Positions 1 to 41,907 of a DNA stretch of 41,907 bases are shown piece after piece. The DNA lies in assembly GCA_946548305.1 (NCBI GenBank), contig CAMNPQ010000002.1:1-41907 (forward strand). The letters are read 5' to 3'. The notes beneath the pieces are model-generated. The model did not search any database, had not been told where the DNA came from, and saw only the letters and a list, made by a program, of their open reading frames with translations. Numbering within the stretch: the first letter of the stretch is position 1; each line of letters opens with the position of its first letter. The position numbers were made by a program, and so were the translations under genes. Source of the stretch: an uncultured Pseudobutyrivibrio sp. (GTDB lineage Bacteria > Bacillota > Clostridia > Lachnospirales > Lachnospiraceae).

Positions 1-51
1 AGTATGGGTGAGAGAATAAAATAATTAATGGTTTAAGATAGTTAGGATATA

Positions 52-71
52 TTTACCCGAATACGGGTAAA
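52..71. promoter_or_regulatory. Perfect inverted repeat TTTACCCG-AATA-CGGGTAAA, candidate operator upstream of the HTH-Uma2 gene
   Basis: Read directly; 8-bp arms, 4-nt spacer, about 56 bp upstream of the likely start codon. Confidence 0.6.
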
Positions 72-93
72 AACATATTGATTAATACACCTT

Positions 94-115
94 CACATAA
101 TATACTAATTATGTG
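94..115 (+). promoter_or_regulatory. Inverted repeat CACATAAT-ATACTA-ATTATGTG abutting the Shine-Dalgarno GGAGGTG
   Basis: Read directly; 8-bp arms ending at the SD of the following gene. Confidence 0.55.
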
Positions 116-127
116 GAGGTGTTTTTT

Positions 128-1000
128 ATGTTGGACATTGAAAAACTCAGGGAACGCAAGAAAAAATTAAAGCTTACTACGGCAGAGGTTGCCAGTATGG
201 CGGAACTACCAGTGTCTACTGTCAGTAAAATAATGACAGGAGAAACAAAGAATCCATCATATGCAACAATAGAAAAAATTAATGAAGTATTAGCTCGCGA
301 AGAAATGCTTAGGCGAATATATGTATATTTCGAAAGTCTCAAGGAATTTATAGCACTTAATCCGGAAAAATCTATTGATCAAATAGAGTATGGCAGAAAA
401 TATTTTAAAGAGCATTCTAAAGACTGGGATTTTTCTGGGGATACATATGGAAATTTGGCTTTGGACAAGCAAAAAATTACGCTAGAGAATATTCATCAAT
501 TAGGAGAGGACAAACAAATAGAGCTTTTAGATGGACATTTAATTTACAATGAGGCTCCAAATGTTAAGCACCAGCTTTTAGTGCAGAACATAGGGAGAGT
601 TATTGATGCTTATATCAGTGCTAATAATGGTAATTGTAGAATGCTTAATGTGGGCATAAATCTCTATTTTGAAGATGACGATAACACGCTATTAATTCCA
701 GATATTGTAGTACTCTGCGATGATAGCAAATTGGGAGAATCAGGGATTACTGGTGCCCCAGACTGGATTATAGAGGTGGTATCTCCCAGCACCAGAAGGG
801 CAGACTATAATAATAAGATGCACAAATATATGTGCCAAGGTGTCAGGGAGTACTGGATTATTGACCCTGAAAAAGAAAGAGTTACAACATATATCCAGGG
901 TGAGCCCATGATGGCTTATGTGTATGGATTTGAGGATGTTATTCCTGTATACATTTATGATGGGCAGTTGGAGATTAAGATGAGCGATTGTATAAAGTGA
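128..1000 (+). CDS. XRE-type HTH domain fused to Uma2-family (DUF820) PD-(D/E)XK nuclease-like domain
   Basis: N-terminal HTH (KLTTAEVASMAELPVSTVSKIMTGETKNPSYATIEKI); C-terminal Uma2 motifs PDIVVL...DWIIEVVSPSTRRADYNNKMHKYMCQGVREYWIIDPE; SD GGAGGTG precedes ATG128. Confidence 0.85.
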   Translation: MLDIEKLRERKKKLKLTTAEVASMAELPVSTVSKIMTGETKNPSYATIEKINEVLAREEMLRRIYVYFESLKEFIALNPEKSIDQIEYGRKYFKEHSKDWDFSGDTYGNLALDKQKITLENIHQLGEDKQIELLDGHLIYNEAPNVKHQLLVQNIGRVIDAYISANNGNCRMLNVGINLYFEDDDNTLLIPDIVVLCDDSKLGESGITGAPDWIIEVVSPSTRRADYNNKMHKYMCQGVREYWIIDPEKERVTTYIQGEPMMAYVYGFEDVIPVYIYDGQLEIKMSDCIK

Positions 1001-1033
1001 AAAAGAAAAGTTTATGGTCAAGGAGGATTATTT

Positions 1034-1441
1034 ATGGTTAGCGAAGTTCAAATAAAACCTATTTTTTCTGAAATAATGTATATTGCTGCTAATGAATATA
1101 TAGATGCTCTGATAAATACTTTAAGAGAATACAATGTACCTAGTAGCTGGTATTCTGTAAAAGAGGCAAAGGATAATGCAATTTGTCTACTAAACACAGG
1201 AGATGTGTGGGAAGTGTTTCATAGTGAAAGAGGGGAAGCTGATTCTCTAAATCAATTTGATAATATTAAAGATGCTTGTTACGAGGTTATAAATAGATTA
1301 GCAGAAGATGATGTTGAACAAAATGATATGAATAATATATTTGAGAACCATATAAATAAAATTGATGAATCAAAAGGAAATTCTATAAGTAAAACAAAAC
1401 AATTATTCATGAAATTTATGTCATCGGTTGCTACATTTTAG
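1034..1441 (+). CDS. Hypothetical protein
   Basis: ORF with SD AAGGAGG. Confidence 0.6.
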   Translation: MVSEVQIKPIFSEIMYIAANEYIDALINTLREYNVPSSWYSVKEAKDNAICLLNTGDVWEVFHSERGEADSLNQFDNIKDACYEVINRLAEDDVEQNDMNNIFENHINKIDESKGNSISKTKQLFMKFMSSVATF

Positions 1442-1463
1442 TGTAAAGGCGATTTTAAAGAAT

Positions 1464-1504
1464 GACTGCTGGAGGACTATTTTGAACAGAGTCCTCCAGC
1501 AGTC
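1464..1504 (+). terminator. Strong hairpin GACTGCTGGAGGACT / AGTCCTCCAGCAGTC
   Basis: 15-bp perfect stem, 11-nt loop, 23 nt after a stop codon; no clean U-tract. Confidence 0.65.
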
Positions 1505-1644
1505 GTATTATTATCCTCAAGGGGCTGTTTGATTGTGGAACAAAAATATGTATCGGTACTAACTCCGGAAATCTTTCAGTAACAAGTGCTTGCGGTAATC
1601 CAGAAGCTATACTATCATTCTATGATAAGTGGTATGACTCCTAA
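1505..1644 (+). pseudogene. Probable remnant of an extracellular solute-binding protein gene
   Basis: Frame reads ...LFDCGTKICIGTNSGNLSVTSACGNPEAILSFYDKWYDS*; resembles the segment NISFIDTGIANNSKDPEMAFKFISALYSDP of the intact SBP at 21802-23415; no start codon or N-terminus. Confidence 0.4.
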
Positions 1645-1668
1645 CAATATAAGATAAGGATAGACACA

Positions 1669-3147
1669 ATGATTAGTAAAAAATTACAGGAAGCAAGAGA
1701 TTTCGAAAATAAATATCTGGCAAAGGATGATAAGGATATTCGCCCACTGTTTCATGCGACAGGAATTGTGGGATGGATTAACGACCCAAATGGATTTAGC
1801 AGATTTGGTGACAAATATCATCTGTTTTACCAGTATCATCCATACACCAATCACTGGGGTCCAATGCACTGGGGTCATAGCGTATCTGATGACTTAATCA
1901 AATGGGAATATCTGCCATGTGCCCTGGCTCCTGACGAGGATTACGATAAGGATGGCTGTTTTTCAGGAAGTGCCATAGAGCTGGATGATGGAAAGCTTCT
2001 GCTTATGTACACAAGTGTCATTAAAAAGGAAGACAATGACGGGCAGGTGAGAGACTATCAGCAACAGTGTATTGCCATAGGTGATGGCGTAGATTTTGAA
2101 AAGGTAAGCTCTAATCCTGTAATTTCTACTGATATGATTCCAGCAGGTGGGGACAGGCATGATTTTCGCGACCCAAAGATTATAAAATATGATGGCAAGT
2201 ATTATTGCTTTGCTATCAATAGACATCCAGATGGCAGCGGACAGATTCTTGTATACGAAAGTGATGATGCAATCACCTGGAGCTTTAACAAGGTGCTAGA
2301 CCGCTCGGATAATCAGGTGGGAAGAATCTGGGAGTGTCCTGATTATTTTATCCTTGATGATAAAAAGGTGCTTATAGTAAGTCCCCAGGAAACTGAGGGA
2401 AAGGGTGAAAATATATTCCCAGGTTTTAATAATTTCTTCCTTGTAGGGGAAGGAAAAGAGTTTCTTGATTTTGACAGACAGGCAGTACAGCCTATTGATT
2501 TAGGAACAGATTTTTATGCCGCACAGACCATTGGAACCCCTGATGGCAGAAGAGTTATGATTGCCTGGATGCAAAACTGGGAGACAGTAGGCTACGGTAA
2601 TGATTTGCATGATTATTATTCTACCATGACAATCCCAAGACAGCTTTTTATCAAAGATGGCTATGTATATCAAATGCCAATAAGAGAGTTGGAAAATTAT
2701 CGTATAAACGAAGTGAGCATCAATAATGTCAGGGTGAAAGAGAAGCAGTCATTTGATGGTGTGAAGGGAAGAACAATCGATCTTAACTTAAAAATAAGAA
2801 AGGTAGATTCTAAGGATTATACCTTTACGATGAAGCTTGCTAAAAATGATGCTTTTGAGACAAAGCTTATTGTGGATAGCAAACGAGGCACGATTAAGCT
2901 GGATAGAAGAAATAGCGGTGCTCGTATTTCCTCATTATCTGAACGAGAATTTCCAGTAGATTTTGAAGATGGTGAAATCAATCTTAGAATAATAATGGAT
3001 AGATTTACATTGGAAGTATTCGTTAACAATGGTAAGCAGGCTGCTTCCATGAAGATAGACACTGATTTAAAAGCCGATGAAATATCATTTGAAGCTGATG
3101 AGCTTGTTAATATTGATTTGGTGAAATATGAGCTGTCCAATATTTAG
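1669..3147 (+). CDS. GH32 beta-fructofuranosidase / sucrose(-6-phosphate) hydrolase
   Basis: WINDPNGF, FRDPK and WECPDYF motifs typical of GH32. Confidence 0.92.
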   Translation: MISKKLQEARDFENKYLAKDDKDIRPLFHATGIVGWINDPNGFSRFGDKYHLFYQYHPYTNHWGPMHWGHSVSDDLIKWEYLPCALAPDEDYDKDGCFSGSAIELDDGKLLLMYTSVIKKEDNDGQVRDYQQQCIAIGDGVDFEKVSSNPVISTDMIPAGGDRHDFRDPKIIKYDGKYYCFAINRHPDGSGQILVYESDDAITWSFNKVLDRSDNQVGRIWECPDYFILDDKKVLIVSPQETEGKGENIFPGFNNFFLVGEGKEFLDFDRQAVQPIDLGTDFYAAQTIGTPDGRRVMIAWMQNWETVGYGNDLHDYYSTMTIPRQLFIKDGYVYQMPIRELENYRINEVSINNVRVKEKQSFDGVKGRTIDLNLKIRKVDSKDYTFTMKLAKNDAFETKLIVDSKRGTIKLDRRNSGARISSLSEREFPVDFEDGEINLRIIMDRFTLEVFVNNGKQAASMKIDTDLKADEISFEADELVNIDLVKYELSNI

Positions 3148-3283
3148 GTTCAAATTTTATTCGCATTACATATTGTAACGTTTTTATATGGTTTGTATGG
3201 ACGGTGCTATATTTTTGTGAAAAATACAGATAGTTAAATGGGTATAATCAAGTCGTGATATTTTTATGAAGGGATATTTATTT

Positions 3284-3715
3284 ATGAAAAAAGTTTTACT
3301 TGCATTATTATCATTAGCGATCTGTATGACTGTTGGATGTGGAAGCACACAGTCAGAATCTGAGGACAAGGCCACCTCTATAGATGGCACATGGGAAACA
3401 GCTTCAAATGGCTGGGAGTACTATGGAGAAACACAGCCTCAGTATTATGTTAGATTTACTGATGATGAAATAAACTATGGACATATGAAAGCTGGAGAGT
3501 TTGTTCTGGATTACTCAGATAAGATTAATCAGATTGAAGCAGGCGGCGAAGGAAGCTATACAGTCCAGGCTACTTCTTCTAATGGAACACAGTACACTTT
3601 CAAGTCTAGTGAAGAGGATGCTGGCATCTTAGAATACTATGGAACATGGGATTCAGAGGCTTTTGGCGATACATATAGCGGAAGCGCTTCTTTGGTTCGT
3701 TCTAGCGTTGAATGA
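3284..3715 (+). CDS. Small lipoprotein of unknown function
   Basis: Signal peptide and lipobox MKKVLLALLSLAICMTVGC. Confidence 0.7.
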   Translation: MKKVLLALLSLAICMTVGCGSTQSESEDKATSIDGTWETASNGWEYYGETQPQYYVRFTDDEINYGHMKAGEFVLDYSDKINQIEAGGEGSYTVQATSSNGTQYTFKSSEEDAGILEYYGTWDSEAFGDTYSGSASLVRSSVE

Positions 3716-3723
3716 GTGTTAAC

Positions 3724-3741
3724 CGCGGACAAATGTCCGCG
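3724..3741 (+). terminator. GC-rich hairpin CGCGGACA-AA-TGTCCGCG
   Basis: Perfect self-complementarity, 8 nt after the lipoprotein stop; weak U-tract. Confidence 0.5.
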
Positions 3742-3899
3742 TCAGACAAATTTTCTATTGTAACTGAATAGGATTTATAGTATAGTATCAAAAGCGAATA
3801 CTTTAGTATGATAAAGTGATGCTTTTGATACTATTTATTTTGGCTAAAATTAGTCATTGTAGTATAATCTTTTCAGAAAATGGTATCAAAGAGGTTTAT

Positions 3900-5222
3900 A
3901 TGGATTTATTTGATTATATGAGGCAGGAGGCGAAAAAAAAGGAATCCCCTCTCGCTGCAAGATTGCGTCCCACCACACTTGATGAGGTGGTAGGACAACA
4001 ACATATAATAGGAAAGGATAAGCTTTTGTATCGAGCCATCAAAGCGGATAAGCTTTCCTCTATTATATTTTACGGTCCCCCTGGCACAGGCAAAACCACC
4101 CTGGCTCAGGTTATTGCTCACACCACAGCAGCAGAATTCACATCTATAAATGCCACCACATCAGGCAAAAAGGATATGGAAGCTGTAGTGGAGGCAGCCA
4201 AACAAACCCTTGGAGCCTATGGAAAGAAAACAATCCTTTTCATAGACGAGATTCACAGGTTCAATAAGGGGCAACAGGATTATCTGCTCCCATTTGTGGA
4301 GGATGGCACAATCATTTTAATAGGTGCCACCACGGAAAATCCTTACTTCGAGGTAAATGGAGCTTTGCTTTCACGCTCAATCATTTTTGAACTGAGACCT
4401 TTAGAGGTGGAGGATATCAAAACTCTTATCAATAGAGCCTTGAGCGACAGCGAAAAAGGTTTGGGAAGCTATGACGCTGTCATAGACGATGATGCACTGG
4501 AATTCCTTGCTGATATTGCCAATGGTGATGCCAGAAGCGCACTCACAGCAATAGAACTGGGTGTATTGACCACCGACAGGTCAGAGGATGGAAAAATCCA
4601 CATTACCATAGATGTAGCAAGCGAATGCATTCAACGCAGAGTTATCAAATATGATAAGGATGGGGACAACCATTACGACACCATATCTGCTTTTATAAAA
4701 AGTATGAGAGGCTCTGACCCAGATGCAGCAGTCTATTATTTGGCAAGAATGCTTTATGCTGGAGAAGACCCTAAATTTATTGCAAGGCGTATCTGCATAT
4801 GCGCATCTGAGGATGTGGGAAATGCTGACCCACAGGCACTTGTGGTGGCAACCTCAGCCTTTCTTGCTACAGAGCGAATAGGTATGCCTGAAAGTCAAAT
4901 AATACTATCTCATGCAGCCATTTATGTGGCATGTGCGCCAAAGTCCAATGCAGTCTACGGAGCCATTGACCTTGCCATGCAGGAGGTAAAAAATAACACA
5001 ACCCGTCCAATACCAGCGCATTTACAGGATGCCCACTATAAATCAGCCAGCAAGCTTGGTCATGGCATAGGCTATGAATACGCTCATAATTATCCAAATC
5101 ATTTTTCTCATCAAAGATACTTACCAGAGGGACTTGAAATAGGAGATTTCTATAAGCCAGGCAATCTGGGCTATGAAAAAGATATTAATGATTATTTATA
5201 TAAAATAAGAAATGATAAATAG
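3900..5222 (+). CDS. rarA: Replication-associated recombination protein A (RarA/MgsA) AAA+ ATPase
   Basis: MDLFDYMRQ...PLAARLRPTTLDEVVGQQHIIG, Walker A GPPGTGKTT, IDEIHRFNKGQQD. Confidence 0.93.
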   Translation: MDLFDYMRQEAKKKESPLAARLRPTTLDEVVGQQHIIGKDKLLYRAIKADKLSSIIFYGPPGTGKTTLAQVIAHTTAAEFTSINATTSGKKDMEAVVEAAKQTLGAYGKKTILFIDEIHRFNKGQQDYLLPFVEDGTIILIGATTENPYFEVNGALLSRSIIFELRPLEVEDIKTLINRALSDSEKGLGSYDAVIDDDALEFLADIANGDARSALTAIELGVLTTDRSEDGKIHITIDVASECIQRRVIKYDKDGDNHYDTISAFIKSMRGSDPDAAVYYLARMLYAGEDPKFIARRICICASEDVGNADPQALVVATSAFLATERIGMPESQIILSHAAIYVACAPKSNAVYGAIDLAMQEVKNNTTRPIPAHLQDAHYKSASKLGHGIGYEYAHNYPNHFSHQRYLPEGLEIGDFYKPGNLGYEKDINDYLYKIRNDK

Positions 5223-5235
5223 AAAGAGGTAGCCA

Positions 5236-6525
5236 ATGAAAAAGTACACCGAAATGACCCCAGAAGAATTAGCAGCAGAAAAGGAGCAGATGAGAAAGGA
5301 ATATGTAAAATGGCAGTCTCAGGGCTTGAAGCTTGATATGAGCCGTGGCAAGCCATCTGTTGAACAGCTGGATCTTTCAATGCCCCTTTTAGATATTCTT
5401 GATGGTAAATCTATCATGAAATGCATGAATGGTGTTGAGACTAGAAACTATGGTCAGCTGGAAGGTATAGTGGAGGCACAGCACCTTATGGCTGAAATCA
5501 TGGACTGCGAGCCAGAACAGGTAATAGTTTGTGGAAATTCATCACTTAATATTATGTTTGATGCAGTGGCACGAGGCTATATGTTTGGCTTTGATGGCTG
5601 CACTCCTTGGTGCAAGTTAGAGCGTGTGAAATGGCTCTGCCCGGTTCCTGGCTATGACAGACACTTTGCTATTACACAGCATTTTGGTTTTGAGATGATA
5701 AACATTCCTATGAACGAGGATGGCCCAGATATGGATGTGGTTGAAGGGCTTGTGGCAGCAGATGACAGCATCAAGGGTATCTGGTGTGTACCTAAATACT
5801 CTAATCCACAGGGAATTGTGTATTCAGATGAGGTGGTTAGACGTATCGCAAATCTCAAGCCAGCTGCCAGAGATTTTAGGGTGTTTTGGGATAACGCATA
5901 TGCGGTACATCATTTATACAAAGAAAAGAGCAAGATATTAAATATCCTTCATGAGTGTGAGGAGGCAGATAATCCAAATCTTGTATTTGAATTTGCATCT
6001 ACTTCAAAAATCACATTTGCAGGTGCTGGTATTGCTGCAATAGCATGTAATCACAAGAATCGTGAGGAATTGAAAAAGACACTCACAGTTCAAACAATCG
6101 GCTTTGACAAGGTAAATATGATTCGTCACGTAAGATATTTCCAAAATGTAGAATCAGTTGCAAAGCACATGGAAAAGCATGCTAAAATACTTCGCCCTAA
6201 ATTTGAGCTTGTAATAAAGACAATGGAGGAAGACTTAGGTGGCGTTGGTTGTGGCTCATGGATTTCTCCAAAGGGCGGATACTTCATCACCTTTAATGCA
6301 CCAAAGGGAACAGCTACACGTATAGTTGATTTGGCTGCAGAGGCAGGAGTAAAGCTTACACCAGCAGGCTCACCTTTCCCATATCACATGGATCCAAATG
6401 ACTCTGTTATCAGATTTGCTCCATCCTTCCCACCAATCGAGGAGCTAGAGCAGGCTGCCAAAGTATTTACAGTGTGCGCTCGTATTGCGTATTTGGAAAA
6501 GCTTATGCTTACCAGTGCTGAATAA
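5236..6525 (+). CDS. PLP-dependent aminotransferase (MocR-like aminotransferase family, putative aspartate aminotransferase)
   Basis: LDMSRGKPS, PKYSNPQGIVYS, FASTSKITFAGAGIAA (PLP lysine). Confidence 0.85.
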   Translation: MKKYTEMTPEELAAEKEQMRKEYVKWQSQGLKLDMSRGKPSVEQLDLSMPLLDILDGKSIMKCMNGVETRNYGQLEGIVEAQHLMAEIMDCEPEQVIVCGNSSLNIMFDAVARGYMFGFDGCTPWCKLERVKWLCPVPGYDRHFAITQHFGFEMINIPMNEDGPDMDVVEGLVAADDSIKGIWCVPKYSNPQGIVYSDEVVRRIANLKPAARDFRVFWDNAYAVHHLYKEKSKILNILHECEEADNPNLVFEFASTSKITFAGAGIAAIACNHKNREELKKTLTVQTIGFDKVNMIRHVRYFQNVESVAKHMEKHAKILRPKFELVIKTMEEDLGGVGCGSWISPKGGYFITFNAPKGTATRIVDLAAEAGVKLTPAGSPFPYHMDPNDSVIRFAPSFPPIEELEQAAKVFTVCARIAYLEKLMLTSAE

Positions 6526-6616
6526 CCAAACAACCTTTCACAAAAATAATATAGGTTTAGTGTAGTTTACTAATTTCAATAGCTAAGGAATTCTGTGGCT
6601 ATATGATAATTAAAAT

Positions 6617-7012
6617 CTAACTGAATAAGCTAAAGAAACGTTGTAGCAAGCTCTTTTTCCTTTTCTTAAAAGTGAATTTGAGCTTGCTATATTTCGTTAG
6701 AGGGTCAGCCCCACCTTCAATTTTCTCCATTAAGATACGCATCCAAACAACATCTTCATCCTTGCCCTGAAAATCATCAAAGTTTGTTGTTGCATTATTT
6801 AACGACTCAAAGCGACTCCTAATTTTCTCAAGGCGTGCTATTATAGGCATCCATTCAGGAAGAACATCCTTCACTTCATAGATTGCCTCTTTCATTCTCT
6901 TTATATATTCGGCTACTCCATTTTCATCTACATTTAGATAATTGGCTAAATAATCATCAAAGAAACAATATTCATCATAAAAGTTTTCATTTGTGATTCG
7001 GTTTTTATGCAT
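6617..7012 (-). CDS. Hypothetical protein
   Basis: ORF, starts MHKNRITNENFYDEY; no recognised domain. Confidence 0.55.
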   Translation of the reverse strand: MHKNRITNENFYDEYCFFDDYLANYLNVDENGVAEYIKRMKEAIYEVKDVLPEWMPIIARLEKIRSRFESLNNATTNFDDFQGKDEDVVWMRILMEKIEGGADPLTKYSKLKFTFKKRKKSLLQRFFSLFS

Positions 7013-7041
7013 ATTAATCACCACTTTCTATTTGCAATTAA

Positions 7042-7971
7042 TCATAGCATAAATCTGGTTCCCCCTCCTAGACTTACAGAAAGACTTCTAAAATCATTGT
7101 ACAACTCACTTCCCAGCCCAGACAACACCTTATTTTTTAGTGTGGCCAGATATACAGTCCTTTTGGGAATAGGAAGGGTTTTTACTATTTTCAATGAACC
7201 ATTATCTATATCTTCTTTGGCATAGGCGTATGGTACAACTCCTATGCCGAAGTTTCTTTTTGTAAAATTCAAAACCTGAGACATATTTTCCAAAGTGTAG
7301 GTAGGCTGAAAAAGCAGACCATTGCTTTGGAAAAATGTATCGAGGTTTTCTCTAAAATTGTTAATTTCAGAAATAGAAATTGTAGGCATTGTAAGTAATT
7401 CCTGCAAAGAGTATTCCTTATCAAAATCCAGCTTCATTTCACTGGAGGCAATGAAAATATCCTCCACCTGAAAACACTTATTTAGGGTTATGTCGCTAAA
7501 TTTTTGAGCCAGAGAATCTGACATAATTATTAAGGCAAAGTCTATTTTTTCATCCTGCAAAAAAGTGACCATCTCAGGGGTGGTGTTACCAGAAATAGAT
7601 AAGTGTGCCATAGGATGACGATTTTTAAATTCTTCAAGGCAATCAAAAAAGCCATATCGCAAGCTGGTTTCAGTTATTCCTATGGATATATTGTTTTTGG
7701 AGATGGATTCGTAATTTTTTATATCCAGCTCGGCTTTTTGGAATTCGTTCAAAGCACGTTTTACATGAGAAAACAGCATCTCTCCAGCCTCTGTCAGGGC
7801 TATATGCTGTCCATTCCTTATGAAAAGGGAGGTGCCTAATTCTTCTTCCAGCTTTTTTATGGTTTGGCTGATGGCAGACTGGGAGACAAATAAAGCTTTG
7901 GCTGCCCCGGAAAAGGATGAATGGGTTGCCACATAAAAAAATGTCTTGTAATAGTCTAAATTTGAAATCAT
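7042..7971 (-). CDS. LysR-family transcriptional regulator
   Basis: N-terminal HTH YYKTFFYVATHSSFSGAAKALFVSQSAISQTIKKLEEELGTSLFIR. Confidence 0.93.
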   Translation of the reverse strand: MISNLDYYKTFFYVATHSSFSGAAKALFVSQSAISQTIKKLEEELGTSLFIRNGQHIALTEAGEMLFSHVKRALNEFQKAELDIKNYESISKNNISIGITETSLRYGFFDCLEEFKNRHPMAHLSISGNTTPEMVTFLQDEKIDFALIIMSDSLAQKFSDITLNKCFQVEDIFIASSEMKLDFDKEYSLQELLTMPTISISEINNFRENLDTFFQSNGLLFQPTYTLENMSQVLNFTKRNFGIGVVPYAYAKEDIDNGSLKIVKTLPIPKRTVYLATLKNKVLSGLGSELYNDFRSLSVSLGGGTRFML

Positions 7972-8010
7972 ATATACCCCTTGTATTAGCTAAACTTATA
8001 TATCCATAAT

Positions 8011-8030
8011 TATAAGTGATTTTACTTATA
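8011..8030. promoter_or_regulatory. Inverted repeat TATAAGT-GATTTT-ACTTATA, candidate LysR operator
   Basis: Lies in the LysR/MATE divergent intergenic region; a further ACTTATA at 7994-8000. Confidence 0.55.
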
Positions 8031-8067
8031 TTGCAATGTGCAATAAAATAATACGAAGGAGGACACC

Positions 8068-9441
8068 ATGAAACGCATAGATTTTGAAAAAGGAAAAACT
8101 TTAAATAATATTCTGGCGACCGCTATGCCCATGCTGGTAGCCCAGATACTAAACCTTTTATACAACATTGTTGATAGAATATATATAGCAAGAATACCTG
8201 AAATCGGAACTGTTGCCCTGGGGGCTGTGGGACTGTGTTTTCCTATAGTCATTTTGATAACTGGTTTTACAAATATGTATGGAAGCGGTGGTGCACCATT
8301 GTTTTCCATCACCAGAGGTCAAAAGAATAATGAGGAGGCAAAGGCTCTACAAAACACATCTTTTTTCCTGCTTGTGGTTACAGGCATTGTTCTCACATTT
8401 ATAGGTGAGATATTTGGTGAGCCTATACTTTCACTGTTTGGCACCTCTGACACTTCAATGATATATGCTCTACCGTATTTACGGATTTATCTGATTGGAA
8501 CTGTTTTTTCCATGGTTGCCACTGGTATGAATCCATTTATCACTGCACAGGGCTTTGCCATAGTGGGAATGACCACAGTTATTGTAGGAGCAGCAGCAAA
8601 CATTATCCTGGATCCTATATTTATTTTTGTATTAGGCTTTGGCATAGAAGGAGCAGCCGTTGCCACGGTTATTTCCCAGTTTTTATCAGCAGCCTATGTT
8701 ATGAGATTTTTGCTTCGCAGGGAAAGTGAATACAAACTTCATTTTCTAAGCATTGATGAAATCAAACAATGCGGATACAGGGCAAAAAAAATCATTGGTC
8801 TTGGCACAGCAGCCTTCATAATGCAATTTACAAATGCAGTGGTGCAGATATCCTGCAACAATGTGTTGGCAGATGTAGGTGGAGATATCTACGTGTCTAT
8901 TATGACAATAGTAAACAGTGCAAGACAAATGATGGAAACACCAATCCTGGCAATAGCAGAAGGCACATCTCCAATAATCAGCTATAATTTTGGCGCAAGA
9001 AGATTTTCCAGAATAAAGGAATCTATCAAAATAATGTTTGTGCTGGATATGATTTACTCTATAACTGTGTGGTTGATTATCAGGCTGTTCCCAGGTTTCA
9101 TCATAGGAATATTCAGCAATGACAAGACGATACTGGCAGATGCCATACCTGCTTTTCATTTATATTTTTCTACATTTATATTTATGACATTCCAGCATGC
9201 AGGCCAGGTGACATTTAAATCCCTGGGGCTTAAAGGGCAGGCTATTTTCTTCTCGCTGTTTAGAAAAGTCATCATAGTAGTGCCGCTTACATATATGCTG
9301 CCATATTTATTTAACATGGGAGTGGCTGGTGTGTTTGCTGCAGAGCCCATTAGCAATGTGGTAGGCGGTTTGGCTTGCTTTATAACTATGATGTTTACAG
9401 TAAGAAAAATAATAAAAAATTCTAATCAAATTGGAGGGTAA
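8068..9441 (+). CDS. MATE-family efflux transporter
   Basis: ~12 TM polytopic protein, typical LPMLVAQILNLLYNIVDRIYIAR-like start; SD GGAGGA. Confidence 0.9.
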   Translation: MKRIDFEKGKTLNNILATAMPMLVAQILNLLYNIVDRIYIARIPEIGTVALGAVGLCFPIVILITGFTNMYGSGGAPLFSITRGQKNNEEAKALQNTSFFLLVVTGIVLTFIGEIFGEPILSLFGTSDTSMIYALPYLRIYLIGTVFSMVATGMNPFITAQGFAIVGMTTVIVGAAANIILDPIFIFVLGFGIEGAAVATVISQFLSAAYVMRFLLRRESEYKLHFLSIDEIKQCGYRAKKIIGLGTAAFIMQFTNAVVQISCNNVLADVGGDIYVSIMTIVNSARQMMETPILAIAEGTSPIISYNFGARRFSRIKESIKIMFVLDMIYSITVWLIIRLFPGFIIGIFSNDKTILADAIPAFHLYFSTFIFMTFQHAGQVTFKSLGLKGQAIFFSLFRKVIIVVPLTYMLPYLFNMGVAGVFAAEPISNVVGGLACFITMMFTVRKIIKNSNQIGG

Positions 9442-9444
9442 AAA

Positions 9445-10113
9445 ATGGGGACAAATGAAGGTAATTTCATCAATGAGTTTTTTCAAAAGGAAAAAATGGA
9501 TAAGCTTAAGCGGTATCGCCATCTTAATAGGTATGTGAAAAAGGGGCAGATACTATTTACCGGCTCATCCCTTATGGAGCAATTTCCTATAGGAGAAATT
9601 CTTTTAAATCATGATATGCATGTAACCATATACAATCGTGGCATTGGAGGCTACACCATTCCAGAAATGCTAAATTCTATGAATGAGCAGATTTTGGATT
9701 TGGAACCTTCAAAGATTTTCATAAACATAGGTACAAATGACATCAGCAACCCTGAGGAGACTACTGAAAAACTGATTTCAGACTACAGACAGGTGCTTTT
9801 ACAGATAAAAGAAAAACTGCCGGAAACAAAAGTCTATATGATGGCATACTACCCTGTAAATGTCAGTGTGGCTGCAAAACAGCCCTGGCCTCACGCAAAG
9901 GAGGCTGCCCAGCTTAGGCTTGAAAGATTAGCTGGCTGCAACGAGGCTGTTGAAAGGCTTGCAAAGGAGTTCAATTATGATTATATTGATGTAAATGAAG
10001 GACTTACAGCATCAGACGGGCAGACAAAGGAAGAGTTTTCCATAGATGGCATTCATATGTGGTCGGATGCTTATGAAATCGTGTTTGAAAACATGAAAAA
10101 GTATTTAATTTAA
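9445..10113 (+). CDS. SGNH/GDSL-type hydrolase (esterase-like)
   Basis: FTGSSLMEQFP, NRGIGGYT, INIGTNDIS and DGIHMWSDAY blocks. Confidence 0.88.
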   Translation: MGTNEGNFINEFFQKEKMDKLKRYRHLNRYVKKGQILFTGSSLMEQFPIGEILLNHDMHVTIYNRGIGGYTIPEMLNSMNEQILDLEPSKIFINIGTNDISNPEETTEKLISDYRQVLLQIKEKLPETKVYMMAYYPVNVSVAAKQPWPHAKEAAQLRLERLAGCNEAVERLAKEFNYDYIDVNEGLTASDGQTKEEFSIDGIHMWSDAYEIVFENMKKYLI

Positions 10114-10131
10114 ATCCACTATTAGAAAAGC

Positions 10132-11349
10132 ATGGATAAAACAAGAGCAGATTACATAGTAAAAAACTGTTATAAAATACATGGACTGCTTATGCAGATT
10201 GTATGGAGTGATGAGACGATTATCACTCCTTTTTCTGATGAAAAAAATATGCTTTTTGAGGATGTGCTGACATATCCTTGCGATGAGTCATTAAAGGGGA
10301 AATATTATAGAGTTCCAGTAAAGAATTTTATTTTTTATGTATTTATCACAGATGATATCAAAATAGTTGTTGGCCCTTTTTCCTATGAAAAGGTTGAAAG
10401 ATATGAGGCGAATTTATTTTTAAAAAGCATTGGTCTTGACAAGGAAAATATGCTAATCCCTAAATTATCCGAGACTAAAATCAAGGATTTAATACTTCTT
10501 TTCCACGGGATGATTTTTGAAAAATATGATTTAAACCAAGAGGATTTATTTGATTCAAGCAGCAGTGATATAGAAATAGAAACGAAGCAAAAGCTTGTGG
10601 ATACTATGGTGGAAAATGCCGATGGGGAAATACAGCATTTTTCTTATATTCGTGAAAAGGAATATTTTGAGAGGCTGGTGGATACACTTCTAAATGGCAT
10701 GGATGTGGAGAATGTAAAGCTTCCCACTTTTAACGATGAATTTATTGATATAAAAAATGGTGCAAGTATTCTATCAGAATCTAATTTTAAAGATGCTGAG
10801 TACAACCTGGTTTGCTGCGTGGCAATAGTCAGCAGGTATGCCATGAAAGCAGGGGGAGACGAAACAGAAATCTTTAATTTGGATGATGTGATTCTGCGGA
10901 AATTATCAGTGGCAAAGGATATTGGTGAGATAGATGCTTTGGAGAGCCAATTCTGGAAAGAATTGAAAACCATTTTAATGGGCAAAAGGACAAAGAATTC
11001 CCCATATATTGAGGCTGTTAAAAACTATGTTGCTCACAATATTTTTAAAAGAATCAGGCTTGAGGATATCGCAAATACGATAGGAGTGAATCCATCATAT
11101 TTATCCAGAGTTTTTTCGAAAGAAGTGGGGATGACTATATTTGAATACATCAAGCGAAAAAAAATTGAACGTTCCTGCAATTTGCTGAAATACTCAGATA
11201 AGAGTGTGGCTGAAATAGCTGATTATATAGCTCTCATTCCCCAAAGCTATTTTACAAAGATTTTCAAAGAATGTATGGGCATGTCGCCCACTGAGTATAG
11301 GAATAGCTTGGATGAAACAGGAAAAACAGGTAAATATAATATAAAATAG
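10132..11349 (+). CDS. AraC-family transcriptional regulator
   Basis: C-terminal double HTH IRLEDIANTIGVNPSYLSRVFSKEVGMTIFEYIKRKKIE...FTKIFKECMGMSPTEYR. Confidence 0.9.
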   Translation: MDKTRADYIVKNCYKIHGLLMQIVWSDETIITPFSDEKNMLFEDVLTYPCDESLKGKYYRVPVKNFIFYVFITDDIKIVVGPFSYEKVERYEANLFLKSIGLDKENMLIPKLSETKIKDLILLFHGMIFEKYDLNQEDLFDSSSSDIEIETKQKLVDTMVENADGEIQHFSYIREKEYFERLVDTLLNGMDVENVKLPTFNDEFIDIKNGASILSESNFKDAEYNLVCCVAIVSRYAMKAGGDETEIFNLDDVILRKLSVAKDIGEIDALESQFWKELKTILMGKRTKNSPYIEAVKNYVAHNIFKRIRLEDIANTIGVNPSYLSRVFSKEVGMTIFEYIKRKKIERSCNLLKYSDKSVAEIADYIALIPQSYFTKIFKECMGMSPTEYRNSLDETGKTGKYNIK

Positions 11350-11371
11350 GTAAAAATAATTATACAAAGTT

Positions 11372-11456
11372 AACCTCCTGACATTTATAATCTCATGGTA
11401 AAAGAGTCAAAAATGAGTTTTAGTTTTTTGATTTATAAATGTCAGGAGGTTTTTTT
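11372..11456 (+). terminator. Long hairpin plus U-tract whose 3' arm contains the SD of the following GH3
   Basis: AACCTCCTGACATTTATAA (11372-11390) is the exact reverse complement of TTATAAATGTCAGGAGGTT (11433-11451); T-run to 11456; ATG at 11457. Confidence 0.75.
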
Positions 11457-13972
11457 ATGGTACGTATTACAGATAGCAGCGTGCAGCCATTTGAGGTGGA
11501 ACATGCAAAAAGAGTAAGAGCACTTAGTCCAGAGTGTACTCTTCTTTTAAAAGCAATGGTTTATTGCCAATAAAGAATTTGAAAAAGGTGGCATTGTTCG
11601 GAAGCGGTGCCAGACACACAATCAAGGGTGGTACAGGTTCAGGAGATGTAAATGTGCGTCATTTCATTACTGCTGAAGAGGGCATAGAAAATGCAGGTAT
11701 AGAGATTGTTTCAAAAAAGTGGCTTGATGACTATGACGAGGTTGTGGCAAAGGCACACGGGGCCTTTGTTGCAAAGATAAAGGAAGAGGCAAAAGCTTCT
11801 GGTCAGCCGGCAATGATGTATGCTATGGGTAAAACTATGGCAGAACCTGACTATGAGCTGCCACTTGATTATGAGGTTGATACAGCAGTATATGTCCTTG
11901 CCAGAAACTCTGGTGAGGGTGACGATAGAAAGATTGTAGCAGGTGATATCAATTTAACAGATACTGAGGCAAGGGATATTAAAGCATTAAATGAAAAATA
12001 TAAAAACTTTGTTTTGGTATTGAATGTAGGTGGATTAATTGACCTGACACCTGTAAATGAAGTGGAAAACGTGCTTTTGCTGGGACAGCTTGGACAGGAA
12101 ACTGGTAATGTCTTAGCAGATCTCATTACAGGAAAGTCTTATCCATCAGGAAAGCTTACAACCACCTGGGCTCCTATTGCTGACTATCCTTCTACAGCTG
12201 GTTTTGCAGACCCTGATGATACAAAATACTCAGAGGGTGTATATGTAGGCTACAGATATTTCGACACAGTACAAAAGACACCAACCTATCCATTCGGTTA
12301 TGGCTTGTCATATACAAAGTTTCAGGTAGAGCCAAAGGATGCCTGTCTAACAGGGGACAAAATCCAGGTTTCTGTTGAGGTAAAAAATATTGGAGAGCAG
12401 CCTGGCAAGGAAGTGGTACAGGTTTACGTGACCGCCCCTGATGGAAAGCTGGATAAGCCTTATCAGGAGCTGGTGGCATTTGCCAAGACCAAGGAACTGG
12501 CACCTTCAGAAGCTACCACTGTAAATATTGAATTTGCCGCTGATGCAATGTCATCATATGATATGGCACAGGCAGCTTTTGTATTAGAGCAGGGCAAGTA
12601 CATAGTCAGAGTTGGAAATGCATCAAACAACACCAGGGTTGCAGCAGTGGTATCACTAGATAAAACTGTTGTTGTATCAAAACACAAAAATATATGCAAC
12701 GGCTTGGAATTCAAGGACAATGTCTATGAAAGAAAAGTGGCTGATGATTTAACGGGAGTAAAGAAGCTGGAGCTTTCAGCTGATAGTATCGTATATACGG
12801 AATTTGAATATCAGCCTGAGCCTTCTGAAATAACAGGTGAAAAAGATGTCACATGGGCTGATGTGGTTAAAAATCATGAGCTTTTAGATGATTTTGTTGC
12901 AGGACTTTCAAACGAGCAGCTGGCATATTTGTCTTTGGGACAATTTGAAGAAGGTGATGGAATGGGTTCTATCATTGGCTCAGCCTCAGAAACAATGGCT
13001 GGTGCAGCTGGGGAAACTACTGCAAAGCTAAAGGAGCTTGGAGTTCCAACACTTGTTATGGCAGATGGACCTGCAGGAATCAGAGTATGTACACAGTACA
13101 AAATTGTAGATGGCAAAGCAAAGGGATTGGATAATTCCCTGGCTGGTTTGGAAGATTTTCTTGACGAAGGTGACTCAAGCTTCCTGCCACCACAGCAGGA
13201 GCCTTCAGAGGAAGAAAAAAATGCACCAGTGAACTATATCTACTGCACAGCCATTCCAATCGGAACAGAACTGGCACAAAGCTGGAATATGGACGTGGTA
13301 GAAGAATGTGGAAATATTGTTGGTGAAGAAATGGAAATGTTTGGCGTACATCTGTGGCTTGCACCAGCACTTAATATTCACCGTTCACCTTTATGTGGAA
13401 GGGATTTTGAATACTATTCAGAAGATCCTCTTATCAGTGGAAAAGTGGCTGCTGCTATCACAAAGGGTGTGCAAAAGCACAAAGGCTGTGGCACTACCAT
13501 CAAGCATTTTGCCTGCAACAATCAGGAAACAAACAGAATGCGTTCTAACAGTATGTTAAGCGAACGTGCGCTTAGAGAAATATACTTAAAGGGATTTGAG
13601 ATAGCTGTGAAAGAGTCACAGCCAAAGGCTCTTATGACATCTTATAATCTGATTAATGGAGAGCACAGCTGCAACAGCAGAGACCTGATTACAAATGCCC
13701 TTAGAGATGAATGGGGCTTCAAGGGTATAGTTATGACCGACTGGTATGTGACAACCACCCTTATGACAGGTGATGTGACACACAAGCATCCAGAGGGCAG
13801 TGCAGCTGGTTGCGTATATGCAGGAAACGACATCACAATGCCAGCCATTCGTCAGGACAAGGCAGAAATGCTTGATTCTGTAGGAAATGATTCTGCAAGA
13901 TATCCAATCGAAAGAGCACATCTGCAGGCAACAGGAAAAAGAGTACTGAGTATGATATTAGAATTGGCTTAA
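11457..13972 (+). CDS. GH3 beta-glycosidase with permuted domain order; frame break at about 11546-11552
   Basis: 11457-11573 encodes MVRITDSSVQPFEVEHAKRVRALSPECTLLLK; ORF 11534-13972 continues SNGLLPIKNLKKVALFGSGARHTIKGGTGSGDVN; SD AGGAGG; GH3 motifs GRDFEYYSEDP, KHFACNNQE, MTDW. Confidence 0.85.
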
Positions 13973-13978
13973 AGGCTT

Positions 13979-14019
13979 CACCCTACTAGTGAATACCATC
14001 ACTATGTAGGGTGTTTTTT
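13979..14019 (+). terminator. Rho-independent terminator after GH3
   Basis: CACCCTACTAGTGA...TCACTATGTAGGGTG followed by TTTTTTA. Confidence 0.85.
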
Positions 14020-14128
14020 AGTCTTAATTTGAATAAAATATATCGGATAAGTACAACTTATTTGGTGGTAAAATCATCATATATTGTATAGATTTTTGTT
14101 TTTCATCGGAAAAACGGAAATCGTATCT

Positions 14129-14209
14129 GACCAACTTTTACATGTAATGGAAAAGTTGTCCTGCAAAGCAGGATTCTTGCTGACAATTTCATTGTTAAGT
14201 CAGCAAGAA
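14129..14209 (+). promoter_or_regulatory. Structured GH2 leader with three contiguous hairpins
   Basis: CAACTTTT/AAAAGTTG (14132-14158), CCTGC-AAA-GCAGG (14160-14172), TTCTTGCTGAC/GTCAGCAAGAA (14174-14209). Confidence 0.6.
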
Positions 14210-14230
14210 GTCATGACATGGAGGGAACAA

Positions 14231-16759
14231 ATGAAAAGGATAAATATAGACAGCAATTGGAAATTTAATCATGGGATTTATGGCGGTATGAGTGCTATCT
14301 TAGGAGAGGATGAAGCTAAAGTGGTAAATTTACCCCATGATTATATGATAGAGACTGACGTGAGACCTGATGCGCCAGCTGGACCAGCCAGTGGGTATTA
14401 TACAGCAGGTGTTGCATATTACACCAAGAAAATAGAGATACCAGAAAGCTGGGAAGGTGAAACAGTATACCTTCATTTTGATGGTGTGATGATGAATGCC
14501 ACAGTGGATGTGAATGGATGTAAGGCTGCACTTCAGCATTATGGTTATGCGCCTTTTGTGGTGGACATTACACCATTTATTTACTACGGCAGGGACAATA
14601 GGATAACCATTACAGTAAATCCTAGTATGCAACCAAATAGCAGATGGTATTCAGGAGCAGGTATATTTAGAAGTGTGGAAGTGTTACACGGTGCTTTGCT
14701 GCATATTGTAAATGATGGAATATACGCATATACGAACCACATTGAGGAAAAATCAGAGGGTGGAATTATTGCGTATTTAAAAACTGAAATTGAGATTGAA
14801 AACAAAATGAACACCAACAGACTTGCTATGGTTGAAGTATGGCTTACTGAGGATGGAAAAGAGGATATACTGGTACATCGCCAAAGTAAAATCCAGATAA
14901 ATCCTAACAGCAAGGAAGTTGCATATATTCCTGTTACTCTTGAAAATGCAAAGCTTTGGGATACACAATCCCCTAATTTATATAGGGTACATGCCAGAGT
15001 AAAGGATTTAGGAGAATTTAGAACTCATCACATAGAAATAAGTAATGGTTCTGTGGATGAAAGCAGCACTATATTTGGAATCAGAACCATTACAGCTGAG
15101 GCTACACATGGGCTGAGAATAAATGGAAAAACAGTAAAGCTAAAGGGTGGATGCCTGCACCATGACAATGGAATATTAGGAGCAATTTCACTGTATGAGG
15201 CAGAGTATAGAAAGCTTTCTATATTGAAGTCACAGGGCTTCAACGCAGTAAGAACCACCCATAACCCACCATCATCAGTTTTCTTGGAAGCATGTGACAG
15301 GCTGGGTATCTATGTTTTTGATGAAGCCTTTGACACATGGGGAATAATGAAGCAGCCAGGTGATTATAATATGTTTTTTGAGACAGACTGGCAGAAGGAT
15401 TTGACTGCCTTTGTAAAAAGAGATAGAACACATCCTTCAGTTATCATCTGGTCGACGGGAAATGAAATTCCAGAAAGAGGTGGATTAAACAATGGATACA
15501 CTGTGGCAACACGTCTTGTAAACCATGTGAGAAATCTGGATAGCAGTCGTCCTATTTCAAATGGAATATGTTCTTTCTGGAGTGGTCTGGATGATGAGCT
15601 GACAGAGCAAGACATTAAAAGAATGCAAAGTCTTATGAGCAATGAGGCAGCAGGGATTCAGAATGTGGATTTCGGGTCAGAGGATTTATCCTGGGAAAAC
15701 TATTCCGAAGGCTTTACTAATGGTCTTGATATAGTAGGCTACAACTATATGGAGGATAAATACCCTAAGGATCATGAGCTGTATCCTGAAAGAGTTATTC
15801 TCGGTTCGGAAAACTATCCAAAAGAAATAGGAAAAAGATGGCCGATGGTAAAAAGCTGTGATTATGTTATTGGAGATTTTACCTGGACAGCCTATGATTA
15901 TATTGGAGAAGCGGGAATAGGAAAGACAGTCTTTGTTGAGGACTCAGATCCTAGGCTTAAGGCTGGTCCATTTGCCCTTATGTCTCACACATCCGAATAT
16001 CCTTGGCGTCTTGCAAATGATGCTGATGTGGATATAAATGGAAATATACTGCCACAGGGATTTTATAGAAGAGTTGTTTGGGGGGATGAGGCAACCTATC
16101 TTTTCGCTTACAATCCTGCAAATTATGGATTGACAGAAATAGTAAGTATGTGGGGCTTTACAGATGTATCTACAAGGTGGAATTGGGACGGCTATGAGAA
16201 TAAGCCAATAAGGCTTGTGGTATTTTCATGCGCTGATGAGGTGGAACTCATTTTAAACGGTAAATCAGTGGGCAGAAAAAAAGCAGGAGAAAGCCTTGCA
16301 GTGGAGGATATGCCTTTAAGCTTTGTATTTGACACAGTTTATCAACCTGGAACTATTACAGCCGTAAGCTACAAAAATAACAGTGAGATTTCCCGTAGTA
16401 ACTTAAGTACCACAGATGGTGTAAAAAAAGTAAGAATCACTCCGGAAAAGCAGAAGGTGCAGGCTGATATTCACAGCCTTGCATATATAAATATAGAGCT
16501 TGTGGATGAGAATGAAAAAATAGTACAATGTGATGATAGAAACATAGTTATAAAGGTGGAAGGCGCAGGTCAATTGCAAGGACTTGGTTCTTCAAACCCA
16601 ATAACAAATGAAAATTATACTTCTCACAGCTGCAAAACTTACAGGGGCAGGGCAATGGCTGTTATTAGAAGCACAGGCTCTTCAGGTTCTATAAAAGTCT
16701 GTGTAAGCTTAGAAGATAATAAAGATGTTCAGGATTTTTGTGTAGTAGAAAGCATATGA
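14231..16759 (+). CDS. GH2 beta-galactosidase/beta-glycosidase
   Basis: NLPHDYMIE, WYSGAGIFR, RTTHNPPSSVFLEACDRLG, acid/base IIWSTGNE; SD GGAGGG before ATG14231. Confidence 0.92.
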   Translation: MKRINIDSNWKFNHGIYGGMSAILGEDEAKVVNLPHDYMIETDVRPDAPAGPASGYYTAGVAYYTKKIEIPESWEGETVYLHFDGVMMNATVDVNGCKAALQHYGYAPFVVDITPFIYYGRDNRITITVNPSMQPNSRWYSGAGIFRSVEVLHGALLHIVNDGIYAYTNHIEEKSEGGIIAYLKTEIEIENKMNTNRLAMVEVWLTEDGKEDILVHRQSKIQINPNSKEVAYIPVTLENAKLWDTQSPNLYRVHARVKDLGEFRTHHIEISNGSVDESSTIFGIRTITAEATHGLRINGKTVKLKGGCLHHDNGILGAISLYEAEYRKLSILKSQGFNAVRTTHNPPSSVFLEACDRLGIYVFDEAFDTWGIMKQPGDYNMFFETDWQKDLTAFVKRDRTHPSVIIWSTGNEIPERGGLNNGYTVATRLVNHVRNLDSSRPISNGICSFWSGLDDELTEQDIKRMQSLMSNEAAGIQNVDFGSEDLSWENYSEGFTNGLDIVGYNYMEDKYPKDHELYPERVILGSENYPKEIGKRWPMVKSCDYVIGDFTWTAYDYIGEAGIGKTVFVEDSDPRLKAGPFALMSHTSEYPWRLANDADVDINGNILPQGFYRRVVWGDEATYLFAYNPANYGLTEIVSMWGFTDVSTRWNWDGYENKPIRLVVFSCADEVELILNGKSVGRKKAGESLAVEDMPLSFVFDTVYQPGTITAVSYKNNSEISRSNLSTTDGVKKVRITPEKQKVQADIHSLAYINIELVDENEKIVQCDDRNIVIKVEGAGQLQGLGSSNPITNENYTSHSCKTYRGRAMAVIRSTGSSGSIKVCVSLEDNKDVQDFCVVESI

Positions 16760-18417
16760 AAAAGATTTCATTACAACAGGTACTAAGAATGGCTGTTATT
16801 ATCGTATCTACGATAATAATAGCTTTTCTTGCCATTTTAAGTGGTTATTCCTTTGTTCAATATCAGAATTCTATAAAGGCGAAAATAAACTCATATTTGT
16901 ATGAAAGCTGTGACAGTATATCAACATCCTTGAGCAATATTAATTCTGAGATGTATGATATATACTCCTATGATGAGAATTTTAAAATCCTACAGTCTTC
17001 AACAGGTCTTGACAGTATGACTGCCATTTATAATTTGACTGACAGGCTTATGACTCTACAAAAAATGAAAAAAAAGACTGTTGGCTATATAGTTTTTTAT
17101 GATAATTTTGAAAGTAAAAGATACTATTTTGACCAAAAGGATTTTGATGTAGACGAAATAGAAAAAATAAAGGAGATAGCCTATGCTGTGGCAAATGGCA
17201 CTACTCCAATGCACGACTGGTATTTCAAGCATGTTGGAAATCACAATTACGCCATGTGTCTGTATCATTATGGAAATATAGCACTTTGCGAATTCTACCT
17301 TGTATCGGAGATAGAAGATTATCTGTTAGAGCAGGTGAACATAAAGGATTCTTTAACATTTTTGATTAATGGGGAGAAAATCCTGGGGGATGAGGATGTA
17401 GTTAAGGCATTTTCTGGCATTAGCACAGCTAACACGGACATATTTGGTGGTTATAGTATCTATAAAAAGCGTATAGATGGCAGTGATTTAACTTTAGTAG
17501 TAGCTGTCCCGATAAATTTTTTGACACTGATTAATCTCCAACAGATTATTCTAGTGTTAGCTACAATAGCCACACTTCTCGTTACATTATTCTTCTATAG
17601 CCATATGAAAAAACAGTTGCTTAATCCTCTAAATCAGCTTATTGAAGATATGAATAGAATCGGTAATGGGCAGCTGGACACAAAAATATTATCGAAATCA
17701 AGATTTTCAGAGATACAGACGGTGATTGATACCACAGACCACATGATTGATGAAATAGAAAAGCAAAAAATGGTGGCATATGAGAAGGAGCTTGATTCCC
17801 AAAGGGCTAAAATGCAATATTTATCACTGCAATTAAAGCCCCATTTTTACCTAAATGGATTAAAGACCTTGAATGTTATGGCAATGAATAATGACATGAA
17901 AAAAATCCAGGATGTTATTATACATTTGTCACGGCATTTGAGATATTTGCTTAATGTGGAAAAGGAACTGGTGCCACTTCAGTCTGAAATCGATTATGTA
18001 AACAATTATGTGTTGTTACAGCAGGAGATGATAGACCGACCTATAAAAATAGAGTGGCAGGTAAATGTAAATAGAAAAGACTGGCAGATACCAAATCTGT
18101 GTATGCAGACTTTTGTTGAAAACAGTTTTAAATATGTGAAACTGGGAAATACCAATTCCGAAGTCATTGTATATATTTCAGTAAACGAATTGGAAAGTGA
18201 AAATGGTCCTATTTTGGATTTATACATTAGAGACAATGGGGAGGGATATCCAGAAGACACATTGGAAACTATTAATTGCGAGCCAACAGAAGGAAGCAGC
18301 CATGTGGGAATCAACAATCTGCTTAGGAGATGTCGTCTCATATATTCTAATGATTTTGAGTGGATTTTTGAAAATGACAACGGTGCCGTCAGCAATTTAT
18401 TTTTGCCATTTAAGTAG
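16756..18417 (+). CDS. Membrane sensor histidine kinase, YesM type
   Basis: Two TM segments, HAMP-like region, QLKPHFYLNGLKTL, C-terminal ATPase; ATGA overlap with GH2 stop. Confidence 0.9.
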   Translation: MKKISLQQVLRMAVIIVSTIIIAFLAILSGYSFVQYQNSIKAKINSYLYESCDSISTSLSNINSEMYDIYSYDENFKILQSSTGLDSMTAIYNLTDRLMTLQKMKKKTVGYIVFYDNFESKRYYFDQKDFDVDEIEKIKEIAYAVANGTTPMHDWYFKHVGNHNYAMCLYHYGNIALCEFYLVSEIEDYLLEQVNIKDSLTFLINGEKILGDEDVVKAFSGISTANTDIFGGYSIYKKRIDGSDLTLVVAVPINFLTLINLQQIILVLATIATLLVTLFFYSHMKKQLLNPLNQLIEDMNRIGNGQLDTKILSKSRFSEIQTVIDTTDHMIDEIEKQKMVAYEKELDSQRAKMQYLSLQLKPHFYLNGLKTLNVMAMNNDMKKIQDVIIHLSRHLRYLLNVEKELVPLQSEIDYVNNYVLLQQEMIDRPIKIEWQVNVNRKDWQIPNLCMQTFVENSFKYVKLGNTNSEVIVYISVNELESENGPILDLYIRDNGEGYPEDTLETINCEPTEGSSHVGINNLLRRCRLIYSNDFEWIFENDNGAVSNLFLPFK

Positions 18418-18428
18418 TAGATAAGGAA

Positions 18429-19691
18429 ATGGGTATGAATATTCTTATTGTAGATGACCAGAAAGCTGTTGCAGACAGCTTTGCAAATGGAATCGATTAT
18501 AAAAGCATAGGCGTTGATGAAGTCTACGTAGCATACAGTGCTATGGAAGCCAGATTGGTGATGCTTAATTTTGATGTGGATATTCTCCTTACTGATATTG
18601 AAATGCCAGAGGAGGATGGTATATCCCTATTTCGGTGGATGAAGGAAAAATTTCCAGATATTGTAGGAATATTTCTTACCAGCCATGCTGATTTTTCCTA
18701 TGCCAGGGAGGCAATTCAGATGGGAGGCTTTGACTACATATTACAGCCGGCAAGATACGAGGATGTGAAGGTCGTAATAGAAAAAGCTGTGATTGAGTCA
18801 AATAAAAAGGAGAGGATATACAGACTCGAAAAAGCCACTGAAATAATAGAAGAACAGAGGGATTCTTTGATGGAGCTTTTTATTTTAAAAGCATCCATGG
18901 GCGAAACAAATGAGGCAGAGGACATTTATGAAAAAATGAAAAAGACTTTTTTCACCAGCCTCAAGCAGCCGGTCTTTCATCCAGTATATATAAATATCCT
19001 TAGATTTGAGTCAAAACAAAATAAATGGGATGAGAATTTGCTAAAGCTTGTTTTTCGAAATGTCCTGGAAGAGATTTTTGAGGAATATGGTCTGGCTATT
19101 ATGCTTTCCAAACATGATGAGCAAAATTATCTTGCCATAGGTGTTTCCGAAGTATCTAAAATCCCTGTGGATGCATGGTGCTCTGGAATAGAAAAGTTCT
19201 GTAATTTCATCAATGAAAGGATGGATTTTAAAATAGCGTTATATCCTAAAAAGCATGAGCTGGTGGATTATAGCGATGAAAGCTTCAAAGAACTGAGAAG
19301 AAGAAAGGAAGCAAATACAAATCCAGCGCAGGGTGTTCATTGGGAAATTGCCCCTGAAGATTATGGCATTGTGGATAATGTGGAACGTATTCGAAAGGCA
19401 GAAGACTACATCAGAGCCAATATCACCAATGGCATTACCAGAACGGAAGTGGCGGAATATGTCCACTTAAATGAAGATTATTTTACTAGAGAATTCAAAA
19501 AATATACAGGCTATACCTACAAAGACTATGAGGTTATGATTAGAATGGAAACTGCCAAAACCACATTGGTAAAAACAAAACTTCCAGTGAGTGTGGTGGC
19601 ATCTAAGGCGGGCTATGACAATTTTTCCCATTTTTCTAAAGCTTTTAAAAAGTACACAGGAATGACACCACAGGAATTTAGAAAATCTTAA
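18429..19691 (+). CDS. Response regulator with AraC-type output, YesN type
   Basis: Receiver (ILIVDDQ, LLTDIEMPEEDG) and C-terminal AraC HTH (FSKAFKKYTGMTPQEFRK). Confidence 0.92.
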   Translation: MGMNILIVDDQKAVADSFANGIDYKSIGVDEVYVAYSAMEARLVMLNFDVDILLTDIEMPEEDGISLFRWMKEKFPDIVGIFLTSHADFSYAREAIQMGGFDYILQPARYEDVKVVIEKAVIESNKKERIYRLEKATEIIEEQRDSLMELFILKASMGETNEAEDIYEKMKKTFFTSLKQPVFHPVYINILRFESKQNKWDENLLKLVFRNVLEEIFEEYGLAIMLSKHDEQNYLAIGVSEVSKIPVDAWCSGIEKFCNFINERMDFKIALYPKKHELVDYSDESFKELRRRKEANTNPAQGVHWEIAPEDYGIVDNVERIRKAEDYIRANITNGITRTEVAEYVHLNEDYFTREFKKYTGYTYKDYEVMIRMETAKTTLVKTKLPVSVVASKAGYDNFSHFSKAFKKYTGMTPQEFRKS

Positions 19692-19755
19692 GCTTTTGAT
19701 TTTCAACAAAAAAGTCGTAAAAATACCAAGTCGGAAAATGACAAATCTAAATCAG

Positions 19756-19784
19756 AAAAGAGGCAGAGGCATCTGCCTCTTTTT
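19756..19784 (+). terminator. Rho-independent terminator/attenuator between RR and ABC permease
   Basis: AAAAGAGGCAGA-GGCA-TCTGCCTCTTTT with T-run. Confidence 0.85.
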
Positions 19785-19845
19785 CGTTATTATAATTCCA
19801 CAAGGAGCGAGAAACTCATTTAAAAGCTCTGCTGGGAGGTTATAT

Positions 19846-20763
19846 ATGAAAGTGGAAATGAAAAAAATCAAAAGATATTTGCCACTATACCTTATGTTTG
19901 TACCAGGTGGTTTGTACTTGCTCATTAACAATTACATTCCTATGGCAGGTATTGTGGTAGCGTTCAAGCAGTACAATGTGAGGGACGGACTTTGGGGAAG
20001 TGCATGGTCAGGTCTGAAAAACTTCAAGTTTTTATTTGCAACACCTGATGCATTCATCATCACAAGAAACACCATATTGTACAATGTGATATTTATTATT
20101 CTAAATACTCTTCTTGGAATCATATTTGCAATTTTTATCTGCGATGCAATAAATAAAAAGCTTCAAAAAACTTATCAGAGTGCAATATTGTTTCCATATC
20201 TGATGAGTGCCGTAATTTTAGGATATATCGTATTTGCGTTTTGCAGTCAGTCAAATGGTATATTAAACAAATCCATTTTACCGGCCATAGGGGTGGATCC
20301 GGTTAACTGGTATTCAGACCCGAAGGTGTGGCCATTTATACTGATTTTTACTAATACCTGGAAAGGTGTGGGGTATGGCTGCTTGATTTATATTTCAGCC
20401 ATCAATGGTATAGACCCTTCCTTGTATGAGGCGGCATCCTTAGACGGAGCAACCAAATGGCAACAGATAAAAGCCATTACCCTTCCATCATTGATACCAA
20501 CCATTATCACTCTTACCCTTATGAGTATTGGAAGAATTTTCTATTCTGATTTTGGATTGTTCTATCAGGTACCTAGAAATTCAGGTGCTATATATGCCAC
20601 AACCAATGTTATTGATACCTACGTGTACAGAGGATTGATGGAACAGTCAAATATCGGAATGTCAGCAGCAGCGGGTTTCTACCAGTCAATCATTGGCTTT
20701 ATATTAGTCATTGTTGCAAACTGGGTTGTAAGAAAAATCAGTGAAGAAAATGCTTTGTTCTAG
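19846..20763 (+). CDS. Carbohydrate ABC transporter permease, LplB type
   Basis: EAASLDGATKWQQIKAITLP (EAA loop); SD GGGAGG before ATG19846. Confidence 0.9.
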   Translation: MKVEMKKIKRYLPLYLMFVPGGLYLLINNYIPMAGIVVAFKQYNVRDGLWGSAWSGLKNFKFLFATPDAFIITRNTILYNVIFIILNTLLGIIFAIFICDAINKKLQKTYQSAILFPYLMSAVILGYIVFAFCSQSNGILNKSILPAIGVDPVNWYSDPKVWPFILIFTNTWKGVGYGCLIYISAINGIDPSLYEAASLDGATKWQQIKAITLPSLIPTIITLTLMSIGRIFYSDFGLFYQVPRNSGAIYATTNVIDTYVYRGLMEQSNIGMSAAAGFYQSIIGFILVIVANWVVRKISEENALF

Positions 20764-20777
20764 GGGGAAATATAAAA

Positions 20778-21665
20778 ATGAGAGAAAAACCTTTTTCAAA
20801 ATATCAGGTGCTGTCAAATGCAGTAATGATAATATGGACCTTACTTATAGTGCTACCATTTATACTGCTTTTGATGTCATCCATAACAGATGAAAATACA
20901 CTTGTTGCAAATGGATATTCCTTCTTCCCTAAGAAGTTTTCACTGGCAGCATACACATACATTATTCAGTCTGGACAAAAAATTCTAAAGGCCTACGGTG
21001 TAAGTATTGTAGTTACGGCACTAGGCACAATTATAAATGTATTTTTATCAGCAATGATGGCATACACTTTATCAGTGAAAAAGCTACCAGGCAGAAAGGC
21101 ATTAAACTTTTATGTGTTTTTTACAATGCTGTTCAATGGAGGAATAGTTCCTTCATATCTGCTTTGGTCTTCACTGGGTGTAAAGGATACGATTTGGGCT
21201 CAGCTTTTACCAAATTTCCTTGTAAGCGCATGGAATGTAATGATGATTAGAACATATTTTACTACAAGCATTCCAGAATCCTTGTATGAGGCTGCTGAAA
21301 TTGACGGAGCTACCCAGTTTGAGATATTTAGAAAAATAGTACTTCCACTGGGAAAACCAATACTTGTAACAATGGGAACCTTTGCAGGACTTACCTATTG
21401 GAATGACTGGACAAACGGACTGTACTATATCACCAGAAACAAGGATATGTATAATGTGCAAAACCTACTTAATCAGATGGTTAGCAATATTCAATATTTG
21501 GCATCCAGCACAAATTCCAATGTAACAAGTGCGGCTGCAACAATACCATCTACAGCTATTCAGATGGCGATTGCATTTGTGGCAATACTGCCAATAATGC
21601 TGATATTCCCATTCTTCCAGAAATATTATTCCAAGGGATTAACCCTGGGAGGTGTTAAGGGATAG
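20778..21665 (+). CDS. Carbohydrate ABC transporter permease, LplC/YtcP type
   Basis: EAAEIDGATQFEIFRKIVLPLGKP. Confidence 0.9.
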   Translation: MREKPFSKYQVLSNAVMIIWTLLIVLPFILLLMSSITDENTLVANGYSFFPKKFSLAAYTYIIQSGQKILKAYGVSIVVTALGTIINVFLSAMMAYTLSVKKLPGRKALNFYVFFTMLFNGGIVPSYLLWSSLGVKDTIWAQLLPNFLVSAWNVMMIRTYFTTSIPESLYEAAEIDGATQFEIFRKIVLPLGKPILVTMGTFAGLTYWNDWTNGLYYITRNKDMYNVQNLLNQMVSNIQYLASSTNSNVTSAAATIPSTAIQMAIAFVAILPIMLIFPFFQKYYSKGLTLGGVKG

Positions 21666-21666
21666 G

Positions 21667-21769
21667 ATATGAATGCGAGCAGATACCCGAAGGGTATCTC
21701 GCAGCGTTCTAGTAGGCGAAGCCTACATATAATATGAATGCGAGCAGCGTTCTAGTGGGCGAAGCCTAC
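21667..21769 (+). repeat. Imperfect tandem repeat with hairpins, between permease and SBP genes
   Basis: ATATGAATGCGAGCAG...CGTTCTAGT(A/G)GGCGAAGCCTAC at 21667-21726 and 21732-21769; first copy carries extra ATACCCGAAGGGTATCTCGCAG. Confidence 0.75.
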
Positions 21770-21801
21770 TTAAGATATAATTTAAAAATAGGAGGAGAAA
21801 A

Positions 21802-23415
21802 ATGAAAAAGAAGATAATTAGTGCAATTTTGTGTGCATCCATGGCTGCTGGTATGTTGGCAGGATGCGGAAGCGACAAAGGTTCAAGCAGTGGGGCATCC
21901 ACTACAGGAGCTGTCAGTGCAGATGGGGTTACAACTACATCTTATGGGGAGTACACATCAGACAATCCTTATCACTTAGTATTTGAATATATTGAATTCT
22001 ATGATCAGGATGATGCTGCCACAACAGCTGTGCAGGATGCAATGAATGATTATCTAAGAGAGAATTATCAGATGGAGGTGGAATTCCTTCCAGTATCATT
22101 TGCAGATTATCAGACTACCACACAGCTTATGCTTTCAGGTGGTGATGAGTTAGATGTAATTCCAATCATGTATAACTATGCTCCAAGCTGGGTAAATATG
22201 GGTGGAATATACGATATGACAGATTTGCTTCAAACAGAGGATGGACAGAAAATTGTTGAGGCTCTTGGAAGTGAGGAGACAGCAAAGGTTGGTAGTGTAA
22301 ACGGTGTATTGTTTGGTTTCCCAGCTAACAAGGAATCTGTTGAGCTTGGTGGTCTTTGCATGAGAGCAGACATCTGCGATGAGCTGGGACTTACAGAAAA
22401 ATACAACCTTGATGCAGAAAATTCTGACACATACACAGGCACTTCTATCAGATGGGAAGAGGCAGAGGAAATCTTTGCAGCTGTAAAGGAAGCTCATCCA
22501 GAAATGTATCCACTGTATTTGTACAACTCATCTCAGCAGAATAGATTTGTTGAATTTGATACTTTGGTAGACAGCTTTGGTGTAATTGATTTAGGTGAAG
22601 ATAGAGAAAATACTACTGTTGTAAATATGTTTGAAACAGAGCAGTATAAAAACTATGTTACAATGGTGGCAGATTGGTATGACAAGGGATATATTTATCC
22701 AGATGCAGCTACCGATACTCAGGGTACAGCTACCATGATGAAGGCTGGCAACACCTTCTCTTATGCAACTGCTATCAAGCCAGGATTTTTATCAGAAGCA
22801 AATTCTGCAAACGGCTGCAAGTGCTATTGCCTGTACATTAACCCATCAGACCAGGGATATCTTTCAACAACAAATATTTCATTTATTGATACTGGTATTG
22901 CAAACAATTCAAAGGATCCTGAGATGGCATTTAAATTCATCTCAGCATTATATTCAGACCCTACTGTATACAATATGTGGCAGTACGGTATTGAAGGTAC
23001 AAACTATCAGGTTCTTGAGGATGGCACAGCCTTTTTTGTAGATGGTGAAGATGGAAGCAATTACAAATATCACCAGAACACAGGCTGGGAGCTTGGAAAT
23101 CAGTTCCAGTCTTATGTATGGAATGATGGCACAAAGTCAGCTGATTATTGGGATTTATTAAAGGCTCATAACGATTGGGCTTATTATCCAACAACCTACG
23201 GTTTCATGTGGGATAGTTCAGATTATTCAACAGAGGTTACCGCCCTTACAAATGCTTATGAAACCTACAGGGCAACACTTGAAACTGGCTCAGCTGGTTC
23301 AAAGGGAGTACAGGAAACTTTAGATGCTTTAAATGAGGCACTTTATGCAGCTGGTCTTGAAGATGTAATGAAAGCAAAACAGGCTCAGCTTGACGAGTGG
23401 CTTGCTACAAAATAG
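21802..23415 (+). CDS. Extracellular solute-binding lipoprotein of an LplABC-type carbohydrate importer
   Basis: Lipobox GMLAGCGSDKGSSS; position after two permeases. Confidence 0.88.
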   Translation: MKKKIISAILCASMAAGMLAGCGSDKGSSSGASTTGAVSADGVTTTSYGEYTSDNPYHLVFEYIEFYDQDDAATTAVQDAMNDYLRENYQMEVEFLPVSFADYQTTTQLMLSGGDELDVIPIMYNYAPSWVNMGGIYDMTDLLQTEDGQKIVEALGSEETAKVGSVNGVLFGFPANKESVELGGLCMRADICDELGLTEKYNLDAENSDTYTGTSIRWEEAEEIFAAVKEAHPEMYPLYLYNSSQQNRFVEFDTLVDSFGVIDLGEDRENTTVVNMFETEQYKNYVTMVADWYDKGYIYPDAATDTQGTATMMKAGNTFSYATAIKPGFLSEANSANGCKCYCLYINPSDQGYLSTTNISFIDTGIANNSKDPEMAFKFISALYSDPTVYNMWQYGIEGTNYQVLEDGTAFFVDGEDGSNYKYHQNTGWELGNQFQSYVWNDGTKSADYWDLLKAHNDWAYYPTTYGFMWDSSDYSTEVTALTNAYETYRATLETGSAGSKGVQETLDALNEALYAAGLEDVMKAKQAQLDEWLATK

Positions 23416-23428
23416 GAGGAATAAAATA

Positions 23429-24916
23429 ATGGAGCAGGTTTTCAATCCGTATTTACCACTAACAGAATATGTGCCGGACGGAGAGCCCCACGTATTTGAC
23501 GGACGAATTTATATATACGGAAGTCACGATAAATCTAAGGGCAAGGCATATTGTGAGGAAGATTATGTTACATGGTCAGCCCCTGTAGACAATCCAAAGA
23601 ATTGGAGATATGAAGGGGTAATTTACAGAAAGAATCAGGATCCATCAAATTCAGATGGTGCCATGCAACTGTGGGCACCAGATGTTACAAAAGGACCAGA
23701 TGGAAGATATTATCTATATTATTGTTTTTCATTCTATCCAGAAATAGGCGTGGCTGTCAGTGACAGCCCTGCCGGTCCATTTGAGTACTATGGACATGTC
23801 AAATATCCTGATAATTTATATGGTGGAAAAACACTTAACGATCACATGCCATTTGACCCTGCAGTGCTTACAGATGATGATGGAAGGGTATATTTATATT
23901 GGGGATTTGCTCCAGCTTGCGAAAAGGAGATGGAATTACCAAAGCTTTCTGATGATGAGATAGCAAAGCTGCCACCTGCAATTCAAAAGACTATTAATGT
24001 CTTAAAGAATGTAAAGTTTGAAATAAATTCTCAGGTGGCAGAACTAGACTCTGATATGATAACCATGAAGGAAGAACCACGTCCTTTGATTCCAAGTGGA
24101 AAGACCTCTGATGGTACAGGCTTTGAAGGTCACGCATTTTTTGAGGCTTCATCTATTCGCAAGATAAATGGAAAATACTATTTTGTCTATAGCAGTCATA
24201 AAAGCCATGAGCTGTGTTATGCTATTTCAGACAAGCCAGACAGAGATTTTAAATATGGTGGAATCATTATATCAAATGGAAATATCGGCTTAGATGGAAA
24301 TGATAAACCTACCTATACATTGAGTAATAATCATGGTGGAATAGCAAAACTTTCTGATGGATATTACATTTTTTATCACCGTTGTACAGATGGAAATGAG
24401 TTTTCAAGACAGGGCTGTGCTGATAAAATCCAGATTGAACCAGATGGCAGTATCAAGCAGGTATCCATGACAAGCTGTGGTCTAAACGGTGGTGCTTTAG
24501 CAGGTAGCGGTATTTATCCAGCTGGAATTGCTTGTCATATTACTTCAGCCACAACTATGGCACATATCGATTTTAATGATCCAATTATGGCAAAGCAGAC
24601 AAGAATGACACAAGAGCAGAATGTCACCTTTATTACTTCCGTAGAGGATGGAACAGTTCTTGGTTACAAATACTTTGACTTTGACAACAAGGCTTTGGAG
24701 CTTTTGGTAGAAGTCAGAGGAGAGTTTGGTGGTGTCATAGAAGCTACTGGTGACTTAGATGGAAAAGAGCTTTTTGGTAAAACATCAATTAACGTAAATA
24801 CGAATTCATGGCACTTAATTCGTATTCCTGTAGAAATTATAGGCAAAGAAAAAGCCCTTTATCTTAGCTTTACTGGAAACGGTAGCTTAGATGTAAAGAG
24901 CTTAGGATTTATGTAA
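23429..24916 (+). CDS. GH43-family glycosidase (arabinofuranosidase/xylosidase-like)
   Basis: HVFDGRIYIYGSHD, LWAPDVTKGPDGRYYLYY, FFEASSIRKINGKYYFVYSS; SD AGGAGG. Confidence 0.88.
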   Translation: MEQVFNPYLPLTEYVPDGEPHVFDGRIYIYGSHDKSKGKAYCEEDYVTWSAPVDNPKNWRYEGVIYRKNQDPSNSDGAMQLWAPDVTKGPDGRYYLYYCFSFYPEIGVAVSDSPAGPFEYYGHVKYPDNLYGGKTLNDHMPFDPAVLTDDDGRVYLYWGFAPACEKEMELPKLSDDEIAKLPPAIQKTINVLKNVKFEINSQVAELDSDMITMKEEPRPLIPSGKTSDGTGFEGHAFFEASSIRKINGKYYFVYSSHKSHELCYAISDKPDRDFKYGGIIISNGNIGLDGNDKPTYTLSNNHGGIAKLSDGYYIFYHRCTDGNEFSRQGCADKIQIEPDGSIKQVSMTSCGLNGGALAGSGIYPAGIACHITSATTMAHIDFNDPIMAKQTRMTQEQNVTFITSVEDGTVLGYKYFDFDNKALELLVEVRGEFGGVIEATGDLDGKELFGKTSINVNTNSWHLIRIPVEIIGKEKALYLSFTGNGSLDVKSLGFM

Positions 24917-24964
24917 TATTAGGATTTAGAGAAGCGGTTCTGAAAAAAATGAGAAATTAGATTA

Positions 24965-25007
24965 AAAAAAGGCGGTTTATTTGGTTGAATAAATCGCCTT
25001 TATTTTT
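24965..25007 (+). terminator. Rho-independent terminator after GH43
   Basis: AAAGGCGGTTTATT...AATAAATCGCCTTT followed by ATTTTT. Confidence 0.8.
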
Positions 25008-25014
25008 GTATAAT
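24985..25014 (+). promoter_or_regulatory. Sigma-A-like promoter for pgmB inside the terminator
   Basis: TTGAAT (24985-24990), 18-nt spacer, TATAAT (25009-25014). Confidence 0.55.
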
Positions 25015-25062
25015 TTAGTAAATCTTGTTTGTGAAATTTTTCAATCGAAAGGAAAAGGATTT

Positions 25063-25695
25063 ATGAAAGCAGTAATATTTGATTTAGATGGAGTCATTTG
25101 TTTTACAGACAAATATCATTACATAGCATGGAAAAAACTTGCAGATAAAAATGGAATATATTTTGATGAGGAAATCAATAATAGATTAAGGGGCGTTTCT
25201 AGAATGGATAGTCTGGAAATCATTTTAGAGAGAGCTGACAAGCAGTACACAGATGCTGAGAAAGAGGCAATGGCAGCAGAAAAAAATGCCACTTATGTAG
25301 AGCTTCTAAAGGAAATGAGTCCTTCTGATTTATCCCCTGAGGTCAAAAGCACTTTAGAGGAGCTTAGAAATCGTGGCTACAAGCTTGCTATTGGTTCTTC
25401 TAGCAAAAACACAAAAATGATTTTAGGTCAGATTGGTCTAGGTGATTTCTTTGATGCCATTTCTGATGGAACAAATATCACCAAATCAAAGCCAGACCCA
25501 GAGGTATTTTTGAAGGCTGCTGAATTTATTAGCGAATCACCAGCTGATTGCCTTGTTGTGGAGGATGCTAAAGCAGGCATTCAGGCTGCGTTTGATGGCG
25601 GCTTTAAGAGCGCAGGTCTTGGAGAAGCCACCGAACATCCAAACGTAACCTACAAGATGAACAGCTTCAAAGATTTATTAGACATATGTAAATAA
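25063..25695 (+). CDS. pgmB: Beta-phosphoglucomutase (HAD superfamily)
   Basis: MKAVIFDLDGVICFTDKYHYIAWKKLA, GSSSKNTKMIL, EDAKAGIQAA. Confidence 0.9.
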   Translation: MKAVIFDLDGVICFTDKYHYIAWKKLADKNGIYFDEEINNRLRGVSRMDSLEIILERADKQYTDAEKEAMAAEKNATYVELLKEMSPSDLSPEVKSTLEELRNRGYKLAIGSSSKNTKMILGQIGLGDFFDAISDGTNITKSKPDPEVFLKAAEFISESPADCLVVEDAKAGIQAAFDGGFKSAGLGEATEHPNVTYKMNSFKDLLDICK

Positions 25696-25701
25696 AAAAT
25701 C

Positions 25702-25892
25702 AAAAATATACAAAAATCCCTTGTTACATTAACAAGCATATATATTCTACGCTCAGCATACGGGATACTCGCCCATGCAAATTGCTAACGCAATGGGCTC
25801 GTCATGTTCTCGATTTTCTTCGAAAATCAAGAATTGTTTCCCTAAAGAATATATATAGCTTGCTAATTACAAGGGATTTTGTTGTATATTTG
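25702..25892. repeat. Long imperfect inverted repeat element (~47-nt arms)
   Basis: Left arm AAAAATATACAAAAATCCCTTGTTACATTAACAAGCATATATATTCT (25702-25748) against reverse complement of 25846-25892; internal hairpin TTCTCGATTTTC-TTC-GAAAATCAAGAA. Confidence 0.8.
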
Positions 25893-25925
25893 CAAATGCT
25901 TGTGAGCGTAACCAGGGATTTTTTT
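25893..25925 (-). repeat. Further copy of the ~30-nt repeat on the minus strand
   Basis: Minus strand reads AAAAAAATCCCTGGTTACGCTCACAAGCATTTGC, similar to 25715-25741. Confidence 0.5.
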
Positions 25926-25926
25926 A

Positions 25927-27237
25927 TTATAGTAGTGGAAACATTGCCGTGGCTGTAAAATATCCGCTTTCCATTGAGGTATCGAATATTCCGTCGGATT
26001 TTTTTACGGCTCTTCTTATGATTTTCATACCAAGTCCATGGGAGTCTTTGTCAGCCTTAGAGGTCTTTAAATCAGGATTTTTCCCAAACACATCAAAAGA
26101 CACTTTATTTTTTATACAGAAAACCAAATACTTATTTTTTATATTGAGGAATATCTGAATGTCGGGTTTTTCTTCCTTTACACTGGCTTCAATGGCGTTG
26201 TCAAAAAGGTTTAGTAGCACCGTGCAGAAATATTCTTCATTTATATTCAGGTTTTCTGGAATTAGTATTTCCGAGTAGGTCTTTATATTGTGCTTTTTTG
26301 CAAGGGCGAGCTTGCTGCTTAGAATGTAGTCTATGAGGCTGTTGCCTGTGTGGATGGCGGTGTCGCTTACACTCAGTTCCCCGATGTGTTCTGTCAAAAA
26401 GTTGTCTAACACATCTAGCTTATTTTCCTTTAGCAGTGTTTGAATATAGAAATATTTATTTTTTAGCTCATGTCTTTCTTTTCTGGCTGTCTCCTCCATG
26501 ATGACACTGTATCTATATCTGGACAGTTGCTGAGAAGTTTCAGCAAGGGCTATACCCATAGTTATACGTGCTTCATTACTTTCACCTATTTTTGCAAATA
26601 TATAATAGAAAATAGGCACATTGATAACCAGCAAAACAGATGATGCAGAAATATATATATAGTAGGGTATGTTTAATGAAGGGTCTGCCAGCTGAAAGGA
26701 AGCAAAAAGTGAAAACGGGCAGTAAAGCATCAGGACAATCTGAGATGATTTCAGGTATGCCAGTGCTGTGTGCAACTGGTATTTCAAGCAGAACTTCCTA
26801 AAAAATATCAGGACAATGATTGGGATGATTGTGGTGGAAATATTTATAATTCTATACACATTTATAGCCATAACTGGCTCTCTTGAGTAAACCACTCCAC
26901 CCAGGAAAAAAACTACTCCTTTAAACACAGTGAAATAATACAGATAGTAAATCAGCTTTTGTTCGATGGAGCCCTCTAAAAATATCACTATGGCTATAAG
27001 AGTGACTGTCATAAGGGTGATAAAATAGATATAGTAGGGCACCACTATATCGTCGTAATAGTATTCTGCATAGTAATATATCAGGCAAAATGTCACGATT
27101 GTGGAACCGTAGTAAAGCAAGTTGCTCACATTACTTTTCTTTTTAAATAGAATGTCCATCATATTTAAAAAGATTATGATATATATAAGACTGCTAAGGT
27201 TGTCATAATAATTGTAGATGATATTTGCTATAGACAT
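25927..27237 (-). CDS. GHKL sensor histidine kinase, AgrC-like
   Basis: Multi-TM N-terminus; RHELKNKYFYIQTLL H-box; LFDNAIEASVKEE N-box; HGLGMKIIRRAVKKSDG. Confidence 0.88.
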   Translation of the reverse strand: MSIANIIYNYYDNLSSLIYIIIFLNMMDILFKKKSNVSNLLYYGSTIVTFCLIYYYAEYYYDDIVVPYYIYFITLMTVTLIAIVIFLEGSIEQKLIYYLYYFTVFKGVVFFLGGVVYSREPVMAINVYRIINISTTIIPIIVLIFFRKFCLKYQLHTALAYLKSSQIVLMLYCPFSLFASFQLADPSLNIPYYIYISASSVLLVINVPIFYYIFAKIGESNEARITMGIALAETSQQLSRYRYSVIMEETARKERHELKNKYFYIQTLLKENKLDVLDNFLTEHIGELSVSDTAIHTGNSLIDYILSSKLALAKKHNIKTYSEILIPENLNINEEYFCTVLLNLFDNAIEASVKEEKPDIQIFLNIKNKYLVFCIKNKVSFDVFGKNPDLKTSKADKDSHGLGMKIIRRAVKKSDGIFDTSMESGYFTATAMFPLL

Positions 27238-27240
27238 AAA

Positions 27241-27960
27241 TCAGCTCCTGTTTGTATACTTGATAAATTCGTGTTTTACTTCATCCACGCGATTTCTACT
27301 GATAGGAATATTCTCGCCGTTTGTCAGCTCTAAAGTGGATTTGGTGATGGTGGAAATATATTTGTAGTTTACAATATAGCTGCGGTGGGGTTTGATAAAT
27401 TCATAGTCGGCAAGGAGTGTCTCAATTTCTGAAAGCAAGATTTTTATTTCTGTTGAATCCCCTATACTGTGAATAATGCAGTTTTTCCCTTGGGCTTCTA
27501 TGTAGGCTATTTTATTTACGTCAAAGGAATAGATATCCTTTGAACGTGGCTCTACAATTTTAATTATGGTAGGATTTCGTCTTTGCAGTTCTGTATCCAG
27601 GGCATTTACCAACTCAGGCAGCAAGCTGTCATAATGACTTTTTCTGATAAATCTAAAGGGCTGAACCTCAAATGTGGAAAACACCAGCTCGTCCTTGTTG
27701 GAAATGAACACCACAAGGGTATCATTATTGGTCTGTCTGATTTGTTTGCAGATAGAGATACCATCAATTTCCGGCATTTCAATATCCATAAAAACCATAT
27801 CAAAATGATAGTGTTCGTCTATCATCTCCAGCAATTTGTTCCCATTATTAAAGATATCAAATTCTACAGATATATTGTGCTGCCCAAATTCTGCGGCAAG
27901 AGTTTTTTCTATATAAGTGGCAATATCTTTTTCATCTTCACATATAGCTGCGTGAAACAT
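27241..27960 (-). CDS. LytTR-family response regulator, AgrA/LytR-like
   Basis: Receiver FDMVFMDIEMPEIDGI; LytTR domain IAYIEAQGKNCIIHS...FIKPHRSYIVNYKYI; SD AAAGGAG before ATG at 27960. Confidence 0.92.
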   Translation of the reverse strand: MFHAAICEDEKDIATYIEKTLAAEFGQHNISVEFDIFNNGNKLLEMIDEHYHFDMVFMDIEMPEIDGISICKQIRQTNNDTLVVFISNKDELVFSTFEVQPFRFIRKSHYDSLLPELVNALDTELQRRNPTIIKIVEPRSKDIYSFDVNKIAYIEAQGKNCIIHSIGDSTEIKILLSEIETLLADYEFIKPHRSYIVNYKYISTITKSTLELTNGENIPISRNRVDEVKHEFIKYTNRS

Positions 27961-28039
27961 ACCAATCTCCTTTATAAGGGCGCAATCCCCCAATCTTTAT
28001 CTGATACTATTGTATAACAAAACTGTGAAATGTTGTGTT

Positions 28040-28105
28040 ACATTTCATTCCATATTTTGACATTTCATTCCCAAAATCAAAATCTATAAATCTTTTTGCT
28101 ATACT
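28040..28105 (+). promoter_or_regulatory. Candidate LytTR-controlled promoter: two direct repeats ACATTTCATTCC and extended -10 TGCTATACT
   Basis: Repeats at 28040-28051 and 28060-28071; extended -10 at 28097-28105; no recognisable -35. Confidence 0.6.
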
Positions 28106-28146
28106 CCCAAATATCACAAAACAAGATTTCAAATGAGGAGATAACT

Positions 28147-29649
28147 ATGGGTGAAGTATTACTTGAAGTGAAGGGCATGTGTAAAAACTATGGAATAATC
28201 ACAGCCCTAAAAAATGTAGACCTGAAAATATGTCGAGGCGAGGTTCATGGTCTTGTAGGGGAAAACGGAAGCGGAAAATCCACTATAACTTCAATCGCAG
28301 CAGGAATGCAGCCTAAGACTTCAGGAGAGATGTTCTTTAAAGGTCAACCCTGGAATCCATCTTCCATGATAGAGGCACAACACAATGGTATTTCCATGAT
28401 TTTACAGGAAGCAAACACTATTGGAGGTTGTACAGTTGCAGAAAACATATTTGCTGGAAAGGAAGACGAATATTCACGTTTTGGAATAGTAGATAAAAAG
28501 CGGATGAATAGGGATGCTGATGTGGTGCTGGATAAATTTGGTATAAAGCACATGAGAGGCAAAGACCCGATAGACAAGTTTGGATTTGAGGACAGAAAGC
28601 TGGTTGAGATAGCAAGAGCTGTCACAGATGAAACTGAAATCCTTGTGGTAGACGAAACCACCACAGCTCTTTCATTAGAAGGAAGAGAAATCCTGTACAA
28701 GATTGTGGATGATTTGGTGGCAAAGGATAAAGCAGTAATATTTATATCCCATGATATGGATGAAATTCTGGAAAAATGCACCATATTAACGGTTCTTCGA
28801 GACGGAGAAATAAGAGGCTGCATCACCAGCCAGGAAATAAAGGATGCAAATGCAGTAGGAACCATCAGACAGCTTATGGTAGGAAGGGACATTGGTGACA
28901 AAATGTACCGTTCAGACTTCGATCCAAGCTGTGATAAGGAAGTGGTGCTGGAGTTTAAAAATGTAAGCGGTCCTAATGTAATAGATTTTTCCCTAGAGCT
29001 TCATAAGGGAGAAATAGTAGGACTGGGAGGACTATCAGGCTGTGGCATGCACGAGGTGGGCAGGATGGCATTTGGAATGGAAGAAGTGGACAAGGGTCAT
29101 GTAAAAGCACATGGCTTGGAAGTCCTTTCAGCCAAGGATGCAGTTGCTAAAAAAATCGGATATATATCAAAGAACAGAGACACAGAAGCAGTTATTTTAC
29201 AAGGTCCAATCGAAGACAATATAGTTCTTCCTTCGCTGGGAGATTTAACCACAGCTTCATTTCTGTCACCTAAAAAGAAAAAGAATATGTCTGATGAGCA
29301 GATAAAGCTTCTGGAAATAAAATGCCAAAACGGCAAACAGTGGGTCAGCACATTGTCAGGTGGAAATAAACAGAAGGTTTCATTTGCAAAGTGGATAGCA
29401 AAGGGGTCTGAAATTATCATCATGGACTGTCCTACCAGAGGTGTTGATATAGGTGTAAAGCAGGCTATGTATGAGCTGATTATGCAGATGAAAAAGGATG
29501 GAAAAGCCATTCTCATGATAAGCGAGGAAATGGCAGAAATCATTGGTATGGCAGATAGACTCATTGTTATGAAGGACAGCAAAATTGCAAAAGAGTTTAC
29601 CAGAAATAAAGATTTGTCTGAGACAGATGTTATTGAGTATATGATTTAG
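28147..29649 (+). CDS. Sugar ABC transporter ATPase with two NBDs, RbsA/MglA type
   Basis: Walker A GENGSGKST, Walker B VVDETT, second-half LSGGNKQKV; SD GAGGAG. Confidence 0.92.
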   Translation: MGEVLLEVKGMCKNYGIITALKNVDLKICRGEVHGLVGENGSGKSTITSIAAGMQPKTSGEMFFKGQPWNPSSMIEAQHNGISMILQEANTIGGCTVAENIFAGKEDEYSRFGIVDKKRMNRDADVVLDKFGIKHMRGKDPIDKFGFEDRKLVEIARAVTDETEILVVDETTTALSLEGREILYKIVDDLVAKDKAVIFISHDMDEILEKCTILTVLRDGEIRGCITSQEIKDANAVGTIRQLMVGRDIGDKMYRSDFDPSCDKEVVLEFKNVSGPNVIDFSLELHKGEIVGLGGLSGCGMHEVGRMAFGMEEVDKGHVKAHGLEVLSAKDAVAKKIGYISKNRDTEAVILQGPIEDNIVLPSLGDLTTASFLSPKKKKNMSDEQIKLLEIKCQNGKQWVSTLSGGNKQKVSFAKWIAKGSEIIIMDCPTRGVDIGVKQAMYELIMQMKKDGKAILMISEEMAEIIGMADRLIVMKDSKIAKEFTRNKDLSETDVIEYMI

Positions 29650-29658
29650 GAGGGCGAG

Positions 29659-30618
29659 ATGTTGAAAAAATTTAATAAGGAATGGGCTTCCAGTCACGCC
29701 TCTGATTTGCTCAGTTATGGCGGATTAGTATTATGTATTATCGTATTTGCGATACTAAGTGGTGGGAATTTATTTTCACCCTACAACCTAAGAATACTGA
29801 TTCAGGCGGTTTGTGTGTATGCAGTGTTATCCTTGGGAGCAATGTTTGTGTATTCCATGGGCTATATGGACATCAGTGTCAGTGCCCAGGTAGGTGTTTA
29901 TAGTATATTGTGCATTCTGATAGCAAACAGCACTGGTTCAATCCTGTTGGCATTTTTAGTTATATTAGCCTTGGCTTTGGTGTGTGGATTCATCAATGGT
30001 TATGTGGCTGTTATGCTAGGGCTTCCCTCTATTGTTACCTCAATATTTTTGATGTCAATATTCGGTGGAGTACAGGCTCTCATAATGGAAAAGCTTGCCT
30101 TAAACAGTGTTTCAATAAATGTGGACATATCCTTCTTTAAAAACACAGGCTTTATGGTTGCAATGATTATAGTAGTGGCAATTATCGCCATATATCTATA
30201 TAAATATACTCCACTTGGGGAAATAACAAAATCAATTGGAGCTAATGAAAGAGCTACAGAATATTCAGGAATCAGCACAACAAAATGGAAGGTTTTGGCA
30301 TACGCATTCTTCGGAGTAACCGTTGCCTTAGGAGCATTTTTACTCACAGCCAGAACAGGTGCAGCAGGAAAAGGCACTGGCATGGGATATGCCATGGACA
30401 TAATGGTGGCACTGCTTTTAGGTGGAATGCCATTGTCAGGTGGAATGAAATCTAAGATTTCAAGTGCATTGATTGGTTCTTTCACATACGTGATTCTTTC
30501 AAACGGACTGATTTTATCAGGAGTTGATACAAAAATGGTGTATATCATAAAGGCGATTGTATTTATTGCGGTTATCCTTATTACCTGCCGTAAAAAAGAT
30601 GGAGTATTGCCTAGGTAA
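29659..30618 (+). CDS. Sugar ABC transporter permease, RbsC-like
   Basis: Polytopic; GGMPLSGGMKSK motif; SD AGGAGGG. Confidence 0.9.
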   Translation: MLKKFNKEWASSHASDLLSYGGLVLCIIVFAILSGGNLFSPYNLRILIQAVCVYAVLSLGAMFVYSMGYMDISVSAQVGVYSILCILIANSTGSILLAFLVILALALVCGFINGYVAVMLGLPSIVTSIFLMSIFGGVQALIMEKLALNSVSINVDISFFKNTGFMVAMIIVVAIIAIYLYKYTPLGEITKSIGANERATEYSGISTTKWKVLAYAFFGVTVALGAFLLTARTGAAGKGTGMGYAMDIMVALLLGGMPLSGGMKSKISSALIGSFTYVILSNGLILSGVDTKMVYIIKAIVFIAVILITCRKKDGVLPR

Positions 30619-30631
30619 CAATTAAATGTGA

Positions 30632-30652
30632 AAAAATCCCAAAGGGGTTTTT
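30632..30652 (+). terminator. Intercistronic terminator-like hairpin AAAAATCCC-AAA-GGGGTTTTT
   Basis: Read directly between permease and SBP genes. Confidence 0.5.
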
Positions 30653-30684
30653 ATAAAAGGGATTCATTTTAAGGAGGAAGAAAA

Positions 30685-31872
30685 ATGATTAATTTGAAAA
30701 AGGCAGCAGCTTTAGGACTTGCTGCAGCAATGAGTTTATCACTATTAGTAGGTTGTGGTTCAGGAAGTGGTTCTACAGGAGGCAGTGCAAGCACTGAGGG
30801 AGGATCTGAGTCTACCACAGCAACAAAGCATCACAAGATTGGTGTAGGTCTTTACACAGATTCTGGTAAGTCTGTAGAAGCTATAAAAGCTTACCTTGCT
30901 GGTATTTCTGACACTGTTGATTGCGAATTTGTATATACTACACTTTCTACATATGATGAAGCTACAAACCTCACAGAGGTGCAAAACCTTATTTCATCAG
31001 GCTGCGAAGGTCTTATTTTAACAGCTGATATGGGTACTACTTCTATTATAGAAGAATGCCAGGCAGCTGGTGTGTATGTGGCAGGCTTCCTATGCGATTA
31101 CAACCAGTCAATGTTTACAGCACATGAGCAGGTATTTGAAAATGAGTATTTCCTTGGTACAGTTTGTGATGGATGGGCTGATGCATCTCCTTATGCAGAC
31201 ATGGTAGCTGAGCAGGTTATTGAGAATGGCTACAAATCAGTGGGCATTGTTATTTTCCCTGACTATGCATATCCAAATCAGACAGAAGTTGCAAAGGAAT
31301 TTACAGCAAAAATAGAGGAGTACAACGAAACAGCAGAAGAAAAGATTGAAGTAAAAGAGCCTACAGTGTTAAATTTTGCTCCAATAGATGCTACATATTT
31401 CAGTGAAAATTCTGATATTGACTGTTTGTTTTCAGTTGCAGCTGGCGCATCATTTGTATACCCACAGATGGTTGCAGCAGGTCGCACAGACATAGCTCTT
31501 TACACCACTGGTTTTGAGGCAACAGAGGATGTAGAAAACTTTGGTTCATCAGGAAACGGATGCTACAAGGGAACAATGTGTTCAGCACCAGAAGCAATTG
31601 CATATCCACTTTGCTTACTCATTGATAAGTTAAACGGAACTGTTTACAGTGATTTGCCAGAGGCAGAGCGTGTAGACTGCCAGCCAATCATCATTTTAAG
31701 CGACGAGGATATGGCAAAGGTAAAGGAGAACTCTTTGTACTACTCAGCAGACTATGCAGACGCCCTCATTACAGGTGAAGATATTGTAAATATGTGTGCA
31801 TCATACAACCCAGATGCAACCTATGCAAATCTTGTGGAGAGCTTACAGCACCTTGGTGTAGATGCCCTTTAA
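30685..31872 (+). CDS. Sugar-type substrate-binding lipoprotein (Peripla_BP_4-like)
   Basis: Lipobox SLLVGCGSGSG; periplasmic-binding fold pattern HKIGVGLYTDSGKS...GLILTADMGTTSIIEECQAAGVYV. Confidence 0.85.
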   Translation: MINLKKAAALGLAAAMSLSLLVGCGSGSGSTGGSASTEGGSESTTATKHHKIGVGLYTDSGKSVEAIKAYLAGISDTVDCEFVYTTLSTYDEATNLTEVQNLISSGCEGLILTADMGTTSIIEECQAAGVYVAGFLCDYNQSMFTAHEQVFENEYFLGTVCDGWADASPYADMVAEQVIENGYKSVGIVIFPDYAYPNQTEVAKEFTAKIEEYNETAEEKIEVKEPTVLNFAPIDATYFSENSDIDCLFSVAAGASFVYPQMVAAGRTDIALYTTGFEATEDVENFGSSGNGCYKGTMCSAPEAIAYPLCLLIDKLNGTVYSDLPEAERVDCQPIIILSDEDMAKVKENSLYYSADYADALITGEDIVNMCASYNPDATYANLVESLQHLGVDAL

Positions 31873-31893
31873 TAGTAAATTTTAAAAGCTTGA

Positions 31894-31939
31894 CATCTTG
31901 CTGACACATTTATTGCTTGTCAGCAGGATGCAATAAATG
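31894..31939 (+). promoter_or_regulatory. Leader with two competing stems upstream of the second permease
   Basis: Stem 1 CATCTTGCTGACA (31894-31906) / TGTCAGCAGGATG (31918-31930); stem 2 CATTTATTGC (31907-31916) / GCAATAAATG (31930-31939). Confidence 0.6.
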
Positions 31940-31949
31940 GAGCAGCAAA

Positions 31950-32945
31950 ATGAATACAAATAAAGCATTTGATTTTATAAAAAGATTTTTTCTAACCATA
32001 TTATTTCCACTGGTTATATATGTGGTAATGTTCATCCTCACTAGAAGCAGGGGCATTACCTACTATGGATTGACAGCTGATATGTGGCGTACCGTAATTG
32101 TGAACACTTCTATGACAGGTGTGGCTGCCCTGGCTATCTGGCTTCAGGTAAAAAACGGACGATTTGATTTTTCTGGCGGTGCAACAATGGTATTGACGGC
32201 GATTTTAGCTGGAAACATTGTATTAAAAATTAATGCAGGCCCAATAGCGTATTTATTGTTATGCATCATTTTTGGTGTTATCTTGTGTACCTTCACAAGC
32301 TTTATATATATTGTGGGACGTTTACCAATTATGATTTGTACAATAGGTGTGGCACTTTTATACGAGTCAATTACCTACCTTGTATTTGATGCACAGGGAC
32401 TGAATATGATGAGCAACACAAAGCTTACAGTTTTTGGTAGAATGCCTTACATCCTTATTGTATTGGCAATTGCCGTGGGAATTTTTGTGGTTTATTCATA
32501 TTTTACAGTGGCTGGTAGAAGGGCAAAGTTACTTGCAAACAACCAGCAGGCAGCAGTAAACATTGGTGTCAAGGAAGTGAAAAATGTAATACAGACATTC
32601 ATCGTGTGTGGTGTATTGCTTGGCTGCGCAGCTGCTATCTATGGCTCAAACAACACAGTGGCACCTCAGTCTGGACTTTCTACAGCTGATACACTTTTCG
32701 CAAATATTATTCCAGCATTCATGGGCGTGTTTGTAGGAGCAGCATCTGTAGATGCAGTGGGTGTTGTAGTGGCAGCCTTTGGCATGGAAATACTCAATTA
32801 TGGTCTCAGCTGTCTGGGCTATGGTGCAGGTGGCTGGCAGCAAATCATTGTAGGAACATTCATGCTACTATTTTATTCATTTACTGCCCAATGGCCACGT
32901 ATTCAGGCAGCTAGAGCAAAAAAGGCAAGAATGTCTGAAGCTTAA
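31950..32945 (+). CDS. Second sugar ABC transporter permease (BPD_transp_2 type)
   Basis: Polytopic; TRSRGITYYGLTADMWRTVIVNTSMTGVAALAIWLQVKNGRFDFSGG; SD TGGAG before ATG31950. Confidence 0.85.
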   Translation: MNTNKAFDFIKRFFLTILFPLVIYVVMFILTRSRGITYYGLTADMWRTVIVNTSMTGVAALAIWLQVKNGRFDFSGGATMVLTAILAGNIVLKINAGPIAYLLLCIIFGVILCTFTSFIYIVGRLPIMICTIGVALLYESITYLVFDAQGLNMMSNTKLTVFGRMPYILIVLAIAVGIFVVYSYFTVAGRRAKLLANNQQAAVNIGVKEVKNVIQTFIVCGVLLGCAAAIYGSNNTVAPQSGLSTADTLFANIIPAFMGVFVGAASVDAVGVVVAAFGMEILNYGLSCLGYGAGGWQQIIVGTFMLLFYSFTAQWPRIQAARAKKARMSEA

Positions 32946-32956
32946 AAGGAGACAAC

Positions 32957-34648
32957 ATGGTAAATTTAAAGGAAAAACCATTTTATTTAAATGATGAGCA
33001 AATTAAATGGGTGAATGAAACCCGAGATAAAATGTCAGATGATGAAAAGGCAGAGCAGCTGATGTGTCCTCTGATGTTTTCAGATGATGAAAATGTGTTA
33101 AAGGGGATAATTGCAGCTCACAATTTTGGCGCAGTTATGTTCAGAAGTGGCATTGCAGCAAAAGTACAAAGAAACCTTAATTCAATGCAAGAGGTTTCAA
33201 AAATTCCACTTCTAATTGCAGCAAACTTAGAAGAGGGTGGAATAGGTGTAGCAGCCGAAGGAACAACTATGGGTCGCCAAATGCTGGTGGCTGCCACAGA
33301 CAAAGAAGAAAGAGCATATCAGCTTGGAAAAATCTGTGGAAGAGAAGGTGGCGCACTGGGCTTTAACTGGTCATTTGCCCCTGTTCTTGATTTAGACATT
33401 AATTATCACAATCCTATTACGAATGTTCGTACATACGGTAGTGACACAGACCGCGTTATCCGCATGGGTAAAAACTACATCAAAGGCCTTACAGAAGAGG
33501 GGGTGGCTCCTTGCATCAAGCATTTTCCAGGTGATGGTGTAGATGAAAGAGATCAGCACCTTTTAACCTCAGTAAATGATTTAACTATAGAGGAGTGGGA
33601 AGAAACCTATGGTCGCATTTATCGCACAATGATAGAAGATGGTGCCCTCACAGCCATGGTGGGTCATATCGCCATGCCAGCAATGGAAGAGGCTGTTTCA
33701 GGAGAAAAATGCAATCAGGTTATACCAGCATCCTTGTCAAAAAACATTATGACAGGCTACTTGCGCAATAAACTGGGATTTAACGGACTTATTTCCACTG
33801 ATGCATCACCAATGGTAGGATTTTTATCCAATAGCAACAGACGTGAGGCTGTGCCTTTGTGTATTGAAAATGGAGCTGACATGCTTTTATTCAATAAGGA
33901 TGTGGATGAGGACATCATGTTCATGAAAGAGGGAATCAAAAATGGAATCCTCACCAGAGAAAGACTAGATGATGCTATCACCAGAATCCTTGCTACAAAG
34001 GCTGCACTAAAGCTTAATGAGAAAAAAGCTGATGGCAGTATATACAAAAATGAAGAGGACGCAAAAGTGGTAGGCTGCCAGGAACACTTAACATGGGCTA
34101 ATGAAACTGCCGACGAAGGCATCACCCTTGTAAAGAATCTGGAAAATGCTCTACCATTCACACCTGATAAATACAAAAAGGTTCTCCTTGAAATACTAGG
34201 TGAAGGAGACAACGAAGCTGTAAAAAAACAGGTAATGGAACGCCTTGAAAAGGAAGGTTTTAAGGTGACATTATACGTACCGGAAACCCCAGAAACCATA
34301 TTCCTAGATGGAAAGGTTGATGACTTCAAAGCAAAATATGACGCAGTTCTTTACATTAGTAATGTTGAAACCGCATCAAACAAGACTGTTGCCCGTATCA
34401 ACTGGCACACATTATTCGGAGCAGGAAACAATCTTCCATGGTTTGTGCGTGAAGTGCCTACCTTCTTCGTAAGCTTCGGCAATCCATATCACTTACTTGA
34501 TGCACCAATGATGAAGACATTTATAAACAGCTATTCCAATGCACCTCACGTAATTGACGCAACAATGGACAAACTGCTTGGAAAAAGCGAATTTAAAGGC
34601 ACATCACCAGTTGACGCCTTTTGCGGCAGATGGGACACCAGACTATAA
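32957..34648 (+). CDS. GH3 family, NagZ/beta-N-acetylhexosaminidase-like
   Basis: CIKHFPGDGVDERDQH, NGLISTDASP; no signal peptide; SD AAGGAG. Confidence 0.85.
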   Translation: MVNLKEKPFYLNDEQIKWVNETRDKMSDDEKAEQLMCPLMFSDDENVLKGIIAAHNFGAVMFRSGIAAKVQRNLNSMQEVSKIPLLIAANLEEGGIGVAAEGTTMGRQMLVAATDKEERAYQLGKICGREGGALGFNWSFAPVLDLDINYHNPITNVRTYGSDTDRVIRMGKNYIKGLTEEGVAPCIKHFPGDGVDERDQHLLTSVNDLTIEEWEETYGRIYRTMIEDGALTAMVGHIAMPAMEEAVSGEKCNQVIPASLSKNIMTGYLRNKLGFNGLISTDASPMVGFLSNSNRREAVPLCIENGADMLLFNKDVDEDIMFMKEGIKNGILTRERLDDAITRILATKAALKLNEKKADGSIYKNEEDAKVVGCQEHLTWANETADEGITLVKNLENALPFTPDKYKKVLLEILGEGDNEAVKKQVMERLEKEGFKVTLYVPETPETIFLDGKVDDFKAKYDAVLYISNVETASNKTVARINWHTLFGAGNNLPWFVREVPTFFVSFGNPYHLLDAPMMKTFINSYSNAPHVIDATMDKLLGKSEFKGTSPVDAFCGRWDTRL

Positions 34649-34707
34649 TCCACGTATTTCATGTGTCTTTTGCAGGTCTGTAAAGTTTGCAAAATGTATT
34701 TCTTAAA

Positions 34708-34990
34708 TGCGGACGTATAATACTTTGAGCAAATATTTTAAAGAATTTTTGCAGAATGCTTGGGTGATTTTGGAATGAACTTAGTAAAATCTTAAAACAG
34801 GTTTGTTGCTGTATAGGCAGCTGCCGCCAAGGACGGCGGCAGCAGTGGTCACTTGAAACACGATGTTGAATGTGCCACGGTGACTATACAGGACAAACCT
34901 GTTTTTAATTTTACTTAGTGAATGGAATATGAACCAAAGCATCTGCAATAAATTTTTAAAATATTTTTCTACACTTATATTACGTCCGCA
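34708..34990. repeat. ~283-bp imperfect palindrome with >100-nt arms, MITE-like or structured RNA
   Basis: Arms start/end TGCGGACGTA/TACGTCCGCA; shared AAATATTTTAAA, TTGCAG, TTAGTAAAAT, AAAACAGGTTTGT, CTGTATA blocks on both arms; apical hairpin GCTGCCGCC/GGCGGCAGC. Confidence 0.85.
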
Positions 34991-35048
34991 CTAGCCATAC
35001 TAGAGACTAGCTGATTATAGAGTGGAGAAAACTGGGGTCTTATTAAAT

Positions 35049-35113
35049 GTCGTATTTTAACAAAAAGAGGTCGTGTTTTGATACGTGATAAATTGTGAAT
35101 GTCGTGCTATATT
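35049..35113 (+). promoter_or_regulatory. Candidate GH78 promoter with phased direct repeats GTCGTnTTTT
   Basis: GTCGTATTTTAAC (35049), GTCGTGTTTTGAT (35070), GTCGTGCTATATT (35101); extended -10 TGCTATATT at 35105-35113. Confidence 0.5.
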
Positions 35114-35159
35114 GACATCATAGGAAACGTTGCATCAATATAAAGGAGATTTTAGATTT

Positions 35160-37967
35160 ATGAAGATAACCAGAGTAAAGCTTAATGGTATAGTGAATCC
35201 TATTGGATATGATTTTAGAACACTTTTAGTATCATGGAATGTGGAGGACACAGAGGCTTCTACATTAAAAAATGGCGTGCTTGAAGTGGCAGATGATATC
35301 GCATTTACGAATATTGTTTATAAAAAAGAGGGCGCTGATTTAGATCAGACTGGTGAGGAAATCCAGATAGAATTGGCTCCTAGAAAAAGGTATTACTTTA
35401 GGGTGAGCATTACTGGTGACAATGGCGAAAGTGCTGTTTCAGAGATTCAGTATTTTGAAACTGGAAAGATGGATGAGCCATGGACTGGAAAGTGGATTGC
35501 AGCAGCTGAAAAAGAGGACTTTCACCCTGTTTTTTCAAAGGAGCTAAATCTTAAAAATCAGATAAAGTCTGCCAGATTATATGTAAGCTGCCTGGGTGTG
35601 TTTGAAGCATATCTGGATGGTGAAAAGGTGGGGAATGAAATCCTTACACCATATATAAATGATTATGAGACTGGTATGCAGATTATCACATTTGATGTGT
35701 CTGAACAGTTGAAGCCTTCAAGCAAGCTGGATATTCAGGTGGCAAAGGGCTGGTACATGTCCAACTTTGGTCTGGATGGTGGCTACAATTATGGAGATAG
35801 AATGGAGGCTATTGCAGAGCTTCATGTCACCTATGAGGATGGCACTACAGAAGTGGTAGGTACCGATTCTACATGGCAGGTAGCAGCCTCTGATGTGACA
35901 GAGTCTGGCATTTACTATGGTGAAGATTTGGATAGAACAGCTGGCATCACACCTAAGGGAAATGCTGTTGAGGTAACAGGTGAAAGAAAGCTTTTAGATC
36001 GCTACAGCATACCTGTTGTTGTAAAAGAAGTTATTCCGGCAAAGGAGATTATCAAAACACCAGCTGGGGAGACTGTTATTGATTTTGGTCAAAACCATTG
36101 CGGTGTGATGGAATTTGATGCTGATTTTGAAGCCGGTACAGTGATAACCATCAACTGTGGTGAGGTATTGCAGCAGGGTAATTTTTATAACGAGAATTAT
36201 CGTGAGGCAAGGTCTAGCTTTGTATATACATCTGATGGCAGAAAAGAGACTGTTCATCCTAGATTTACTTTCTTTGGGTACAGGTATATCAAAATCTCTG
36301 GCTGGCCAGAAAATGTTAGCCTTACCCTTGATAAGGTACGCTCTAATGTTATTTATTCTGATATGGAGCGCACAGGATATATTGAGACAAGCAACAGCAA
36401 AATAAACAGACTGTATGAAAACTGTATATGGGGACAGAAATCTAATTTCTTAGATATGCCTACTGACTGCCCACAGAGAAATGAACGATTGGGCTGGACC
36501 GGTGATGCGCAGGTGTTCTCTCAGACAGCCAGCTACAACATGGATACAAGAGCTTTCTATAGGAAATTTTTGAGAGACTTGAACTATGACGCTAAACGAT
36601 ATGATGGTGCAATTTCAAGCTATATCCCTTCAAAGTGTGGTGCTAGTCTGGCTGGCACATCAAGTGTTTGGGGCGATGTGGGTACATTCGTGCCTAACGT
36701 GCTATACAATACCTTTGGCTCACTAAAGGATGTTAAAGAGCATTATGAGATGATGAAGAACTGGGTAGAGTTCATGCACAAAAATGATGTGGAGCATGGA
36801 GACAAAGGTCTATTTATCCTTCCATTCCAGTTTGGAGACTGGTTGGGGCTTGACGGTATCACCGAGCAAAGCTACAAGGGCGGCACAAATGACGATTACA
36901 TTGGGGCAGTATATTATTATCGTTCTACTGTCATTACCTCTGAAATGGCTGCTCGCCTTGGCAAAAATGATGATGCCAAGAAATACAAAGAGCTGTCTGA
37001 AAAAATCAAGAAGGGTATTTTAGATGAATATTTTTCTCCTACTGGCAGATTGGCTTGCGACACTCAGGCGGCATATATTGTGGCATTAGCCTTCGATATT
37101 TATATTGATAGAGAAAAGCTTATAGAGCAGTTTATTGACAGACTAAACAGAGATTGCTATCAGATAAAGTGCGGATTTGTAGGTGCTCCACTTTTATGTA
37201 CAACACTTGCCAAGTGCGGAAGGAGCGATTTGGCTTACCAGTTCTTGTTTAATGAGGGCTTCCCTAGCTGGTTGTACTGTGTAAATTTGGGGGCAACCAC
37301 TATTTGGGAAAGGTGGAATTCTCTGCTGGAGGATGGTTCAATTTCTGGAACAGGTATGAATTCTCTGAACCATTATTCTTATGGAACTATAGTACAGTTT
37401 ATGTATGAATATATAGGTGGAATTACAGCAGCTGAACCAGGATTTAAGGTGGCAAACATCAAGCCAGAGCCTTCTATGTACTTCAAGCATTTTAATACAT
37501 CAATGACTACTGCAGCAGGCTTATACATATCAAATTGGAAAATAGCCGAAGATGGTATGTTTACTATTGAAATAGAGGTTCCATTTAATGGAAAGGCAAA
37601 TGTTACACTGCCTAGATTTTCCAAGGAAAAATTGCAGGTAGTAGGCTGTGACACTGCTGCTATTTCAGATGATGGACAGCTTCAACTTACAAAGGGACAC
37701 TATGAAATCTCATACATGCCAAGTGTGGATTACAGATGTGTATATGGAGAAAACACAAGACTGTCTCAGCTGGAAAAGGATACAGAAGTAATGTCACTTT
37801 TACAGGAAAAACTCCCGGCAGCTTTTGGTGTAATAATGTCTCATGAGAAAGAAATGGGCAATCACACATTGGGTGAAATTCCATATCTATTCTTCATGGG
37901 CTTTTCTCCAGAACTGGTAAATCCTATAAATGAGAAAATTTTTGCTATGAAACGATATGATATCTAA
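35160..37967 (+). CDS. GH78 alpha-L-rhamnosidase
   Basis: Typical N-terminal domain, DMPTDCPQRNERLGWTGDAQVFSQTASYNMD, ATTIWERWNSLLEDG; SD AAGGAG. Confidence 0.93.
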   Translation: MKITRVKLNGIVNPIGYDFRTLLVSWNVEDTEASTLKNGVLEVADDIAFTNIVYKKEGADLDQTGEEIQIELAPRKRYYFRVSITGDNGESAVSEIQYFETGKMDEPWTGKWIAAAEKEDFHPVFSKELNLKNQIKSARLYVSCLGVFEAYLDGEKVGNEILTPYINDYETGMQIITFDVSEQLKPSSKLDIQVAKGWYMSNFGLDGGYNYGDRMEAIAELHVTYEDGTTEVVGTDSTWQVAASDVTESGIYYGEDLDRTAGITPKGNAVEVTGERKLLDRYSIPVVVKEVIPAKEIIKTPAGETVIDFGQNHCGVMEFDADFEAGTVITINCGEVLQQGNFYNENYREARSSFVYTSDGRKETVHPRFTFFGYRYIKISGWPENVSLTLDKVRSNVIYSDMERTGYIETSNSKINRLYENCIWGQKSNFLDMPTDCPQRNERLGWTGDAQVFSQTASYNMDTRAFYRKFLRDLNYDAKRYDGAISSYIPSKCGASLAGTSSVWGDVGTFVPNVLYNTFGSLKDVKEHYEMMKNWVEFMHKNDVEHGDKGLFILPFQFGDWLGLDGITEQSYKGGTNDDYIGAVYYYRSTVITSEMAARLGKNDDAKKYKELSEKIKKGILDEYFSPTGRLACDTQAAYIVALAFDIYIDREKLIEQFIDRLNRDCYQIKCGFVGAPLLCTTLAKCGRSDLAYQFLFNEGFPSWLYCVNLGATTIWERWNSLLEDGSISGTGMNSLNHYSYGTIVQFMYEYIGGITAAEPGFKVANIKPEPSMYFKHFNTSMTTAAGLYISNWKIAEDGMFTIEIEVPFNGKANVTLPRFSKEKLQVVGCDTAAISDDGQLQLTKGHYEISYMPSVDYRCVYGENTRLSQLEKDTEVMSLLQEKLPAAFGVIMSHEKEMGNHTLGEIPYLFFMGFSPELVNPINEKIFAMKRYDI

Positions 37968-38119
37968 TAATCTACTTAAGGAAGAGCCTATTTAATAATG
38001 AAAATTTGCCAATTGTTGCCCCAAAAATTTTAAATCTTTTTATTGAAAACACTACCAAAAGAGGATAAAATAAATTGGAATTGTTTTGAAGAGGGATAGG
38101 ATTTAGGAGGATTTATGAA

Positions 38120-39106
38120 ATGGCAGATAAAGTAAACACAATAGGTGTTCTTACATCCGGTGGCGATGCTCCAGGTATGAACGCTGCTATTCGTGCAGTA
38201 GTGCGTCAGGCTATTGCTAGGGGAAAGACAGTTAAAGGTATTAGAAGGGGCTACGCAGGATTATTATCTGGCGAAATTATAGATATGAACGCTCACAGCG
38301 TTTCAGAGACTATTCAGCGAGGCGGTACTATTTTACAGACAGCTAGATGTTTGGAAATGCTTGAGCCAGAATACCAGGAGAAGGCAGCTATGAAATGCCG
38401 TGAGGCTGGTATAGATGGACTTGTTGTTATTGGTGGTGATGGTTCATTCAAGGGTGCTCAGAAGATTTCTCATTATGGAATCAATACAATAGGTCTTCCA
38501 GGTACAATCGACCTTGATATAGCATGTACTGAGTACACTATCGGTTTTGACACAGCTGTTAATACAGCTATGGAAGCTATTGATAAAGTACGTGATACAT
38601 CCACATCTCATGAGCGTTGCTCAATTATCGAGGTTATGGGTCGTGGAGCAGGTTATATCGCTCTTTGGTGCGGTATTGCCAACGGTGCAGAGGATGTTCT
38701 TCTTCCTGAAAGATATGATTATGACGAGCAAAAGCTTGTAAACCATATCATCGAAGGACGTAAAAAGGGCAAACAGCATCACATCATTATCAATGCTGAG
38801 GGTATCGGACACTCTACTTCCATGGCAAAGCGTATTGAGGCTGCTACTGGAATTGAGACACGTGCTACTATCCTTGGACACATGCAGCGTGGTGGTTCAC
38901 CTACATGTAAGGATCGTGTTTATGCATCTACAATGGGTGCTAAGGCAGTTGACCTTCTTTGCGAAGGAAAGACAAACCGCGTAGTTGGTTACAGACATGG
39001 CGAGTTCGTTGATTTCGATATTGATGAGGCTCTTGCTATGAATAAGGATGTTGATGAGTATCAATACATGATATGTAAGTCTTTGAACAATGATTACAAG
39101 TACTAA
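38120..39106 (+). CDS. pfkA: 6-phosphofructokinase
   Basis: IGVLTSGGDAPGMNAAIR, VVIGGDGSFKGA, GTIDLD, MGRGAGYIA, LGHMQRGGSPT. Confidence 0.95.
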   Translation: MADKVNTIGVLTSGGDAPGMNAAIRAVVRQAIARGKTVKGIRRGYAGLLSGEIIDMNAHSVSETIQRGGTILQTARCLEMLEPEYQEKAAMKCREAGIDGLVVIGGDGSFKGAQKISHYGINTIGLPGTIDLDIACTEYTIGFDTAVNTAMEAIDKVRDTSTSHERCSIIEVMGRGAGYIALWCGIANGAEDVLLPERYDYDEQKLVNHIIEGRKKGKQHHIIINAEGIGHSTSMAKRIEAATGIETRATILGHMQRGGSPTCKDRVYASTMGAKAVDLLCEGKTNRVVGYRHGEFVDFDIDEALAMNKDVDEYQYMICKSLNNDYKY

Positions 39107-39911
39107 TAATAATCAAATCAAAAATATAGTTGCACTTAACAAAAAAGCCAGAGAGCGTAAAGCTCAAAGGCTTTTTGTGGTTGAGGGCATCAGAGCTGTG
39201 GCAGAGGTTCCAGGAGAATTGCTGGAGTCTGTTTTTTTCGTGGAAGGGTTTATGAACACTGAGGCAGGAAGTCATTTTTTAGCTGAGATAAAAGCTAAAG
39301 CACCAAATGTGAAAATAGATGAGGTGTCTTCGAATGTTTTCAAAACCATGAGTGAGACAGTTACTCCACAGGGGGTGCTTGCCGTTGTACATCAAAGGAG
39401 GTTTACCCTGGAGGATGTGCTGGGCATCAGCACTGGAAAGGTGGCTCATGTAGTCATTCTTGAAACCCTGCAGGATCCTGGAAATATGGGCACAATTATC
39501 CGTACCGCAGAAGGAGCTGGAGCTACAGGGATAATCATAAATTCTACCTCGGTTGACTTATATTCTCCAAAGGTTGTCAGATCCACGATGGGAAGTATTT
39601 TCAGAGTCCCTCATGTGATAGTTCAGGATTTGGCTGAAACCATACATACACTTACTGACACATATAAGGTGTCGGTATATGCCGCCCATTTAAAGGGAGA
39701 GCGTTATTACGACGAAATGGATTTTAGGGAACCTAGTGCATTTTTGATAGGTAATGAGGGAAATGGTCTTTCAGATGAAATAGCAGGGCTTGCCACCAGT
39801 TATCTGAAAATTCCTATGGAGGGGCAGCTAGAGTCTCTTAACGCAGCTGTAGCCGCCAGCCTTCTTATGTATGAGACCCATAGACAGAGAAAAGCTGGCA
39901 CATTTGAATAG
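39090..39911 (+). CDS. TrmH/SpoU-family RNA 2'-O-methyltransferase
   Basis: LETLQDPGNMGTIIRTAEGAGATGIII, LIGNEGNGLSDE, IPMEGQLESLNAAVAASLLMYE. Confidence 0.93.
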   Translation: MITSTNNNQIKNIVALNKKARERKAQRLFVVEGIRAVAEVPGELLESVFFVEGFMNTEAGSHFLAEIKAKAPNVKIDEVSSNVFKTMSETVTPQGVLAVVHQRRFTLEDVLGISTGKVAHVVILETLQDPGNMGTIIRTAEGAGATGIIINSTSVDLYSPKVVRSTMGSIFRVPHVIVQDLAETIHTLTDTYKVSVYAAHLKGERYYDEMDFREPSAFLIGNEGNGLSDEIAGLATSYLKIPMEGQLESLNAAVAASLLMYETHRQRKAGTFE

Positions 39912-39925
39912 GATGAGGGGAATAT

Positions 39926-40189
39926 ATGCGTATTTGGTTTAAATCATTTAAAGACAATCACATGCTTAAGGATTACATGGTGGAGGATGATTCAGATGAG
40001 ACTCGTACCCATAAGATTTTCAGTGCAGTGGATAAAGCCAGCTATGAATTCGACACAAGCAAACCAGTATGGCTGGATTCTACTGTGAGAGAATTTAAAC
40101 GTCATGGGAAAGCCAGATTTACCCAGGACAATTTTGTGGACGAAATCGATTTTGACTATCTTGAAATACACGTTATAGAAGAGGATTGA
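39926..40189 (+). CDS. Hypothetical protein (87 aa)
   Basis: Compact ORF between two recognised genes. Confidence 0.6.
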   Translation: MRIWFKSFKDNHMLKDYMVEDDSDETRTHKIFSAVDKASYEFDTSKPVWLDSTVREFKRHGKARFTQDNFVDEIDFDYLEIHVIEED

Positions 40190-40283
40190 AACTGATTGGT
40201 GTTAGTTTTTTATATTTTTATTAATCTTCTTTTTATTTTTGTGGTATTATAGAATAAAGAGAATGATTAGGAGGTGATTCAGT

Positions 40284-40982
40284 GTGGATGTAGGTATGTT
40301 TCCTGATGACGGAGTCAATTCCTGGAATACTGTCATGCTTTTGTATGAATCAGCTATCAAAAAATTTCGTACCAAGGTTGAAATATTGAATGATGAATTT
40401 CAGCAGGTGCATCAATATAATCCAATTGAATACATAAAGACTAGAGTAAAAACTCCAGAAAGTATTGTTAAAAAATTGAAAAAGAATGGATATGATATTT
40501 CCATTCCCAATATGATAGAGCATTGCAATGATATAGCTGGCGTCAGAATCGTATGTTCATTTACATCAGATATATATCAAATTGCAGAGATGATAGGTCG
40601 TCAGACAGATGTTACAGTGGTGTCTATAAAAGACTATATCAAAAATCCAAAGGCATCTGGTTACAAGAGCTATCATATGCTAGTGACTATTCCTATCTAT
40701 CTTTCTGATAAGACAGTAGATACAAAGGTAGAAATTCAGATTCGTACTATAGGTATGGACTTTTGGGCCAGCTTGGAGCACAAGATTTATTACAAATTTG
40801 AGGGCAATGCACCAGAATACATTAGTCGAGATTTGAGAGAATGTTCTGAAATCGTATCAATGATGGATACCAAAATGCTTCAGCTAAACAATGCTATTAT
40901 GCAAACCAAAATGGAGGAAAAGGAAAAGGAAAAGCAGCTAGAGGAAAGAAGACATAAGAATAACTGGAAGGAAAATATTTAA
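40284..40982 (+). CDS. Small alarmone synthetase, RelQ/YjbM-like GTP pyrophosphokinase
   Basis: IKTRVKTPESIVKKLKKNGY, DIAGVRIVCSF, KNPKASGYKSYHMLV, EIQIRTIGMDFWASLEHKIYYK; GTG start with SD AGGAGGTGA. Confidence 0.92.
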   Translation: MDVGMFPDDGVNSWNTVMLLYESAIKKFRTKVEILNDEFQQVHQYNPIEYIKTRVKTPESIVKKLKKNGYDISIPNMIEHCNDIAGVRIVCSFTSDIYQIAEMIGRQTDVTVVSIKDYIKNPKASGYKSYHMLVTIPIYLSDKTVDTKVEIQIRTIGMDFWASLEHKIYYKFEGNAPEYISRDLRECSEIVSMMDTKMLQLNNAIMQTKMEEKEKEKQLEERRHKNNWKENI

Positions 40983-40984
40983 TT

Positions 40985-41845
40985 ATGCTAGAAATTTTAA
41001 AGGCTATACTATTTGGTGTTGTAGAAGGAATCACGGAATGGCTTCCTATCAGTAGTACAGGACACATGATTCTATTGGATGAGATTGTAAAGCTGGATGT
41101 ATCTGAGGAATTCTACAGCATGTTTCAGGTAGTGATACAGCTTGGCGCAATACTTGCAGTTGTGCTTATATTTTGGAATCAGATTTGGCCCTTTGGCAAA
41201 AATAATAATCCTGCACCTTTATCAAAATCAGGTGTAGGTGCCTGGATAAAGACAGATATATTTGTGCTTTGGTTTCACATTTTAGTTTCTTGTGTTCCAG
41301 CTGCGATAGTGGGACTTCTGTGGGATGATGTGTTTGAAGCACTGTTTTACAACTACACTACAGTGGCAATAATGCTTATTATTTTTGGTGTGGCATTCAT
41401 TGTGGTTGAGAATATGAAGGCAGGTCATGATGCCAAGATAAAAGCAGTGGCAGATATCACTTATACTACAGCATTTTTGATTGGTATGTTTCAGCTTATC
41501 GCTGCAATATTCCCAGGCACATCCCGTTCTGGAGCCACAATCGTTGGGGCACTTTTGATAGGCGTATCTCGTACAGTTGCAGCAGAATACACCTTCTATC
41601 TGGCTATTCCAGTAATGTTTGGAGCAAGCCTGCTTAAGATATTAAAATTCGGGTTCGACTTTACAGGCATGGAGGCGGCAATACTTGTTGTAGGAATGGT
41701 AGTAGCATTCGCGGTATCCATGTTTGTAATCAAATTTTTGATGAGCTACATCAAAAAGCACGATTTTAAAGTGTTTGGATGGTACAGGATTGTGCTAGGT
41801 ATCATCGTACTCGTATGCGGTGTACTTGGCGTTTTAGGTAACTAA
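40985..41845 (+). CDS. uppP: Undecaprenyl-diphosphatase
   Basis: GVVEGITEWLPISSTGHMIL and PGTSRSGATI motifs. Confidence 0.95.
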   Translation: MLEILKAILFGVVEGITEWLPISSTGHMILLDEIVKLDVSEEFYSMFQVVIQLGAILAVVLIFWNQIWPFGKNNNPAPLSKSGVGAWIKTDIFVLWFHILVSCVPAAIVGLLWDDVFEALFYNYTTVAIMLIIFGVAFIVVENMKAGHDAKIKAVADITYTTAFLIGMFQLIAAIFPGTSRSGATIVGALLIGVSRTVAAEYTFYLAIPVMFGASLLKILKFGFDFTGMEAAILVVGMVVAFAVSMFVIKFLMSYIKKHDFKVFGWYRIVLGIIVLVCGVLGVLGN

Positions 41846-41907
41846 AAAAACACCTGTTACGGTTACAAGCATTATGATTTCTCCGCTTGAGAGCACTTCA
41901 AGCTTGA
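41846..41907 (+). repeat. Truncated copy of the ~30-nt extragenic repeat seen at 25.7 kb
   Basis: AAAAACACCTGTTACGGTTACAAGCAT resembles AAAAATCCCTTGTTACATTAACAAGCAT (25714-25739); cut by window end. Confidence 0.45.

Follow-up and report, generated by a model that had tools for sequence, protein, structure and literature searches.

A probable mobile palindrome with a TwoAYGGAY apex, truncated between a GH3 and a GH78 gene of an uncultured Pseudobutyrivibrio

RESULTS

The palindrome at 34708–34990 of the window (the whole stretch of 41,907 nt of uncultured Pseudobutyrivibrio DNA that was analysed) is best explained as a truncated, palindromic, non-autonomous MITE-like element of gut and rumen Lachnospiraceae that carries the TwoAYGGAY motif at its apex, an explanation to which, taken as a whole, we give a probability of roughly 0.8. 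Judged by the sequences of its members, the element family is very probably mobile; its intact copies are palindromes that lack an ORF and are bounded by short terminal inverted repeats (TIRs) and target duplications of 7–10 bp, and they lie in intergenic DNA in either orientation. What is new is the reassignment of an RNA family, a DNA-level signature of covariation and an association with csrA, whereas the window copy itself is an ordinary, decayed member.

Fold and boundaries of the palindrome

The palindrome sits between a GH3 gene (32957–34648) and a GH78 rhamnosidase gene (35130–37967), both on the + strand. A first-pass annotation of this DNA had described a near-palindrome of 283 bp, and its arms and coordinates were recovered by mechanical detection of inverted repeats, in which 34731–34771 pairs with 34926–34966 and 34787–34806 pairs with 34893–34912. 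In agreement with the rod and branched tip that had been claimed, the predicted fold of 34708–34990 is a single rod that branches in two at its tip. Its free energy is −116.8 kcal/mol for the + strand and −110.6 kcal/mol for the − strand (z −11.7 and −13.5, respectively), and none of 200 dinucleotide shuffles folded as well. No ORF of at least 100 aa occurs within 34708–34990, again as annotated. Positions 34708 and 34990 do not hold as the ends of the feature: on the left, related sequence runs on to ∼34655 (query positions 6–341 matched in a search with 34650–35050), and on the right the arm is truncated at 34990. The features of the site are as follows.

34649–35042, + strand: extra DNA relative to the empty site (approximate), reaching from the stop codon of GH3 to the block conserved upstream of GH78; comparison with G016 and G028
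34655–34707, + strand: remnant of the 5′ outer arm (TATTTCATGTGTCTTTTGCAGGTCTGTA...), its 3′ partner lost; aligned in the own-genome copy on contig C9 and in the G022 copies
34708–34990, + strand: near-palindrome, inner part of the element; inverted repeats and fold
34769–34929, + strand: TwoAYGGAY RNA motif (RF01731), apex of the element; cmscan, 68.6 bits, E 2.3e-11
34780–34784, + strand: CTTAG of the 5′ arm, facing the CTTAG of the 3′ arm (T·T mismatch inside the stem); sequence
34820–34843, + strand: apical hairpin 1, GCTGCCGCC-AAGGAC-GGCGGCAGC, with GGA intact at 34831–34833; sequence, fold and alignment
34845–34878, + strand: apical hairpin 2, loop ACGAT (34860–34864), lacking the GGA of the family consensus; sequence, fold and alignment
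34914–34918, + strand: CTTAG of the 3′ arm; sequence

Identity of the apex

The earlier statement that the palindrome belongs to no known RNA class is wrong, because cmscan finds RF01731 at 34769–34929 with a score 25 bits above the curated gathering threshold of 43 bits. Two further Rfam families, CRISPR-DR64 and STnc410, scored below threshold here and are put down to chance. In place of the two AYGGAY loops that characterize RF01731, the window copy has AAGGAC (Y replaced by A) and ACGAT (no GGA). We base membership of RF01731 on descent and model score and claim it for the element family, judging the motif of the window to be degenerate rather than intact or functional.

In the passages that name it, TwoAYGGAY was listed by Weinberg in 2010 as a probable structured RNA without a cis-regulatory role (PMC2864571). 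In 2014 it was put forward, from its two GGA hairpin loops and without experiment, as a CsrA-binding sRNA (PMC4333381), and in 2025 it was still termed relatively unexplored (PMC12199142). Those passages make no mention of mobility. The type that Rfam assigns to RF01731 is Cis-reg.

The occupied and the empty site

Two relatives, G028 and G016, have GH78 genes that are 86 and 81% identical to that of the window, with GH3 upstream, and lack the palindrome. In G016 (L199), the GH3 stop is directly followed by ATGTCGTATTTTGACAAAAAGAGGTCGTG, which in the window begins only at ∼35043; the ∼394 bp from 34649 to 35042 are extra in the window lineage, and G016 therefore presents an empty site. In G028 (L198), an ordinary hairpin follows GH3 instead of the palindrome. 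Empty-site alleles, which the first-pass annotation had suggested looking for, thus exist at GH3–GH78 in both relatives.

These empty sites lead us to reject cis-regulation of GH78. A role in cis, as regulatory leader or attenuator for GH78, would suit both the position in the GH3–GH78 gap, upstream of GH78, and the Rfam type, but it is highly improbable, as the palindrome is absent from relatives with so similar a GH78, copies elsewhere lie beside unrelated genes in every orientation, and the upstream block that is common to the GH78 genes of the relatives lies on the 3′ side of the element. Also decidedly unlikely is a REP-like use of the palindrome, as a strong bidirectional terminator or as an mRNA-stabilizing hairpin between GH3 and GH78. 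Its place directly behind the GH3 stop, where G028 has an ordinary hairpin, and the location of several copies in another genus (G227) just after terminator T-runs are what such a role would predict, but the palindrome is followed by no T-run on its 3′ side, G016 has no hairpin of any kind there in the sequence read, and termination would be a side effect of insertion rather than the reason for a family.

As a truncated mobile element, the reading that we prefer, the window copy can be set against a full-size copy on contig C9 of its own genome, which, unlike the window copy, continues on both sides. Positions 34708 and 34990 are truncation points and not element ends, so that no target duplication is expected at 34707/34991, the points at which the first-pass annotation had placed the search for one and which are both internal to the element. 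The window copy has lost the second GGA loop and the outer arms, and is a truncated, decayed and probably inert remnant.

Further downstream, 35038–35090 of the window (GTCGTATTTTAACAAAAAGAGGTCGTGTTTTGATACGTGA) contains two spaced GTCG-TTTT direct repeats upstream of GH78. This block is conserved in G016, G028 and G002, also in places where another gene lies upstream, and looks like a putative operator or promoter of GH78.

Copy number and distribution

The element is multi-copy, in the own genome, in the genus and in other genera. The own genome has 4 copies (three besides that of the window), and within the genus 27 of 29 genomes have RF01731, at 1–49 copies each, the 49-copy genome being that of Pseudobutyrivibrio sp. 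MD2005. Across Lachnospiraceae, 35 of 200 sampled genomes carry it, often at 13 copies or more; beyond the family, within the order, RF01731 matches are weak only. Phage and plasmid collections gave no match to the element, even at distant sensitivity. The genes that flank 40 copies in MD2005 show no orientation bias (13 with both genes on the + strand, 13 with both on the − strand, 9 convergent, 4 divergent and 1 with one flank unread).

Divergent TwoAYGGAY pairs, with cores 170–300 bp apart, occur at L227, L228, L229, L230 and L231 in three genera, and a tandem pair with a period of 304 bp occurs at L232. A TPP riboswitch (L011, 251–347, − strand, 62.2 bits) and a T-box leader (L034, 128–370, − strand, 104.5 bits) each lie near a TwoAYGGAY copy as ordinary neighbours.

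Ends and target duplications of intact copies

The anatomy of the element in MD2005 was read from 40 copies taken with their flanks. The palindrome extends far past the Rfam core, with most arms at ∼280–370 nt, spans of ∼600–800 bp and ∼89% Watson–Crick matching. In the best-preserved copies, the inverted-repeat ends are GTTACCATTCACAG...CTGTGAATGGTAAC, ∼610 bp apart; in this genome the GTTACCATTCACAG TIR pattern occurs 36 times at no more than one mismatch, with 0 occurrences for its reversed control. Exact 8-bp direct repeats flank the copies at L093 (TAGGGATT), L105 (AATAAATT), L112 (TCTTACTC) and L114 (AAAAATCC), and a 7-bp repeat, GAGCTGG, flanks that at L111. Target duplications of 7–8 bp are found in 5 of the 18 MD2005 copies with both ends, with 0.07 expected from random re-pairing of left and right flanks between copies. 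About half of the MD2005 copies are without clear TIRs, and the duplication is absent from most.

In two other genera (G174 and G227), the element is ∼300 bp long and has the TIR GGTGTCAAAAGGT. Duplications of at least 7 bp (7–10 bp) were found for 7 of 15 copies in the two genomes, the shuffled flanks giving a mean of 0.87 and a maximum of 4. Target duplications, sought as the first-pass annotation had advised, are thus present on the better-preserved copies in MD2005, G174 and G227, and its remark that the palindrome resembles a MITE is upheld by a family that is multi-copy, dispersed and ORF-less, with TIRs, target duplications and an empty site.

In G227, shorter palindromes without the TwoAYGGAY apex also occur between GGTGTCAAAAGGT ends; they share their apex sequence, and this shortened type recurs at several sites. 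Because these core-less copies carry the same ends, the TwoAYGGAY core appears to be dispensable for mobility. A natural deletion series is seen at L263–L274 of this genome, where apex-deleted palindromes share ends and arms at TIR spacings of ∼48, 54, 81, 134 and 178 bp (289 bp with the core), several of them directly behind terminators.

The TIRs, target duplications, empty site and orientation-free spread, together with a pairing that is symmetric between strands, would equally be expected of a purely selfish palindromic MITE in which the GGA loops are DNA hairpins recognized by the transposase and are unrelated to CsrA. We hold this for a real possibility at somewhat less than even odds: the core-less G227 copies, with the same ends and apex sequence, suggest that the core is unneeded for movement, and the csrA association described below would then be a phylogenetic coincidence.

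None of the unpaired GTTACCATTCACAG sites in MD2005 is flanked by a transposase, a TIR search of MD2005, G227, G174 and the genus found no autonomous partner, and no facing GGTGTCAAAAGGT pair 1–3 kb apart was seen in G227 or G174. IS256-type transposases were rejected as the mover, their co-occurrence with TwoAYGGAY being negative (5 of 35 genomes). At L171 and L196 of MD2005, isolated GTTACCATTCACAG ends are bordered by a further repeat family (GTCAAAAAGGTATAACC/GGTTATACCTTTTGG units).

Pairing between the arms

In an alignment of 20 Pseudobutyrivibrio copies, 95.1% of the cells of the consensus structure pair. Changes on both sides are found at 53 of 67 pairs, a number that 0 of 500 shuffles reach and that falls to 11–21 with the partners slid. 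Double changes outnumber single-sided wobble changes by 184 to 11, and G·U occupies just 19 of ∼1,300 cells, counts that cover related copies and are hence not independent. The MD2005 arms contain G·U and A·C at 154 and 140, respectively, whereas terminator hairpins in the same DNA, under the same scoring, contain 16 and 3 (Fisher p = 0.008). Among the 432 pairs of 47 distinct versions of hairpin 1, 421 are Watson–Crick, one is G·U and none is A·C.

Similarity over the outer 45 nt of the arms, which are GC-rich, is 89% between the two arms of a single copy and 63% between arms taken from different copies. The closest relative of an arm is its own opposite arm in 26 of 30 copies, in a comparison that was anchored, since the arms differ by indels and fixed coordinates are uninformative. 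At L078, L083, L103 and L109, the inverted repeat extends to the stop codon of the neighbouring gene.

The few wobbles and the closeness of each arm to its own partner argue for arm copying at the DNA level rather than RNA selection, and on this sequence evidence the arms are probably kept complementary by DNA-level homogenization. Such homogenization would be incomplete, because conserved differences between the arms persist (e.g. CTTAG facing CTTAG, found again in both arms of most copies). The first-pass annotation had taken the imperfect but length-matched arms as a sign that pairing is maintained; the double changes agree with this, but there is no preference for wobble pairs, and the pairing taken alone does not demonstrate a functional RNA rod. 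In the parts of the literature that deal with it, template switching is known for hairpins and for inverted-repeat homogenization, in which arms are rewritten from each other (PMC8794818, PMC8604942).

Association with csrA

All 20 aligned Pseudobutyrivibrio copies keep the GGA of hairpin 1, though the stem of this hairpin varies. The GGA of hairpin 2 is lost in 12 of the same 20, which is odd for a two-site CsrA ligand; in other genera, most copies have GGA in both loops. csrA is present in 34 of 35 TwoAYGGAY genomes versus 108 of 200 overall (odds ratio 42, p = 1.8e-9, a statistic that ignores kinship), the single exception being G219, and the own genome carries csrA. It is not the case that csrA genomes are simply richer in mobile DNA, because IS256-type transposases, taken as a control, show no link with csrA (odds ratio 0.66, p = 0.17). 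As a caveat to this association, csrA tracks motile lineages. The co-occurrence and the invariant GGA support, at the level of genome comparison, the published CsrA-binding proposal, and that intact copies might act as CsrA decoys is a plausible if tentative suggestion.

A second, longer csrA-like gene was observed in two genera (L234, G000:C211, 1405–1740; L233, G094:C54, 977–1264), flanked by flagellin and by a divergent tyrosine recombinase of ∼200 aa. The tyrosine recombinase at L233 has a TwoAYGGAY copy immediately behind it.

A link to CsrA is also what a conventional trans-acting sRNA gene, a CsrA sponge, would show, its copies being gene duplications and its mobility incidental. The invariant GGA loop of hairpin 1 and the csrA co-occurrence fit such a gene, as do the divergent core pairs in G036, G138 and G089, arranged as if for outward transcription, and the published accounts of RF01731, where they name it, define it as a structured RNA (PMC2864571) and propose it as a CsrA-binding sRNA (PMC4333381). 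TIRs and target duplications speak against it, as do a palindrome that reaches far past the RNA core, arms and a hairpin 1 without wobble preference, unlike the terminators in the same DNA, the lack of orientation bias and the core-less copies that share the ends; we consider it unlikely.

DISCUSSION

For the truncated mobile element that we favour, the following mechanism is proposed. A DDE-type transposase, which we infer, would move the element in trans, and complementarity would come mainly from template switching in DNA synthesis, by which one arm is rewritten from the other. Read-through transcription would turn the apex into RNA, the GGA hairpin loops of which could bind CsrA, and intact copies would jointly serve as CsrA decoys. 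In its fullest form, TwoAYGGAY would be a transposon-borne CsrA decoy that spreads only in csrA-bearing Lachnospiraceae, disperses CsrA-binding hairpins over the genome and tunes Csr by copy number (up to ∼49), with covariation that stems largely from DNA arm-to-arm copying. This combined proposal we regard as doubtful. Were it true, Clostridia would have in TwoAYGGAY their first CsrA-antagonizing RNA, and arm-to-arm DNA copying rather than RNA selection would account for most of the textbook covariation.

On this reading, an Rfam family of 2010 whose function was unexplained turns from a ‘probable RNA’ into the tip of a mobile palindrome, for which boundaries, target duplications and an empty site are described here. 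The co-occurrence with csrA gives independent support to the CsrA-binding proposal, which can be assayed in culture, for instance in Pseudobutyrivibrio sp. MD2005. There is also a caution in it, as strong covariation, which is usually taken to prove that an RNA is functional, is found here with almost no wobble intermediates, in a DNA palindrome the arms of which appear to be rewritten from each other.

Comparison with known systems

Bacterial MITEs and palindromic intergenic repeats (REP, ERIC, Correia/NEMIS) are short, ORF-less, dispersed, intergenic and wholly foldable, with inverted ends and target duplications. The TwoAYGGAY element is likewise dispersed, ORF-less, intergenic and foldable, with inverted ends and target duplications, but its palindrome is much longer (up to ∼600–800 bp), its outer arms are copy-specific yet self-complementary, and its conserved apex is RNA-like, with GGA loops. 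A search of the literature for Lachnospiraceae MITEs found nothing relevant.

With RF01731 as described, the window feature shares two apical hairpins on a long stem and the GGA of hairpin 1 (AAGGAC), but its hairpin 2 is without GGA, and what was described as an RNA of unknown function here caps a mobile palindrome that has terminal repeats and target duplications. As in hairpins maintained by template switching, the stem arms change together with few single-sided intermediates; the difference is that here tens of copies of a mobile palindrome are concerned, with arms that in several reach up to neighbouring stop codons.

CsrA-sequestering sRNAs of the CsrB/RsmZ type were described, as of 2014, from Gammaproteobacteria only, according to the part of that account that treats them (PMC4333381). 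TwoAYGGAY resembles them in its hairpin-loop GGA and in being almost confined to csrA-bearing genomes. It differs in that it is known here from sequence alone, that its pairing is symmetric at the DNA level, and that it offers one or two sites per copy in many dispersed copies carried on a transposable element.
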